From NCBI RefSeq assembly GCF_039822205.1, contig NZ_JBAGBW010000004.1:1-64000 (forward strand): DNA of 64,000 nucleotides, given 5' to 3'. This document shows, piece after piece, positions 1 through 64,000 of the stretch; within the stretch, counting starts at the first letter, position 1, and every line of letters starts with the position of its first letter. A program made the translations under genes and the position numbers. The notes below the pieces were generated by a model. The model was not told where the DNA came from, made no database searches, and saw only the letters and a program-made list of their open reading frames with translations. This stretch comes from Thermodesulfobium sp. 4217-1 (lineage in GTDB: Bacteria > Thermodesulfobiota > Thermodesulfobiia > Thermodesulfobiales > Thermodesulfobiaceae).

Positions 1-720
1 TTAAGCCAATACATTTACTTCACACTGATTGAAATTCTCTGGCAATACCAATGAATTATTTCCGCGCGCAATATTAATCTTATTGAACAACTTTGAAAGT
101 GAAAGAACGTCTTCAGCACAATAGAGAGCAATTTCTTCCAATTTATTAGCCTTAAAATATTCAGCGACTTGTTTACCGTCCATTTGAGTTTTGCTGTCTA
201 TATCGTTTAACATGCAAAGAGCCTTCAGGGAAGAATAAGAATTTGTAAGCAAATAAGTATCTATATGATAAAGTGTATTTCTGCTTGTATAATCTGGTCT
301 ATTATTTTCCCATTTGTCGCTGGTATCAAGATATTCTTTCAAGCCATTTTTTGCATTTTCCGACAATGCATCATAATGCTTGATGGCTCTCAGGGTAAGA
401 ATGGGCATATCAAAACTTTGCCCATTGTGAGTAACTATGACAGGATATTGTGATTTTTGTGATTTTGATTGTCTTATAGACAGATAAAAACCCGAAAAAA
501 ATTTATCAACTATTAATGATGCATTTTGGCTCACAAAGGTTTTAAAATAGAAATCGTCTGTGTCCACATTGCCAAGAACAGAAAAACAAATAGGAATATG
601 AAATACATTTTGACTAACGAACTCGTTGTTGTCGAACTGTTTTTTATTTTTTTCTGATCCTGCTTTTTTTAGCAGATCATCATCAATAACTGTTTCAACA
701 TCTAAAAACAAATAATTCAT
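1..720 (-). CDS. PolB-like 3'-5' exonuclease (DnaQ/RNase H fold)
   Basis: 239 residues, complete: the stop is the first codon of the window. The N-terminal strand carries the exonuclease I motif D-V-E-T (residues 7-10). A central THNGQSFDMPIL block matches exonuclease II, and the C-terminal YCAEDVLSLSKLF block matches exonuclease III, with an Asp and a preceding Tyr. This order is that of the predicted PolB-associated 3'-5' exonuclease family (DNA_pol_B_exo2 type), which acts on DNA 3' ends with two metal ions. There is no polymerase domain, so it would act alone. Start: ATG with GGAGG about 11 nt upstream. It sits 45 bp downstream of the lyase gene on the same strand. The fold assignment is solid; the physiological substrate is unknown. 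Confidence 0.8.
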   Translation of the reverse strand: MNYLFLDVETVIDDDLLKKAGSEKNKKQFDNNEFVSQNVFHIPICFSVLGNVDTDDFYFKTFVSQNASLIVDKFFSGFYLSIRQSKSQKSQYPVIVTHNGQSFDMPILTLRAIKHYDALSENAKNGLKEYLDTSDKWENNRPDYTSRNTLYHIDTYLLTNSYSSLKALCMLNDIDSKTQMDGKQVAEYFKANKLEEIALYCAEDVLSLSKLFNKINIARGNNSLVLPENFNQCEVNVLA

Positions 721-765
721 TTTTGAAAAATGCCTCCATTCCCTAAACTCTCAAAAAACTATTTA

Positions 766-1662
766 TCATACAATAGCTCTTGCCTCTTCAATAATTTTTT
801 TAACGTTGTCGAATTGCTCATCAGTTATATTGACCCCTGGCGGATTAGTAAAGGTAGAAATATCTAACCCATTAGCTTTTACAGCAGCCTTGATGCCGGT
901 AATGAAAAGATCAGTACACTCATACAGTCTCATTAGAACAGAAATCTTTTTTGCACATTTTTCTACTGTAACGAAATCTTTGTTTTCATAGGCTCGATGC
1001 AAACTGACAAGAAGTTTCGGATCTACATTGGCCAGGCCGCATAGCACTCCATCTCCACCTGAAACTCTATTTAGAATATAGTATTCGTCAAAACCTGATA
1101 AAACAGTAAAATCTGGCCTAATTGATTTTACCTTTTGTATCACACTTCTCGTATGGCTGATGCTGTCAACTGTGTCTTTCAAAGAAACGATATTGTAATA
1201 TTTTTTTGCAAGATTTGATACTACTTCAGCAGATAACTCTGTCCCTGTCCTGGCAGGAAAATTGTATAACATAATGGGGATATCTGCCGACTGAGCAATC
1301 TTTCCAAAGTATTGTTCTGCAGCGCCCTCAGATGGTCCAAAATAATATGGCGATACAATAGTCACTCCATCTGCCCCAATTTCTCTGGAATACCTTGACA
1401 TTTCAATAACCTCATTTATATTTGTAGAGCCAGTACCAATAAGAACTTTTACCCTATTATTTACCGCATTCACGACGAAAGATGCGAATTTCTTCTTTTG
1501 CTCAACCGAGAAAGAATAAAATTCACCAATGCTCCCAAGAAATAATATTCCATCTACTCCATTGTTTATGAGATTATCTATGTGAACGGCCATTTTCGCA
1601 AGATCGAAATTACCATTCCCATCTAAAATTGTAATACAAGCCGTATAAACTCCTCTAAACAT
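766..1662 (-). CDS. DapA/N-acetylneuraminate lyase family aldolase
   Basis: 298 residues, the usual length for this class I aldolase TIM-barrel family. The Schiff-base lysine is K162 in VSLKDT, the catalytic tyrosine is Y133 in MLYNF, and the phosphate/carboxylate loop is GSIGE (43-47). True dihydrodipicolinate synthases usually have GTTGE or GTTGES, so the loop here leaves the substrate open: DapA, KDG aldolase, N-acetylneuraminate lyase and related pyruvate-dependent lyases are all possible. Start ATG preceded by AGGAGGAG at good distance. No lysine-pathway gene is adjacent, which argues for a catabolic or sugar-acid role at least as much as lysine synthesis. Confidence 0.85.
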   Translation of the reverse strand: MFRGVYTACITILDGNGNFDLAKMAVHIDNLINNGVDGILFLGSIGEFYSFSVEQKKKFASFVVNAVNNRVKVLIGTGSTNINEVIEMSRYSREIGADGVTIVSPYYFGPSEGAAEQYFGKIAQSADIPIMLYNFPARTGTELSAEVVSNLAKKYYNIVSLKDTVDSISHTRSVIQKVKSIRPDFTVLSGFDEYYILNRVSGGDGVLCGLANVDPKLLVSLHRAYENKDFVTVEKCAKKISVLMRLYECTDLFITGIKAAVKANGLDISTFTNPPGVNITDEQFDNVKKIIEEARAIV

Positions 1663-1704
1663 AATCTCCTCCTTAATTAAACTTTATAAAAAAACTGTTA
1701 AAGA

Positions 1705-2163
1705 CTATTTGTTTTGATTGTTCTTTATGGATTCTATTAGAAGTCTGCCAATAGTTCCTTCTTGCACATAATCCCAGGTTGGGTTATCTATGCTATCAAG
1801 GTACAAAATATCCCCGTTTTTATTATAGTCAGTAAAAGATATTATCATTATTAAATTATTTTTGAGATCCAACTTCAAATAAACAATCGTATATAAAAGC
1901 AAATCGTATCCATAAGTTGATATATTGTTAGATTTTAAAATTGAAATATAGCTGCTTTTGCCTGATCCAGAGTACAATTCTCTATAATTTACTTCAATAA
2001 TATTTTTAGAAATATATTTTATGCTATCTGCATCATAAAAATATTGATTCCCATATGTGCTATCGCTTGCAAAAAATATCCAATTGCTTGCCAATGCCTG
2101 TTTACAATTAATGCTAATGGCTAAAAAAACAATTATTATTAGACCTAACTTAAGATTATTCAA
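1705..2163 (-). CDS. Small secreted protein, surface-adhesin-E-like
   Basis: 152 residues. Residues 1-26 form a signal peptide with a hydrophobic core and likely cleavage after ALA. The mature part begins NWIFFASDS and has a YFYDADSIKYI segment. That W...(10-15)...YYYDADSI layout resembles the surface-adhesin-E-like fold (Adhesin_E type) of small exported beta proteins. The start is a TTG with a GGTGGAG Shine-Dalgarno very close to it, so the exact first residue is uncertain. It lies between the diguanylate cyclase and the lyase on the same strand, 38 bp from the former. The function is unknown; the family link rests on pattern only. Confidence 0.6.
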   Translation of the reverse strand: MNNLKLGLIIIVFLAISINCKQALASNWIFFASDSTYGNQYFYDADSIKYISKNIIEVNYRELYSGSGKSSYISILKSNNISTYGYDLLLYTIVYLKLDLKNNLIMIISFTDYNKNGDILYLDSIDNPTWDYVQEGTIGRLLIESIKNNQNK

Positions 2164-2201
2164 ACTCCACCAACTTATAGTATTTATTTAATGATAATAC
2201 A

Positions 2202-3794
2202 TTATGTGATTTTATGCATATTTTTCATCTCATACATACTTTCATCAGCATTCTTAAATGTATCGTCAAAATTGCTTGTAAATTGAGAAATTCCATAAGA
2301 AAAGGTGGTTAGAGCTTCTTCTGATGATTTTATAAATTTGTTCTTTATCCTGTTGATTATATTTGTAGCAGTATTATCAGAACAATTTCTTAATACAATT
2401 AAAAATTCATCTCCACCCATTCTAATAACTAAATCATTGTCGCGCAAATTTTGCTTAGATACATCTACAAAATCTTTCAATACTTTGTCGCCAAATACGT
2501 GCCCATATTTATCATTAATCGCCTTAAAGTTGTCAATATCAATTACAATAAATATATCTGATGAAGAAAAAACAATATTAGATAAAATATATCTGTTAAA
2601 TGTGTTAGTTAACGCATCAGTGGTGTATTTATTTAGTGAAATTACCATATTCTGATATATATTCTTATAATCTTCAAGTAAAATCATCCCAAAAGCATAT
2701 AAAGTTAGAGCTATGCCATATATAAAAGAATAATCTTGGGATTGCCCTATTATTAATATCAAAATACTCTTCATGATTGTCAACCAAAGAACTACAATAG
2801 GCAATATTAATTGAATTTTTTTAGCTTTTACGACAAAATATACAACTAAAGACAGATTCAGCAACAATGCCAAGTCTTTGAAATTAACTGAAGAACCCAT
2901 CAGTTGTGCAGGACTGCCAATAAAAATAATATATATCAAATATAAAACAGTTAAAGAAGATGTATATTTTGACAATAGATATTTTTTAAAGCAATAATAC
3001 TCTGTCCCCATTAAGAAAAATTGTGATGCTATTAGAGAAGATGATAATGTTATTTTTTTAAACATCACAAAAGAAAATGTACTTGGAGTGCCCCAATAAA
3101 CAAACTCAAAAAGATATATTGAAACAAATATAAAAGATATGCCAAAATTTAAATAGATATTTTTTATTAACTGATTTTGAAACCCAAAAACTAATAAAAT
3201 TATCCCAAATATTAAAATAGCACCGATACATATTAGAAAAAAATAATAGCTGATAAGGTTGTAAAGACTTTGGATTGGAGCTATCTTATCGTCCAAACCC
3301 AAATACGGAACAGACGTTATACCCGATATAGAAAAACCGCTTACTAATATTTCCAAAGTGTTATCATCTCTAATAATATTCGGATCAAAATATATTGAGT
3401 AAGTTTCATTCCAGGGTATATTGAAGACTGCTTTGTTCATATCGCCCTTTTTAAATACAAGTTTATCGTTTATTAAAACCTCAAAGCCAGCACAGTCAAT
3501 GCTCTCTATGACCACTGTGTCAGCCTGAATTTTCTTAAATGTTTTTTTAAACCTTAGGATTGTGTTGTCTGGCACCTGTTCGGTATATGGCAGAACTATT
3601 TCTTTTTTAATATTGCTGGATTCTAATTCCCACTTACCTGAAAGAGAGTTATTTAAAGGTTGATAGGCATTATAAATAGCAAAATCAAATAAAAGAAATA
3701 TTAAGATTCCTAGTAAAATTTTTATTACAATATTAATTTTTAAATGGTATACATCTAAAAAGTTACTTATAAATTTGAACTTATTCCAAAACAT
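2202..3794 (-). CDS. Membrane diguanylate cyclase (periplasmic sensor + 7TM + GGDEF)
   Basis: 530 residues. One N-terminal membrane segment (about 23-45) is followed by an extracytoplasmic beta-rich domain (about 50-175). Seven membrane helices follow (about 180-370), then a cytoplasmic GGDEF domain (about 385-530). The architecture resembles 7TMR-DISM sensors. The signature GGDEF is intact at 460-464, and the inhibitory I-site RxxD (RDND) sits five residues before it, so active c-di-GMP synthesis with product inhibition is expected. There is no EAL domain. The ATG has no Shine-Dalgarno; a strong promoter ends 5 nt upstream of it, so the transcript is probably leaderless (see separate entry). 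The sensed ligand is unknown. Confidence 0.88.
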   Translation of the reverse strand: MFWNKFKFISNFLDVYHLKINIVIKILLGILIFLLFDFAIYNAYQPLNNSLSGKWELESSNIKKEIVLPYTEQVPDNTILRFKKTFKKIQADTVVIESIDCAGFEVLINDKLVFKKGDMNKAVFNIPWNETYSIYFDPNIIRDDNTLEILVSGFSISGITSVPYLGLDDKIAPIQSLYNLISYYFFLICIGAILIFGIILLVFGFQNQLIKNIYLNFGISFIFVSIYLFEFVYWGTPSTFSFVMFKKITLSSSLIASQFFLMGTEYYCFKKYLLSKYTSSLTVLYLIYIIFIGSPAQLMGSSVNFKDLALLLNLSLVVYFVVKAKKIQLILPIVVLWLTIMKSILILIIGQSQDYSFIYGIALTLYAFGMILLEDYKNIYQNMVISLNKYTTDALTNTFNRYILSNIVFSSSDIFIVIDIDNFKAINDKYGHVFGDKVLKDFVDVSKQNLRDNDLVIRMGGDEFLIVLRNCSDNTATNIINRIKNKFIKSSEEALTTFSYGISQFTSNFDDTFKNADESMYEMKNMHKIT

Positions 3795-3799
3795 TTAAC

Positions 3800-3829
3800 A
3801 TTATACTTAAACATCCTAAAATAGGTCAA
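3800..3829 (-). promoter_or_regulatory. Sigma-70-type promoter of the diguanylate cyclase gene
   Basis: Read on the minus strand: TTGACC (-35, 3829-3824), an 18-nt spacer and a perfect TATAAT (-10, 3805-3800). Only five bases separate the -10 from the ATG at 3794, so transcription would start at or next to the start codon. No GGAGG-like sequence precedes that ATG. This supports a leaderless mRNA. Confidence 0.6.
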
Positions 3830-3849
3830 ATGATTATTATCACAAAATT

Positions 3850-4755
3850 TTATGCTTTTTCACCTACTATGACCACAAAAGCGCCCCTCCCATAACCAGA
3901 TTCAGGCTTCTGTACGTAATTCAAATCAATAACATTTCTATCAAACAGTACCTGAATAGCTCCTGCGAATCGAATGCCTATTTTATTAAAAAGCTCAATT
4001 ACTTCTTCTGACGAAAAGAGTCTTGCATTCTTGTAAAAAACGCTGTTTGATTGTCTCTCTAGATACAATCTGCCAAGCTCACTTTCTTTGTCAACTATAG
4101 CAACTATTAATTTTGAACCATTTTTCAGAACTCTTTTCGCTTCCAATAAACTTTTTTCTGGATCATTTACAAAACAAATCGTTACTGCAAGGAGCACAAA
4201 ATCAAATTCTTCGTCAGGAAAAGGCAAATTTTCAGCTAAGCCCTTATATACATTTATACCCCTATCTCTTGCAATTTGAGCCATTTTATCTGAAGGCTCT
4301 ACCCCAAATGAGATTCCCAATGGCTTAGCAAATCGTCCACTTCCGACCCCTACTTCAAGACCTTTCCCCTCAGAAGGAACTGCCATTTTTAACGCTTCTA
4401 TTTCTGACAGGTAAACAAATTTATTCTCTTCAAACCAGGATTCATATTCAGATGAGTACTCTTCAAAAACTTCTACCTTTTTCAAAAAGTCTAAATAGAA
4501 AGCTTTAGCGATCTGTAGGCTTTCAAAATCTGAAATTATAGAATTTACATTTAATTTAACTAATTTTTCTTTATACTCATCGCTAATTTTGGAACCAATC
4601 AATATATATTCGGATAAATCAATGTTTGAGAGAGTCTCTCCAGGAATTTTTTTCAAAAATTTATCATTATCAAAAATTAAATAAAAAGGCGCTTCTTCAA
4701 AATTCCCCTTAAAAATCTCACTTTCGCAGTCAGTAGCGATCAAAGCATATTTCAT
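3850..4755 (-). CDS. Class I SAM-dependent methyltransferase
   Basis: 301 residues from the chosen ATG at 4755, which has GAGGAG six bases upstream. An in-frame start 21 bases earlier would lie in the leader and lacks its own ribosome site. The N-terminal third (about 1-100) is a separate domain I do not recognise. The methyltransferase domain follows, with SAM motif I LEVGVGSGRFA, an acidic GVEPSDKM strand end, and the LPFPDEEFDFVLLAVTICFV motif of the Methyltransf_11 group. A membrane or metabolite target cannot be told from sequence. It follows the alcohol dehydrogenase gene by 24 bp and is probably co-transcribed with it. Confidence 0.8.
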   Translation of the reverse strand: MKYALIATDCESEIFKGNFEEAPFYLIFDNDKFLKKIPGETLSNIDLSEYILIGSKISDEYKEKLVKLNVNSIISDFESLQIAKAFYLDFLKKVEVFEEYSSEYESWFEENKFVYLSEIEALKMAVPSEGKGLEVGVGSGRFAKPLGISFGVEPSDKMAQIARDRGINVYKGLAENLPFPDEEFDFVLLAVTICFVNDPEKSLLEAKRVLKNGSKLIVAIVDKESELGRLYLERQSNSVFYKNARLFSSEEVIELFNKIGIRFAGAIQVLFDRNVIDLNYVQKPESGYGRGAFVVIVGEKA

Positions 4756-4779
4756 AAACCACTCCTCACAGTACATAAT

Positions 4780-5793
4780 TTATTTAACAATTAAAACGCC
4801 TGCTCCCTTATATTCACCATGTTTAAGCATTGCAAGAGCTCTATTTGCATCATGAAAATCAAATTCATGCACTTTTGATACTATTGGGATGGATGATGCA
4901 ATATCTAAAAATTCTCTTACATCTTTTCTTGTAATATTAGCTACGCTTTTAATTTCTTTTTCATTCCACAGATGTTCTTGATAATCAAGCTCTGGTATGA
5001 GAGACTCTTTTCTGATAAGATTTGTAACCAATCTCCCGCCCTTTTCAAGAACACCTAATGCTTCTCTTATTACATAACCTGCAGGCGTAGTGTCAATAGC
5101 ACGATTTAGCCTTTTCGGGGGCGTATCTCCAGTAGTACCCACCCAATCAGCTCCCATATCTTGCGCCACCTTGCTTGCAGAATCGTCTTTTCTCCTGGTA
5201 AATACAAATACTTTTGAATTTGGATAAAGCCCTCTTATAATCTGAAGTACAATATGAGCTGAGGCTCCAAAACCGAAAAGTCCTATGCAATCGCAGTCAT
5301 TCATATTCGTAAGCTTTAGCGACCTGTAGCCTACTGCTCCAGCACACAGAAGTGGTGCGGCCTGAACGTCTGAAAACCTATCGGGTATTTTATAGCAAAA
5401 ATCTTCTGATATTATGCAATACTCAGCGTAACCTCCATCCACATCACATCCGGTAGCTTTAAAATCATTGCAAAGATTCTCTTCGCCTCTTTCACAAAAA
5501 TAACACTTCCCACAAGCTGAATTTATCCATGCGATACCAATTCTTGCGCCAGGCTGAAATTTTGTAACATTTTTTCCAATTTCTTTAACTCTACCTACTA
5601 TCTGATGCCCCAGTATAACTGGCAGCTTTGGTATAACCCTACCCTCAATCTCATCAAGCTCGGTATGACATATTCCGCAACAAGAAATCTCAACTAAGAT
5701 CTCACTTTCATTTGGAAATGGGGAGCCTACTTCTCTATTTTTAAGGGGAGCATCCTCTACTTTGGAAATCTTATCTAAGACTAAGGCCTTCAT
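4780..5793 (-). CDS. Zinc-dependent alcohol dehydrogenase (MDR family)
   Basis: 337 residues, the normal length for tetrameric zinc alcohol dehydrogenases. The GroES-like domain carries catalytic ligands C42-H43 and H63 (in GHQ rather than the commoner GHE, as in AdhA-type enzymes). The structural zinc site is C94, C97, C100, C108. The Rossmann part shows GLFGFGASAH, a NAD(P)-binding Gly loop. A further Cys (PLLCAGAVGY) fits the third catalytic ligand. It would interconvert alcohols and aldehydes; chain length and cofactor are not decidable. It lies immediately upstream of the methyltransferase gene in the same direction. Confidence 0.88.
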   Translation of the reverse strand: MKALVLDKISKVEDAPLKNREVGSPFPNESEILVEISCCGICHTELDEIEGRVIPKLPVILGHQIVGRVKEIGKNVTKFQPGARIGIAWINSACGKCYFCERGEENLCNDFKATGCDVDGGYAEYCIISEDFCYKIPDRFSDVQAAPLLCAGAVGYRSLKLTNMNDCDCIGLFGFGASAHIVLQIIRGLYPNSKVFVFTRRKDDSASKVAQDMGADWVGTTGDTPPKRLNRAIDTTPAGYVIREALGVLEKGGRLVTNLIRKESLIPELDYQEHLWNEKEIKSVANITRKDVREFLDIASSIPIVSKVHEFDFHDANRALAMLKHGEYKGAGVLIVK

Positions 5794-5802
5794 TTTGATT
5801 TT

Positions 5803-6330
5803 TTATTTCAAAAACCTTTTAAAAAATTCATATTCTTTTTGTTGGATAGAGCCGTCTTTAATCTCTTCAATTTTCGATGTTTCATCCTTTGATCTGTTCG
5901 TAAGATTGTCATTGGCATCATAATAATAAACAGGCGAAATTCTTTGATAGGTTCCTCTCAAATAGTCGAATTTGTAGAATACTTCTTGGTGATCCACAAA
6001 GCAAGACTTTGAAAACCAACCAGTGCTATTTGCGCAGCTAAGAGATATGGCGTTATTTGAAGGAGCTTCCAATATCCATACGGTGAGAGTTTCGTTATCT
6101 TTATCTACCGTAATAGTTTCTGGATAATAGTAATAAAATACAGGATAGTATAGTCCTAAAGGAGTACTAGAAAGGTTTTTGTTCAGAGAGTCTTTTATAG
6201 GCAGCCAGTTAGAAGAAATATTTTTTGTGTCAGGATGAGGAATTAGCATCTCAGATTGTTCAGCGTATGAAATTGAAAACAAAAAAATAAATGGCAAAAT
6301 AAAAATCATCATTTTTAATAAATTTTTCAA
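5803..6330 (-). CDS. Small secreted protein of unknown function
   Basis: 175 residues with a clear signal peptide (1-23, hydrophobic core after MKNLLKMM). The mature part is rich in aromatic residues: SNWLPIKDS, PVFYYYYPETITV, LTVWILEA and PVYYYDANDN. Two cysteines (SCANSTGWFSKSC) could pair. The W/YYY/DAN pattern recalls the adhesin-E-like protein at 1705-2163, so the two may belong to one loose family. The start is a TTG about 8 nt after GGGGG; ATGs at codons 7-8 are alternatives. It is nine bases from the alcohol dehydrogenase gene. Function unknown. Confidence 0.55.
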   Translation of the reverse strand: MKNLLKMMIFILPFIFLFSISYAEQSEMLIPHPDTKNISSNWLPIKDSLNKNLSSTPLGLYYPVFYYYYPETITVDKDNETLTVWILEAPSNNAISLSCANSTGWFSKSCFVDHQEVFYKFDYLRGTYQRISPVYYYDANDNLTNRSKDETSKIEEIKDGSIQQKEYEFFKRFLK

Positions 6331-6426
6331 GCCTTAAACCCCCTATAAAAAAATTATTTATTAGAGTACATTATAATACAAATGTCTCATATAGCAATAT
6401 AACTTAAATATTTAGGAGGAATATGT

Positions 6427-6711
6427 ATGCCTTTGTTTGATAGCATAGATGATTTACAAAGATATTTAGATAGAAATAACAAAAACTATAAATTGAAATC
6501 AATTAGGCCAGGCCAATTTTTTTGCCATGCGATTGTTCAAGGAAACGATATCAATGTGTACACGTTTTCTGAAAAAGTAGCTCAGGAACTCTCAAAAAAG
6601 TTCAATAAAGAAATATTTTATGAAGAATATTTATTTATGTGTGAAAAATATGAACATCCTATGTCGTTAATTAAGTACTTTTCCAGTTTAAATGAAAAAT
6701 TAGATATTTAG
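6427..6711 (+). CDS. Small cytoplasmic protein of unknown function
   Basis: 94 residues, no signal peptide or membrane segment, mixed charge, moderately acidic. Not recognised. It is supported by an excellent GGAGGA six bases before the ATG and by a TATAAT (6372-6377) about 50 bp upstream without a convincing -35. A hairpin terminator also follows it at once. The sequence begins MPLFDSIDDLQRYLDR and contains FFCHAIVQGNDINVYTF, which suggests a small alpha/beta fold. It is transcribed alone, convergent to the phosphoesterase gene. Confidence 0.6.
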   Translation: MPLFDSIDDLQRYLDRNNKNYKLKSIRPGQFFCHAIVQGNDINVYTFSEKVAQELSKKFNKEIFYEEYLFMCEKYEHPMSLIKYFSSLNEKLDI

Positions 6712-6716
6712 TAAAT

Positions 6717-6751
6717 GAGCCCTATGAAATAAAATTTATCTCACAGGGCTC
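6717..6751. terminator. Bidirectional hairpin between convergent genes
   Basis: GAGCCCT (6717-6723) pairs with AGGGCTC (6745-6751), and the stem partly extends through ATGA/TCAC. It lies in the 46-bp gap between the stops of the small plus-strand gene and the minus-strand phosphoesterase, where a shared terminator is expected. No long T tract follows on either side, so it is weaker than a classical rho-independent site. Confidence 0.5.
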
Positions 6752-6757
6752 AACAGT

Positions 6758-9439
6758 CTAATTGTGATAGCTGTTGTTCATTACAGGCAAAATCTTTGCT
6801 TCAACAGGCGAAAATACTTTATTGTCGCCTGGATATGGTGAATTAAAGCCTTTCACGCTATACCATATATCTCGGTTAAAGAGATTCACACTTTGCTTGT
6901 CCTCGTCATCCATTGTAGAACCTGAAAACATCTTCTCTGAAGCCAAAGCCCACAAATATTGAAGCTTGTTGTCTGAAGTCTTCAAGGTATTTAAATCTGG
7001 ATTCATCTCATCTAAGGGAATATTATTTGCCAGCACGTCATAAGGAGCAAGATTTGGCGTATTTGTGAACGCATTGTACATAGGAGTTGCGGCAGAATCC
7101 ATCTGATTCATTGGCGGCAAGCCCAAGATCTGTTCTATTGTTCTTAACATATCTATCTGAGTATACATTGTATGGTCTACAAAATTTCTCTTCACGTATG
7201 GACCTATTACAAATGCTGTAGTTCTGTGACCATCTACATGATCTATCCCATTCTGCGCATCGTCTTCCACCACAAATATGACTGAATCTTTCCAGTACTT
7301 GCTATGGCTTATAGCGTCAACAATTCTACCTAAAGCAAGATCGTTATCCGCTACCATAGCCATTGGTGTAGGCAATCCTGGTTTTGTCCCCCCTGTGTGA
7401 TCGTCAGGCAGAGACATAATTACAAGATTTGGCAAGTTGTTGTTTTCTATATATGAGTTAAATTGTTTCAAGAAAATATCCACTCTATACTGATCGGGTA
7501 TATTTAGACAAAATGGTGGATAATCTCGAATTAAGAGCTTATCATTTGACACTACATCCGATACAGATTGAAATCTTCCAACTGAAACGTGAAGTTTACC
7601 AGTAGCCTTTCCCTCAAGGATTTGTGAGTCTTTGTACCACTCATCCCAGCTGCCAAGAGATTCTACACCTGCTCCAGTGGGAGTACGAAAATACATTACA
7701 TATTCTCCAAAATTAGCCACTGACTTACCATGATTCACTGCATCCTCCCAAATAAAACCCGATGAAAGATAGGCTAAACTATCTCCGCCATCATTTGGAT
7801 AGCTTCTTGGAAAATCACCGAATTGCCTTTCTACATAATCAGGGTCTAAACCTTGATCGGTCCATTGATGCCCATCAGCAGAAACTGAGCCACTGCAATA
7901 AAAGTTATCAAATAGGATAAAATCACTTGCTAAAGCATGTTCGTTTGGGGTAGCTTTTTCGCCAAATACCACCAGGTTTGGGTCACCATTCCCTTCTTTC
8001 ATATCACCAAGTACCTGATCGTATGGCCTATTTTCCTTAATAATATAAAAAACATGTTTTATAGCAGATGATTCACCTAAATCAGAAGGTATTGCGACAG
8101 GACCTGAACTGTATTGAACCTTAGGGTTATCTTTCATCAAACGGCCCCAATTATTATTTTCATATACCTGTTTTGTAAAGTTAGATAAGGCAGTATCGTC
8201 GGGATACTTTACGATAGATATACTTCCAAGCCATGCGTATACTGAATGTCCAAAAAATTGTTTTGAATGGGCAAATGGCACCTCATTACCCAGGGATCCG
8301 ACACCTTTAATATTTGCTACTACAATACTATTTAGCGCTTTATCAATAGCGATATCACCAGGATACCACCCTGTAGGAATTAGACCGTCAAATTTTACCG
8401 CTTCGTTTTCCCCATTCCAATCATAAACATCTACAGCATTATTGGAACCAAGGCTAACATATAATTTATTTTCAGATGAAATTGCGATTGCATTTGGTTG
8501 ACTGCCAAATATAGAGTTTGGATACGGATGAATACTGATAGTCTTTACTACTGTTAGAGACTTCTTGTTTATAACTGAAATCGTATCGCTATTGGTATTG
8601 GTTACAAAAATATCTTCTTTGTTCTGACACATTGCGGTAGGCTGCAAACCTACAGCAATATTTGTTATTACTGAATCAGTGTTAAGATCTATCACAGAAA
8701 CCGTGCCAGTGTTAGCTGCCCCAGTAGCGGGATTTGAAACTATTGAAGCTCCACTCGAATAATTCGTGTAATCACCAGCTGTGGCGACCCTTCCTCCCTG
8801 ATTTGTAACAAAAGCTAAGTTTGAGTCAATTAAGATTGTATATGGGGCGTTACCAACCTGAACCTCACCTATAAACTTGTCATTTGAAAGATCTATTATG
8901 CCTACTGAATTGTTCCTGCTCAATGCTACGTATAATTTAGAGTTGTCAGGTGAGATAGCTAGTCCGCCTGGATCGGCGGTATTGCCGTCTACGTTGTTTG
9001 ACAATTCTATTGTCTTGTGTAAAGTTAAAAGCCCTTCATTATCCACATTAAAATCAAGAATTTTTCCATCGCTGAAAGAGACATATAACTTAGAGCCATC
9101 TTTTGAATAAACTATTCCAGTATAAGAACCGCCTCTTTCACTTTTTGACAGGCTGACATTCTGGATTACCTTGTCTTCATCTAAATTTATTACCACTATT
9201 GGAGAATAACCTGGAGTAAAGTTCTCTGGGTATCCCCCCACATTCGCTACAGCAGTTTTGCCATCTGGGCTTATAGCAATAGCATTGGGTCTACCAGAAA
9301 AAAGCACTTGCTCTCCTGCAGGAGTCAAATTCTGATCTGTAGGAACAGAATTTGAACTTCCAGCAAATGAAGAGGATTGAAAAAATATAAATTGCAAAAG
9401 CAAAATAACAACTGCAAAACATAAAAATGATTTTCTCAA
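6758..9439 (-). CDS. Secreted YncE-type beta-propeller fused to phosphoesterase
   Basis: 893 residues. Signal peptide 1-26. Residues about 45-400 are a YVTN/YncE-like seven-bladed propeller, with repeated AISPDGK, LAISPDNSKLYV, SVIDLNTDSVI and TISVINKKSL blade motifs. Residues about 450-870 are a phosphoesterase of the alkaline-phosphatase superfamily (Phosphoesterase/phospholipase C type). Visible parts are KHVFYIIKENRPYDQVLGD with an Asp/Glu-rich metal loop, SVSADGHQWTD, VIMSLPDDHTGG and VFVVEDDAQNGIDHVDGHR. It probably hydrolyses phosphoester or phospholipid substrates outside the cell. TTG start with GGGAGG about 8-9 nt upstream. The upstream PHO-box array implies induction in phosphate starvation. 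Confidence 0.87.
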   Translation of the reverse strand: MRKSFLCFAVVILLLQFIFFQSSSFAGSSNSVPTDQNLTPAGEQVLFSGRPNAIAISPDGKTAVANVGGYPENFTPGYSPIVVINLDEDKVIQNVSLSKSERGGSYTGIVYSKDGSKLYVSFSDGKILDFNVDNEGLLTLHKTIELSNNVDGNTADPGGLAISPDNSKLYVALSRNNSVGIIDLSNDKFIGEVQVGNAPYTILIDSNLAFVTNQGGRVATAGDYTNYSSGASIVSNPATGAANTGTVSVIDLNTDSVITNIAVGLQPTAMCQNKEDIFVTNTNSDTISVINKKSLTVVKTISIHPYPNSIFGSQPNAIAISSENKLYVSLGSNNAVDVYDWNGENEAVKFDGLIPTGWYPGDIAIDKALNSIVVANIKGVGSLGNEVPFAHSKQFFGHSVYAWLGSISIVKYPDDTALSNFTKQVYENNNWGRLMKDNPKVQYSSGPVAIPSDLGESSAIKHVFYIIKENRPYDQVLGDMKEGNGDPNLVVFGEKATPNEHALASDFILFDNFYCSGSVSADGHQWTDQGLDPDYVERQFGDFPRSYPNDGGDSLAYLSSGFIWEDAVNHGKSVANFGEYVMYFRTPTGAGVESLGSWDEWYKDSQILEGKATGKLHVSVGRFQSVSDVVSNDKLLIRDYPPFCLNIPDQYRVDIFLKQFNSYIENNNLPNLVIMSLPDDHTGGTKPGLPTPMAMVADNDLALGRIVDAISHSKYWKDSVIFVVEDDAQNGIDHVDGHRTTAFVIGPYVKRNFVDHTMYTQIDMLRTIEQILGLPPMNQMDSAATPMYNAFTNTPNLAPYDVLANNIPLDEMNPDLNTLKTSDNKLQYLWALASEKMFSGSTMDDEDKQSVNLFNRDIWYSVKGFNSPYPGDNKVFSPVEAKILPVMNNSYHN

Positions 9440-9486
9440 TGTCCCAACCTCCCTTTTTGATATTTAAATAAATATTAAATTAAAAT

Positions 9487-9525
9487 TGTTAACAAAGTGT
9501 AAATGTAAAGTTAATCATAAGTTAA
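9487..9525 (-). promoter_or_regulatory. PHO-box-like array facing the phosphoesterase gene
   Basis: Four hexamers recur every 11 bp on the plus strand: TGTTAA (9487), TGTAAA (9498), AGTTAA (9509), AGTTAA (9520). Read on the minus strand, toward the phosphoesterase, they are TTAACT, TTAACT, TTTACA and TTAACA. This fits the Bacillus PhoP consensus TT(A/C/T)A(C/T)A with about 5-bp spacers. A TATTTA at 9474-9469 lies 12 bp beyond the array as a possible -10. Seen directly: repeats and period. Inferred: PhoP/PhoB-type binding. Confidence 0.6.
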
Positions 9526-9565
9526 AAAATATTCAAGAAGACTATATAATTTTTATCAAAATACA

Positions 9566-9604
9566 TTAATTATATTTTAACAGATTATTAACAAGCAATT
9601 AACA
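9566..9604 (+). promoter_or_regulatory. PHO-box-like array facing the phosphate symporter gene
   Basis: TTAATT (9566), TTAACA (9577), TTAACA (9588) and TTAACA (9599) are spaced by exactly 11 bp, with three perfect matches to the PhoP half-site. A possible -10, TATTAT (9618-9623), lies 13 bp downstream, where a PhoP-activated promoter would have it. The downstream gene encodes a Pho84-type phosphate transporter, so function and site agree. Confidence 0.7.
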
Positions 9605-9698
9605 TGATTTTTTTTAATATTATCACTAATATCAACTAGAGAAAGGAGGAGAAATTGAATCTTTTGTAATAATTTATTCTAACTTTTGGGAGGTATTA

Positions 9699-11098
9699 GT
9701 GGATAATATTGACTTTGATTCAAGAAAAAATGTTAAAGAAAATACAGTTTCAGAGGCTCTAAATACTTCAAGTTTTAGCCTGTTTCATCTTAAAGCACTT
9801 TTTGCTTCTGGAATGGGGTTTTTTACCTGTGCTTATGATCTTTTTATTATTGGAACAGCGTTGGTCCTCATAAAAGATGAATGGCACTTATCTAGTAGCG
9901 CAATCGGTCTTATAGGTTCTATATCACTGATAGCCACATTTGTAGGAGCATTCGTTTTCGGAAGACTTGCAGACATACTTGGAAGAAAATCAATTTATGG
10001 CTTAGAAGCAATCCTTATGACCGTGGGATCAATATTATCTGCTATTTCCCCAAATGTAATGTTCTTGCTAATTTCAAGAGTTATTTTAGGCTTAGGAATA
10101 GGTGGAGATTATCCTCTTTCTGCTACTCTTATGAGTGAATATGCGAATACAAAATCTCGGGGAAGATTAGTAAGTATTGTCTTTTCAGCCCAAGCGCTCG
10201 GTTTGGTGATTGGACCAGCTGTAGCGCTTACACTTTTAGCAGCAGGAGTCAATCATGATCTCGCTTGGAGAATTATGCTAGGCCTTGGCGCTCTGCCAGC
10301 AATGTCAGTTATTTATATTCGTAGAACTCTTCCTGAATCACCTCGCTGGATAGCAAGGGTTAAAGGAGATGCTAAAAGGGCTGCAAATGAACTAGCCTCA
10401 TTTAGTCTGGGGACTGCAATATCAAATGGTAAAGATAATATTGTAAAAGCTCCACTTTCAAAATATATTTTTACCTTAATTGGCACTGCTGGAACATGGT
10501 TTGTGTTTGACTTCGCATATTATGGAAATGCAATATCAACTCCACTAATCATGAAAGAAATAGTTCCACACGCAAATATTCTTGCATCCACAGCTATGAG
10601 CTTAATTCTATTTTCAGTTGCAGCTGTTCCTGGATATATCTTAGCATTGCTTACAGTCGATCAAATTGGTCACAAAAGACTTCAGATTATAGGTTTTGCG
10701 CTTATGGGATTGATGTTTTTTATAATAGGAGCCTTCCCATTCCTCACACAATCAATAGCAATATTTTTAACACTGTATGGTTTGTCATATTTTTTGCAGA
10801 ATTTGGTGCAAACACCACCACCTTTTTGTTAGCAGCAGAAGTATTTCCTGTAAATCTAAGAACTACTGGACATGGTTATTCTGCTGGAGTAGCAAAGATT
10901 GGAGCATTTATTGGTGCGTTCATATTCCCAATAATCTTAAAAACTTTAGGTTTAGACAAAACACTTGTTTTGACATCAGCATTTTCAATAGTTGGAATAT
11001 TGCTTACATTAGCGTTCATAACTGAACCAAGCGGTAAATCATTAGAAGAAGCTAGTAACGAAGCAAGCCACATAGTTGATGCTGAAGCTAAAATATAA
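9699..11098 (+). pseudogene. Pho84-type phosphate:H+ symporter, frameshifted
   Basis: A major facilitator of the PHS family, about 465 residues if repaired. The hallmark GLGIGGDYPLSAT motif after helix 4 and the GRLADILGRKS loop are typical of Pho84-like inorganic phosphate symporters. Start GTG with GGGAGG five bases upstream. The frame runs to a stop at 10832. The conserved continuation FGANTTTFLLAAEVFP and the last helices are in the +1 frame to 11098. One more T in the T6 run at 10790-10795 joins the halves perfectly as YFFAEFGANTTTF. Either the gene is inactive here, it relies on slippage at the T run, or one base is missing from the assembly. A PHO-box array precedes it. Confidence 0.85.
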
Positions 11099-11108
11099 GT
11101 AAATTTAC

Positions 11109-11142
11109 AACCGAGTCATATATATTTATGGCTCGGTTTTTT
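11109..11142 (+). terminator. Rho-independent terminator of the symporter gene
   Basis: AACCGAGTCATA (from 11109) pairs with TATGGCTCGGTT across a short AT loop, apart from one mismatch, and runs into TTTTTT ending at 11142. It starts ten bases after the symporter stop codon. Confidence 0.9.
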
Positions 11143-11300
11143 GTAATACATTTATAGTTCTAGGATTTATCATCGGCTCCCAGCAACCAGAAGGCATGTT
11201 TGTAGCTATATATTTGCCATCTTGTAGGGGCTCAAATATTAGAGTATTAGGATCTAATATGCAATTGTAAATTCATTAATAAAAAAACATGACTTGACAT
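11126..11300 (-). pseudogene. Relic of a small gene, reading frame broken
   Basis: On the minus strand AAGGG and an ATG at 11300 look like a normal translation start, with TATACT upstream as a possible -10. The frame stops after seven codons (MSSHVFY). In another frame from about 11272 to 11126 an uninterrupted coding-like stretch reads ILDPNTLIFEPLQDGKYI, then NMPSGCWEPMINPRTINV, ending inside the symporter terminator. This looks like the start and end of one decayed gene with an internal loss. I cannot name the family. The rest of the 11143-11529 gap holds only AT-rich sequence and the aldo/keto reductase promoter. Confidence 0.35.
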
Positions 11301-11481
11301 TTTTAACCCTTTAAATAAATTTTTGCTTAATAATTTAGTATAACAATTTTTTTGGCATTAAGGATAATTCTAAGACTATTATTAGTTTTTACATTATTTG
11401 GAGTTTTTGATTGAGCCCTACATATAAACAATATCATATTAAATTAATCAAATATTTTTATAATAACAATTTATATTTTAG

Positions 11482-11490
11482 TGATATAAT
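11482..11490 (+). promoter_or_regulatory. Extended -10 promoter of the aldo/keto reductase gene
   Basis: TGATATAAT gives a perfect TATAAT (11485-11490) preceded by the TGn extension. No good -35 is visible 17 bp upstream, as is common for extended -10 promoters. The predicted leader is about 33 nt and contains the GGAGG of the gene. Confidence 0.5.
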
Positions 11491-11529
11491 AAACTTAATA
11501 AAAAATATTTTTCAAATGGAGGAATATTT

Positions 11530-12561
11530 ATGGAGTACAAAATTTTTGGAAAAACTGGTCTTAGGGTTTCTTCTCTATGTCTTGGGACAATGACTTTTGG
11601 ATCAAATTTCTATAATATCGGCGCAGTCGATCAAAATCTGGCAGATCAGATAGTCGCAAAATCTCTTGAAGCTGGAATAAATTTTATAGATACTGCTGAC
11701 GTATACTCGTATGGTGAATCTGAGATTATCCTTGGCAAATCCTTGAAAAATCTTTCTGTAAATAGAGAAAAGGTAATAATCGCAACCAAAGTTAAGGGCG
11801 CTATGAGCAAGGAGGCGTTGCAGGGGACAAGCGATTTAAACAACGTAGGTTTATCAAAAAAGCACATAATAGAGGCATGCAACAATAGTCTAAAAAGGCT
11901 GGGAACTGATTATATTGACTTATATCAGATTCACGGCGTAGATCTCATTACCTCACTATTGGAAACGCTTGAAGCATTGGATATCTTAGTAAAACAGGGC
12001 AAGGTAATCTACATTGGCTGCTCTAATTTAGCGTCAAGACACATTATGAAGGCACTGGCAATTTCACAATTAAAGAATCTTTCTTCATTTGTCAGCCTGC
12101 AAGCGTACTATTCGCTTCTGGGTAGAGACCTTGAACATGAGCTTTTACCACTTTGCATAGAAGAGAGTCTTGCACTTATGACCTGGTCACCTCTATCAGG
12201 AGGATTTTTGTCAGGAAAATATACCAGGGACAATCCAAAACCACAGGGAGCAAGACGTAGCGCATTTAACTTCCCACCGATCAATGAAGAAAAAGCTTAT
12301 GACACTATAGATGTTTTACTTGGAATCGCCAAAGAAAGAGGCGTATCCCCTGCACAAGTAGCTCTTGCGTGGCTCTTGCACCAAAGAGGCGTAACATCGG
12401 TTATTATAGGCGCAAATAAAATGAATCAGTTAGAAGATAACATAAAATCAGCAGATCTAAAACTTACCAAAAATGAAATTGATATGCTCTCAGAAGTAAG
12501 TGCAGTTAAAGAAATCTACCCAAACTGGATGATAACAAGACAGAACTCAAATAGATCATAA
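11530..12561 (+). CDS. Aldo/keto reductase
   Basis: 343 residues, a TIM-barrel NADPH-dependent oxidoreductase. The catalytic tetrad is complete: D54, Y59, K87, H135. N-terminal MEYKIFGKTGLRVSSLCLGT and C-terminal GVTSVIIGA (cofactor-binding end of the barrel) place it with the YajO/Tas/voltage-channel-beta-like group. It probably reduces aldehydes or ketones; the substrate is unknown. ATG with GGAGG eight bases upstream. It is monocistronic and convergent with the next gene, 18 bp between stops. Confidence 0.9.
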   Translation: MEYKIFGKTGLRVSSLCLGTMTFGSNFYNIGAVDQNLADQIVAKSLEAGINFIDTADVYSYGESEIILGKSLKNLSVNREKVIIATKVKGAMSKEALQGTSDLNNVGLSKKHIIEACNNSLKRLGTDYIDLYQIHGVDLITSLLETLEALDILVKQGKVIYIGCSNLASRHIMKALAISQLKNLSSFVSLQAYYSLLGRDLEHELLPLCIEESLALMTWSPLSGGFLSGKYTRDNPKPQGARRSAFNFPPINEEKAYDTIDVLLGIAKERGVSPAQVALAWLLHQRGVTSVIIGANKMNQLEDNIKSADLKLTKNEIDMLSEVSAVKEIYPNWMITRQNSNRS

Positions 12562-12579
12562 ATTTTTATTAGCTTTTTA

Positions 12580-13371
12580 TCATCGAAAAACTCTTAAAAC
12601 ATTAAACGTTTTTTTAATAAAAGCATCTTTTTCGGAGTGATTAGAATTTTTTGGAACCTCTATCACCTCGAAATTCCAATATGGAGAAGAAGTTGTATCT
12701 AAAAATCTACCATTCAGATATTTATCTGAATAAGCATCTTGGCTTTGTTTGCCAGTGTACCAGCATCCGTAAGGGTATACAGTACCGTTTGATACAAGCC
12801 TTGTTCCAGTTAGCATAGAACACGAAACGTTATTATCGAGTTGTAATAAAAATCCCCATTCATTATCCTCTTCCTTTGGTGCATTTAATTTTATCCCATC
12901 AAGAGATTTGTTTAACTTCAGCAAAACGATGTTCTTATTAAATGGGTTAATATCGCAAGCCATGACACCTTTGAAAGCCGTCGTGAAGCATGGATCGAGT
13001 ATTTGATTCTCTGACATGCACCTGAAAGCCATTTTATTATGATCATCTGCGACAGATGATATCCAGCAAAATCCAGACAAGATCTTTGAACTTTCAGGAA
13101 AGGCATCCAGAGACTCATAATTAATTATTACTGTTTTATGAGGAATTTTGTTTAAATCATGTCCAAACCAATTTTTCCATGCCAGTGAATTAAGAACAGC
13201 CTTGTCTGAAAGTAAGGGCTCTTGTGTATCAAATGCTTTAGCTTGAGCGTCAGTCGGCTTGCTTTCTAACTTTGCAGCTTCTTTTTTGTCTATAGGTTTA
13301 TTTACAAATAATAAGAAAATAGCGACGATAAATATTGCAGCTGAGAACAATATGACAATACTTTTTTTCAT
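12580..13371 (-). CDS. Membrane-anchored or secreted Cys-rich protein, unknown function
   Basis: 263 residues. An N-terminal hydrophobic segment (5-25) acts as a signal anchor. A low-complexity Lys/Ala/Glu linker (28-55) follows, then an extracytoplasmic domain with seven cysteines. The segment AFRCMSENQILDPCF matches a pattern seen in many exported actinobacterial and proteobacterial proteins of unknown function (RC...I.DPCF). Further Cys occur in GVMACDIN, VSCSML and YGCWYTG, consistent with disulfides. ATG with GGGGAGAG about 12 nt upstream. It is flanked by unrelated genes, so context gives no role. Confidence 0.6.
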   Translation of the reverse strand: MKKSIVILFSAAIFIVAIFLLFVNKPIDKKEAAKLESKPTDAQAKAFDTQEPLLSDKAVLNSLAWKNWFGHDLNKIPHKTVIINYESLDAFPESSKILSGFCWISSVADDHNKMAFRCMSENQILDPCFTTAFKGVMACDINPFNKNIVLLKLNKSLDGIKLNAPKEEDNEWGFLLQLDNNVSCSMLTGTRLVSNGTVYPYGCWYTGKQSQDAYSDKYLNGRFLDTTSSPYWNFEVIEVPKNSNHSEKDAFIKKTFNVLRVFR

Positions 13372-13521
13372 ATTCTGCGCTACTCTCCCCTTTCGAATTA
13401 TATATCGTGAAATTTAGAAATTAAAAAAATGCACATATCATTTAACAAAAAATCATCAGCTAATTAATAATATTTTAAACCTATTTAAACATATTATGAA
13501 CCAATTTTTGCGTCAATCTTT

Positions 13522-14925
13522 TCACACGTAATCAACTTTTATATCTTTAGTTTTCAGTATCTTATTCGGATTCATTATGTTTTGTGGGTCAATTGAATTT
13601 TTTATATCAGAAAAAAACCTCATACCTTCTTTTTTAAATTCTCTTTCCATAAACTTTGCCTTTACTACTCCTATTCCGTGCTCTCCGGTAAGCGTTCCAC
13701 CAAGCTCTATACAATAATCAAAGATCTCACTAACTGCCTTTTCTACTTTTTCCATTTCTACTTTGTCCCTTTTGTCTGTAAGAAGAATTGGATGCATATT
13801 TCCGTCGCCCACATGGCCACAACTGCCTATAAGAAGGTTGTATCTCTCTTTAATCTCATGAATTCTTTTTATCATCAATGGCACTTTACTTCTGGGGACT
13901 GTAGCGTCTTCAGTAATCGCAGTAGGCCTTAGTCTTGCCAAAACAGGAAACAAAGACCTTCTTGCCTGCATCAGTCTATTTCTCTCAGTTTCATTCTTTG
14001 CTACTTCTATTGACCTGGCGCCCGCCTTTGAACAAACCTCTTCCACGATTTTGGCTGATTTTTCGACGTCCTCTGGCTCACCGTCCACTTCTATTAATAG
14101 GAGCGCTTCGATATCTCTTGGCAAGCCAATCTTGTTAAAGTCTTCAATTGCATTTATCGATACCTTATCCAATAGCTCCATAGTGGATGGTATAACCTTG
14201 TTTTCAATAATTTTGGCCACTGCAATGCCAGCTGATTCAATCTCATCGAACATCACCAGCATTGTCTTTATCATTTTTGGCGGATAAATTAGCTTTAGCA
14301 TTATCTTTGTAATTATCCCCAATGTGCCCTCTGAACATACGAAAAGGTGAGTCAGGTCAAAACCTGGAGCACCTCTAAGCGAAAAACTGCCCGTCTGAAC
14401 TATATCCGAATTTGGCAGGACAAACTCTAAACCTATAACGTAATTTTTTGTTGTTCCATATTTCAATCCCCTTAAACCTCCCGCTCCCTCTGCCACACAG
14501 CCACCAATCGTGGCCACAGAAAGACTGCCCGGATCTGGAGGATAGAACAAGCCCTTTTTTGCAACCTCAGCATCTAAAACAGCAGCTATCACGCCTGGCT
14601 CTACAACAGCTATCATATTTTCTGTGTCGATATCTAATATTTTGTTCAGTCTGCTTAGCTCCAGAACTACTCCACCATCAGTAGGTATTGGACCTCCGCT
14701 AATACTGGTACCCGAACCCCTTGGATAAAGATTGACATCGTATTTTCTGGCTACCTTTACCACTTCTGAAACTTGATTTGAGTTAGATACTATTACTACC
14801 ATGTCTGGTACTTTATGTAGCTGCGTAGCATCATAGGAATACACAAAAATATCTGCATAATCAGTGAGCACGTTTTCTTTCCCGACTATATCTTCCAATT
14901 CAGTTAAGACATTTTTTGGTATCAT
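13522..14925 (-). CDS. FAD-linked oxidase, GlcD/D-lactate dehydrogenase family
   Basis: 467 residues. FAD_binding_4 (PCMH) domain about 35-215, with PRGSGTSISGGPIPTDGG as the pyrophosphate loop. FAD-oxidase_C domain about 220-460, with GHVGDGNMHP (metal/flavin-side histidines) and the end motif GEHGIGVVKAKFM. It oxidises a 2-hydroxy acid such as D-lactate or glycolate to the 2-oxo acid. The ATG at 14925 was preferred because AGGTGA lies five bases before it; a GTG nine bases earlier lies inside that ribosome site. No GlcE/GlcF or Fe-S partner gene is adjacent, so the electron acceptor is unclear. Confidence 0.9.
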   Translation of the reverse strand: MIPKNVLTELEDIVGKENVLTDYADIFVYSYDATQLHKVPDMVVIVSNSNQVSEVVKVARKYDVNLYPRGSGTSISGGPIPTDGGVVLELSRLNKILDIDTENMIAVVEPGVIAAVLDAEVAKKGLFYPPDPGSLSVATIGGCVAEGAGGLRGLKYGTTKNYVIGLEFVLPNSDIVQTGSFSLRGAPGFDLTHLFVCSEGTLGIITKIMLKLIYPPKMIKTMLVMFDEIESAGIAVAKIIENKVIPSTMELLDKVSINAIEDFNKIGLPRDIEALLLIEVDGEPEDVEKSAKIVEEVCSKAGARSIEVAKNETERNRLMQARRSLFPVLARLRPTAITEDATVPRSKVPLMIKRIHEIKERYNLLIGSCGHVGDGNMHPILLTDKRDKVEMEKVEKAVSEIFDYCIELGGTLTGEHGIGVVKAKFMEREFKKEGMRFFSDIKNSIDPQNIMNPNKILKTKDIKVDYV

Positions 14926-14993
14926 TTTTCTCACCTCTAATTGAGTTTTACAACTTTTTTAAAATATTGTCAAATTGTTATTAGAGGGTGAGT

Positions 14994-16199
14994 TTATCTT
15001 TGTAAGATAACAGCTGGGTCAAATGAACTGGCTTTCAAAGCTGGCCTAATACCTGAGATTAATGCAATTACAGTAGAAAAGCAAAAAGCTATCAGAAATA
15101 GAAATGGGCTTACAGAAATAGGTATTCCAGTAAAGCTGTTCAATGCGATCGAACAAATTGTGCCAAATATTGTGCCAAAAAAGGCACCAATCAAACTTAT
15201 TACAAATATCTCAAGAAAAACCTGTACTATAATTTGAAATTTAGTAGCTCCAAATGCTCTCCTGAGCGCAATCTCTTTCTCCCTTTCAGAAATTGAGGCC
15301 TGCATAATATTTGATACTACCACAGAACCGATAATCAAAGATATTAAAACTGCTACAACTAAAAATATATTCATTGTCAAATTAATATTGTTCAGAAATT
15401 GAATTATCTGGTCAGGAGTAATTATAGTAAAATCATCTGGCAGCCCGTTATAAATTTTGTGATTTCTTCTTAAAATATTGCCAATGTCAGGTACTGAAGA
15501 AGTTATATACGACTGTTTTTCAAATTTTATCCTGATTGAAGAGAGATAGGTCTCATTTACCATTCTCTTGAGCATTGTTTTCAATGGAATAATGATTCTG
15601 TTGTCTCTATCGTTGCCATGGGGAGATGTGCCTTCTGGGCTTAATATTCCTATGACTATAAAAGGTGTGTTTTCTATTCTGATAGTCTTTCCAATAGGAT
15701 TTTCACCCAAGAATAGGTCGTTTGCGACCGTCCTACCTAATACAGCTGCCCTTCTCATGTGAAAATCTTCATTGTGAGTGAAAAATCTTCCTTCTATTAC
15801 GTTCCAATCCCATGTATCTGGCCAGGATGCATTGGAACCTGAAACTGTGGTATCGATATTTTGATCCTTATACTTAGCATTCATTGTGCTATTGAAAGCT
15901 GGCGATAAAGATTCAATGCCATTGATCTGAGATCTAATTGTATCTACGTCCTTTAGCGTAAGCGTGGTAGATCGCTCGAAAGGCTGCCCGGGTTGCCTTT
16001 TACCACCAGCAAGAATTACGATTGATTTTGGTCCAAATTTTTGAAGCAGATTGCTTACCTGTTCTCTTGCGCCCAGGCTGATAGATGTAATCAAAGTAAT
16101 GACCAAAATGCACAGTGCAATGCCAGAGCTCATAATAACAACCTTTAAAATCTGTTTCAGATTTATTTTTACTGTAGATAAAAGAATTCTTAAAATCAT
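14994..16199 (-). CDS. MacB/FtsX-type ABC transporter permease, orphan
   Basis: 401 residues. One N-terminal membrane helix (about 20-42) and a large periplasmic MacB_PCD domain (about 45-260) with GGKRQPGQPF, NVIEGRFF and VLGRTVANDLF. Three C-terminal helices follow (about 275-390) with the FtsX motif SEREKEIALRRAFGAT. This is the mechanotransmission permease topology. No ATPase or membrane-fusion subunit is encoded next to it, so its partner must lie elsewhere or it is a remnant of a larger system. The ATG has no Shine-Dalgarno; a TATAAT lies 11 bases upstream, so the leader may be only a few bases long. Confidence 0.85.
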   Translation of the reverse strand: MILRILLSTVKINLKQILKVVIMSSGIALCILVITLITSISLGAREQVSNLLQKFGPKSIVILAGGKRQPGQPFERSTTLTLKDVDTIRSQINGIESLSPAFNSTMNAKYKDQNIDTTVSGSNASWPDTWDWNVIEGRFFTHNEDFHMRRAAVLGRTVANDLFLGENPIGKTIRIENTPFIVIGILSPEGTSPHGNDRDNRIIIPLKTMLKRMVNETYLSSIRIKFEKQSYITSSVPDIGNILRRNHKIYNGLPDDFTIITPDQIIQFLNNINLTMNIFLVVAVLISLIIGSVVVSNIMQASISEREKEIALRRAFGATKFQIIVQVFLEIFVISLIGAFFGTIFGTICSIALNSFTGIPISVSPFLFLIAFCFSTVIALISGIRPALKASSFDPAVILQR

Positions 16200-16273
16200 A
16201 CAGTTATGTAATTATAAATACTAAATTTATCATACTAAATATTTTATAGTAAGAAATTAAAAAAGATATAAAT

Positions 16274-16966
16274 TTATTTTATTCTGCCCAACGCCTTTAA
16301 AATACCTTTAATTATCAATAAAGGATTTGGTGGACAACCAGGAATATAAACGTCTATAAAATCATTGTCTGGTAAATTGTTTTTTGCATATTCAGAAACA
16401 AAGATATTATTGCCGCATGCACAATTACCAACTGCAATAACAATATAGGGTTTAGGAATAGCAACTATAGTATCCAGAAATGGTTTTTCCATATTTCTTA
16501 CTATTGATCCAGTAAATAGGATTACATCAGCATGTTTTGGAGATGCCACAAAGCTGATGCCATATTGATCAATATCATAAAACGAATTTGAGGTAGCATT
16601 CACTTCAAAAAGACATGCATTGCACTCTCCTGTATCCACATATCTAATATGAATCGAATCTTTAAATTGTTTTCTAAACATTTCAATATTTTTAGAATTT
16701 TCGTTTATGATTATGGGTCTCTCAATAAGTTCAATGGCTCCAAATGTACAAGTATCAAAGCATAGTCTGCAGTTAGTACACTTTATATTATTAATTTCTT
16801 TATCTTTATCTATGGCATGAGATGGGCATCTTTCGACGCACAAATTGCAATTGGTTGGACACATAGAAGCGTCTATAGATGGAAAATCTTTAAATGACTC
16901 AGATAATTCATCAATCGACTTTGTAACCACATTTGTTCTTAACAGACGATTTAAAACTTTAAACAA
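16274..16966 (-). CDS. hyfI: HyfI/NuoB-like small subunit fused to an N-terminal 2[4Fe-4S] ferredoxin
   Basis: 230 residues. Residues 30-75 carry two cluster motifs: C36, C40, C43, C47 (one residue longer than the usual CxxC start) and C63, C66, C69, C73. Residues about 105-225 are the small hydrogenase/NuoB-like subunit, with C115 and C118 (ECNAC), C182/C184 (NCACG) and C211 (GCPPNP) for the proximal [4Fe-4S] cluster. In E. coli Hyf the ferredoxin HyfH and the small subunit HyfI are separate; here they form one polypeptide. TTG start with AGGAGG five bases upstream. Last gene of the operon, nine bases after hyfG. Confidence 0.88.
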   Translation of the reverse strand: MFKVLNRLLRTNVVTKSIDELSESFKDFPSIDASMCPTNCNLCVERCPSHAIDKDKEINNIKCTNCRLCFDTCTFGAIELIERPIIINENSKNIEMFRKQFKDSIHIRYVDTGECNACLFEVNATSNSFYDIDQYGISFVASPKHADVILFTGSIVRNMEKPFLDTIVAIPKPYIVIAVGNCACGNNIFVSEYAKNNLPDNDFIDVYIPGCPPNPLLIIKGILKALGRIK

Positions 16967-16975
16967 TATATCCTC

Positions 16976-18484
16976 CTACCTGTCACAAGATGAGTAGCAT
17001 AACTCAAAGCTCTTATTTATTAGCGGAAAATCTGGAATAATATTCTTCGGAATACATATTGGCAAGACCATCCAATTTCTGTGAGAAGCAGAACGAATAT
17101 GAATTCTAAAAATTTTACCAAAGTCGTCAAGCATAACCCAATGCAAGGCTGTACCTCTTGGGGTTTCTGTAATTCCTATGCCTGTATTGGTTTTAATTTT
17201 TTCAAGTAAATCTGTAAAAAAGGCTTTATTATCTAATTTTTTAATATTTTCATAACACTGTTTTATTATCTTGAAAGATTCAATAGACTCTTCATATCGT
17301 TGGACAAACCTACAGTAAACATCTCCTTCAGTTTGATAAGGGATATTGAATTTTAAATCTGGATATACAGAATATCCAATATCTTTCCTGGTATCAAAAT
17401 TTATCCCAGAAGCCCTTAATGCTACTCCAGTAGCCCCCATTTCTGACGCTACATCTTTAGGTAGCACTCCAGTGGTAATAAATCTATCTAATAAGAGCTC
17501 ATAACCTCTTATAGATTCGAAAAGCTCTATTAACTCGTGTTCAATAGCATCCAGTTTGACAAACATTTCATCATCAAAGAGCATGCTCCTGTTCAAGCCT
17601 CCAGGACATATAATTCCACGAAGATATCTGTGCCCAAAATATTTAAAGTTTAATTGTTGAAGTCTCTCTTTTAAAATAGCTCCCCTGCTCACTGCAAAGT
17701 GAAAGCCCACACCAGCACACATATTGCCTATATCGCCTATGTGATTGTATAGCCTTTCAAGTTCGAGTATTATCACCCTTGAAAATTCGGAGTATTTAGA
17801 TGTATGCAAATCGTAAATATTTTCAATAGCCTTTGAAAAAGCATAACCATGAGACACAGAGCTAACACCGCACAATCTCTCGATATGAAAAAGCGCATCG
17901 TTTATGTCTAAGCCCTCTAATCTCTTTTCTATACCCCTGTGAGTAAAAAAGAGTTGGGCCTGCAAATTTATCATGTCTTCTCCAAAAACAAAAAATCTAA
18001 AATGGCCAGGTTCAATTATCCCAGCGTGAATTGGACCAACAGGAACTTGAAAAATGCCCTCACCTTTTACAGGGATAAAATTAAAATCTTTAGCAATTCC
18101 ACGATCAACCTTTTTATCAACAAAATCTTTTCTCATTAGGAATATGTCCTTAGGCCAGTCAGGAAAATTGATAACAGGCCTTAAGTCAGAGTGATCAATA
18201 GGTTTTATTCCAAATGTGTCAAATATTTCTCTTTCAAGCCAGTTAGCTGATGGAAAATACCTTGAGATAGAATTATATGAAGACTGATCAGAGTTAACAA
18301 AAAAAGATAATTCGACGATATCACCATTTTTCATAAGAAAAATCGCATATATTTTAAAATTATTGCTAACCGATCTCTCATCATTTGCAAAAATTGTCAG
18401 AAGTTGAGCGCCAGAACTTCTCAAGCTAATAATTTCATTGTCTAAGCTTTCATTTGTAGTGGTAACCAATATATAATTTTTCAT
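16976..18484 (-). CDS. hyfG: HyfG-like catalytic subunit (NuoC-NuoD fusion) with an altered NiFe site
   Basis: 502 residues. Residues 1-125 are the 30-kDa NuoC-like part (WLEREIFDTFGI). Residues 140-502 are the 49-kDa/large-subunit part (GPIHAGIIEPGHFRF, FFTHRGIEKRLEG). In NiFe group 4 enzymes the metal ligands are an N-terminal CxxC and a C-terminal CxxC. Here the N-terminal site reads ERLCGVSSVSH: C205 is kept and the second ligand is S208. The C-terminus reads ELCYSSCDR: C496, then S499, with a Cys at 500. Two of four ligands are thus absent from their normal position. The chain ends two residues after the last Cys, with no cleavable tail. A normal hydrogenase activity is doubtful; an Ehr-like or other redox role is more likely. 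Confidence 0.85.
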   Translation of the reverse strand: MKNYILVTTTNESLDNEIISLRSSGAQLLTIFANDERSVSNNFKIYAIFLMKNGDIVELSFFVNSDQSSYNSISRYFPSANWLEREIFDTFGIKPIDHSDLRPVINFPDWPKDIFLMRKDFVDKKVDRGIAKDFNFIPVKGEGIFQVPVGPIHAGIIEPGHFRFFVFGEDMINLQAQLFFTHRGIEKRLEGLDINDALFHIERLCGVSSVSHGYAFSKAIENIYDLHTSKYSEFSRVIILELERLYNHIGDIGNMCAGVGFHFAVSRGAILKERLQQLNFKYFGHRYLRGIICPGGLNRSMLFDDEMFVKLDAIEHELIELFESIRGYELLLDRFITTGVLPKDVASEMGATGVALRASGINFDTRKDIGYSVYPDLKFNIPYQTEGDVYCRFVQRYEESIESFKIIKQCYENIKKLDNKAFFTDLLEKIKTNTGIGITETPRGTALHWVMLDDFGKIFRIHIRSASHRNWMVLPICIPKNIIPDFPLINKSFELCYSSCDR

Positions 18485-18488
18485 AATT

Positions 18489-19955
18489 TCAAATACCTCT
18501 CATAAAATATTCAACAATTTTTGAAATAATATTTATAGAAGGTGTAAGAAAACAGCCAGTAATTATTAGAATAATAATAGGAATAGAAAGAAAAATATGT
18601 TGCAGACCAATGCGCTCTTTAAACTTAAAATCTGGTCTTTGATTGCTAAAATACATTTTCCCTAAATAATACATAAACGCAGCAAATACGGTAGCTATTA
18701 AAGTAAGATAGACTATACCTGGAAAAAAACCAAATTTTTGAAAAATAGCATACGCGATGTACATCTCACTTAAAAAAAGTCCAAATGGAGGAGATCCAGC
18801 AATAGCTAACAATACACACAAAAATATTATTGAAGTAATTGGCTTTGTTTGACCGATTCCTTTTAATCTTGCAATGTTATTGCTGCCATATCTTTTAACA
18901 ATAGATCCTGTACTTAAAAACAGCGTTGACTTTCCAATAGAATGATTGAACATATGAAGTATTGCGCCAAGCACTCCAAAAAAATTCCCTAAACCAAAAC
19001 CTATCAGAATTATGCCCATATGTTCGACGCTCGAATATGCGAAAAGTCTTTTTATGTCGCGTTGAGTCAAAATAAAAGGTACTGAAAATATCATTGAAAG
19101 AGCCCCAAAACCTAATAGCAGATTACTGGAAAAACCACTGCCAACCGCTGAGGAAAGCAATAAATGATGTCTCAAAATTGCATAAACAGCACAGTTAAGC
19201 AAAACACCTGAAAGAAGAGCGCTTATTGGAGCTGGAGACTGCCCGTGTGCGTCTGGAAGCCATGTGTGCATAGGAAAAATTCCAGCTTTCGTTCCATATC
19301 CAACCATAATAAATATAAATGAAATTTTCATCAAATTTGGGTCCAGATTTTTTCCATATGAAATAAGCTTGAACCAGTTAAGAGTTTCAACGCCATTGAA
19401 TAGTGAGATTTGTTCTGCTTGATATATTAAAATCAATCCAACGAGCGCAAATGCAATTCCAACTGTACAAAGAATGATATATTTCCATGCAGCTTCAAGA
19501 GATGCCCTTTTTCTGTAAAAGCCAACCAGCAATGCTGATATTACAGTTGTTGCTTCGATGGATACCCATATTAAGCCGAGATTTTGACAAAGAACTGATA
19601 AATACATTGTGCAGACAAATAATAATAATAGTACATAAAATGGTTTAACATAACTTTTTTTCATTTCATTTATTTCGATATCTCTATTCACATAGCCAAT
19701 AGATGAAATTGAGCATATAAGGCTGACTATGGCGATTACCAGAACAAATGGGACTGAAAGAAGATCGATAGCAAATATATTTGATAAGAAGAGTATTTTG
19801 CCTGATGTTAAAACATAAAAACATGATATGAATGCCAATAAGCTCATTAATACAATTGCACAAGATGCAATCCATTGAGTTATCTTGGTTTGTTTTGGCA
19901 AAACACAGAAAAAAGAAAATATTATCGGTATTAAAACTATAAATAAGAGTATCAC
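18489..19955 (-). CDS. hyfF: HyfF-like proton-channel antiporter subunit
   Basis: 488 residues, about 14 membrane helices, Proton_antipo_M family (NuoL/M/N-like). Motifs include GTKAGIFPMHTWLPDAHGQSPAPISALLSG with the conserved Lys, and the Glu of VSIEATTVISALL in helix 5. A LFAYSSVEHMGII stretch carries the helix-8 region. It translocates H+ or Na+ when coupled to electron transfer in the peripheral arm. GTG start with AAGGG seven bases before. Four bases downstream of it begins hyfG. Confidence 0.9.
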   Translation of the reverse strand: MILLFIVLIPIIFSFFCVLPKQTKITQWIASCAIVLMSLLAFISCFYVLTSGKILFLSNIFAIDLLSVPFVLVIAIVSLICSISSIGYVNRDIEINEMKKSYVKPFYVLLLLFVCTMYLSVLCQNLGLIWVSIEATTVISALLVGFYRKRASLEAAWKYIILCTVGIAFALVGLILIYQAEQISLFNGVETLNWFKLISYGKNLDPNLMKISFIFIMVGYGTKAGIFPMHTWLPDAHGQSPAPISALLSGVLLNCAVYAILRHHLLLSSAVGSGFSSNLLLGFGALSMIFSVPFILTQRDIKRLFAYSSVEHMGIILIGFGLGNFFGVLGAILHMFNHSIGKSTLFLSTGSIVKRYGSNNIARLKGIGQTKPITSIIFLCVLLAIAGSPPFGLFLSEMYIAYAIFQKFGFFPGIVYLTLIATVFAAFMYYLGKMYFSNQRPDFKFKERIGLQHIFLSIPIIILIITGCFLTPSINIISKIVEYFMRGI

Positions 19956-19957
19956 GA

Positions 19958-20605
19958 TTAGCCCTTCAATTCAGTTAGATTTTCAGTATCTGTCGACTCG
20001 AAAAGACCATGAATATAATTGGTCATAATTCCCATTACGAGAACCCCAACAAGTAAATCAAAAAAGGTTCCAAATTCGAAAATCAGAGGCATTCCATTTG
20101 TAAGGGAGACAGAATATAAAAATATTCCGTTTTCCATAACGATTATTCCTATAATCTGACATAGAAGAGCACGATGACTTAGCATATAAAAACATCCGAT
20201 CAAGATCGACGAAATTGCAAAAAATGAATACCCAGAACTTAAATGAGATGTGCTGAAGAAGCCTGAAGAGTTCAAAACTTGAGAAAACCCAATAAGAAAT
20301 ATCCCTATCAATAAAGAAAGACCCTGTGACATATTCATAGGAACGAGATCGTTTGATCTAAGTTTTTTGTTAACACGAAGGATTATAAAGGGAAGAAAAA
20401 CGACCTTCACACAGAAGGTTAATATAGCAGCGATAGCCGAGTGAAAAAGATTGAAATCATAACCCAAAGAAATCATCGGAATGCCTATCATTAGAATGCT
20501 TAGTGACAAAGACTGCAAGATCAATAAATATACGCTTTTTGTCACATTTCTTGTTTGCAACATCCACAATGCAGATATAAGAAAAATAAAACTTAAAAAG
20601 TCCAA
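19958..20605 (-). CDS. hyfE: HyfE-like membrane subunit
   Basis: 215 residues with about seven membrane helices. HyfE contains a NuoK-like core extended at both ends, and length and position fit. Helices carry ILQSLSLSILMIGIP, SAIAAILTFCVKVVFLPFIIL with a conserved Lys, and IIGIIVMENGIFLYSVSLT with the NuoK-type Glu. TTG start with AGGAGG about nine bases upstream. Two bases separate its stop from the hyfF start codon, so the two are translationally coupled. Confidence 0.85.
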   Translation of the reverse strand: MDFLSFIFLISALWMLQTRNVTKSVYLLILQSLSLSILMIGIPMISLGYDFNLFHSAIAAILTFCVKVVFLPFIILRVNKKLRSNDLVPMNMSQGLSLLIGIFLIGFSQVLNSSGFFSTSHLSSGYSFFAISSILIGCFYMLSHRALLCQIIGIIVMENGIFLYSVSLTNGMPLIFEFGTFFDLLVGVLVMGIMTNYIHGLFESTDTENLTELKG

Positions 20606-20622
20606 AAATATGCCTCCTAAAA

Positions 20623-21528
20623 TTATTTTATAAAATATATTAAAATTGCAAGAACACCCAGTATGCCAGTAGCAAAGAAAAATCCAGGCAATTTGAAAAG
20701 TCTCATCTTAGGAACGATAGATTCAATAAATGCTATTAAAAAGACAGTAAGAAGAAATAATAAAAACTTTATAAAAATAGCCAAAACAAAATTTTCTATA
20801 TTAGGGGAGAAAATACTTACGAATAAAGCAATTAAAATAAATTGCTTTAACATAGATGCATAGTGAAAAATTCCCAAAAGAGGGCCAGAATATTCAAGAA
20901 TCATTCCTTCATGAACCATGCTAAGCTCTAAATGGGTATCAGGATTGTCTACTGGCAATCTTGAAGACTCTGCTATTACAATTATAAACATAGAAATGCT
21001 CAGCAAAATCCCTGGAATAGACCATCCAGATGAAAGCATGCTATTAAGATTATACGAAAGGACACTTAACGAAAGAGCAAACAAGACTATAGAGAAAACT
21101 GGCTCAGAAAGAGCTGATATCATCATTTCTCTGCTAGAACCCATGCCTCCAAAACTCGAACCTGATTCCATTCCAGCCAATGCAATAAAAAATCTCGCTA
21201 CTCCAAAACAATATATAAATGTAATAAGGTCATATCCCGAACCATTTTTAAAACCAAGAAAGGGGAACAAAACACAAGCGCTTAGGTATGAAGCAAAGAC
21301 AATAAAAGGAGCAAAAATGGATATTATCGATGAATTTTCAGAGATTGTCGATTCCTTTTTAAAGAATTTTAAAAGGTCTCTATATGGCTGAAATACAGAC
21401 GCCCCCTTCCTGGATTGGAAATATGATTTTATTTTCCTAATAATCCCACTTACAAGAGGAGAAAAAACCAATGCAATAATAACTTGAATTATTGAAACCA
21501 AAATTAATGATGGATTTATCGATACCAT
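20623..21528 (-). CDS. hyfC: HyfC/NuoH-like membrane anchor subunit
   Basis: 301 residues, about eight helices, NADHdh (NuoH/HycD) family. The cytoplasmic loop RKIKSYFQSRKGASVFQPYRDLLKFFKKE is the quinone/anchor loop of the family. A later loop, ESSRLPVDNPDTHLELSMVHEGMILEYSG, holds the conserved acidic cluster. It connects the peripheral redox arm to the antiporter subunits. The start overlaps the hyfB end by 13 bases. In the complex-I evolutionary scheme this subunit, with hyfG and hyfI, forms the coupling core. Confidence 0.92.
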   Translation of the reverse strand: MVSINPSLILVSIIQVIIALVFSPLVSGIIRKIKSYFQSRKGASVFQPYRDLLKFFKKESTISENSSIISIFAPFIVFASYLSACVLFPFLGFKNGSGYDLITFIYCFGVARFFIALAGMESGSSFGGMGSSREMMISALSEPVFSIVLFALSLSVLSYNLNSMLSSGWSIPGILLSISMFIIVIAESSRLPVDNPDTHLELSMVHEGMILEYSGPLLGIFHYASMLKQFILIALFVSIFSPNIENFVLAIFIKFLLFLLTVFLIAFIESIVPKMRLFKLPGFFFATGILGVLAILIYFIK

Positions 21529-23483
21529 AACAAAAGCACCACCAATGTAATAAATATATATGCAAGATAAAAATGCACATAACCGCTTTGAAGAAATCTC
21601 ATTTTAATAGAAAAATTTAATATAAATTTTCTTATTGGGCTATATAAATAAGTAGTAAATGGAGGCTTTAAATCCTCAGAGAATAAAATATCCAATGGCT
21701 TAGCAGGATTAAGCGTGATCTTTCTATGTGGTCTCAGAAAAAATGAATAAGTTCGCCTTATTGGTTGAGAAAAAGACGCAGCAGTATATTCCATCTTAGA
21801 GTTTAAGCTAATGCCGCATCCCCATGTGGGGACCTTTCTAATCTCAAATAGTCCAAAAATTTTACCAAAAATTATAGATAAACTAAAGAATATTCCAAAA
21901 ATTATAAAAAATAAAAGATTTGTCGTTTGAAAATAGACAACATTAAAATTTGAATCTATCTGTAACAGTATTTTAGAAATATAAAAAAGTATATTGGAAG
22001 CTAATAAACCGAGTAATATACAGCTAAAGGCAAGTATAGCTTCTGGTAGGATAATCATCAGATTTGGCTCCTTTGCATTCTTTGCTTCAGATGAGCGCGG
22101 CAAAGCCAAAAATGATACAGAAAAAGCCTTTACAAAACAAGCAGCAGCAAGTGCACCAGTTAAAATTAATGCTACAGGAGACAATATAGCAAAAAGCTTC
22201 CAGTAAGAATGCGCAAAGTAAGACAGATTTAGCATCGAAATATATATTTGATATTCGCTAGCAAACCCATTAAGGGGAGGGATAGCTGAAATTGCCAATG
22301 ATCCAATCAAAAAAGATAAAGCAGTTTTAGGCATATTTTTTATCAATCCACCATAATGCTCCATATCTCGTGTTCCGATTATTTTACTAATCGAACCTGC
22401 AGAAAGGAAAAGCAAGCTCTTGAAAACAGCATGGTTCAAAACATGAAACAAAGAAGCGCAGTAGGCAATAGCAGCAAAAGTATATAGAGACATTGATGAG
22501 AAAATCGCACCTAAACCGACTCCCATAAAGATTATCCCAATATTTTCAACACTATGATATGCTAAAAGTTTTTTAATATCGTGCTCCATCAAGGCATAAA
22601 GAACGCCGATCAAAGACGATGCTATCCCAATGAAGAGTATAACACTCCCCCACCAGATAGGGCCCACACCCAGCATATCGATTACAAATCTAAAAATTCC
22701 ATATATAGCAGTCTTGATCATAACAGAACTCATCATCGCAGATACATTGCTCGGTGCAGAAGGATGTGCCATTGGAAGCCAGATATGCAAAGGAACAATA
22801 CCAGCTTTTGTTCCAAAGCCTATCAGAAAGCATAAGAAGATAATGGATTTAGAAAACATGCTCATATGCATAGCAGCAATCTTCATAGCATCAAAGCTTA
22901 ATCCATTTGAAAATGTCCCCCAATACAAGAGCCCAGAGATAATAAAAACAGTTCCAAAATGAGTCATAAATATATAAAAAAATCCAGCTTTTCTAACATG
23001 CTGATGCCTGTATTCAAAAGTTACAAGAAAATAAGAAAGAATGCTCATTAACTCCCAAAAAATCAAAAATGTAATCGAGTTAGAAACCAAAAACAAAATT
23101 GACATCGAACAAATAAATAAATTATAAAAAAAGGAAAATTTAGCGATATTGTCGTTTAGATAAGACTTCATGTATTCCAAAGAATATATCATAATCAAAA
23201 AATTGATTGCAGAAAGAATTAAAAGAAAAAAGGCGCAAAGCTTATCAAAATAAAATTGCAGCACTATATTTGGAGCAATAACTAAAAGATTAAACAAAAT
23301 TGGATTTGGCAATAAAAATATAAAAACGCCCGACATAAAACCAAGAGCTGAAGCAGTTAAACCAAAATATGAACCGATTTTCAAAGATAGCGTTTTATTT
23401 TTTGAAAAAGCAAGTGGCACAATTGCACCTAAAATATAAAAACCGACTGAAAGATAGAATAAGATAAAACCTAAATCAATCAT
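21516..23483 (-). CDS. hyfB: HyfB-like antiporter subunit
   Basis: 655 residues, about 15-16 helices, Proton_antipo_M family, first gene of the operon. Conserved signature SFLIFWELMSILSYFLVTFEYR includes the helix-5 Glu. GFGTKAGIVPLHIWLPMAHPSAPSNVSAMMS includes the helix-7 Lys. The C-terminal part has the HyfB-specific WGCGISLNSKMEYTAASFSQPIRR segment. ATG with GGAGTG ten bases upstream. The order B-C-E-F-G-HI matches E. coli hyf except that hyfD is missing, so the membrane arm has two rather than three antiporter-like subunits. No maturation (hyp) or endopeptidase gene is nearby. Confidence 0.92.
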   Translation of the reverse strand: MIDLGFILFYLSVGFYILGAIVPLAFSKNKTLSLKIGSYFGLTASALGFMSGVFIFLLPNPILFNLLVIAPNIVLQFYFDKLCAFFLLILSAINFLIMIYSLEYMKSYLNDNIAKFSFFYNLFICSMSILFLVSNSITFLIFWELMSILSYFLVTFEYRHQHVRKAGFFYIFMTHFGTVFIISGLLYWGTFSNGLSFDAMKIAAMHMSMFSKSIIFLCFLIGFGTKAGIVPLHIWLPMAHPSAPSNVSAMMSSVMIKTAIYGIFRFVIDMLGVGPIWWGSVILFIGIASSLIGVLYALMEHDIKKLLAYHSVENIGIIFMGVGLGAIFSSMSLYTFAAIAYCASLFHVLNHAVFKSLLFLSAGSISKIIGTRDMEHYGGLIKNMPKTALSFLIGSLAISAIPPLNGFASEYQIYISMLNLSYFAHSYWKLFAILSPVALILTGALAAACFVKAFSVSFLALPRSSEAKNAKEPNLMIILPEAILAFSCILLGLLASNILFYISKILLQIDSNFNVVYFQTTNLLFFIIFGIFFSLSIIFGKIFGLFEIRKVPTWGCGISLNSKMEYTAASFSQPIRRTYSFFLRPHRKITLNPAKPLDILFSEDLKPPFTTYLYSPIRKFILNFSIKMRFLQSGYVHFYLAYIFITLVVLLLWYR

Positions 23484-23579
23484 TAAGATAAATCACTCCA
23501 ATAAATCATTAATTTGTTTTTGACAATTTTTCACAACATTTTTTGAAAAAGAAACGTCCAAAGTTTATACCTTTTGTGG

Positions 23580-23690
23580 GCAGCAGTCAATAGCAAAAAT
23601 TGCGACTGTTAAAGGACGCTAACTTCATCCCTAATGAAAACGCTAATTTTGTCACTATGATGGTCGAGTTTTTTGAGTGTTAAGAATCAG
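23580..23690. mobile_element. Possible IS21-like terminal-repeat remnant
   Basis: The non-coding gap between hyfB and the sulfotransferase gene holds two spaced direct repeats with the core ACGCTAA (23616 and 23640, 24 bp apart, similar flanks). A bulged hairpin, CAGTC...GCAA...TTGC-GACTG, lies at about 23583-23609. Repeated short motifs of this kind are typical of IS21-family ends. No transposase gene or fragment remains. The call is tentative. Confidence 0.25.
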
Positions 23691-23734
23691 GTAGAATTTT
23701 TGTAGATAAAAAAATTTAACTTAGATAGTTTCTG

Positions 23735-24649
23735 TTACTTTAGCCAACTGGATAAATCCCTATCTATCAACTTTTGAAGTCTTATTATATCTTCTTTATA
23801 AAAATTTATCAGATACCCCCTCGTATCTTCATTTATCCCATCAGGCTTTATAAGTAATTTTTGCATAAATTCATTTTTTAACTTTATTCTAAAGTTTTTC
23901 GGGAAGAAATTTTTAACTACGGCCTTAAATAGATTTGGCTTATTTAAAAAGTTATACAGAGATCTGTGTCTTGGGATTCCTGATTTGTTATATTTTATCC
24001 CTAAATCATCAGAAACAAATTCTGGATCCACACCTAGGAAGTTAAAAAGCTCTTTCATCAAACCATCAGGGTTTTCTTTGAGATCTTCAAATAAACAGAT
24101 CTTAGTGCTCTTAAAGTTATCAAGATATGCCTTTACTTGATTAAAATATAACCCAACTAACTTATAATGCCACATAAATTCCCAATTATCCCTTATTCTC
24201 TTCTCTTCATCATTAAGTGCATCTTCAAATGATAGATTTTCTCTGCCATCTCGTAGATGATAAATATATGAAGAATAGGCTCTATCAATCGGATTTCTTA
24301 GGATGATAAAAATCTTAACCTCTTTACCTAAATGCTCTTTAATTTTTGGTATCACAGATTCATAATAATATAAGCTGTCCACACTACATTCCCCCAGCAC
24401 CTTTGAGCTATTGACATTCAAAAACAATCTCCTATAATCTTCGAATGTTTTTATAATATCCCTTTCCCCCTCAGAGTCACCAGGACCATTAAAATTTTTG
24501 TGACCAGATATATAAGAAAAAAACTTAGGTTCTTTTATTTTACTCATAAAAACCTGTGGATGTTTTGAAAGATAATGATACAAACTGGTAGTTCCTGCTT
24601 TTGAGGCTCCTACAATTAAAAAATTTGGAAGTTTATATATAGTATTAAT
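23735..24649 (-). CDS. Sulfotransferase (PAPS-dependent), apparent ATT start
   Basis: 305 residues from the ATT at 24649. The 5'-phosphosulfate loop (LIVGASKAGTTSLYHYLSKH) and the EPKFFS segment are canonical for bacterial heparan-type sulfotransferases. The 3'-phosphate motif is RNPIDRAYSSYIYHLRDG. The first normal start codon in frame (TTG, 24583) would cut off half of the P-loop. Upstream of it the frame is open only to a TAA at 24670 and contains no ATG, GTG or TTG. GGTGAG lies seven bases before ATT. The gene either uses ATT or has lost its start. It would transfer sulfate from PAPS to a glycan, next to surface polysaccharide genes. The region 24650-24891 upstream shows only AT-rich sequence. 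Confidence 0.82.
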   Translation of the reverse strand: MNTIYKLPNFLIVGASKAGTTSLYHYLSKHPQVFMSKIKEPKFFSYISGHKNFNGPGDSEGERDIIKTFEDYRRLFLNVNSSKVLGECSVDSLYYYESVIPKIKEHLGKEVKIFIILRNPIDRAYSSYIYHLRDGRENLSFEDALNDEEKRIRDNWEFMWHYKLVGLYFNQVKAYLDNFKSTKICLFEDLKENPDGLMKELFNFLGVDPEFVSDDLGIKYNKSGIPRHRSLYNFLNKPNLFKAVVKNFFPKNFRIKLKNEFMQKLLIKPDGINEDTRGYLINFYKEDIIRLQKLIDRDLSSWLK

Positions 24650-24891
24650 TTTAAACTCACCCTTTGCTATTTAAAATAGATTAAATAAAAATAAAATTAA
24701 CTCGACTAATATTATACGAATAATCTATCGAAAAGGTAACAAATTTTTATATGTGGGAGTGAAGAAATTAGGTATCAGGATTAAATGTACTTTCCTACTC
24801 TAAAACAATCAATATTTCTTAATGTATTTAGACAAATAAATTTATCAATATTTCTCATTTCACATCAAAGTATTTTTGATAATAAAATTCA

Positions 24892-25152
24892 TTAACTTGA
24901 TGGTTCAGGAAAATCAATATTCCCATCTTTACCATCAGATTTTTGATAGTAGAATTGTTTAATTTGATAGTAAAATTGTTTAAACCATTTTATATCAACG
25001 TTGTAAAAATCTAAATATTGGTAAATATCTCTAAGATCAGACCAATCACACCATTGATTGATTGCAATTGTTTTAATGTTTTCAATTGCTTTGTTTTTAA
25101 TTTCATTATCTTGTGAATCTGCAAATAATATAGATATATTTAATATATCCAT
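24892..25152 (-). CDS. Small protein of unknown function paired with the HEPN-type gene
   Basis: 86 residues, mostly helical by composition, with a tandem-like KQFYYQIKQFYYQKSDG stretch. No recognisable domain. ATG with a weak GAAGAGAA upstream. It follows the 397-residue HEPN-motif gene by 41 bp on the same strand, so the two are probably co-transcribed. It could be a partner or regulator, but nothing in the sequence proves it. Confidence 0.45.
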   Translation of the reverse strand: MDILNISILFADSQDNEIKNKAIENIKTIAINQWCDWSDLRDIYQYLDFYNVDIKWFKQFYYQIKQFYYQKSDGKDGNIDFPEPSS

Positions 25153-25193
25153 TGAATTCTCTTCATCTACTTGTGTCTCTATAAAATGGATCT

Positions 25194-26387
25194 TTAGTTT
25201 TTTTCCATTTTATTTAACTTTAATGAGTTGAAATGAGAAATATAACTCTGGAAGATAGTTCTCCAAGTAATATTGTATTGATTACCTGTTAACAACATTT
25301 CAGTATTAAATATTTCATTATCTAGCTTATTATCAAAAAAATCTTTAATTAATTCTATAGGTGGAGAAAAGCATGCTTTTATATCCTTCCAAATATCTAT
25401 CCAGCGGTTTAAACCTAAGAATTTTGAAATCATAATCGCTGTCATATAATAAAGAAGTTCAACAATATTATATGAATCTCTTACTAAATTAAAGAATGGT
25501 GATATAGGCCAAATAAATTTTTCCTTACTATTAGTTCTATTATTAATTCTGCCATGAGCAATAGTATTTCTTGTTTTAATTATATTTTCTACAAAATTAG
25601 AAGTAGTTAAATCTAACATATCGTACTTTTTCAAAAAAAACTCTATTTTAATCCTTAAAGGCAAATAATCTCCAATCAAAACACTCTTAATGGGTTTAAT
25701 TTTCTTATTAATCATTTGTTCAACCTGAAAATTAGATAAATATAATTCTTCGTAATAATTTTGTAGTATATGCTTAATGTTATTTGTTAATTTGTTTTTT
25801 AACCCATCTTTCACACTCTCTCCTAATAACTCAAATATAAGAAAAAAACTCAAAATCGCTTCTTCGTTATATAAATCAGATTCAGAACTCTCGTACTTTA
25901 AAAATACAGCTTTTCGCCACCTATCTAAAAGACTAATAACTGGCTCGTGTTCATTACCAACTCGATCTAATAATTTGATTAAATCAGACGTATAATTTAT
26001 ACCCTCAATATACATATGCAAATTTTGTTTGTCATAAAAAATCGGAGAACATCTCATTAGACTTTCATCACAACGAACTTCACTTAATGGAAGTCCAATA
26101 AAAAAAGTTATAATTCCCTCAACAATTAAAAGATTTTTTCGAGAATATCGAGCTGCTTCCAATATCGGTTCATTTTGTTCCAACTCAAATTTCGTAATTA
26201 TTGTTATCTCATTATGTTTTTCTAATGAATTTTCATTTGAGTTCTTATCTTGTGTTAAAATTTCTTTCCGATTACTGAAAGCTACAATATTTTCAAATTC
26301 AAAATAAATATCAAATTGGATATCAGCATTAAATTCATCACAATCATAATAATACTTACTATATACTGTTCTAGAGATATTTATCAC
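25194..26387 (-). CDS. HEPN/ApeA-like protein, possible RNase or defence protein
   Basis: 397 residues, no signal peptide. The N-terminal half is beta-rich and unrecognised (about 1-150). The C-terminal half is helical and contains ENIIKTRNTIAHGRINN, an R-x4-H motif (RNTIAH) preceded by a long helix. This is the catalytic signature of HEPN domains such as Apea-like ones, many of which are RNases in toxin or antiphage systems. GTG start with only a weak ribosome site. Together with the 86-residue gene it forms a two-gene island inside a glycan biosynthesis region, consistent with acquisition by transfer. The HEPN call is an inference from the motif. Confidence 0.5.
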   Translation of the reverse strand: MINISRTVYSKYYYDCDEFNADIQFDIYFEFENIVAFSNRKEILTQDKNSNENSLEKHNEITIITKFELEQNEPILEAARYSRKNLLIVEGIITFFIGLPLSEVRCDESLMRCSPIFYDKQNLHMYIEGINYTSDLIKLLDRVGNEHEPVISLLDRWRKAVFLKYESSESDLYNEEAILSFFLIFELLGESVKDGLKNKLTNNIKHILQNYYEELYLSNFQVEQMINKKIKPIKSVLIGDYLPLRIKIEFFLKKYDMLDLTTSNFVENIIKTRNTIAHGRINNRTNSKEKFIWPISPFFNLVRDSYNIVELLYYMTAIMISKFLGLNRWIDIWKDIKACFSPPIELIKDFFDNKLDNEIFNTEMLLTGNQYNITWRTIFQSYISHFNSLKLNKMEKN

Positions 26388-26559
26388 CGCTTTCTATGTC
26401 ATAAAGGAAATTTTAAGACTCAAAAGACCAAACAACATTTTAAATTATTTGTACATATTAGGCACACAAAAAAATTAACTTTTCCCATTCAAATTAGTTT
26501 TTTAAGCTATCTTTATAAAAATTTAAATTGAGCTTAACGCAAAATTTCAAAAGGAAAAA

Positions 26560-27636
26560 TCAAATTATAGGTTGGTCATTCTCAACTTTTACAAATATTT
26601 TTTTTAAATCCTCTATGAATTTTTGAGGCTCATCTTTAATTTTCTCCCTATAGAGATCAAAGTCCTTATATATACTTTCAAAATTTTCTAAGCAATCTTT
26701 CATTTTGGATATTATCTTTGGTATATTTTCATCTTTATCTTCAAATTTGTATTCATCTGGTATAGAAACATCCTCGAAAAAGGCAGCTGAACCTCTTTTA
26801 CCAGTTATTACACAACAACCTAATATTGCAGCTTCTCTAGGAATACGATCTTTACCTGGATGGTTACCAAAATCAATATAAACTTTTGCTTTTTGAAGTG
26901 TAGATATTACTTGTGTTCTGCTCATATTAATTAAGGGGATAAATTTAATATCTTTAGAATTTGAAATTATTTTTTTAGTAAAAGAGCTTCCTTTCTTGGG
27001 ATTATATGCCACTAAATTGTCTTTTTGAGACAAATCTGTATTAATACTAAGAAACGAGCTATTTAAATAATCAGATAAAAAATAAATTTTGTCTTGAGAT
27101 ATACCACCTTTTTTAATAAATTCTTTAGCATAAAAACTCTGACATAAATGATAATTTATAGTTTCAATATAATCAGGTAGAACAAATCGTTGAAATTTTT
27201 TACTATTTAAGGCAATTTCTACAATATCAAATATATTATGATTTATAATTGTTTTAAGTATTTTATTGATTAATCTTGGGAAAAAAAAGTTTATTTTAGA
27301 ATTTATTATAAAGTTTAAATAAAAGTTATCGACACTTAACCACCATAATGCTTTTCTAATCTGAGAATAATTAATAAATAACGAGCTTGTTTCTGGAACA
27401 ATAAGTAAATTATTTTGAGAATCTTCAATAAAATCTATTGGGGTAGGATTATAAATTTTAAAGTTAGGATGTATAGGATCAGAAGAACCAAGTGGATAGT
27501 AATACATAAATACATTATCAATTTTTAGAACATTTTTTAATTGAAACATTAATTGATGTAATAATTCTGGACCACCAGTAAATATTGATGCAGGAACAGC
27601 AATATAAATCTTAGTATTTGGGTATATTTCTATCAC
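26560..27636 (-). CDS. Putative GT-B glycosyltransferase
   Basis: 358 residues. Residues 8-20 (KIYIAVPASIFTG) form an N-terminal Rossmann strand and loop. HLCQSFYAKEFIKKGGI is the interdomain segment common in GT-B enzymes. The C-terminal GKDRIPREAAILGCCVITG block is the donor-binding region with the E-x7-E-like pattern. Acceptor and donor are unknown. GTG start overlaps the glf stop by four bases (GTGA), with GGAG about eight bases before. It is therefore translationally coupled to the UDP-galactopyranose mutase gene, and galactofuranosyl transfer is a reasonable but unproven idea. Confidence 0.6.
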   Translation of the reverse strand: MIEIYPNTKIYIAVPASIFTGGPELLHQLMFQLKNVLKIDNVFMYYYPLGSSDPIHPNFKIYNPTPIDFIEDSQNNLLIVPETSSLFINYSQIRKALWWLSVDNFYLNFIINSKINFFFPRLINKILKTIINHNIFDIVEIALNSKKFQRFVLPDYIETINYHLCQSFYAKEFIKKGGISQDKIYFLSDYLNSSFLSINTDLSQKDNLVAYNPKKGSSFTKKIISNSKDIKFIPLINMSRTQVISTLQKAKVYIDFGNHPGKDRIPREAAILGCCVITGKRGSAAFFEDVSIPDEYKFEDKDENIPKIISKMKDCLENFESIYKDFDLYREKIKDEPQKFIEDLKKIFVKVENDQPII

Positions 27637-28781
27637 CTAATCTTCTCCTCAAACACTTCCAATGCCATTTTTATGGCATCATCCATATCATAATATTTGT
27701 ACTCAGCAAGCCTGCCTACCAGAAAAAGATTTTCAAACTTATCTGCCTCTTCTTTATATCTGCTATAAAGCTTCTGATTTTCCTCAGTAAATATAGGATA
27801 ATAAGGTATATCTACACCTGCTTCATAATCTTTTGGGTATTCTTTTAAAATCGTAGTCTTTATAGACTCTATAAAATATAAATGTTTGAATTCGGTAATC
27901 CTTGTAAAATCGTAATCATTCGGGTAGTTTACTACTGCTACCTTTTGGTAATATTCTTTATCAACTGTTTCAAATTTCAAATCTAAACTTCTATAAGGCA
28001 AATTTTTATATTTGAATTTAAATAATTCATCTATCATTCCAGTAAAGACTAGTTTGCCTTGAAATTCATTGCCCATAAAAACAATTTTTTTTGTTTCAAA
28101 ATCTATATCTATTACTTCTTTAAAATCAGTGTTAAACATTATTTTAATATTTGGATGACAAAGCATATTCTCAATCATTTTTGAATACCCATCTTTGGGG
28201 ACTCCCTGGTATTTATCAGTAAAATATCTATTATCTCTATTTATATTTATTGGCACCCTTGCAGTTACATCTGGAGATATTTCTTCAGGATTCAGACCCC
28301 ACTGCTTCACGGTATAGTTTTTAAATACTTTATCGTATATAAAAGTTGCAAGAAATTCCAAATCTTTATCTTTTTCTTTTAAAAGGTCAAGTATAGGAAT
28401 CTTAGAATTATATTGGTATTTTTCTAGTAATTTATTTTCTAATTTCACAGCAAAATTTTTTGGGAAAACTTCATAAAGAGTATTAAGATTAAAAGGTATT
28501 GGAATCTTTTTGCCATCTATAAAAGCCAAAATTTTATGTTGATAGTGATGCCACTCTGTAAAATTCGAAAGGTAATCAAATACATCTTTGTAGTCTGTAT
28601 GGAAGATATGGGGTCCATACTTATGAACGATTATATTATTTTTGTCCTTATAATCATAACAGTTTCCACCAATATGGTTCCTCTTTTCTATTATTAATAC
28701 TTTTTGATCTAATACTTTAGCTATTCTTTCTGCAATTACACATCCAGAAAGCCCTGCGCCAACTATTATAAAATCAAACAT
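27633..28781 (-). CDS. glf: UDP-galactopyranose mutase
   Basis: 382 residues, normal length. N-terminal FAD Rossmann loop FIIVGAGLSGCVIAERIA followed by IEKRNHIGGNCYDY. The family motifs HKYGPHIFHTDYKDVFDYL, YTVKQWGLNPEEISPDV and VNYPNDYDFTRITEFKHL are all present, and the end has LVGRLAEYKYYDMDDAI. The reduced-flavin enzyme converts UDP-galactopyranose to UDP-galactofuranose for surface glycans. ATG with GAGGAG five bases upstream. Neighbours are a flippase and glycosyltransferases, fitting a galactofuranose-containing polysaccharide. Confidence 0.96.
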   Translation of the reverse strand: MFDFIIVGAGLSGCVIAERIAKVLDQKVLIIEKRNHIGGNCYDYKDKNNIIVHKYGPHIFHTDYKDVFDYLSNFTEWHHYQHKILAFIDGKKIPIPFNLNTLYEVFPKNFAVKLENKLLEKYQYNSKIPILDLLKEKDKDLEFLATFIYDKVFKNYTVKQWGLNPEEISPDVTARVPININRDNRYFTDKYQGVPKDGYSKMIENMLCHPNIKIMFNTDFKEVIDIDFETKKIVFMGNEFQGKLVFTGMIDELFKFKYKNLPYRSLDLKFETVDKEYYQKVAVVNYPNDYDFTRITEFKHLYFIESIKTTILKEYPKDYEAGVDIPYYPIFTEENQKLYSRYKEEADKFENLFLVGRLAEYKYYDMDDAIKMALEVFEEKIR

Positions 28782-28790
28782 TTTTCTCCT

Positions 28791-30065
28791 CTAAAATATT
28801 AATTTATTTTTCAAATAAATAAACATTGCTAGCGAAACATAAATTTCTGAAATCAATGCTGAAAATGCAGTTCCATTAGCTTTAAATATAGGTATCAAAA
28901 CAAAAGATAAAGTAATATTTATAACACTTGCAAATATTAAAATCCTTGAAAAAGTCTTTTTATAACCAAATGTTAACATTGTTTGTGTTCCAAAAATATT
29001 ACTCAAAGCTATTATAAAGGGTAAAAAAGATATAATTCTTAAAATTATGACGGATTCATTATACTGTAGTCCTAAAAGTAATTTTACAATTAAATTTGCA
29101 AAAATAAATATTAACAAAGATATTATAAATGTAAAACTCCCGATTAAAATAATAATTTTTTTAATAAACTTTATTGCTGATTCTTTTGATTGGCTGACCA
29201 ATCTACTTATATATGGGTAAATACTTTGTGACATAGGGCTTGAAAGCCCTTGAACAGCTCTTATAATCTTCTCAGCTGCAGAATAATATCCCACAATTTC
29301 TGAACTCGCAAATAATCCTAAAATAAAAGTATTGGAAATTGTATACAAACTTATAGCCACAGTAGATATAAATATATGCCATCCTTCATTTAGATGATAT
29401 TTTATACTCTCTACATCTGGCATAATAAAGTTTACACCGAACCTGTTAAAAATTAACCACAAACCTACCGTACCAGATAGCACCATACCAATTGAATTTA
29501 TCAACGGCACATAAATATAATCTGATTCTTCATGAATAAATACGAAAATTGCAATAGTAAACACAAATCGTGCCAGAACGTTTAGCAAAGTAATATATTT
29601 CATTCTCTCTATGCCCTGGAAAAACCATACTGGAAACAAAACGTTACCTAAAACTAAACCAAAGGTATAAAAGTAAAGCAGCCAGTCATCTCTAAACTTC
29701 GAAAAGCTAAATACAACAAGAGCCATTACCATAAAAGATAAAATAGCCAGTAGGATTTGAATAGTAATAACAGAGCTAAATATTTCTGACACCTTTTCGG
29801 GATTCTCTCTGTTTATTGAAATCTCTCTAGTAGCCGATAGGTTAAACCCATAGTTGGTCAGTATTTGAAAGTATCCGATAAAAGCCTGAGCGAATGCTAC
29901 GAGCCCATATTGTGAAGGCCCAAGCACTCTCACAAGATATGGAAGGGTAATCAAAGGGAAAAGATAATTTGCGACCTGCAGTATAGAAAGAGAGAAAAAA
30001 TTACTAACCAGTCTCTTCTTTTCTTGACTATTAAATAGATTCTTAATTGAAAATAACCTTTGCAA
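28791..30065 (-). CDS. Wzx-type polysaccharide flippase
   Basis: 424 residues with about 12-14 membrane helices, MOP superfamily. N-terminal LQVANYLFPLITLPYLVRVLGPSQYG is the classical polysaccharide-synthesis (Polysacc_synt) signature, followed by NYGFNLSATREIS. It would move an undecaprenyl-linked oligosaccharide across the inner membrane. TTG start with AGAGGT close upstream. It sits between glf and a GT2 gene. No wzy polymerase or chain-length regulator is obvious in the window, unless one of the GT-C-like membrane proteins serves. Confidence 0.9.
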   Translation of the reverse strand: MQRLFSIKNLFNSQEKKRLVSNFFSLSILQVANYLFPLITLPYLVRVLGPSQYGLVAFAQAFIGYFQILTNYGFNLSATREISINRENPEKVSEIFSSVITIQILLAILSFMVMALVVFSFSKFRDDWLLYFYTFGLVLGNVLFPVWFFQGIERMKYITLLNVLARFVFTIAIFVFIHEESDYIYVPLINSIGMVLSGTVGLWLIFNRFGVNFIMPDVESIKYHLNEGWHIFISTVAISLYTISNTFILGLFASSEIVGYYSAAEKIIRAVQGLSSPMSQSIYPYISRLVSQSKESAIKFIKKIIILIGSFTFIISLLIFIFANLIVKLLLGLQYNESVIILRIISFLPFIIALSNIFGTQTMLTFGYKKTFSRILIFASVINITLSFVLIPIFKANGTAFSALISEIYVSLAMFIYLKNKLIF

Positions 30066-30103
30066 ACTTACCTCTAATTTTTCATGATCATTTGATAATC
30101 AAT

Positions 30104-31030
30104 TTAATCATATTTTTTATTCCACCAGCTCTTGTGCATACTGAATTTCTTAATTAGAAATTTTGGCAATATTTTATAACTCATGCCCAGCTTATAACCA
30201 GTATACTTTAAAAGATTTCTGAGAATATATTCAGGCAAGGATTTATATAGCCCATTTTTGATTAAGAAATTTAGCTCTGATTTTATATATCTTTTGCCCT
30301 CTCCCTGCGCGCTGCCAAACTCTTCCAAAAGCCATCTTTCAGAATTGTGAAAGACGCCGATATCGAAATATCTCCTAAACTCTTCAAATACAGTGTAGTT
30401 ATGGGAATGAAAGACTATTGCCTTTGGCTCATAAACTATCTTATACCCAGCCTTCAAAAGCAGAGCGCCAGCGTAGGTGTCCTCTCCCATTATAAGCCTT
30501 TCTTTGAAATAGCCTATCTTATCAAGAGCAGTCTTTCTATATGCACAAAAAGAATTAGACATAAAAGCTGTTTTTATGCCGTATTTAGACTTGTCTTTAT
30601 ATTCCTTAACCAAAAACTCTTCAGGATAGTTAAATAATCTTAGATGTCTTCCAAAAGGGTTGGTGTTTTCATAGCAGATTTGCCTGCCATAAACAGCGCC
30701 AACATCTCTATATTGGAAATGTGATGTCAAGTTCGATATTGAAAGCTCGTCAAACAACAGAGCGTCTTGTGTAAAAAATATTAAAATATCGCCAGCCGCT
30801 ATCTTAGCTGCGTATGAACGCGTACCGCCATGGTCGAATTCTTCTTTTGGGACTGTGTAAACCATAGCTCCAAATTTCTCAGCTAACTTAACAGTATCGT
30901 CAGAGGAAGAAGAATCAATCAATATAATTTCTGATTTCTCATCAGATTTTTTTAGATTTTCAATTAAACTCTGAAAAAGTCTTTCTATATACTTCTCAGC
31001 ATTATATGTCGGTATGATCACGCTTAGCAT
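30104..31030 (-). CDS. GT2 glycosyltransferase, rhamnosyltransferase-like
   Basis: 308 residues. GT-A fold: MLSVIIPTYNAEKYIERL, LIDSSSSDDTVKLAEKFGA, and the acidic nucleotide-metal site replaced by FFTQDALLFDE. EFDHGGTRSYAA is characteristic of rhamnosyltransferase-like GT2 proteins, as is IGYFKERLIMGEDTYAGALLLKAG. No membrane helix. ATG overlaps the stop of the preceding GT9 gene by seven bases, so the genes are translationally coupled. It acts on the cytoplasmic face; the donor is uncertain. Confidence 0.85.
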   Translation of the reverse strand: MLSVIIPTYNAEKYIERLFQSLIENLKKSDEKSEIILIDSSSSDDTVKLAEKFGAMVYTVPKEEFDHGGTRSYAAKIAAGDILIFFTQDALLFDELSISNLTSHFQYRDVGAVYGRQICYENTNPFGRHLRLFNYPEEFLVKEYKDKSKYGIKTAFMSNSFCAYRKTALDKIGYFKERLIMGEDTYAGALLLKAGYKIVYEPKAIVFHSHNYTVFEEFRRYFDIGVFHNSERWLLEEFGSAQGEGKRYIKSELNFLIKNGLYKSLPEYILRNLLKYTGYKLGMSYKILPKFLIKKFSMHKSWWNKKYD

Positions 31031-32052
31031 AGTGTTTTATTAACCAGGTTTAGAACTTCTTCAACTTCGATAGACTTCATACATATATACTCATCAGATG
31101 TATTCATACATTTTGGTTTATTGAAACACGGATAAAATTTGCAAACAGACCTGCCTTTTGAAATAACATAGCAGTTTTTTGGTTTCCATATTTCCCAGTC
31201 ATTTCCTCCACTTATCATGATGCTCTTGACGCCAAGGGCGTTTGCGGCATGAATAGAGAAGCTGTCAAGACCTATTAAGAGAGAGCATTTAGAGAGATTT
31301 ATAAAAAATTCATCTAATGGGGTTGTCTTAATAAAAACTCTTTTTTCATCGACAGCAGCCCTGAAAACTTTATTAAGTAAAGAAAATTCATTATTCGAAC
31401 CAAAAATCCAAATTGTATATTCGCTTTTTAAGATATTTATTATATTTTCCCATTTATGAAAATCCCATAACTTACAATCCTGACTTGCCATTGGATGTAT
31501 GCCAATTATTTTAGGTGACTTTTCATTTTTAGCCTTTATATATATCTCTGGAGGCAAGACTTTAGTACAGCCCAACTGTGATAGGATAAAATCTTGAATA
31601 TCATAAATATTTTTAACCTCAGCGGGTATGCTGATGCACTTATCAGTAAACAGGCAATTATTTAATCTAATCAAATTTCTAAATGGATGAGATTTTTCAA
31701 ATTTAATTGAAATATTTAATTCTGGCTTAATCAACTTACCAAGCAAGTTCTCTCTTATATCGCCAATATTATTTAAAACGAAATCATATTTATTTTTAGA
31801 CAAAAGATTGATAACCTTAATAAGTCTGAAAAGCTCTTTATAATTAAAATTTTTATTTGTGCCCATTGGAAAATTTGCATAATAGATATTATTTACATAA
31901 GGATTCTTTTCAAAAATTTCTTTAAAATCATATCTAGTTAAGAGGTCAATCTTATAATCAGAAAAATTATTCCCAAAAGAGTTTATCAGAGAGGTAGAGA
32001 TTATAGCATCGCCAAAATTTCTGGCTGAAATTATCAAAATTCTTTTATTCAT
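31024..32052 (-). CDS. GT9 heptosyltransferase-like glycosyltransferase
   Basis: 342 residues, GT-B fold of the GT9 (WaaC/WaaF/WaaQ) family. N-terminal RILIISARNFGDAIISTSLINSF is the acceptor-side signature. C-terminal GIHPMASQDCKLWDFHKWENII and LLIGLDSFSIHAANALGVKSIMISGG are the ADP-heptose-binding region. Two Cys-rich tail motifs (CKFYPCFNKPKCMN) resemble those of LPS core transferases. Presence of GT9 genes implies a diderm envelope. ATG overlaps the upstream GT9 gene by eight bases. Confidence 0.85.
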   Translation of the reverse strand: MNKRILIISARNFGDAIISTSLINSFGNNFSDYKIDLLTRYDFKEIFEKNPYVNNIYYANFPMGTNKNFNYKELFRLIKVINLLSKNKYDFVLNNIGDIRENLLGKLIKPELNISIKFEKSHPFRNLIRLNNCLFTDKCISIPAEVKNIYDIQDFILSQLGCTKVLPPEIYIKAKNEKSPKIIGIHPMASQDCKLWDFHKWENIINILKSEYTIWIFGSNNEFSLLNKVFRAAVDEKRVFIKTTPLDEFFINLSKCSLLIGLDSFSIHAANALGVKSIMISGGNDWEIWKPKNCYVISKGRSVCKFYPCFNKPKCMNTSDEYICMKSIEVEEVLNLVNKTLC

Positions 32053-33193
32053 TACGTAAGCTTCCCCTGATTAATTCTATCGACCTATCAAAGACCATTT
32101 CAGGCGTTATCATCTTCATACAAATATTGTTTTCACAATTAATTTTATAGCACTTCTCACACTCTACGTCGATCTTAATAATGCTGACATTTCCAAAAAC
32201 TTCAATTGGCCTAAATAGATTAAAATCAAGCACTCCACTATATAGTGCAACAGTTCTTATCCCGAGCATTGCTGCAGCATGAGTGGGACCGCTATCCAAG
32301 CCGATAAAAAGATAAGTATCCCTCAGGACAGAAAAAAGTTCCATCAAAGTTGTTTCGTTTGTTAGATTTATTAGGTTTTTATTACCGAGTCTATTATACT
32401 CTTTTGACTCATCTGGCGTAATCTTGCCAATTAAAACCACAGTATAGCCTTTATCAAAAAACATATTAATTAGCTTTATGAAATTGTTAATCTCCCAATC
32501 TTTAGAACGAGCGCCAGTTTGGCCCACAGCAATTACTATATATTTATCTTCTTTGACAGGATTGGGAGTTTTCAAATCATAATAGCTATCTAACTTTCTA
32601 ATTTCAGGAATTTTAATTTTGAAAAACTCTAAGAACATATTGTAGGTCTCTGTAATGTGCTTCCCATAGGGATATTCGAGCGCTTTGTCAAGCAAAAATC
32701 CTGCTCCGCCCACATTGAAACCTACTAAGTATTTATATTTTGAAAAAAGGTTTATAAACGGGATAATATTTATGTCCCCTCTTACCTCAAGAACTATATC
32801 AGCATCTATTTTCGAAAAGGATTTTATAGCAGAATGGATAGAGTTATCATTTGATCTTGAATAAATTTTTCTTGGATGTTCTAAGACTATTACCTCGTCT
32901 ACGCCTTTTAAATTTGACGCAAGCTCAAAAGTGTTCTTATTAATAGCAATGATAAGCTTGCCATAAAAATTTTCTCTAATCTCACTGATCATTGGCGTGC
33001 TGAGCAGAAAGTCACCAATGTGTCCCATTTGAACGATACAGATAGACTTAAAGTTATTCATATCCAGATTATCAAGATTGGCTTTGTTTTTACAAAAAAA
33101 TCGATACCCAAAAAAATCTATAAATTTTTTTATAGGAGTCATTTTGGAATTGGGATTTAGATATATAATTTTTCTTGTTATGAATTTATCCAT
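32045..33193 (-). CDS. GT9 heptosyltransferase-like glycosyltransferase (second copy)
   Basis: 382 residues, a diverged paralogue of the neighbouring GT9 gene with a longer N-terminus. Signatures are SICIVQMGHIGDFLLSTPMISEI, IAVGQTGARSKDWEINNFIKLI and LFIGLDSGPTHAAAMLGIRTVALYSG. The C-terminal CEKCYKINCENNICMK again holds a Cys cluster. ATG start, overlapping the upstream GT2 gene by 16 bases. Both GT9 proteins probably add heptose or a related sugar to a lipid-linked core; their order of action is unknown. Confidence 0.85.
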   Translation of the reverse strand: MDKFITRKIIYLNPNSKMTPIKKFIDFFGYRFFCKNKANLDNLDMNNFKSICIVQMGHIGDFLLSTPMISEIRENFYGKLIIAINKNTFELASNLKGVDEVIVLEHPRKIYSRSNDNSIHSAIKSFSKIDADIVLEVRGDINIIPFINLFSKYKYLVGFNVGGAGFLLDKALEYPYGKHITETYNMFLEFFKIKIPEIRKLDSYYDLKTPNPVKEDKYIVIAVGQTGARSKDWEINNFIKLINMFFDKGYTVVLIGKITPDESKEYNRLGNKNLINLTNETTLMELFSVLRDTYLFIGLDSGPTHAAAMLGIRTVALYSGVLDFNLFRPIEVFGNVSIIKIDVECEKCYKINCENNICMKMITPEMVFDRSIELIRGSLRNE

Positions 33194-34287
33194 TTTGGTT
33201 TTCCCATTTTCCCTCTGATTCCATCACAAACTGCTATTAATAGAAATTTAATTCTCTTAAATTTCTCATCGTCATAGACAATGATTCCAAATATCAGCCT
33301 TAATACAAAAGAAAAATTTAGAATAAGAAATAAATAGAAATAAAAAGTTCCAAAAAATTTTTTAGTAAAGTAAATTCTATTTCTTAAGTGTAGGCAAGGA
33401 GTTTGCAAAAATCTTTTAAAATTATTCCTTAAGCTCTTTCTTCCAAAAAAGGTCTTTATGGTACCATAGCCTGTACTTGCACCAACTTTATGATATATTA
33501 CAGATTTACAGCAGCAGATAATCTTCCAACTGCGTTTCCTAACCATAAAACAAAAGTCATCTTCTTCAACCTGCATAAAATATTTTTCATCAAAAAGCCC
33601 AGCATCACTCAAGCACTCTTTTCTTGCCACCATACTTGCACCAAATAAGGCACCTTCAATTTCAAAGCTTTTTCTGAAATTTTGAGAATCTTTAGAATTG
33701 AAAGATATCCACTTAAAAGAGTTGTTGTCCCAGGGTATTATTTTGTTACTACCACATAGTGCCTGGATAGTATCTGTATGGTGATAATATATTATTTTCG
33801 ATCCTACCAAGCCAATTTTATTGTCATTATCAAATATTTTCAAAGCACAAGTAAGCGCGTTACTATCCACAACAGTGTCATTGTTTAAAAACCAAAAAAA
33901 ATCAGCATCGCCCTTCTTTAATGCATACTTAATGCCCAGATTATTGCCGAATGAAAATCCGCCGTTGTAGCCCGATTGTATAAAGATCAAGCCATCGCCG
34001 CTAAGATCTTTCATGCTTTCAAACTCAGTGTCTTTGTAGAGAGTATATTGAACTGGCTTTGAGATAGGCGAAAAAGAAAACTTTCTAAGAGGGTTGTCAG
34101 GATTTACCCAAACGTCCAATCCCCCTTCAGCCCACAACTTTAGATATTCAATAGAATCATTCACAGAATGGTTGTCAACTACGATTATCTGAAAGTTTGT
34201 GTAATTTAACTTGAATAGGCTCTCAATACACTCAATAGTGTCATGCCAATTGTTATAATTTACAAGTATGATGTAAACCTTATTAAT
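33178..34287 (-). CDS. GT2 glycosyltransferase, apparent ATT start
   Basis: 369 residues from the ATT at 34287. The true GT-A N-terminus (VYIILVNYNNWHDTIECI, then FQIIVVDNHSVNDS) lies upstream of the first conventional start codon (GTG at 34164), which would delete the nucleotide-binding strand. The frame is closed by TAA just above. GGGGAG lies six bases before ATT, and the ATT shares a base with the stop codon of the moaD-like gene, suggesting coupling. Downstream motifs are GYNGGFSFGNNLGIKYAL, WFLNNDTVVD (DxD-like) and FDEKYFMQVEEDDFC. A membrane-associated tail follows at about residues 310-330. Family GT2 is clear; the sugar is unknown. Confidence 0.85.
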   Translation of the reverse strand: MNKVYIILVNYNNWHDTIECIESLFKLNYTNFQIIVVDNHSVNDSIEYLKLWAEGGLDVWVNPDNPLRKFSFSPISKPVQYTLYKDTEFESMKDLSGDGLIFIQSGYNGGFSFGNNLGIKYALKKGDADFFWFLNNDTVVDSNALTCALKIFDNDNKIGLVGSKIIYYHHTDTIQALCGSNKIIPWDNNSFKWISFNSKDSQNFRKSFEIEGALFGASMVARKECLSDAGLFDEKYFMQVEEDDFCFMVRKRSWKIICCCKSVIYHKVGASTGYGTIKTFFGRKSLRNNFKRFLQTPCLHLRNRIYFTKKFFGTFYFYLFLILNFSFVLRLIFGIIVYDDEKFKRIKFLLIAVCDGIRGKMGKPKWINS

Positions 34288-34570
34288 TTTTCGCTCCCCT
34301 TATGCCAAGCATCGTTCTCACTACACCTGGCGTTCCTGGCGGTACAAGGCCCACTCTATCTCCAGGCCTAATCTTTTCTTTCAATCCACAGGTATTGTGA
34401 TTTATGAAAACAGCCTCCACATCGTCCTCACCAAGCTTTAGGATTTTAAGGAGTTCATATCCATCTATCTCTCTGTCCAGATCCAAGATATAAGGCTGAT
34501 CCAAACCCCTATCTTTAAAAAGTCCATACAACCCTGCAAAAGCCCTAATCTCAATATTATTTTTATTCAC
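34283..34570 (-). CDS. MoaD/ThiS-like beta-grasp protein
   Basis: 95 residues with a ubiquitin-like beta-grasp pattern: IEIRAFAGLYGLFKDRG, ELLKILKLGEDDVEAVFINHNT, then IRPGDRVGLVPPGTPG. The last is typical of MoaD/ThiS and Mut7-C-associated ubiquitin-like proteins. Unlike sulfur carriers it does not end in Gly-Gly; it ends GIRGAKN. A thiocarboxylate role is therefore doubtful unless the tail is trimmed. GTG start with AGGTGG four bases before. It lies directly upstream of and overlapping the GT2 gene. No molybdopterin or thiamine gene is near. Confidence 0.65.
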   Translation of the reverse strand: MNKNNIEIRAFAGLYGLFKDRGLDQPYILDLDREIDGYELLKILKLGEDDVEAVFINHNTCGLKEKIRPGDRVGLVPPGTPGVVRTMLGIRGAKN

Positions 34571-34732
34571 AACCCACCTCGGGAAACAAGTAAAATAAGT
34601 TTAACAAATATATAGTATATAATATTTTGCTTTAAATATTCATTAGCACAATCTATGTGTATTTATTTTTTAGATCCTAATGAACAAATGCGATACTTAA
34701 CTAACAAAATGAAAACTTAATTTGACAACAAA

Positions 34733-34777
34733 GTGTTTTTAATATAAATTTAATCACGTGTTTTTAATATAAATTTA
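34733..34777. repeat. Two 20-bp direct repeats upstream of uppP
   Basis: A 20-bp sequence starting GTGTTTTTAATATAAA occurs at 34733-34752 and again, identical, at 34758-34777, with five bases between. A TTGACA at 34722-34727 lies before the first copy, and TATAAA within each copy could act as -10 (15 nt from the -35 for copy one). The uppP ribosome site AAGGGAG follows at about 34787. The repeats could be a regulator site or a duplication of the promoter. Confidence 0.6.
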
Positions 34778-34801
34778 AATATTATAAGGGAGCATAAATT
34801 T

Positions 34802-35563
34802 ATGAATATTATCCATGCTATTATACTGGGCATTGTCGAAGGCGTGCTAGAATTTCTACCGGTTTCTGCTGCTGGAAACCTTACTCTTGTGGGAAAACTA
34901 TTATCAATTCCCTCTTCTGATTTTATAAAGATTTATGAAATAGTTATGCAGCTTGGTGCAGTCATTGCAGTTTTGATTCTGTATGCAAAAAGACTTTTGG
35001 TCGATCATGAAACTATAAAAAAGATAATTGTAGCCTTTATCCCTACGGGAATCATCGGGCTGCTCGTCTATAAAATAGTTAAAAACTTTCTTCTATATAA
35101 CGACACTATTACAGTATTTTCCCTCATTGTAGGCGGCGTAATCATACTTCTCGTCGAATACAAGAAGATTAAACCTTCTACTGTAAACATTTCAAATATC
35201 AGCTACAAGCAGGCTTTAGCAATTGGATTTATCCAAACCCTTGCATTCATACCGGGAGTATCGCGTTCTGGCGCTACAATTGTTGGCGCAATGTTACTGG
35301 GAGTTGAAAGAAAGGCAGCAGTAGAGTTCTCTTTCTTGCTTGCTATTCCTACAATCTTAGCAGCGGGTTCATACGCGCTCTTAAAAGACCATTCAGCTCT
35401 TGCAGGGGCAAACCTTTTACCAATGGCAGTTAGTTTTATAACAGCGCTAATATTCGCAATAATATCAGTAAAAACCTTTTTGAAGTTTATCTCATCAAAC
35501 AATCTTAAACCGTTTGGATTTTATAGAATAATAGTTGGGGTGCTCTACTCAGTCTTCAGATAA
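34802..35563 (+). CDS. uppP: Undecaprenyl-diphosphatase, UppP/BacA family
   Basis: 253 residues, about seven to eight helices. It dephosphorylates undecaprenyl diphosphate to recycle the lipid carrier for peptidoglycan and surface glycans, and overproduction gives bacitracin resistance in relatives. The ExxxE motif (E13, E17) and the second motif PGVSRSGATIVGAMLLG are present. The first motif reads FLPVSAAGNLTL: the usual His of SSTGHL is N26 here, an unusual change at a residue considered catalytic. ATG with AAGGGAG about nine bases upstream. Its stop lies two bases from the stop of the convergent chrA gene. Confidence 0.88.
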   Translation: MNIIHAIILGIVEGVLEFLPVSAAGNLTLVGKLLSIPSSDFIKIYEIVMQLGAVIAVLILYAKRLLVDHETIKKIIVAFIPTGIIGLLVYKIVKNFLLYNDTITVFSLIVGGVIILLVEYKKIKPSTVNISNISYKQALAIGFIQTLAFIPGVSRSGATIVGAMLLGVERKAAVEFSFLLAIPTILAAGSYALLKDHSALAGANLLPMAVSFITALIFAIISVKTFLKFISSNNLKPFGFYRIIVGVLYSVFR

Positions 35564-35564
35564 G

Positions 35565-36770
35565 CTAAAGATGTATAGTCATAAATACATTTAAAACTAT
35601 ACTGACTATTGCAGTAGCAAGAATTACCCACAGAGGGCTGATCTTTAATGACAGTGCTGTAAATGAAACTGCTAATATAACAAGCTGTTTTATATCCCAG
35701 CTAATCAGAGTCGCAAATGTAAATGTAACATTTATTAACAATCCAACAAAAGAGCTCAATATGCTCATAATAATCCTTTGAAATATCCAGAAATTTTTCA
35801 ATTTACTAAATATAGGCTCCACTGTAATGAGAACAATCAAGGCAGGTAGATAGATGCTGGTCATTGCAACCACTGCGCCTAAAATGCCGAATATCACAAA
35901 ACCTATGAATACCGATACCATACCAGGTCCAGGAGTAACCCTACCAAATATCATGCCATCGAGAAAGGTTTGAGGAGATATCATGTGAAATTTTTCTACT
36001 ATTTCTTTAAACATCAGTGATGTCCCAGAATAACCGCTTCCAAAAGACACTATGCTTATTTTGACAAAAGTAACAGATAGATTATATAGATTTTTGCTGT
36101 AGAAAAATGAAAACAGCATTACTGATGCTAAAATTAAGAGCATAAACAAAATCGATTTCAGATTTTTAAATACAGCATATCTACCTTCAACAGCGTAATC
36201 TTGTTTTAAATTTACTTTAATATTGTTAAAAAGGAAGAGCCCTAAGATAGCTGAAAGAAAAATTGTCATAAATGAGCTAAATTTTAGCCAAAAAAGTATA
36301 GTGCCAATTATAGCTATAAGAAAAGACCTTGCGTTTTTGATATTCATTTTTCCAATGACAAAGGTAGCCTGGATCATCAGTGCTACTACCACCGTTTGAA
36401 GGTTCATAAATATGTCCTTTGTAAAGTCTGAACCCTTTGTAAGGATGTAAAAATAAGAGAAAAAAATAATAAACAAAAATGAAGGGGTCATAAAACCAAC
36501 CAGGCTTACAGCAGATCCAGAGATACCGCGCAACTTCAGCCCAATATAACTGCAAAGCTGAATTATAGTAGCACCAGGAATAGTTTGACAAAGAGCGAGC
36601 CCTTCCAGAAATTCTTTATCGCTAAACCATTGTTTCTCTTTAACAATTTTTTTATTTATATTTACGATCATCAGCAAACCGCCAAAAGCAGTCAGTCCAA
36701 GATACAAAAAAGTCTTGAATATCTCCTTTAAACCTGGGGATGTAAATTTAAGATTATCTAAAGATTCCAA
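35565..36770 (-). CDS. chrA: Chromate-transporter (ChrA) family protein
   Basis: 401 residues, two tandem CHR domains as in long-chain ChrA proteins. The N-terminal half carries FLYLGLTAFGGLLMIVN and EGLALCQTIPGATIIQLCSYIG. The C-terminal half repeats it with FVKISIVSFGSGYSGTSLMFKE and DGMIFGRVTPGPGMVSVFIGFVIFG. About 10-12 helices. It exports chromate or transports another oxyanion such as sulfate. Start uncertain: the TTG at 36770 has no ribosome site at normal distance. GAGGG is followed six bases later by an in-frame ATA (36785), another candidate for a rare start. Confidence 0.87.
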   Translation of the reverse strand: MESLDNLKFTSPGLKEIFKTFLYLGLTAFGGLLMIVNINKKIVKEKQWFSDKEFLEGLALCQTIPGATIIQLCSYIGLKLRGISGSAVSLVGFMTPSFLFIIFFSYFYILTKGSDFTKDIFMNLQTVVVALMIQATFVIGKMNIKNARSFLIAIIGTILFWLKFSSFMTIFLSAILGLFLFNNIKVNLKQDYAVEGRYAVFKNLKSILFMLLILASVMLFSFFYSKNLYNLSVTFVKISIVSFGSGYSGTSLMFKEIVEKFHMISPQTFLDGMIFGRVTPGPGMVSVFIGFVIFGILGAVVAMTSIYLPALIVLITVEPIFSKLKNFWIFQRIIMSILSSFVGLLINVTFTFATLISWDIKQLVILAVSFTALSLKISPLWVILATAIVSIVLNVFMTIHL

Positions 36771-36853
36771 ATTATTTTGAGATATATTAAACCCTCAATT
36801 CAATATTTTATTTCTAAATATATTAACACTTTATTTAATTTTTAATCACCGAA

Positions 36854-36882
36854 TAAAAAAGAGGGCGAAATATCACGCCCTC
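36854..36882 (-). terminator. Rho-independent terminator
   Basis: On the minus strand GAGGGCG (from 36882) pairs with CGCCCTC (to 36861) around an eight-base loop and is followed by six T. It closes the transcription unit that includes the glycan genes up to 44147 or the His-rich relic just upstream. Confidence 0.85.
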
Positions 36883-36905
36883 AAGGTTTTAACATAGAGA
36901 AAAAT

Positions 36906-37034
36906 TTAATGATGCCACTCGTAATAGCCGTGATTGTAATAGTGTTCATGATGGTGATGATACCAATACCAGTCATGATGACAGTTGCAATTGTTATCAG
37001 GAGTTAAAATAATCTCTACATCAGCACTTAAAGA
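36906..37034 (-). pseudogene. 5'-truncated His-rich secreted peptide gene
   Basis: An open stretch of 42 codons follows the stop of the GT-C-like gene in the same frame, with no start codon of any usual kind. It reads SLSADVEIILTPDNN, then CNCHHDWYWYHHHHEHYY, and ends GYYEWHH just before a strong terminator. The LSADVEI part looks like the last residues of a signal peptide plus a mature N-terminus, so the gene seems to have lost its beginning. Small His/Tyr-rich exported peptides of this type are known in Gram-negative genomes. Read-through of the TAA is an alternative but less likely. Confidence 0.45.
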
Positions 37035-38300
37035 TTATTTTTTATAGCAACTCAAATTATAAATACCCAGCCTGTGAGATTCTTCATAAATATTTACTGC
37101 ATGCTCTTCTTTATCAAAATAATAAATACACTGTGAATTAAGGTTTGAATCGTATTTAATGAGATTTCTAACTCCATTTGGCATAGCAATAGAAAAAATA
37201 AGCATAGATAATCCTAAAGCAATAATATAAATATAATTGTTTGATTTTTTATCTTTATCTGGCAAAATTGATAGATAGTTAAAAGAAAGCAAAATAATCG
37301 GATATATAGAATATCTTGAGCTCAAAGCCTGCCAGATACCAAAATGAACTCTATCAATAGCTACAGCAAGTGCAGTAAGCGTCACAGCCAACAGGATCAA
37401 TATTTGGAATTCGCATCGCTTTTTAAAAGCTATATAAATTGAGCAAAGAAGAAAGACCAAGCCAACTATATATTCATACCTTGTTAAAACCTTAATATTA
37501 CCAATAAAGTTTAGAACATAAATTAATATATCAGAGAAATGTTTGAGAAAATATGAAAATGAAACACTTGACATGAATTGATAGTTAAAAAATATAAAAT
37601 AAAAATATGCGTTAATTAAAAACAAAATAATTGTAAAAATTGCTTCTTTATTTCTTTTTTTAAAAAATAAATAAATTACTGCAGGTATATAGAAAATAAG
37701 TCCTCCTCCACCAGTCCATACTCCTAAAAGAAGAAAAAATTGATATAAAAGTGCATTCTTAATTGAAAATTTATAAATTAAAAAATAATATGAGAGAAGT
37801 AGAAATAATACTTGATAGTATTGCTGAATTGATGCCATCGACCATGACATTAATGTGTGCGTTAAAAATGAAAAAAATATAATCGAAATGGGTAGAAGAT
37901 ACTTGAAATTATTAAATTTCTTTTTGTAAAGCTTATAAATTACGAAAAATGATAATACCCAGCCAAGATTGCCTATGATAGAAAGTACATAAAAGTTTGC
38001 CTTGCCCATAATACAATATTGCAACAGTTCAACTACTCTATTGAAAAATATCCTGTGTTCATTGTGCTGAGAGAACAAAAGCCAGACTTTCTCGCCAAGA
38101 TTATTGCTAGTAACGAATTTGTTTAGAAATCCTAAAACTGCATCGTAGTCATCATCAGCAGGAATGTTTATAGAAAAAATTAAAACTGCTGCGATATAAA
38201 TTGCAAATGGAAGCAAAACCAACAACCGGTAAATTTTATCTCTAAACTTATCTGAAAGACTAAATTTCTTAAAAATATCTCTTACGCACTGCATATACAT
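37035..38300 (-). CDS. GT-C-like polytopic membrane protein, paralogue of the 48948-50681 gene
   Basis: About 421 residues, 9-11 membrane helices. After helix 1 comes an extracytoplasmic DDDYDAVLGFLNKF loop with acidic residues, where GT-C glycosyltransferases carry catalytic Asp. LLFSQHNEHRIFFNR, MASIQQYYQVLF, GGGGLIFYIPAVIYL and a SRYSIYPIILLSF motif are shared, in order, with the protein at 48948-50681. That protein has an extra C-terminal domain, absent here. A lipid-linked sugar transferase role is likely. The start is uncertain: ATGs at 38300 or 38294 have weak ribosome sites, and both lie inside the preceding GT2 gene. Confidence 0.65.
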   Translation of the reverse strand: MYMQCVRDIFKKFSLSDKFRDKIYRLLVLLPFAIYIAAVLIFSINIPADDDYDAVLGFLNKFVTSNNLGEKVWLLFSQHNEHRIFFNRVVELLQYCIMGKANFYVLSIIGNLGWVLSFFVIYKLYKKKFNNFKYLLPISIIFFSFLTHTLMSWSMASIQQYYQVLFLLLSYYFLIYKFSIKNALLYQFFLLLGVWTGGGGLIFYIPAVIYLFFKKRNKEAIFTIILFLINAYFYFIFFNYQFMSSVSFSYFLKHFSDILIYVLNFIGNIKVLTRYEYIVGLVFLLCSIYIAFKKRCEFQILILLAVTLTALAVAIDRVHFGIWQALSSRYSIYPIILLSFNYLSILPDKDKKSNNYIYIIALGLSMLIFSIAMPNGVRNLIKYDSNLNSQCIYYFDKEEHAVNIYEESHRLGIYNLSCYKK

Positions 38301-38979
38301 ACCACTTAATATATTTTGGAAGCCATCTAAAAAGCTTAAAATTGGATTTGCCCTCAGACCTGTCTTTCCAGGTAGAAGGCACTTCACCTATCCTACCACC
38401 GTTTAAGAATGTCTTTACAGTTATCTCCATGCCTATCTCAAAGCCGCCAGTACTCTCTATATTTATTCTTTTTAGAGCATTTCTACTGTACATCTTGAAG
38501 CTATTCGTTACATCGTGAGTAGGTATACCTATAAGATAGTGAAGGCTGATGCCTGCAAGTCTGGAAAGAAGGCCTTTAAGCTTTGGTCCGCCAAATTGAG
38601 CACCGCCTTTCATATACCTTGAGCCGCAAACCACGTCATATCCATTTCTTATTAGGTCAAACATCTTATCTGCTACAGATAAGTCATCAGAGAGATCTGC
38701 CATCACTACCAGGACTGCATCTTCAGTAGATTCCTCTATACCTGTCTTTATGGCATTTAGAGCACCTTTGCCGTATTTATTTCTCAAGAGAGATACTTTG
38801 TAATCACCTAAATTAACGCTTTTTAGTGCCTTTAGGGTAGTATCCTCATCAAAGTCATATACGATGTAGATTCTGTTGTATGACTTTATCTTATTCTTTA
38901 TTTCGCTAAGCGTTTTAAGGATGTTGTCCCCTTCGTTGTAAACGGGGACTACAATTCCTAAGGTTATTTCATGGTTCAA
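38269..38979 (-). CDS. GT2 glycosyltransferase, dolichyl/polyprenyl-phosphate mannosyltransferase-like
   Basis: 236 residues. GT-A motifs: GIVVPVYNEGDNILKTLSEI, VVMADLSDDLSVADKMFDL (DxD-type metal site), VCGSRYMKGGAQFGGPKLKGLLSR and THDVTNSFKMYSRNALKRI. This set is typical of DPM1/DpgS-like enzymes that charge polyprenyl phosphate with a sugar, which GT-C enzymes then use outside. That fits its overlap with the downstream GT-C-like gene. TTG start directly after the epimerase stop codon, with AAGG five bases before. Confidence 0.88.
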   Translation of the reverse strand: MNHEITLGIVVPVYNEGDNILKTLSEIKNKIKSYNRIYIVYDFDEDTTLKALKSVNLGDYKVSLLRNKYGKGALNAIKTGIEESTEDAVLVVMADLSDDLSVADKMFDLIRNGYDVVCGSRYMKGGAQFGGPKLKGLLSRLAGISLHYLIGIPTHDVTNSFKMYSRNALKRINIESTGGFEIGMEITVKTFLNGGRIGEVPSTWKDRSEGKSNFKLFRWLPKYIKWYVYAVRKRYF

Positions 38980-40002
38980 TTAGACCTTACCCAGCTCAAT
39001 TTGTTTTTTTATCCATGGGATTATCTCGTCTAAGGCCTCTTCCAGGGTTACCTTGGCCTCAAAGTTTAGAAGCCTCTTTGCCTTTGATACGTCAGGAGAT
39101 CTCTTCTGAACGTCGTATGGAAATGGCTCATCTGATACATATCTGAAGGGTTTTGAATTGCCGTGAATCTTTTTCCAGATAATCTGAGCCAGTTCAAGAA
39201 CAGTGTGAGCTTTAGAGGTGGATATGTTAAAGTCCTCGTTTACAGCATTTTCGCTTTCAATACAATATCTGATACCCCTTGCAAGGTCTCCTCCATAGGT
39301 ATAGTGTCTGAGTTGATTTCCACTACCAAGTATGTGAAGGGGATCTTGGCCCTTTAGGACCTTTTGGACCAGATCTGGGACTACGTGACTCATAGCAAGT
39401 TTTACGTTGCCAGACATAACGCTCTCATCTGAAAGAGCTCTTCTCTCCCCTATTCCAATACAGTTAAAGGGCCTGATAATGGTGTATGGAAGTCTGTATT
39501 GTTCCCATGCTCCCTGAGCAAAGTATTCGCAGGCAAGTTTCTGAAAGCCGTATGTGGAGGATGGAGGCGGACACTTTCTCTCTTCTCCCTCTGGAGTAGG
39601 AAATACCGATGTGTTTTCAAATACCATAGAGGATGAAAGTACGTTTATCTTCTTTAATTTCTTGTTTTTAAATGCCCATATAGCAGCGTCAAAGGTAGAT
39701 GCTATTATCCTTTCGTTTTCAGCCAAGAGATCGTATGCAAACTTGTGAAAATACGGTATGCCTCCTATCATAGCAGCTCCTGCTACCACCTGATCGCAGT
39801 CAGAGATTAGCTCCTTTAAGAGTTCTGTATCCTTTACGTCTCCTTTTACAAGCCTATACTTTGAATTTGTATCATAGCTTTTAGATAGCTCACCGTATTT
39901 TGAAAAGTTATCTATTCCTACTACCTCATGGCCGTTGTTCAAAAGCTCTTCTACAAGATATCCTCCTACAAAACCAGCAGATCCAGTTACAAGTATCTTC
40001 AT
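38980..40002 (-). CDS. NAD-dependent nucleotide-sugar epimerase/dehydratase
   Basis: 340 residues, extended SDR. N-terminal VTGSAGFVGGYLVEELLNNGH is the NAD loop. Catalytic S-Y-K: LSSSMVFEN, then STYGFQKLACEYFAQ (Y-x3-K). Substrate part has YTIIRPFNCIGIGE. It acts on a UDP- or GDP-sugar for the glycan cluster; which reaction (4-epimerase, 4,6-dehydratase-like or other) cannot be fixed. ATG with AGGAGG nine bases upstream. It lies between a nucleotide-sugar dehydrogenase and a GT2 gene in the same operon. Confidence 0.9.
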   Translation of the reverse strand: MKILVTGSAGFVGGYLVEELLNNGHEVVGIDNFSKYGELSKSYDTNSKYRLVKGDVKDTELLKELISDCDQVVAGAAMIGGIPYFHKFAYDLLAENERIIASTFDAAIWAFKNKKLKKINVLSSSMVFENTSVFPTPEGEERKCPPPSSTYGFQKLACEYFAQGAWEQYRLPYTIIRPFNCIGIGERRALSDESVMSGNVKLAMSHVVPDLVQKVLKGQDPLHILGSGNQLRHYTYGGDLARGIRYCIESENAVNEDFNISTSKAHTVLELAQIIWKKIHGNSKPFRYVSDEPFPYDVQKRSPDVSKAKRLLNFEAKVTLEEALDEIIPWIKKQIELGKV

Positions 40003-40020
40003 TAAATTAGCCTCCTAAAA

Positions 40021-41229
40021 TTAGATTTGTTTTTTATTCTTAAAATCCTTTTTAAACATAGTGTTCCACGGATCAATTAATATCTTTTCATCAGGTATCT
40101 CTAAATTATTATATTTGCTATGCGGACAGCCTATGAATATGATATCGCTTTTTTCTATTAACTCATCTTCGGATAAAAATCTAGGATCTTTTATAAATGG
40201 ATCTGAGCAAAAGAGCGTGCAGTTTTCAAACTCTAATATGTGTTTTAACTTGTATGAAAGAGATTCTCTCTTGTCATCGCTATCTGGCTTAAATGCCATG
40301 CCAAGAATGCCTACTGTTTTGTTCTCAAGAGATATTCTTTGTTTTAGCTGCTCTACAAGAAAGTAAGGAAGTCCTTCGTTTACGAGCATAGCTGCATGTC
40401 CTAAGAAGAAATTGTTCTTGCTAAAGGCAGCAAGCTGCATGGTATCCTTAAAAAGACATGGCCCTGCAGTAAAGCCTGCTCTAGGAAGGTCCTTTGCTCT
40501 CGGGTAGTTATACACAATAGCATCATATATCTTGTAGAAGTCGAGGTCGTTTTGAGAGGCAATCTGATAGAACTGATTTGCAATAGAGAACTTTATATAC
40601 CTATAAACATTTGTAAAGAGCTTTGCTAACTCTGCTTCCATAAAAGAGAGCCTTATTACTTCTGACGTAATAGTCTTAAATAGTTTTTCAGCCTCAGAAA
40701 AAGATTCTTCGTCATCAGATGAGATTATCTGAGGGAGACTGGATATTTCAGATATAGCATAGCCCTGGGCAATTCTTTCAGGACAAAAGGATACCCTTGT
40801 CTTCAGATTGTTCTTTCTAAGGTAGTCAACAATCTTTTCAGTAGTACCAGGATATACCGTGCTTCTTAAGATTATATGCTGGTCATCTGAAAATAGATTT
40901 ATAAATCGTGATAGAAAGTCTCTGAATAAGACAAAATTAGGAGATAGGTGCTCATCTACTGGGGTTCCTATTACTATGACGATGAACTTTGAATCCTTAA
41001 TTACATCTCTATCGTCAGTAACGAAAAGGGTTTTATCAAGAGTAGTTTTTAATATTTCATCTGCACCGTATTCCATAAAGGGCATCACTTTATTCTTTAC
41101 CAGATCTATTGCATCCTTATTAATGTCATACAGGATAGTTTTTAGATTTTTGCTTGCAAAGGATAGTCCAAGTGGTAGTCCCACATGACCTAGACCGCCA
41201 ACTATACATACGTCATACTTAAAGCTCAA
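40021..41229 (-). CDS. UDP-glucose/GDP-mannose dehydrogenase family protein
   Basis: 402 residues from the TTG at 41229, which has GGAGG five bases upstream; a TTG four codons earlier overlaps that ribosome site. N-terminal NAD domain VCIVGGLGHVGLPLGLSFASK. The central domain holds ELAKLFTNVYRYIKFSIANQF with the conserved Lys and Asn. The active site region GFTAGPCLFKDTMQL contains the catalytic Cys. C-terminal domain GILGMAFKPDSDDKRESLSYKL. It makes a UDP-uronic acid (or aminuronic acid) by two-step oxidation. Confidence 0.9.
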   Translation of the reverse strand: MSFKYDVCIVGGLGHVGLPLGLSFASKNLKTILYDINKDAIDLVKNKVMPFMEYGADEILKTTLDKTLFVTDDRDVIKDSKFIVIVIGTPVDEHLSPNFVLFRDFLSRFINLFSDDQHIILRSTVYPGTTEKIVDYLRKNNLKTRVSFCPERIAQGYAISEISSLPQIISSDDEESFSEAEKLFKTITSEVIRLSFMEAELAKLFTNVYRYIKFSIANQFYQIASQNDLDFYKIYDAIVYNYPRAKDLPRAGFTAGPCLFKDTMQLAAFSKNNFFLGHAAMLVNEGLPYFLVEQLKQRISLENKTVGILGMAFKPDSDDKRESLSYKLKHILEFENCTLFCSDPFIKDPRFLSEDELIEKSDIIFIGCPHSKYNNLEIPDEKILIDPWNTMFKKDFKNKKQI

Positions 41230-41258
41230 TTTAACCTCCAAATTTAGTTAAGTAAGAT

Positions 41259-41699
41259 TTATCTCTTAAAGATTGCCTTGTCGTACACTACATAATTTAA
41301 CAGTGATGCTATTCCGATTCCAATTGCAACATTCAGCATATAGTTTAATTTAAAAAAGTAGTCAAAGAAGGCAAAAGAAACTGTTCTGATGACAATTGCA
41401 AATGTGTTGGAAGAGTAGAAAAGAATTAGTTGTTTTAAAAGCTTGTATCCTTTTTCAAAAACGCAGTCTCTCCATGTCCAGGCCCTGTGTAAAAAAAATG
41501 CAAACAATATGCTCAAGATGAGGGCAATAAAGTTAGAAATATTTTTTAAAAGAGTAGAGTTCATTCTGAAGAGATCTATGAAGACATATATTAGAAGAAA
41601 GTTAAAGGCAGCAGAAATTAAACCTATCAGGATAAACCTAATTACCCTTTCTTTATGCGTGAGAAAAACTTTATCAGCATTCAATTCTAAATCTTTAAT
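41259..41699 (-). CDS. GtrA-like flippase-type membrane protein, apparent ATT start
   Basis: About 146 residues, four helices, GtrA family. Motifs: RFILIGLISAAFNFLLIYVF, ALILSILFAFFLHRAWTW and IGIASLLNYVVYDKAIFKR. GtrA proteins help move polyprenyl-phosphate sugars across the membrane, which matches the DPM1-like GT2 and GT-C genes here. GGAGG lies five bases before an in-frame ATT (41699). The only usual start nearby, TTG at 41711, overlaps GGAGG itself. A further TTG comes nine codons on. The first residue is therefore probably encoded by ATT. Confidence 0.85.
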   Translation of the reverse strand: MKDLELNADKVFLTHKERVIRFILIGLISAAFNFLLIYVFIDLFRMNSTLLKNISNFIALILSILFAFFLHRAWTWRDCVFEKGYKLLKQLILFYSSNTFAIVIRTVSFAFFDYFFKLNYMLNVAIGIGIASLLNYVVYDKAIFKR

Positions 41700-41757
41700 A
41701 TGAACCTCCAATTGGTTGTGATCACAAATTAAAAAAACAATTCATAATTATTCTACA

Positions 41758-44147
41758 TTACTTTTCAATATTTAATTCTATTGGCTTAGATTCATAATAA
41801 CCAGTTTCATCATAATTTATTATTCTTAAGGTTAAAATGTGTTTCCCATAACTTAATTCGTTCAAAGGTATTGAACCACTAAATCCGGAATATTCATAAT
41901 TTAAATTATTAAAAGCCTTACTTACATCAGGTCTTTTGACTCCACTTCCTAACGGATAAAAATATTTATTATCTATTACTGCAATAACACCTCTATCAGC
42001 ATTTTTTGCAACGCTGTCTACTGCCCAGCCAGATATTTGGATAATGTCATTTTTATCATTTTTTGTTAGATTTATATCAGTTGGAGGTGTAGGATTTTGT
42101 GATAAGTTATATAAAGGTTTTGTATTATTTAATGTGATTGATTCTATTGTGTAAGAGGTTGGTTGATTTAATAAATGAGTGTTTTGAGTCAAAAAGCTAA
42201 TATCTTTAAATTTAGCATCAGAATTATAAAAAATCACATTATAGCTATTATCATAATCTAAGTTTATGCCTTTTGTAATAATTTTAAAAGATTTTATTTT
42301 CAAGAGGTTATAAGCATCCCCATTCATTATGTCGTTTAAATCGCTTTGGTTTCTAATAAAATATTTTACAAAAAGGTGATCCCCAGATACAGTAGGAATA
42401 AATCTATATGGACCAACTATTTGATTGTTTGATAGCTTAAAAGATATGTAAATTTGGCTAAGAGGTTTGTAAAGAATATCTATAATATGAGATATAAAGG
42501 TCGGATTGATATAAATATCCATAAAATCAGCATTTGAGGGCAAATCAACCCATTGATTTAATTCAGTTTTTATACTTGATATTGAAGTCAAATTTAGATC
42601 ATGACATGAATCTCTTCTTGTAAGAAGACTATACCTATTTCCCTGAATTTCAGTTCTATAACAAGATAATATTGCCATAAAAGTATATGGCTCAGAGAAT
42701 AAGGGATATCTGTTATCAATATCCTCAAATGTGTAAATTATTTTTTGCAAAGCTATATCGCTTAAAATTTGCTTTGCATTCTGCTCATCAAGATATGGAG
42801 TATATGCAGAATAAGCTTGTGGGATAATTTGTGGGGTAAATTTAAAATTATAACCCTGAGCCATCATAAGATCCCAGGGAATTATTGTAACAGATTTATC
42901 TCCAATAGTCTGAAGAATCGCTGAATCAATTTTAAATTGGTTACGAATAGCGCTATCTGTTGATTGCTGAAGTTTGATTCTTTCGTGTTTGTTAAAACTT
43001 AGATTTATAAAATTAATAATGGATTTAGTACTATTGGCACCGTTAATATTTACTGAACCACCAATTAAATTAAAGCAAAATATAAACAAGAAAATAAAAT
43101 TTATGAAATTATTTGACAACCTCATTCTTGAATAAAGAAGAATGGTAAATGCTATTACAATTATACAAACTGTAAAAAAGGATAAAGCATGTCCGCCAGC
43201 TATACCAGGATCCTGTCTAACAAAACCTTCTTTAAAAACAAGAAATAACAATAATAAAAGTAAAAAAAGTTGAGAAAAAAGAATTTTTTGCTTATTTTTA
43301 TACGAATTTAAAATTAAATAAATAAAATATAAAAGTGTAGTTATCGCACCAAATGTCTGTAAAATCCTACCATTTAAAAACATTGCTGGAGTATATCCTT
43401 TTATTATTTCATATACTCCCATAAAGAGATCAGGTAAATTAGACAAATTTTGTCCAATAAGTAGATAGATAAGTAGAAAAACTAAGATAAATGAAAATAA
43501 TCCGACAAAGCCTTGAAAGAAATTTTTTTTACTTTTGAAATTATATTCTATTAAAAATGGATATATTAGTAAGAATAATATTGAAAAGGGGATAATGTTA
43601 AATTTGATAAGCGAGCTAAATGCGAACAAAGCCCCAGACAAGACATATCTTATCAAAATAATCTTATTATTTTTTATAAAATCGCAATTAAAAGTATCAG
43701 CAATTATCAGAGTTGCCATCAGGCAAAGAAGCATTGAGATAGGGATAGAAGATGATACTATGATGCTAATTGCAATTATATATATATATATATATATGAT
43801 GCTATTGAATTGTGAATATTAGAATCTTTGTTCTTAAAAACATATAAATACAGAAAATAAATAAATATTGCACAGAAACTAAGTCTTACAAAAATACTTG
43901 TGATAGCTGTTATAAGCCATAACAAATGATTGCTATAAAAATAAGTATTCTCCAAAAAGCCAAGAGGTCCAAAGGTAAATATTATCTCTTTACCCCATTG
44001 CAAATTATTTGAAAATGCATATCCAAGAAGCCAGCACCATGATGTGTCTAGAGTATCGCCAGTTGGAGCAAAAACCTTTACAAGATCAGGAATAGTAGTT
44101 AAAATAAGAATAAATACAGTTATAATTAAAAAAGTTTTCTTTCTCAT
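41758..44147 (-). pseudogene. GT-C-like membrane protein, frame broken at a TA repeat (phase-variable candidate)
   Basis: The first part starts at ATG 44147: signal/TM, then DTLDTSWCWLLGYAF and KEIIFTFGPLGFLENTYF, an extracytoplasmic acidic loop typical of GT-C-like proteins. It runs into a TA repeat and stops. The second part, in another frame, continues at once as IIAISIIVSSSIPISMLL, many helices, and a soluble C-terminus to 41758. Removing one TA unit, or adding two, joins them into one protein of about 790 residues. The C-terminal domain (ISGWAVDSVAKNADRG to YESKPIELNIEK) is homologous to the C-terminus of the 48948-50681 protein. It is off in this sequence. Confidence 0.8.
43777..43797. 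repeat. (TA)10.5 dinucleotide tract inside the GT-C-like gene
   Basis: 21 bases of uninterrupted alternating T and A within coding sequence, at the exact place where the reading frame changes. Slippage by one repeat unit would switch the frame. No other tract of this length occurs within a gene in the window. Confidence 0.9.
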
Positions 44148-44479
44148 TTCTTATAGAAAATTCCTTTCATTTCAATTACTGATCTTTGTACATAACTTTA
44201 GATGCAATAAAATATTTCGCATATCCATTTATATTCCAAATTAAATTTTAATTTTAACAAATTCTATCTTAAAAGTAAAAAAAGCTAATTATAAAAAAGA
44301 TTTGTACATTGACAATAGCCCTATAAATTTATACGGTACTCATTTGGATATAAAAAAAGCCTAAAATCATTCGAAATATAAAAAAATTTATTTGTAGCAC
44401 ATTATATTAATAGATTAATATGTGCTTTTATTTAAAATTTTTTGTATAATAATGATAAACACAAATGAGGTGTTAATTT
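44148..44479. other. Intergenic region between divergent genes
   Basis: 332 bases, very AT-rich. It holds the inverted repeat at 44396-44426 and a TATAAT at 44445-44450 before the carbonic anhydrase gene, with no good -35. AAGGA lies 14 bases before the ATG at 44147. I see no further gene. Confidence 0.5.
44396..44426. repeat. Inverted repeat upstream of the carbonic anhydrase gene
   Basis: AGCACAT pairs with ATGTGCT, and after a three-base bulge ATTAA pairs with TTAAT around a TAGA loop. TTTTA follows. As it lies upstream of the likely -10 (44445) and no gene reads into it, an operator is as plausible as a terminator. Confidence 0.4.
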
Positions 44480-44854
44480 ATGGACTTTGCAAGCACTATA
44501 AATTGCATGGATGGAAGAACTCAAGAACCTGTTATAAATTGGATAAAAGATAACTATGACGTAAAATATGTCGATATGATTACTGAAGCAGGACCAATCA
44601 AAATTATTTCTGAAAACTCAGATATTTGCCTAATAAATTCTATAAAAGAAAGATTAAACATTTCCATAAATATTCACGGCTCAAAACTTATTGCGATAGT
44701 TGGACACTATGACTGTGCCAGAAATCCAGAGAATATGAACACTCAAGTAATGCAAATAAGAGAATGCATAAAAATAGTCAAACATTGGTATGATGTAGAA
44801 ATTATAGGCCTATGGGTAAATGAAAATTGGCAGGTTGAGAAGATAAAGATATAA
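44480..44854 (+). CDS. Mini beta-carbonic-anhydrase-like protein
   Basis: 124 residues, much shorter than the usual 180-220 of beta-carbonic anhydrases. Zinc ligands are recognisable: C9 in NCMDGR, with the catalytic D11/R13 dyad of CxDxR, then H76 and C79 in VGHYDCARNP (HxxC). The helical arms that build the normal dimer are missing. It could hydrate CO2 or be a zinc protein that has lost activity. ATG with GAGGTG eight bases before. It is followed, after 84 bp, by the large c-di-GMP gene in the same direction. Confidence 0.7.
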   Translation: MDFASTINCMDGRTQEPVINWIKDNYDVKYVDMITEAGPIKIISENSDICLINSIKERLNISINIHGSKLIAIVGHYDCARNPENMNTQVMQIRECIKIVKHWYDVEIIGLWVNENWQVEKIKI

Positions 44855-44938
44855 TTTGCCGATTTAATTAGTAGTATAATTATTACAAATCTCTATAAAT
44901 TTAAATCATAAGGAGCATAGTTCTGAAAGCGTGTAATT

Positions 44939-47900
44939 ATGAATCAGGATATAAACAATAAAGCTCATATTTTAATTCGAGAATTTAAAAAAACAAATCC
45001 TGATATTACTTCTATGGCAAAAAGAAACAATATATATAAACAAATTATTTCTTACAGGAATTTTTATGTTTTATTGACAAAATACATCCGAATAAGAAAT
45101 AAATTAAAATTGCAAATCGAAAAAGCCAAATATTTCTTTAATTTAAATTTATTGTTGACAAAAACTATCCAGCTAGTAAATGACTCGGATGATGAAGACA
45201 CTTTTCTCAAATCAATGTGTAATTTGGCTTCAAAATATGGCCAGTTCAATCTAGTTTTTATAGCCAAGATTAATAAAGATGGGGCTTTTAAGATAATAGC
45301 CTCCAATGATGAAAATATAGAAGGTAAAACCATCAAAGTTGCAGCGAACCAAAATCTGATTGAAAGTGCCAAAAGAGATTCCCGAAATTCAAACGAAAGA
45401 AATTTTAACGAATTATCATTGAATATTGTTTCTCAGAGCTTTACAGATGAAACTGAGAATAAACTTGAAGATTATTCCAGATACTCATTTCCGATTTACA
45501 GTAAAAATCACCTGTGGGCCATTCTTTTTGTTTATTGCGACAAGAAAAGGGTTTTATACAAGGATTGTAAAATATTAACCAATGAAACTGCCAACTGCAT
45601 TTCCATTGGTGTTAGTAAAATAAGGTCGCAAAAACGACAGAAAAGAATTAATTTTTTACAAAAAGCCATTTTAGACAACGCTATGATAGGAATCGCGATG
45701 ATAAAGGATAGAAAGATTGTCCAGATAAACAAGCATTGTTTGGAGATGTTTGGCTATAACAGACCAATGGATCTCATCGGTAAATCCACAAGAATGGTGC
45801 TATCTGATGAAGACGAGTATAAGCGTATAGGTTCTTTTTATCCAGAACTATCTAAAAAGGGAAATATATCTATTAATAACGTTCGATATAAGAATAAAAA
45901 TTCTGAGATCTTAACTTGCGATGTATCAGTCGGACTGGTCAGAGACAATGATGAAAATATCAGCATTTGGGCTATAAAGGATGTGTCAGAGCGAAATGTC
46001 CTGCAAAAGCAGCTTTCACAATCTCTTGAATATCAAAGGACTATTTTCGAAAATAGTTCAGCTGGCATATTCGTAGTCGATTCCAGAAGAGTGATTGCTG
46101 AAGTCAATCCTGCAATGTGCAAAATATTTGGATATGACAGAGAAGAGCTAATTGGTCAAAGCGCTTTAATCCTTCACGAGAGTAAAATTTCTTATTATCA
46201 ATTTTATCCAATATTTGAAACATCCAAAAAAGATAAATCAAAAACAAGAATAGAATATAAATTTAAGAAGAAAGATGGTTCTATAATTTGGACAGAAATT
46301 TTAGGCGCTCCACTAACTCTTCCAAATGGGGAGAAAGGGGTAATTTGGAATCTGATAGATGTAACTGAATTACATGATACTAAGCAAAAAATAGTTTATC
46401 AGGCATTTCACGATGCCCTTACAGGACTTCCGAATAGGCGCGCATTAGAAAATCACATACCGCTATCAATTGAAAGATCCAAAAAAAATGGCTCTTATAT
46501 CGCTGTCGGTATAATTGATCTGGACAACTTTAAGCCAGTGAATGATAAATGGGGACATGAAGCTGGGGATAGGTTGCTAAAAGATTTTTCTCACAGACTC
46601 CAAAATTTAATGAGAAATTCAGAATTGGTTATACGGCTGGGCGGAGATGAATTTATTATAGTAATTGAAGACCTTGACTATCTAAAATATTATCAACAAC
46701 TCGAAATAATATTGAAACGCATTCATAAAGCAATTGAAGCTCCATTTGAGGTAGCCAAAGGCATATATGCCAATGTAGGGATGAGCATAGGGGTTTCTAT
46801 TTACCCAAAAGATGCCCAGGATACTGATTCTCTGATAAGAAAGGCTGACGCAGCTCTTTACCACATGAAGCTTCATAAACTTGATAGAGAAAATTGGTAT
46901 CACTTTTTTACCAAAAGTCTATATGAGCCTGAAATTGAAGAAGAGTTTGATGCTTATGGTGAAAAAGCCACAATACTTTTAAAAAACGCCTCAAATGATT
47001 TTGATTCTGTAATATCTCAATTTATAGAAGCCTTTTTCAAAAAGGTATCGCATGACCCAGAGCAAAAGAAGATTGCTGTCAATCTTTCTATAGCAGAAGT
47101 GGATAAATTAAAGCAAAGCCAGTTTGCTCATTTAAGATTTATTTTTAATCCAAAAACTACTAAGGATGAAATTGTAAAAAGGGCGCAAAATGCAGGTCGT
47201 TCCCATGCGCTAGTTGGTGTGACTAGTTCAATGCTTTTACAAACTACAGATTTATTTAGAAGACTATTGAGCGATCATTTAAACAGCACTCTTATGTCGC
47301 CTCGTGACAGATATTGGATATTGTTGATTGCAGATATCAGACTTCATCAAGATATTAAAACAGAACTTGAATTTGAAAATTCCTATAAAGAAGAATATCT
47401 AAAGATTTTGTCGTCAAGTCTCCCACCGCATAGCATATCATGGCCAGACGCAAGAGAAAGAGAGCTAACTCCACTAGGCAGGCTGCCAGGAATCCAATCG
47501 GTTTTACTTATTAGACTAGACAAAAAAAGAATTTTTACCTTAGAAAGCAGTAGCGGTAATAACATCGTTGGGACTACAATAGATTTTGAATCGCTATTAA
47601 ATAAAGAAAACCCTGCAAAAAATAATATTAGCTTGCGAAAAATACTTTCAAAAATGTGGCTTGGTAAGAAAATTATAAGCTTGGCTTGCCTGTCAAACGA
47701 CCTAAATGACATTTATATAAATGAAATAGCGCTAAAAAATAATATTAGATCTATATTAAGTATTCCGATATTAGACGAATCAAATCAAACAACAGCTATA
47801 ATAGTTCTAAATGGCGCCTTTCCAAATCAATTTGAATCTTCATTTATGGGTCAATTCGCCAGAAGTCTAAAGTATCGTTGGGAGCAAATTATCTCAATTT

Positions 47901-48958
47901 ATAAAAAAACCGAAATTGTTATGCCCCAAAGCATTGCAACTTATTATAAACAGCAGCTATTTTCAGGAGGTCTAAAAATATTCTTCCAGCCAATTTTAGA
48001 CCTTAAATTAAAAAAATTTGTCAAAGTAGAGGCCTTAGCCAGATTGCAAATTTCAAATAATGAAATAATCCCCCCTGGTGTTTTTTTGCCGCTATTAAGC
48101 AATAAAGATTTAGATTTGCTGTTCCACTTGGGTTTGGAAGAGGTATTATATCAAATTTCCATTTGGGATTCTATCGGATTTTTTATTGATTCATCAATCA
48201 ATCTTGCCCCTTGCTCGCTACTCGACATCTCTCTCCCTAAATATATTAAAAATACTTTAGATAGATATTCAATATCTCTAGAAAGGCTCACCCTTGAACT
48301 TTTAGAGTCTCAAAATATTGAAAAGGATATACAAGACCGCTCAATAAATGAGATTTCAAATATTGGAGTTCAAATTGCTATGGATGACTTGGGGTCTGGA
48401 TACAGCAGCCTGCAAAGGTTATCAAATCTTCCATTTGATTTAGTAAAAGTTGATCAGGGCTTATTGTCTAAGATAAGGCAAAACCCCTTGCAAACGCTAT
48501 GTTTTGTAGAAAGTATAATTCAGATGGGCGATGATTTTGAAAGAAAAGTAGTAGTAGAAGGACTAGAGAAGATAGATATGGTTGAGGCAGCAGCCATCCT
48601 TGGAGCCCAATATGGACAAGGATATGCATTGGCTAAGCCAATGCCAGCAAATCAGGTAGTTCAATGGATACAAAATTTTAAATTCCCCATAGAAGAAGGC
48701 AAGATACATAGCTATCTTGGAGCACTTGCATATCATCTTCAATATATGAGAAGAAAAAACTTTCTACACGACAATTCTATTCAGGATTGTCCATTAACAG
48801 ACTTTTTAATTAAGAGCAATCTTGAAAAAACCGATGCTTTTAGATTTCACGAGCTTATCCATTCTGGAAAAGATCTAAAGTCAAACAGCAAGAAGCTATT
48901 AGAGTGGCTAAACAAAAAGGTAATTGAAGAAGATTTAGAAATAAAAAATGAAAAATAA
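44939..48958 (+). CDS. Multidomain c-di-GMP protein: GAF-PAS-PAS-GGDEF-globin-like-GAF-EAL
   Basis: 1339 residues, no membrane helix. In order: GAF (about 60-225), PAS (238-350), PAS (360-478), and GGDEF (485-655; RLGGDEF intact at 566-572, I-site changed to RNSE). A globin-like sensor region (about 680-815) has H731 and H756 (GRSHALVGV) as possible heme-side histidines. A second GAF (835-990) and EAL (995-1245) follow, the latter with VEALAR, NLAP, DDLGSGYSSL, LVKVD and VVEGLE all recognisable, so phosphodiesterase activity is likely. The tail (1255-1339) has H1266, C1284, H1304 and H1308 and resembles a zinc-binding CZB domain. It integrates gas or redox signals with c-di-GMP turnover. The stop overlaps the next gene by 11 bases. 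Confidence 0.85.
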   Translation: MNQDINNKAHILIREFKKTNPDITSMAKRNNIYKQIISYRNFYVLLTKYIRIRNKLKLQIEKAKYFFNLNLLLTKTIQLVNDSDDEDTFLKSMCNLASKYGQFNLVFIAKINKDGAFKIIASNDENIEGKTIKVAANQNLIESAKRDSRNSNERNFNELSLNIVSQSFTDETENKLEDYSRYSFPIYSKNHLWAILFVYCDKKRVLYKDCKILTNETANCISIGVSKIRSQKRQKRINFLQKAILDNAMIGIAMIKDRKIVQINKHCLEMFGYNRPMDLIGKSTRMVLSDEDEYKRIGSFYPELSKKGNISINNVRYKNKNSEILTCDVSVGLVRDNDENISIWAIKDVSERNVLQKQLSQSLEYQRTIFENSSAGIFVVDSRRVIAEVNPAMCKIFGYDREELIGQSALILHESKISYYQFYPIFETSKKDKSKTRIEYKFKKKDGSIIWTEILGAPLTLPNGEKGVIWNLIDVTELHDTKQKIVYQAFHDALTGLPNRRALENHIPLSIERSKKNGSYIAVGIIDLDNFKPVNDKWGHEAGDRLLKDFSHRLQNLMRNSELVIRLGGDEFIIVIEDLDYLKYYQQLEIILKRIHKAIEAPFEVAKGIYANVGMSIGVSIYPKDAQDTDSLIRKADAALYHMKLHKLDRENWYHFFTKSLYEPEIEEEFDAYGEKATILLKNASNDFDSVISQFIEAFFKKVSHDPEQKKIAVNLSIAEVDKLKQSQFAHLRFIFNPKTTKDEIVKRAQNAGRSHALVGVTSSMLLQTTDLFRRLLSDHLNSTLMSPRDRYWILLIADIRLHQDIKTELEFENSYKEEYLKILSSSLPPHSISWPDARERELTPLGRLPGIQSVLLIRLDKKRIFTLESSSGNNIVGTTIDFESLLNKENPAKNNISLRKILSKMWLGKKIISLACLSNDLNDIYINEIALKNNIRSILSIPILDESNQTTAIIVLNGAFPNQFESSFMGQFARSLKYRWEQIISIYKKTEIVMPQSIATYYKQQLFSGGLKIFFQPILDLKLKKFVKVEALARLQISNNEIIPPGVFLPLLSNKDLDLLFHLGLEEVLYQISIWDSIGFFIDSSINLAPCSLLDISLPKYIKNTLDRYSISLERLTLELLESQNIEKDIQDRSINEISNIGVQIAMDDLGSGYSSLQRLSNLPFDLVKVDQGLLSKIRQNPLQTLCFVESIIQMGDDFERKVVVEGLEKIDMVEAAAILGAQYGQGYALAKPMPANQVVQWIQNFKFPIEEGKIHSYLGALAYHLQYMRRKNFLHDNSIQDCPLTDFLIKSNLEKTDAFRFHELIHSGKDLKSNSKKLLEWLNKKVIEEDLEIKNEK

Positions 48959-50681
48959 TTTATCAGCCATATTGCTAAAAATTAAAAATTTACTAAAAAA
49001 TATAATTTATAAATTAAATAAGATTTATCTACTGACTTCTATTCCGTTGATTGTAATAGCGATTATTTTTTATTTTTATACCAGCATAAAATTTTCTGTA
49101 AATATGCCCTATTCAGACGATTATGATGCTATTTTAGACTTCATAAACAAATTTTATACTCATAACGACTTCGGATATAGACTATATCTGCTCTTTTCTC
49201 AATTTCACGAGCACAGAATTGTATTTGACAGGATTATTACACTATTTTTTTTCAATATTATTGGCAAGATAGACTTTAAAATATTATCAATTGTAGGAAA
49301 CTTTGGACTTCTCTTTATAATATTATTTTTGTTTATCTTTTTTAAGAAAAAATATAATTTGAAAATATCAGAGTTATTTCCAGTGGTCATAGCAATGCTT
49401 TGCTTTTCACAATGGGAGCTGATGTCGAACTTTCCAATGGCATCTATTCAGCAATATTATGAGCTTCTTTTCTCGATCATATCCATCACAGCATTTACCT
49501 GTGAAGGGTATGGCTTTATGCTTGGGATAATATTCTTCATAATAGCAGTCTTTACTGGCGGAGGCGGTCTATTCGTAGCACCTATCGTTCTTTTATATCT
49601 ATTGTTAACAAAACAATATAAAAGATTTTCGATTTTTTTGATTGTATCTATCATAATTTTTTACATTTACTTTCCTCTTCTGCATTACATCTCGCCTCCG
49701 ATAAAAGACACATTAATCTCTTGCTTAAAAAACCCCGCCTCACTATTGGGCTATATGTTGATTTTTATAGCATCAGCTGCCAAAAATTATGCCTTAGTGT
49801 TTATTATCGCAATTTTATTAATATTAAACTATCTCTGGCTCTTGCGCAGAAAACTAAATAAAGAAAACCATGCCTTAATATTACTTATTAGTTTCATATT
49901 CTTGACATCTATGGTAGTAGGTCTAAATAGAATTTTTTTAGGATTTGATAGCGCAATGTTTTCAAGATATACAATGTATTCGCTTTTCTTATTTTCTCTA
50001 TCTTATATATCACTTTTCTTAAACGCTAAAAGTAAAAATATCAGAAAATTTATAGCTCTTTCGGGCTTTATACTATCAATCGTTTTATATGTTGGCTGGA
50101 TTCAAACAGCATACTCAGAGCTATCTGACAAACAATATATGTTAAATAATTTTATGTCATACCCATATCAGGACAGAGCGTTTGAAAATATAAGGCTTGC
50201 CAAGAATCATGGATGGTTTACCCCACTGCAAAATGTTTATGATAAAACAAAGCAAGAATTTCACCTTGCGGAAAATATAAAACAGCTCAGAAAATATAGC
50301 TCACCGCCATTGATCGTGCTTACTTACTTTCATAAATATCCATTTCCCTTCGCAAACAAAAGTTTTCAATTAATAGTAAAAAGATATGAGAGCATAAATC
50401 TATATGGATGGGCGCTAGATCCTTTTGCATTAAATACCGCATCATTTTTATATGCCGATATCGATGGCAAACTTTATCCATTGACTTATGGCTTCCCAAG
50501 GAAAGACGTCGTTAGACTTTTCAAAATTCCCCAGTTCAAATTTTCAGGATTTAATTCCAATGTCAGCATAAAAAACCTTCCAAACGGGAGCCATGAATTT
50601 AGTTTGATAGTGGTAAACCACAACGAAAGCGCATACTATCAAACAAATAAGCTAACTTTCTATAAAGAAAACGCAGATTAA
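48948..50681 (+). CDS. GT-C-like membrane protein with a C-terminal GWAxD domain
   Basis: 577 residues. Residues 1-400 hold 10-12 helices with PYSDDYDAILDFINKF after helix 1 (acidic catalytic-type loop), LLFSQFHEHRIVFDR, MASIQQYYELLF, FTGGGGLFVAPIVLLYLLL and SRYTMYSLFLFSL. This order is shared with the gene at 37035-38300. Residues about 480-577 are a beta-sandwich-like domain, INLYGWALDPFALNTASF to NHNESAYYQTNKLTF, also found at the end of the broken gene at 41758-44147. It starts within the c-di-GMP gene (11-base overlap), so the two are translationally coupled. Probable role: extracytoplasmic glycan transfer under c-di-GMP influence. Confidence 0.7.
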   Translation: MKNNLSAILLKIKNLLKNIIYKLNKIYLLTSIPLIVIAIIFYFYTSIKFSVNMPYSDDYDAILDFINKFYTHNDFGYRLYLLFSQFHEHRIVFDRIITLFFFNIIGKIDFKILSIVGNFGLLFIILFLFIFFKKKYNLKISELFPVVIAMLCFSQWELMSNFPMASIQQYYELLFSIISITAFTCEGYGFMLGIIFFIIAVFTGGGGLFVAPIVLLYLLLTKQYKRFSIFLIVSIIIFYIYFPLLHYISPPIKDTLISCLKNPASLLGYMLIFIASAAKNYALVFIIAILLILNYLWLLRRKLNKENHALILLISFIFLTSMVVGLNRIFLGFDSAMFSRYTMYSLFLFSLSYISLFLNAKSKNIRKFIALSGFILSIVLYVGWIQTAYSELSDKQYMLNNFMSYPYQDRAFENIRLAKNHGWFTPLQNVYDKTKQEFHLAENIKQLRKYSSPPLIVLTYFHKYPFPFANKSFQLIVKRYESINLYGWALDPFALNTASFLYADIDGKLYPLTYGFPRKDVVRLFKIPQFKFSGFNSNVSIKNLPNGSHEFSLIVVNHNESAYYQTNKLTFYKENAD

Positions 50682-50781
50682 ACCTGGTTTTTAAATTTCT
50701 AAAAATCTAAATTAACATTTAAAATAGCTTCAACCTTCAAATTGACTAAAGCATATAAATAAGTATATAACTCAATTTAAT

Positions 50782-50808
50782 TTGTCAGTTTTTCAATTAG
50801 GTTATAAT
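50782..50808 (+). promoter_or_regulatory. Possible kdp promoter
   Basis: TTGTCA (50782-50787), 15-nt spacer, TATAAT (50803-50808). The spacer is short, so the match is only fair. The start codon of kdpA follows about 50 bp later. No clear riboswitch or KdpE-like repeat was seen in 50682-50847. Confidence 0.4.
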
Positions 50809-50859
50809 TAACTTTTAAGTAATAGTAAATTTATATGTTTTCAGGAGGTGTTAATTAAT

Positions 50860-52548
50860 TTGTTTTTAGATATTTTGCAGTTTTTAATTTTCTTTGCGTT
50901 ATTGACGTTGTGCGTAAAACCTCTTGGTTTGTACATGTCAAATATTTTTGAAGGTAGAAAAAACTTTCTTTCGAAAATCATCTCTCCAATAGAACTGCTT
51001 GTTTACAGATTGAGTTTCGTAGATCCAGACAACCAGATGGAGTGGAAAGAGTATGCTATATCAATGCTGCTCTTTAACTTTCTGGGTTTTATGTTTCTTT
51101 TCTTGTTACTTCTAACACAGCAATTGCTGCCACTAAATCCTGAACACTTTCAAGGCTTTTCATTTGACATCGCCTTAAATAGTGCCATAAGCTTTATCAC
51201 GAACACAAATTGGCAAGCTTATTCAGGAGAGTCATCTGTTAGTTATCTAACCCAGATGCTCGGCTTTGCAGTCCAAAATTTCCTTAGCGCTGCAACAGGC
51301 ATCGCTATCCTTGTTGCGCTAATTCGAGGTTTTGCAAGAAGAGAATCAAAAGTTATTGGAAATTTTTGGGTTGACATAACAAGATCAACTTTTTACATTC
51401 TTTTGCCATTATCGATAATCTTTGCAGTTTTCTTGATAAGTCAAGGAGTTATCCAAAACTTTAAAGATTATCAATCAGTTCATCTAATTTCATCACAGAT
51501 TATTCCGATGGGACCCGTAGCCTCACAAGAAGCAATCAAGTTTACAGGCACGAACGGAGGAGGTTTTTTCAACGCAAACTCTTCACATCCTTACGAAAAT
51601 CCCAACCCTTTAACAAACTTTTTGGAAACATTTATGATGATTCTTATTCCTGCCTCGCTCACATACACATTTGGGAGGATGCAAAAAAACACCAAACAAG
51701 GTTGGGCAATTTATTTTACAATGCTTTTCTTGCTCATAACCTTTATGGGCATTCAATATTGGGCAAATATTTCTTCCAACCATATAGTTAGTCTTCTTGG
51801 AATTTCAGGACATTATCTGGAGGGACAAGAAATAAGATTTGGGGTTGCAGGCTCCACACTCTTTTCATCAATTACCACAGCAACTGGATGCGGAGCAGTT
51901 AATGCTATGCTCGATTCCCTTTTGCCTATTGGATCGATGATTTCGATGATATTCATATTGTCAGGTGAGGCAATATTTGGAGGTGTTGGTTCAGGGTTGT
52001 ACACAATGTTTGCATTCATAATAATTGCTGTCTTCGTGGCAGGCCTAATGATAGGCCGTACCCCTGAATTTCTAGGGAAGAAGATAGAAGTTAAGGAGAT
52101 GTGGATGTCGATAATCATAGTACTAACTTCAGGCATCTTAATATTGATATTTACATCTATTGCGCTTACTACAAAGGAAGGATTGAGTTCTATATTAAAT
52201 CCTGGTCCCCACGGATTATCCGAAATACTATATGCTTATGCGTCTACTGCAAATAATAACGGAAGCGCCCTTGCTGGTTTAAATGCGAACACATTATTTT
52301 ATAATATTACGACTTCTATAACTATGTTAATTGGTCGCTATGTGCCTGCGGTAGCAGTTATTTATATGGCAGGCTCTCTTGCAGGGAAAAAATACATTCC
52401 TCCTAGTGTCGGAACTCTTCCTACTGACCGCGTTCCCTTTATCATATGGCTTATGTTGATAATAATTATTGTAGGAGCTTTAACCTTCTTTTCAGCATTA
52501 GCATTGGGACCATTTCTTGAAAATATTCTTATGCAGAGAGGCTTTTAA
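50860..52548 (+). CDS. kdpA: Potassium-transporting ATPase, potassium-binding subunit
   Basis: 562 residues from the TTG at 50860. Ten helices. The selectivity-filter-like loops include [46 protein letters not shown] and [15 protein letters not shown]. KdpA binds K+ in a channel-like path and feeds it to the pump in the KdpFABC complex. AGGAGG (50843-50848) lies 11 bases before TTG but only five before an in-frame ATT (50854); a GTG at 50848 overlaps the ribosome site and is unlikely. No kdpF was found. First gene of kdpABCD'. Confidence 0.95.
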
Positions 52549-54606
52549 ATGAGCGCAAAAAAATCAGATCTCTACAGTGTTGAAATATTTAAAACTTCTT
52601 TAATTAATTCCTTAAAAAAGTTAAACCCGAAAGAATTGATTTCGAATCCCGTTATGCTATCAGTAGAAATTGGCAGCATACTCACCACACTTGAGTTCGT
52701 GCGCCAAATCATTTTTGGGAGCAGTATACCTATTTGGTTTACAGGATGGGTCTCAATATGGCTTTGGTTTACAGTATTTTTTTCAAATTTCGCTGAAGCA
52801 TTTTCCGAAAGCAGAGGAAAGGCAAGAGCTGAATCTTTAAAAAAATCGAAAACACAAATAATGGCAAAAAAAATCGAGAAGGCTTCATTTGATAGTAAAT
52901 TCGAGGTCATTCCCTCTACACAATTAAAAAAGGGAGATATCATAGTTGTAGAACAAGATGACTTGATACCTGGTGATGGAGAGGTAATATCAGGCGCTGC
53001 CCTGGTAAACGAGTCAGCAGTAACAGGTGAATCTGCGCCAGTTGTAAGAGAAGCAGGAGGAGACAGGAGTGCTGTAACTGGGGGTACTTTAGTAATTTCA
53101 AATAATATTATAGTAAAAATAACATCCAATCCTGGAGAAACCTTTTTAGATAGGATGATCTCGATGGTAGAAGGCGCAAAACGCCGTAAAACGCCGAATG
53201 AGGTCGCACTCGAAGTTTTATTAATAGCTCTTACATTAGTTTTTATATTTGTAGTAATCAACCTAAAAGCGCTTTCAATCTATAGCATCAATTCTTCAGG
53301 ACATGGCTCACCTATATCGCTTGTAATCCTTGTAGCTCTGTTTGTTTGCCTTGCCCCCACCACTATTGCCGCACTTCTTCCAGCAATAGGCATCGCAGGA
53401 ATAGATAGGCTTTTCAGAAAAAATGTAGTTGCATTATCTGGAAAGGCAGTAGAGGCAGCAGGAGATGTGAACGTGCTGCTACTGGATAAGACGGGCACCA
53501 TTACGCTTGGGAACAGACAAGCCGTTGAATTTATACCAGCTGGAAGTCACACTAAAGAAGAATGCGCTCAAATAGCCTTGATGTCATCTTTGACAGACGA
53601 GACGCCAGAAGGCAGAAGTATAGTTGTATTAGCCAAAGAGAAATACAACCTACGCTTCCATGAATTGCCTGCCAATACAGAAACAATACCCTTTAGCGCC
53701 AAAACTAGAATGAGTGGAGTAAACATCGATTCTCATAAATATCGAAAAGGTTCCGCTGACGCTATCAGCGAATACATATCCCAAATAGGCGGAAAGATTC
53801 CTGAAAATTTGGAAAAAATTGTTATGGAAATTTCAAAGTTAGGCGGCACACCTCTAGTAGTTGCCTATGACAATGATATTGTAGGAGTTATAAATCTAAA
53901 AGATATACTAAAAACTGGCATAAATGAAAGATTTGGACAACTTCGCAAAATGGGAATAAAAACTGTAATGATCACAGGAGACAACCCTCTCACAGCAGCT
54001 ACCATAGCAGCAGAAGCAGGGGTAGATGACTTCTTAGCCCAGGCAAAACCAGAAGACAAGCTCAGACTTGTAAAAGAATATCAGCAGCAAGGTTTGATGG
54101 TCGCTATGACAGGAGATGGCACAAATGATGCGCCAGCTCTCGCTCAAGCTGACGTGGCAGTGGCTATGAATACAGGCACACAAGCTGCCAGAGAAGCTGC
54201 CAATGTTATAGACTTAGATTCTAATCCTACAAAACTTTTGGACATAGTGGATATTGGCAAACAGCTTCTTATGACTCGAGGTGCTCTTACAACGTTCAGC
54301 ATATCAAATGATATAGCAAAATATTTTGTAATAATTCCTGCGGCTGTAATATCTATTTACCCTCAGTTGAACACCCTAAATATAATGCAATTAGCTAATC
54401 CATTTTTAGCGATTTTATCAGCAGTAATTTTTAATGCAATTGTAATACCTTTGCTTACCCCTTTAGCTCTTAGAGGTGTTTGGTATAGGCCTATGAAAGC
54501 AGAGAACCTGCTTATATACAATCTTCTTATTTACGGTGGTGGCGGGTTGATTGCACCCTTTATTGGCATTAAGTTAATATACTTAGTTTTAAGCATATTT
54601 ATTTAA
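52549..54606 (+). CDS. kdpB: Potassium-transporting ATPase, ATP-binding subunit
   Basis: 685 residues, P-type ATPase (P1A). Phosphorylation site D313 in DKTGT; actuator motif TGES at 159-162, where S162 matches the inhibitory phosphorylation site described in E. coli KdpB. N-domain [11 protein letters not shown] and KTRMSGV; hinge [24 protein letters not shown]+ uptake at very low external potassium is powered by ATP hydrolysis here. The ATG directly follows the kdpA stop codon, so synthesis is coupled. Confidence 0.97.
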
Positions 54607-54617
54607 GTGAGGTAGAA

Positions 54618-55199
54618 ATGAAAAATTTAAAAAGCTGTATAATAATTTTTATAATTTTAACCTTTACTACAGGAATAGTTTATCCTCTATTAATCACTGC
54701 CATTGGACAAATATTTTTTCCATGGCAAGCTAACGGCAGCCTTATATATCAAAACAAGGTTGCAGTGGGCTCAGCCTTAATCGGTCAATCGTTTAGCACA
54801 AGACCTGATTTATTTTGGTCAAGACCTTCAGGAACGCCTGATCGTCCATATAACGCAACCTCTAGTGGCGGTTCAAATTTAGGCCCTACAAATCCAAAAC
54901 TTATTTCAGAAATAGAAAATAGGATTGAATTTTTAAAGAAAAATGGGATAGAATTGCCTATTCCTTCTGACCTGGTTATGGGTTCTGGCAGCGGACTAGA
55001 TCCAGACATCACACCAGAATCAGCCATGGTTCAGATTCCAAGAATCTCAAAGATTACCAACATACCAGAAGACACTTTAAAAGAGCTTGTTATAAATAAC
55101 ACTGAGCCAAAAGACTTTGGACTTCTTGGAGCTAATAGAGTAAACGTTCTTAAATTAAATTTAAAACTTTTAGAGATAGAGAAACAATATGCCAGATGA
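54618..55199 (+). CDS. kdpC: Potassium-transporting ATPase, KdpC subunit
   Basis: 193 residues with one N-terminal helix (about 6-28) and a periplasmic domain. Family motifs: FTTGIVYPLLITAIGQIFFPWQANGSL, GSALIGQSF, FWSRPSGT and DPDITPESAMVQIPRI. KdpC stabilises the KdpAB pair and affects nucleotide affinity. GTGAGGTAG ribosome site and ATG start. Overlaps the following kdpD-like gene by 11 bases. Confidence 0.95.
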   Translation: MKNLKSCIIIFIILTFTTGIVYPLLITAIGQIFFPWQANGSLIYQNKVAVGSALIGQSFSTRPDLFWSRPSGTPDRPYNATSSGGSNLGPTNPKLISEIENRIEFLKKNGIELPIPSDLVMGSGSGLDPDITPESAMVQIPRISKITNIPEDTLKELVINNTEPKDFGLLGANRVNVLKLNLKLLEIEKQYAR

Positions 55200-57123
55200 A
55201 GAACTAAAAAGACCATCTCCAGAAGAAATGCTTCAACTCGCAATAAGCGAGGAAAAAGCTAAAAGAGGCCAGCTTACAATTTATCTGGGATATGCCCCTG
55301 GAGTTGGAAAAACCTATTCAATGCTCAGCGATGCACATCTTAGAAAAAATGAAGGCATTGATATCGTAGTTGGTTACGCAGAAACTCACAATCGTCCAGA
55401 AACACAAGCACTACTTGATGGTTTAGAGATCATACCTACATTGAGAGTAGAATATAAGGGCTTAAAGTTAAAAGAGGTAGATTTTGAAAAAATACTAAAA
55501 AGAAATCCACAAATAGTAATTATAGATGAACTTGCCCATACCAATCCCCCCAGCTTCCCTAATTCCAAAAGATATCAAGACATAGTGGAGTTGCTAAATG
55601 CTGGGATAGACGTTTATACCGCAGTCAACGTCCAACACATTGAAAGCTTTAAAGATATCGTCTTGCAAATTTCAAAAATTTCTATAAAAGAAACAGTACC
55701 AGATAATTTTTTTCAAGAAGCGGCTGAAATAAAACTGGTAGACCTCACGCCCGAAGAGCTTATAAAAAGGCTCAAAGAAGGCAAGATATATGTTGAAAAC
55801 ATGGCTAAGAATGCTATAGACCAATATTTTAAAGCGGGAAATCTACTAGCTTTAAGACAAATTACATTAAGGGTTGTAGCCGACAGCGTAGATGACAAAA
55901 TGCGCCTATATATGATGCGGCATGCAGTAGCAGGTCCATGGTCTATAAAGAAAAAAGTCCTTGTGGGAGTTTTTGCAAGTCCGTATGCAAAACAGCTTGT
56001 AAGAGCGACATATAGATTTGCCAGTGAAATAGACGCTCAATGGATAGCACTTCATGTAGAAACACAAAAAAATAAATCTTTCACAGAAGAAGAGATGAAA
56101 TGGCTTAATGGAGCTCTTGATTTGGTTAGAACCCTCGGCGGCCAAATTGTTTGGCTAAAGGGCGATGATACCGCCAAAGAGATGATCGATTATGCCAAGG
56201 GCCATAACGTTACCAAGATTGTTATAGGTAAACCAAAAAAATTTAATATGATTTTACGCAGCATACCGGAAAAGCTCATCACAAAGACAAAGAATATAGA
56301 TATATACATGCTTGATCTAAAGGAAGAATCAGCCAATCTTAAAAAGAAAAAATTCAAGCTTATCTACCCAGGCCAATACGCAATAGGAATATTTAATATT
56401 TTTGTTGTGTCAATTTTAGCTTATATTCTAAGAGGATATTTAAATCATACCAATATGATATCCCTATTTTTATTAGCTCTAATTTTAAACGCATTTTTCC
56501 TCCAGATATTGCCAACGCTGTTGTCTACTCTTTTAAGCCTGCTAATTTTTGATTTTTTCTTTACACCGCCGTATTTCAGCTTTGCAATATCAGATTTAAA
56601 CTATTTTTTTTCCTTCATGGTTTATTCTATTGCTGTTGCCACCATCAGCATGTTAGCCTCGAAGCTTAAAAATAAAGTTGAAACTCTTAAAGAGAGCCAG
56701 AAAAGAGAGATAGGATTATATGAATTGAGTTCAGACCTGGTAATGGCAAGAAATATAAATCACGTTTTATCTTTAACTATAAATCACATAAAAAAATTAT
56801 TTTTATGTGAAACAGCTATATTCATTAAAGAAGAAGAAAAAATTAAATTAGGTGCGAAAACTGATAAATTTGAAATAAGTCAAGAAATAAAAGGAATAAT
56901 CTCATGGTGTTTTGTAAACAAAAAATCTGCAGGATTTGGAACCGATACCTTCTCGAACACAAAAGCATTATATTTGCCTATGCTCACTGCAAAAGATATT
57001 TATGGAATAATAGCAGTAAACATCACAGATGTTAAAAATTTAAAAATTGATGACAGAATAGCACTTGATGCTATCACCCACCTTAGCGCTATGGCGCTGG
57101 AAAGAATATCCAATTTAGCTTAA
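55189..57123 (+). CDS. kdpD: KdpD-like sensor lacking the histidine kinase domain
   Basis: 644 residues against about 890 for E. coli KdpD. Residues about 20-230 are the KdpD N-domain, with Walker A YAPGVGKTYSM and Walker B IVIIDELAHTNPP. Residues about 245-370 are a UspA-like domain. Four close helices (DUF4118, about 395-495) follow, then a GAF-like domain (510-640) ending AITHLSAMALERISNLA. The chain stops there by a normal TAA, with no HisKA or ATPase region. No kdpE follows. It cannot phosphorylate a regulator itself; it may act by ligand binding or through another kinase. Confidence 0.92.
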   Translation: MPDEELKRPSPEEMLQLAISEEKAKRGQLTIYLGYAPGVGKTYSMLSDAHLRKNEGIDIVVGYAETHNRPETQALLDGLEIIPTLRVEYKGLKLKEVDFEKILKRNPQIVIIDELAHTNPPSFPNSKRYQDIVELLNAGIDVYTAVNVQHIESFKDIVLQISKISIKETVPDNFFQEAAEIKLVDLTPEELIKRLKEGKIYVENMAKNAIDQYFKAGNLLALRQITLRVVADSVDDKMRLYMMRHAVAGPWSIKKKVLVGVFASPYAKQLVRATYRFASEIDAQWIALHVETQKNKSFTEEEMKWLNGALDLVRTLGGQIVWLKGDDTAKEMIDYAKGHNVTKIVIGKPKKFNMILRSIPEKLITKTKNIDIYMLDLKEESANLKKKKFKLIYPGQYAIGIFNIFVVSILAYILRGYLNHTNMISLFLLALILNAFFLQILPTLLSTLLSLLIFDFFFTPPYFSFAISDLNYFFSFMVYSIAVATISMLASKLKNKVETLKESQKREIGLYELSSDLVMARNINHVLSLTINHIKKLFLCETAIFIKEEEKIKLGAKTDKFEISQEIKGIISWCFVNKKSAGFGTDTFSNTKALYLPMLTAKDIYGIIAVNITDVKNLKIDDRIALDAITHLSAMALERISNLA

Positions 57124-57143
57124 TTTTAAATAGAATTTATTTG

Positions 57144-57998
57144 CTAAGTTAAAAGTTTATTAACATCGAAAAATCTTCGTAGCTGAAGCTCTTCCACAGA
57201 AACCTTGCCTTTGATAACCTTTACATGAAGTATGTTGTAAGAAGGATCTCCAAAATTCAAAGGGAAGATCTTGCCGCCTGCACCTCCAGAAATATAATAA
57301 TTTATTCCGCCAATGACCTTGTGGTCGTAAAGATGAATGTGCCCCTGAAAAACCGAGTCTACCTGATGTGCAGATATTATATTTATCGCCTCTTTATCGC
57401 CTTTGTCATATGAGTGTATCCACCAATCACCATAAGATGGCGGCTCATGCATGGCCACGAATAGAATCTTGCGATCGTCAGAGAGCTCTTTATCCAAAAA
57501 TTGCAGCTGATTTTCTTTCAATATACCCTCAGAATTATCCATACATACCAGTTTCAAGTTCAATCTATCCACACCAAGCGTATAATTCAGAGGTCCCATA
57601 TAATTTTCATACAAAGCCTTGGTAGAATTTCTTACCTCATGATTTCCAATTATTGGAAAAATAGGAATATCGCCGAGCATATTGCACATGTTTAGAAAAT
57701 CTTTGTATTCGAATTCGTAACCATCGTTTGTCATATCGCCTGTAAAAAGCACAAACAACGGATCATAAGATCTTGCAAGCTCAAATGCCCTTTTTAAAAC
57801 TCTATCATTCCTATGGCTATCCCCCATCACTATAAAAGAAAAGTAATCATCACTAAAGAATTTAATCTTATTGTTAAGAAGTTCCAGAGACCTCAAATAA
57901 AGAGTGTCTTCCTGAGCAAAAAGCTTGGTAGGAAATTCAAGCAAAGATACAGATGCAAACAGACCAAAAGTTAATTTAACGAAATCTCTTCTATTCAT
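57144..57998 (-). CDS. Tat-exported calcineurin-like metallophosphoesterase
   Basis: 284 residues. N-terminus MNRRDFVKLTFGLFASVSLL is a twin-arginine signal (RRDFVK), so it is folded and metal-loaded before export. The five metal motifs are visible: VMGDSHRND, FTGDMTNDG, GNHEVRN, AMHEPPS and GHIHLYD. It hydrolyses phosphoesters in the periplasm; the substrate is unknown. The ATG lacks a Shine-Dalgarno and has TATAAT six bases upstream, so the mRNA may be leaderless. Convergent with the kdp operon, 20 bases between stops. Confidence 0.9.
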   Translation of the reverse strand: MNRRDFVKLTFGLFASVSLLEFPTKLFAQEDTLYLRSLELLNNKIKFFSDDYFSFIVMGDSHRNDRVLKRAFELARSYDPLFVLFTGDMTNDGYEFEYKDFLNMCNMLGDIPIFPIIGNHEVRNSTKALYENYMGPLNYTLGVDRLNLKLVCMDNSEGILKENQLQFLDKELSDDRKILFVAMHEPPSYGDWWIHSYDKGDKEAINIISAHQVDSVFQGHIHLYDHKVIGGINYYISGGAGGKIFPLNFGDPSYNILHVKVIKGKVSVEELQLRRFFDVNKLLT

Positions 57999-58119
57999 GA
58001 AATTATTATACTATCTAAAAATTATATTTTGTTTAAAAAAATACGCTTTGAAATTATAAACAAAATATTTAACATTAAAACAAAAAATTGGTATAAAATA
58101 TTTAAAAGAGGTGATAAAG

Positions 58120-59724
58120 TTGGGCTTTAGTCAGATAATGATAACTGTGGCTGTAATGATTTGTATTTTTATGTCCTCACTTGATATTAGCATCGTAAAC
58201 GTAGCAATTCCTACCATTAGAGGTGCAATAGGAGTATCTATATCAGAAGCTACATGGATTTCTACTTCCTATATGCTTGCGAATGTAATAATAATGCCAG
58301 CAATTAACTTTCTTACATCAATGTTTGGCAAAACAAGGTGCTTTTTCGCAGGGGTATTGCTTTTTGGAATCGGTTCCTTTATGTGCGGATTTGCCTGGAA
58401 TCTCGAGTCAATAATAATCTTTAGAGTTTTACAGGGAATCGGAGGAGGAGCCCTAATCCCACTCTCTCAGGCGATATTAAGAGAGACCTTCCCCCCGAAT
58501 GAACAAGCCAAGGCAATGAGCTTCTTTGGAATAGGCATCGTACTTGGCCCTGGCTTAGGACCTACTATCGGGGGCTGGATTACTGATAATATCAGTTGGA
58601 ACTGGATCTTTTATATAAACATTCCTTTTGTAATTATAGATTTAATCTTAATTTTTATATTCATATTGAACAAATCAGAAAAATTTTCAAAGGGGATCAA
58701 GATTGACTATTTCGGGCTCATTACAATGGCATTGGGTCTTGGTGCGCTGCAAGTAATGCTTGAGAAGGGGCAAGAAAATAACTGGTTTAGTTCTCAATTT
58801 ATAGTAAATCTTGCCATTGTTGCGGCAATATCATTGATCCTATTTGCAATTAGAGAATTTACCTGTGAAAAACCCGCAGTTAATCTAAAATTATTGAAAA
58901 ATTTTGGTTTTTCCAATCCCACAGTCATTCAGGGAATATTCGGAATGGGTCTATTTGCTGGACTATTTTTGGTCCCTATTTTATTTCAGGAATCACTAGG
59001 ATACAGCGCTACCGAAGCAGGGATCGCTATGATACCCAGAAGTATTTCTATGGCTATGTTTATGCCTATTGCGGGAAAGCTTTACAATAGAACTGGACCA
59101 AAGAAAATGATAATGTTCGCTGCTGCTCTGATATCTCTTAGTTTCCTGCCTCTTAGCTTTATGAGCCTTGACACGTCAGCGTGGGATCTATTCTGGCCCC
59201 AGTTTGTTCAAGGCATCGCATTTGCATTTATATTCGTATCGCTAAGCACCGTAGCGCTTATGGCCCTTGACAGAAAAGATATCGTTTCAGGCGCTGGGAT
59301 TTTCAATCTTGTAAGAGTGCTATGCGGGAGTATAGGCACAGCTGTTTTTGCCACAGAACTTGAAAACTATCAAATTATAAATAGAGCCTACCTTACAGAG
59401 CACATTGTAACAAACAGCCCATATACCGTTCAAGGTTTTATGACAAACCCAGCAACACTGCTAAGTCCTTTTACCACATCACCAGCAATAACCAATTTTT
59501 TTGCTGGAATGAATCAAGTGCTTATGATGCAGGGAGCAAGCGCAGCAGATCTTCAAAATAAAGCGTATGCAATGCTCAGCAATTTTGTAGACAGGCAGGC
59601 ATTGATAATGTCATTTAACAACGTATTTTTTACACTTTGCCTGTTGTTTTGCATTGCATTCCTTTTAAGTTTATTTATAGTAGAAAAAAAGTCATCCTGG
59701 CATAGAGATGGGGAAAGTAAGTAA
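58120..59724 (+). CDS. EmrB/QacA-type drug:H+ antiporter (DHA2, 14 TM)
   Basis: 534 residues, 14 helices, MFS DHA2 family. Motif C: GIVLGPGLGPTIGGWI. Helix 1 motif SSLDISIVNVAIPTI with its Asp; GRVLQGIGGGALIPLSQA-type motif present as FRVLQGIGGGALIPLSQ. It is likely to export toxic organics; usually EmrB works with a fusion protein EmrA, which is not adjacent. TTG start at 58120 chosen because GAGGTGA (58108-58114) lies five bases before; the GTG at 58111 is part of that site. Confidence 0.9.
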   Translation: MGFSQIMITVAVMICIFMSSLDISIVNVAIPTIRGAIGVSISEATWISTSYMLANVIIMPAINFLTSMFGKTRCFFAGVLLFGIGSFMCGFAWNLESIIIFRVLQGIGGGALIPLSQAILRETFPPNEQAKAMSFFGIGIVLGPGLGPTIGGWITDNISWNWIFYINIPFVIIDLILIFIFILNKSEKFSKGIKIDYFGLITMALGLGALQVMLEKGQENNWFSSQFIVNLAIVAAISLILFAIREFTCEKPAVNLKLLKNFGFSNPTVIQGIFGMGLFAGLFLVPILFQESLGYSATEAGIAMIPRSISMAMFMPIAGKLYNRTGPKKMIMFAAALISLSFLPLSFMSLDTSAWDLFWPQFVQGIAFAFIFVSLSTVALMALDRKDIVSGAGIFNLVRVLCGSIGTAVFATELENYQIINRAYLTEHIVTNSPYTVQGFMTNPATLLSPFTTSPAITNFFAGMNQVLMMQGASAADLQNKAYAMLSNFVDRQALIMSFNNVFFTLCLLFCIAFLLSLFIVEKKSSWHRDGESK

Positions 59725-59752
59725 AAGTAAATTTTCAAATTATTTAATACAA

Positions 59753-60613
59753 CTAAAAATTATTAAAAATAACTTTACCTTTCTTTAAATCTCCTAAAAT
59801 ATTATCTCTTTTAGTAATCTTAGTAATCTTACTTCCAACAGATAAGTAAAATTTTGCATCAGTCATCTTTGGCTTATTTTTAGTAAAATCAAACTCGCCC
59901 AGCAACTCAATTTCCCCTTCAAAGGTTATATCATTGCTAAAGGGTATAAAATATAAGCTATCTTTGTCTTTGGCTATTTTTACTTTATTATTTTCTATTT
60001 GGAAAACGGTATCATTACTATCTTTTAACTCTTTTTTATTAACAAGTTCTAATTCTCCATAACCATATCTAATATCAGCTCCTACATATATTTTTAAGCC
60101 TTTTTCGATAAAGTTTTCTATACGATCAGAATCTAAGTAAATAATTCCCATCCAGTAGAGATTATCTTTAAACCCTTTTCTCTTCAGTTTTTCATAAAAA
60201 TCATTTTTGGGTCGTGGAAGCAAATAATCTATTTCATGAAGACTTTTGTCCTTTGCCTTTCTGCTCACAGGCTCTACTGCAGTCTGGACAAAAGTATCTA
60301 CAAAGTATAATCTAAATTCTACCTCACTAAATTCTACCTCACTAAATTCTTCCAAATAAAATTCCCCACTTTTATATGATGGTTTTAAAAAATTACTTTC
60401 ATTGAAAGCTGGGAAAAAATTAGAAATTCTTTCGAAACTCTTCTGAACTTCTTCTATATTTTGAAATCCATTTTTTCTTAGATAAGAATTCACCAAAGCT
60501 CCCCACATTATTTGGCCCGATATAAAGATATCTGTCTCTTTTAAAACTCCCCATTTCGATGAGCCTATATGAATTGGTTGATTTTGCTTAAAAACAAGTT
60601 TATACCAGCTCAC
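59753..60613 (-). CDS. Type III CRISPR RAMP protein (Cas5/Cmr3/Csx10-like)
   Basis: 286 residues. N-terminal YKLVFKQNQPIHIGSSKWG and ETDIFISGQIMWGAL are RAMP beta-strand and substrate-loop motifs. VQTAVEPVSRKAKDKSLHEIDYL matches the central RAMP segment. GADIRYGYGELEL is the C-terminal Gly-rich loop. An imperfect FSEVEFSEVEF segment comes from a 15-bp tandem repeat. The exact RAMP class is uncertain. GTG start overlaps the small-subunit gene by four bases; GGAGG lies just upstream. Last gene of the operon in this direction. Confidence 0.7.
   Translation of the reverse strand: MSWYKLVFKQNQPIHIGSSKWGVLKETDIFISGQIMWGALVNSYLRKNGFQNIEEVQKSFERISNFFPAFNESNFLKPSYKSGEFYLEEFSEVEFSEVEFRLYFVDTFVQTAVEPVSRKAKDKSLHEIDYLLPRPKNDFYEKLKRKGFKDNLYWMGIIYLDSDRIENFIEKGLKIYVGADIRYGYGELELVNKKELKDSNDTVFQIENNKVKIAKDKDSLYFIPFSNDITFEGEIELLGEFDFTKNKPKMTDAKFYLSVGSKITKITKRDNILGDLKKGKVIFNNF
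60314..60350. repeat. 15-bp tandem repeat inside the RAMP gene
   Basis: AAATTCTACCTCACT occurs at 60314-60328 and 60329-60343 and partly again to 60350. It is in frame (five codons) and encodes duplicated FSEVE residues. Copy-number change would not break the frame. Confidence 0.85.
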
Positions 60614-61035
60614 TTCAAATCCTCCATTGCTTTTGCGTGATAGCGCGCATATATTAAAATTCTCTCAAGCACGTCTTTAAAGAAGAGAAGTTGATGCAGA
60701 TCTGCCGATAGTAAAAGAAAGAACTTTTCAAAACTCTCTAAAACATCTTTTTCATTTTCACTGTTTTCTTTACATAAGAAATAGTCAGTATTTTCATTTT
60801 TTAAATTTTCCAAAATATTTTTAAAAATATTTTTTATAATATCTTCACAAAGGATGATACGCATTAATTTTACTGTATTAGAACCAATTTTAACATTTGT
60901 GTAAATCCACCAGGCATAAGCTCCATCAGTTGCTAAAACTCCTAGCATTTTATTTATTTCACTAGCATTAATTATTTTGTTATTTACAATTTCATAACTT
61001 ATCTTATTTATAGTTGCTTCAAGATTGTTTTCCAT
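60610..61035 (-). CDS. Type III CRISPR small subunit (Cmr5/Csm2/Cas11-like)
   Basis: 141 residues, all helical, no membrane segment. MLGVLATDGAYAWWIYTN and HQLLFFKDVLERILIYARYHAKA fit the size and helical layout of Cas11-type small subunits of type III complexes. Sequence similarity in this family is low, so position is the main evidence: between a Cmr4-like and a RAMP gene. ATG at 61035 chosen because GGGGGAG lies six bases upstream; a codon 15 bases earlier lies in that leader. It overlaps both neighbours. Confidence 0.6.
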   Translation of the reverse strand: MENNLEATINKISYEIVNNKIINASEINKMLGVLATDGAYAWWIYTNVKIGSNTVKLMRIILCEDIIKNIFKNILENLKNENTDYFLCKENSENEKDVLESFEKFFLLLSADLHQLLFFKDVLERILIYARYHAKAMEDLK

Positions 61036-62185
61036 TTTGTACTCCCCCACTTTGTGCTTCAGAATTCGATTTTAAATTAGTCAAGATCTTTAGCCTTCCA
61101 AATCCTCTTGTAGTCATTCCGCCTATTCCAAGAGTTTCATAATAGTGTTTCGAATCTTCAAGAGCCTCTTTTAACTGTTCTTTTGTTGGAAGGCAATTTA
61201 ACCCCCCATCTATGCCGTTAAAAACAGATTTATCAAAAATTCTTATAGTTGAGTAAAATATTGTTCCTCTTGGAATAGCTTCTGATGTAAACAGAGCGCC
61301 TTCTTTTGCTGCTCCTGTTATTGGATCGATAGATACAGACGTCCTAACTTCAAGGTTTGAGTTTACTATCTGAGAATACAAATTTTCAGGAACTATTACA
61401 ATATCTTTATTAGAAATAATATTATTAACATATACTTTATTTAAATTTATACTACAACTTTCAGCAATATATGGCAAATATAGCCATCCCAGGTTTATAT
61501 AGCCACTTTTCTTGTCATCATATATATTCTCAACAACAACCTTAACTTGTCCATCATTATTATCTTTATTATCTTCTTTAACATCTAACGAAAACCCTAC
61601 TTCCTTTAAAATTCTCTCAGTAGTTATCCATTTAGTTCCAGACATAGTAAATACAGGGAAAAATACAATCTGTAAATCAGAAAAGAATAACATTCCCTGC
61701 CAACTTATATCTTTTTTAGAAAATCCAAAACCCTTGCAAACTATACAATGTCCACAATGACCCGTTTTGCCTTCCTTATTTTTAGCATCTGGTGAATTCA
61801 ATAATTCTTCTTGTGAAGTATTATCCTGCCCTGCACAGGTTATTTTTGCCACAACATTGCCACTAAATTTCAAACAGTCTTCCCCCTTGCAATCATTAGA
61901 ATTACTTTTTTTAGTCCAATTATTTATTTTCTCTTCTAAAGTTTTCCCCTTGCAATTTTTAATTTCATTAAATTCAGGTTGCTTACCTCTAACTTTAGTT
62001 AAAAGTTCAAGTGCCATATAATATCTCCAAGTTCCAGCTAAAGAACTGCCAGGAATTTTTGGAAGCTTAGTAATTGGGTCTCTTACTATAGTATTGTCAA
62101 CTCTACCTATAGTATATCCGCCTGTACCAATGTAAATAGGATCTGTAGCTATACTATAAACCTTGAGCTCTTCAACTTTACTCAC
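61019..62185 (-). CDS. Cmr4/Csm3-like RAMP backbone subunit (Cas7)
   Basis: 388 residues. IATDPIYIGTGGYTIGRVDNTIVRD with D30 corresponds to the catalytic Asp that cuts target RNA in Cmr4/Csm3. LPKIPGSSLAGTWRYY is the RAMP helix motif. HCGHCIVCKGFGF, with extra Cys before it, forms a zinc-finger-like insert. MLFFSDLQIVFFPVF is the Cmr4 core strand, SIDPITGAAKEGALFTSE the thumb, and GIGGMTTRGFGRL the Gly-rich loop. GTG start with AGGAGG six bases before. It forms the multi-copy filament around crRNA. Confidence 0.82.
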   Translation of the reverse strand: MSKVEELKVYSIATDPIYIGTGGYTIGRVDNTIVRDPITKLPKIPGSSLAGTWRYYMALELLTKVRGKQPEFNEIKNCKGKTLEEKINNWTKKSNSNDCKGEDCLKFSGNVVAKITCAGQDNTSQEELLNSPDAKNKEGKTGHCGHCIVCKGFGFSKKDISWQGMLFFSDLQIVFFPVFTMSGTKWITTERILKEVGFSLDVKEDNKDNNDGQVKVVVENIYDDKKSGYINLGWLYLPYIAESCSINLNKVYVNNIISNKDIVIVPENLYSQIVNSNLEVRTSVSIDPITGAAKEGALFTSEAIPRGTIFYSTIRIFDKSVFNGIDGGLNCLPTKEQLKEALEDSKHYYETLGIGGMTTRGFGRLKILTNLKSNSEAQSGGVQNGKQS

Positions 62186-64000
62186 CTTTAACCTCCTTTA
62201 ACATTTTGTGCCAAAAATCAAACATATCCAAAAATAGATATAGATTTTTCTTATCCTCAAATTTTTTAATCAATTCATTATGGAAATTTGCTTCATTTAA
62301 TTCAAATATCTCAGAAATTCTCTTTTTCATTACATCATTCTTATTTATTTCAAGAATATTTAAAAAAGAAGCAGCTATAAAAGAAGCATAATTTTCATTA
62401 CAATCTTGAATTTTTTCATAAAGTAAACTAATTAGATTGTTTAATTTTGATGAATTTGACTTATCTTTAAAAAGTTCTTTAAATTTCTTAAATTTTCCCC
62501 AGTATATTTCTAAGTCATATGGTCTATTTGATTTTATTTCAAGTATTCTTTTTCCTTTTTCATCGTAAAAAATGTCATTTCGTCTGGTATTTGTATCCAA
62601 AAATTCGAAGTCAAAGGTATTTGGAATTATTGATACCTCTTCTTTTTCATCAAATTTATCAATACTCTTAATAGTTTCTTGCTTCTTCTTTGATTCTAAG
62701 AAATAAAACTTAAACCCTTTGTCGGCTTCTGTTTTACTTTTATACAACGAATAATAACTTTGTGTATTGTTCAGTAATTCTTCTGTTTTCTGACATTTTA
62801 ATCTTTCTTTAATTTCAGAAGATTTTACAAATACTTCTAAGTTTTTTAAATCTTTATCTTTAACATCTCTTCTAACTTTTCTAAGCGCATTAATTCCAAC
62901 ATATAGCGGCTTTTTATAATCCTGCACTACTACTCCAATATGTAAAGGCAGTTTTCCGTACACAAATCTAAAATTTTCATCGTATTTTTTCATTACGATA
63001 TCTATCAAATTTGGCACATATTCAGCAGGTATAATAAACTGCCAGCTTATAGGAGTCGGGTCAATTATCGACATATATGGTTGGTAATTTTCTTTATTAT
63101 TATCATTCACCTTAAAAGTTCCAACACTTTCTTTAACATTAGGATATTTTTTTAACTTAAATTCTTTGTTTATTAAATCCTTATCATTAATATAAGATAT
63201 TAAATAAATCTTTCTATCTATGACCCAAAAAATTGCTTCACCATCATAATACTCACCTTCCTGAAGGTTTTTGTCATTTTCTCGATAATACCTTATGCCT
63301 CTCTCGGGTGGAATACCTGCATAACTACATATGTTTCTTTCTATATCCTCAAAAAATTCTTTAGTACTCTCCCAAATTCTTCTTAACCTTGCAGGAGAAG
63401 GATTTTTCCTGAGAAGGAATTGAAGAATAAGAATAGAAAGAAATTCTATATTCTCGTCTGAAAGACTTTGCCATTTTATTTCTGCATTATCAAAATCAAT
63501 TTTATTTTTCCTAGGCTTATTTTGAACAGAATCCCAATCATCTAATTTTTCATAAATAAATTTTTCCCATTTATCACCAATAGAGCGTTCAAGTAATAAA
63601 CTTTCGATAATTTTATTGTCTTTGACCTTGAGTTTACCAAGAGCTATATCTGTATAATTTTTTAGAACAGTATCTGAAACTTTTTTATCTTGATTGTTTT
63701 TATAAATATTTATAAGATTACCAATTAGCTTTTTAACATCCTCTACAAAGTTAATGTCTTTTTGCAATACCATGCTACTCAGCATATCACCATTTAACCA
63801 ATCATGAAGCTCAAACTTCATTGTTACCAAAGCGACTCTCTTGTTTTTATCCTTTAATTCATCCATCCAGATAGTCTCTTTACTTGTATCTTCAAACCAT
63901 TTGCTAATTCTGCCCACTGTTTTCTCTTTATAACAAACGTTGCAAATATTTTTGTTTTCATCATCTTTTATATCTGATTCAAATACAGGCCTTTGCCTAC
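62178..64000 (-). CDS. Cas10-type large subunit, Csx11 family (partial, 5' end beyond window)
   Basis: At least 607 residues; the frame stays open to 64000 on the minus strand, so the N-terminus is outside. Near the upstream edge a zinc-finger CxxC (ICNVCYKEKT) is followed by GRISKWFED, then KDKNKRVALVTMKFELHDWLNGDML. SWQFIIPAEYVPNLIDIV and KLPLHIGVVVQDYKKPLYVGINALRKV follow. These blocks match the Csx11 group of type III large subunits as I remember it. No GGDD motif occurs after the zinc finger, where the cyclase palm of Cas10 would have it, so cyclic oligoadenylate synthesis is unlikely. It forms an operon with the three genes below. Confidence 0.7.
   Translation of the reverse strand, partial: RQRPVFESDIKDDENKNICNVCYKEKTVGRISKWFEDTSKETIWMDELKDKNKRVALVTMKFELHDWLNGDMLSSMVLQKDINFVEDVKKLIGNLINIYKNNQDKKVSDTVLKNYTDIALGKLKVKDNKIIESLLLERSIGDKWEKFIYEKLDDWDSVQNKPRKNKIDFDNAEIKWQSLSDENIEFLSILILQFLLRKNPSPARLRRIWESTKEFFEDIERNICSYAGIPPERGIRYYRENDKNLQEGEYYDGEAIFWVIDRKIYLISYINDKDLINKEFKLKKYPNVKESVGTFKVNDNNKENYQPYMSIIDPTPISWQFIIPAEYVPNLIDIVMKKYDENFRFVYGKLPLHIGVVVQDYKKPLYVGINALRKVRRDVKDKDLKNLEVFVKSSEIKERLKCQKTEELLNNTQSYYSLYKSKTEADKGFKFYFLESKKKQETIKSIDKFDEKEEVSIIPNTFDFEFLDTNTRRNDIFYDEKGKRILEIKSNRPYDLEIYWGKFKKFKELFKDKSNSSKLNNLISLLYEKIQDCNENYASFIAASFLNILEINKNDVMKKRISEIFELNEANFHNELIKKFEDKKNLYLFLDMFDFWHKMLKEVKGE

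Follow-up and report, generated by a model that had tools for sequence, protein, structure and literature searches.

Background

PhoP of Bacillus subtilis follows an operator rule, TT(A/C/T)A(C/T)A hexamers with spacers of about 5 bp. In cyanobacteria, SphR binds repeats of CTTAACCT with 3-bp linkers, i.e. the 11-bp form (PMC1906773), and the PhoB box of E. coli is an 11-bp direct repeat with the core CTGTCAT (PMC4415409, PMC1906773); E. coli Pho boxes sit 10 bp upstream of the -10 element (PMC1906773).

The window analysed here, a stretch of 64,000 nucleotides of Thermodesulfobium sp. 4217-1 (contig NZ_JBAGBW010000004.1, positions 1 to 64,000), contains a pair of divergent arrays of this kind in a 259-bp, 80% AT intergenic region between a phosphoesterase gene and an MFS gene. 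The features of the locus are as follows.

6758..9439, minus strand: beta-propeller/phosphoesterase of 893 aa with a TTG start, predicted to be exported (PF04185, 8e-13, plus beta-propeller models; signal-like hydrophobic N-terminal helix)
9472..9477, minus strand: predicted -10 element TAATAT, 9 bp past the last leftward hexamer (9-bp spacing also at pstS, at pstC and at this locus in congeners)
9487..9525, minus strand: leftward PHO-box array TTAACT-TTAACT-TTTACA-TTAACA with 11-bp period, preceding the phosphoesterase gene and kept in all three congeners; units 5' to 3' are TTAACT 9525-9520, TTAACT 9514-9509, TTTACA 9503-9498 and TTAACA 9492-9487
9566..9604, plus strand: rightward PHO-box array TTAATT-TTAACA-TTAACA-TTAACA with 11-bp period, kept in the congeners G002 and G003; units are TTAATT 9566-9571, TTAACA 9577-9582, TTAACA 9588-9593 and TTAACA 9599-9604
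9615..9620, plus strand: predicted -10 element TAATAT, 10 bp past the last rightward hexamer (9 bp in G002)
9699..11098, plus strand: MFS permease gene of the PHS type, split by a frameshift near 10826 into the frames 9699-10832 and 10826-11098

Elsewhere in the window, the stretches 21516-23483 and 44939-52548 encode a membrane subunit of the hydrogenase-4 type and a GGDEF/EAL protein of 1339 aa, the latter upstream of kdpA.

With the PhoP operator of B. subtilis the arrays share the hexamer, the 11-bp period, the number of four units, the position relative to the promoter and the target classes (pst, phosphatases). The systems differ in that the host is a diderm and the kinase soluble here, whereas PhoR of B. 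subtilis is membrane-bound, and in that phoB and phoR do not form an operon but diverge from start codons about 24 bp apart. The cyanobacterial SphR box (three CTTAACCT repeats with 3-bp linkers; PMC1906773) is alike in its TTAAC core, 11-bp period, diderm host and pstS/phosphatase targets; in Thermodesulfobium, however, position 6 is A or T, rarely C, and the best sites comprise four units. The E. coli PhoB box (PMC4415409, PMC1906773) likewise consists of 11-bp repeats, is recognized by an OmpR-type regulator and has the -10 element about 10 bp downstream, replacing the -35, but its core sequence is different, and each array described here is made up of four single units. The lack of a transmembrane segment in the putative kinase sets it apart from PhoR of both E. 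coli and B. subtilis.

Methods

The window's own genome (G000) is a draft of 2,000,902 bases in 69 contigs. It was compared with three congeners (G001, G002 and G003), giving a set of four genomes; two of the congener genomes are single chromosomes of 1,898,865 and 1,774,794 bp. Beyond the genus, the nearest listed relatives share only the domain with G000. A CRISPR array is suggested in G000 (C29, L043 59-4945) by short ORFs that contain repeats of peptides such as SQSLIHQGIFPT; a 1089-aa ORF follows.

Arrays were scored as mismatches out of 24 against a 4x(TTAACA+N5) template, and the null model was obtained by shuffling the 259-bp intergenic region (20% GC) 2000 times with its dinucleotide counts preserved. 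Genomes were scanned for three TTAACA at 11 bp, with the reversed pattern as control. Sites with 3 mismatches were not by themselves counted as regulon members, because their excess over the control is small and some of them are DnaA-box clusters.

Results and discussion

The arrays and their promoters

Direct reading of the sequence confirmed the coordinates that the first-pass annotation had given for two divergent four-hexamer arrays of exact 11-bp period. The rightward and leftward arrays score 2 and 3 mismatches of 24, respectively, with 11-bp steps that are exact throughout, and none of the 2000 shuffles equalled either of them (best shuffle on either strand, 5 mismatches; mean, about 9.4). 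Other periods (7-10 and 12-17) gave 7-10 mismatches each in the real sequence, and the rightward TTAACA triple is the sole zero-mismatch match to the scan pattern in the 2.0-Mb genome. In a comparison of five orthologous arrays, 16 of the 120 columns in hexamers vary, as compared to 33 of the 75 in spacers (Fisher p=2.8e-6, a conservative value since some rows of one array were set one unit out of register). The array pair is real, conserved and divergent. The consensus of 27 units, TTAAC(A/T), has the hexamer and 5-bp spacer form of the PhoP rule, to which the arrays had initially been assigned; the final T at some units departs from it.

Downstream of the last unit, the -10 elements (TAATAT, TATATT, TATACT) start at a distance of 9 bp for pstS, pstC and the phosphoesterase gene, and of 9-10 bp for the permease gene; for arsC and for the phoA gene of G001 the spacing is ambiguous. 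A -35 element at 17 bp was not found upstream of these -10s; the array fills that position. Since the arrays sit 9-10 bp before the -10, as E. coli Pho boxes do at 10 bp, activation is the likely outcome of regulator binding.

A Pho regulon in four genomes

The scan of the whole genome proposed in the first-pass annotation revealed a concentration of the pattern at phosphate genes in G000 and in the three congeners. The four genomes together contain 23 sites with ≤2 mismatches versus 6 for the reversed pattern. By our assignment, 20 of the 23 are located upstream of pstS, the phosphoesterase gene, the permease position, arsC, a conserved 123-aa ORF from the arsC cluster or phoA; two others are beside ftsZ, and one is inside another ORF. 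Each of the four genomes has an array with ≤2 mismatches before pstS. The phosphoesterase array is likewise found in every genome and stays within this limit in two, and the pstC-pstA-pstB-phoU operon is preceded by an array of 2-3 units (3 mismatches in G000, G001 and G002). Alkaline phosphatase (PF00245) is encoded only by G001 among the four genomes and has its own array of 4-5 units there, so that an accessory gene lends the regulon independent confirmation. An arsC-like gene (LMW phosphatase family) directly follows a second, intact PHS-type permease gene, with a PHO array between the two (G000 C21, L036 5048-5533), an arrangement kept in G001 and G003. Another array of TTAAC units is situated between a SIMPL-domain gene and the 123-aa ORF, which is without Pfam match, in all four species (G000 C21, L036 1247-1735).

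At 3 mismatches, the G000 genome contains 29 sites versus 15 for the reversed control. A conserved site of this class, flanked by phoU and a UspA-like gene, faces neither of the two and is not a tRNA. DnaA-box-like repeats (TTATCCACA/TTATCAACA) with 11-bp spacing, which pass for PHO sites when 3 mismatches are allowed, occur at C1:150904-150942 in G000, C1:1404-1431 in G001 and C1:1439-1466 in G003, and likely mark the origin of replication.

Regulator and kinase

A candidate regulator and its putative kinase are encoded outside the window.

G000 C15:8436-9110: PhoB-like response regulator
G000 C15:9135-10037: PhoR/PnpS-like kinase, 300 aa, transcribed away from the PhoB-like gene (start codons about 24 bp apart) and kept in the four species

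Proteins with an OmpR-type DNA-binding domain number only three in G000 (C15, C24 and C31). The C15 protein fits best to the PhoB model (TIGR02154) with 207.5 bits, below the cut-off of 296.2, and is therefore called PhoB-like. Its orthologue is encoded directly upstream of pstS in G001 and G003, with the array between them; in G000 and G002 the gene is about 5-9 kb from pstS on the same contig, and the intervening genes include glycosyltransferase-like ones. The PhoP-family regulator on which the earlier reading depended is thus represented by a PhoB/PhoP-like protein with linkage to pstS. The best models for the adjacent kinase are weak matches to PnpS and PhoR, PnpS of Gram-positive bacteria being the top NCBIfam model (53 bits). 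A transmembrane segment was not found in this kinase, the maximum 19-residue hydropathy being 1.4-1.6 versus 2.4-2.6 in the other two kinases.

In a tree with 25 pst-linked regulators, made as a test of PhoB orthology, C24 and C31 group together and apart from C15. The latter is on a long branch and falls with no one lineage; it is placed near Chloroflexota, cyanobacterial and acidobacterial regulators, with weak support, in a sample with one Bacillota member. The identification of C15 as the Pho regulator is based on gene context and elimination, not on phylogeny.

The locus combines the marks of a PHO box, namely 11-bp direct repeats, recurrence before pst and phosphatase genes, a -10 element about 10 bp downstream without a -35, and a pst-linked regulator of the OmpR family. 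Very probably, the two divergent arrays are activator operators of class II type that belong to a Pho regulon and are bound by the C15 PhoB/PhoP-type regulator under phosphate limitation. Phosphate would be the signal, and its limitation would lead the adjacent soluble PhoR/PnpS-like kinase to phosphorylate the C15 regulator in a phosphorelay. The regulator would then bind each array head-to-tail, each 11-bp unit taking up one DNA-binding domain and each array two dimers, and would replace the missing -35 and recruit RNA polymerase to the -10 at 9-10 bp downstream. Regulation would be positive: the leftward operator would turn on the exported phosphoesterase and the rightward one the PHS-type phosphate permease, and the same regulator would also drive pstS, pstCAB-phoU, the arsC-like gene and, in the genome that has it, alkaline phosphatase. 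Weighing against this reading are the PhoB score below the cut-off and the long branch of C15, the lack of a membrane segment in the kinase, and the broken permease gene.

Alternative explanations and the TTAAC form in other phyla

In a region that is 80% AT, and in a genome where 3-mismatch matches are common, the hexamers might be products of chance, or repeats of a constitutive promoter without regulatory role. This explanation is refuted by the shuffle, period, conservation and target tests and has a negligible probability: no shuffle on either strand was as good, the signal is specific for 11 bp, the arrays are kept in congeners while the spacers vary, and the sites are concentrated at phosphate genes. 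The arrays might also be operators of the C24 or C31 regulator, for example of a metal-stress system, as OmpR-family regulators commonly bind direct repeats of about 10-11 bp and G000 encodes three of them. We consider this very unlikely, as the best models for C24 and C31 are those of the cztR/silR/copR heavy-metal family, the tree separates both from C15, the targets of the arrays are phosphate genes, and the regulator adjacent to pstS is C15.

The first-pass annotation had viewed a Gram-positive-style operator in a diderm lineage as informative about the PhoPR system. The diderm character was borne out by POTRA (BamA-type) domains in all four genomes, but the operator is not distinctive of Gram-positive bacteria. 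When 76 named pstS upstream regions of GTDB genomes were surveyed for three TTAAC at 11 bp, each against its own shuffles, 20 were positive at p≤0.01 (controls: reversed pattern 1, period 10 1, period 12 2), in a search-biased sample whose fractions are not frequencies. Nearly all of the 20 regions belong to diderm phyla, and only one is labelled Bacillota; the groups include WOR-3, Hippea/Campylobacterota, Myxococcota, Ignavibacteria, Dehalococcoidia, another Chloroflexi (Chloroflexota), Acidobacteria (Acidobacteriota), Rokubacteria and Cryosericum (Cryosericota). TGTCA arrays were detected in 8 of the 76 regions. The TTAAC PHO-box form is common among diderms, and because it is found in their pstS regions as well as in cyanobacteria (PMC1906773), the Gram-positive-style inference fails. 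A specifically Bacillus-type PhoPR system, acquired from or shared only with Gram-positive bacteria, would agree with TTAAC(A/T) units at 5-bp spacers and with the weak PnpS match of the kinase. Such an origin is nevertheless highly improbable, given the wide distribution of TTAAC arrays before pstS in diderm phyla and the Chloroflexota, cyanobacterial and acidobacterial neighbours of the C15 regulator in the tree, weak as their support is and with one Bacillota regulator sampled.

State of the permease gene

Phosphate functions had been attributed to both flanking genes. The assignment stands for the phosphoesterase with its PF04185 domain; for the permease it is weaker, as the best NCBIfam model of the first frame (9699-10832), the phosphate:H+ symporter TIGR00887, scores 213.8 bits, below the model cut-off, and the frame breaks in a T-run near 10826, so that the gene as sequenced in G000 is not intact. 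The G002 frame is broken too, but at another T-run, close to the N terminus. In G003 the permease is gone from the locus, leaving the rightward array orphaned and abutting an aldo/keto-reductase remnant, and neither a permease gene nor a right array was found at this locus in G001. Coordinates of the permease locus across genomes are 9699-11098 in the window, 2310-3740 in L169 and 7060-7250 in L168.

The right-hand permease gene appears to be decaying. Sequencing error is possible for both frameshifts; real decay is favoured because the gene has been lost from the locus in the other two species. Since the gene is broken in G000, the rightward operator may lack a functional target there. Three genomes (G000, G001 and G003) have an intact copy of the second PHS-type permease gene (C21); in G002 this gene extends past a contig end. 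The phosphoesterase gene is retained in all four species, the G002 copy being cut by a contig end.

Conclusions

The array beside arsC suggests a link between arsenate detoxification and phosphate starvation, during which arsenate would enter via phosphate transporters. More tentatively, and with doubt outweighing confidence, the TTAAC PHO box might be a widespread and possibly ancestral operator across diderm and monoderm phyla, from which CTGTCAT of gammaproteobacteria and GTTCACC of Streptomyces would be derived, and which would here be driven by a soluble PhoU-dependent kinase and serve a regulon that includes arsenate reductase. TTAAC PHO boxes of 11-bp period are no marker of Gram-positive ancestry.

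The design of the switch is already known and found in many kinds of bacteria; the useful product is the regulon at the level of the lineage. To our knowledge, no Pho regulon has been described for Thermodesulfobiota, and the present analysis provides a well-supported, testable one for this single-genus, phylum-level lineage.
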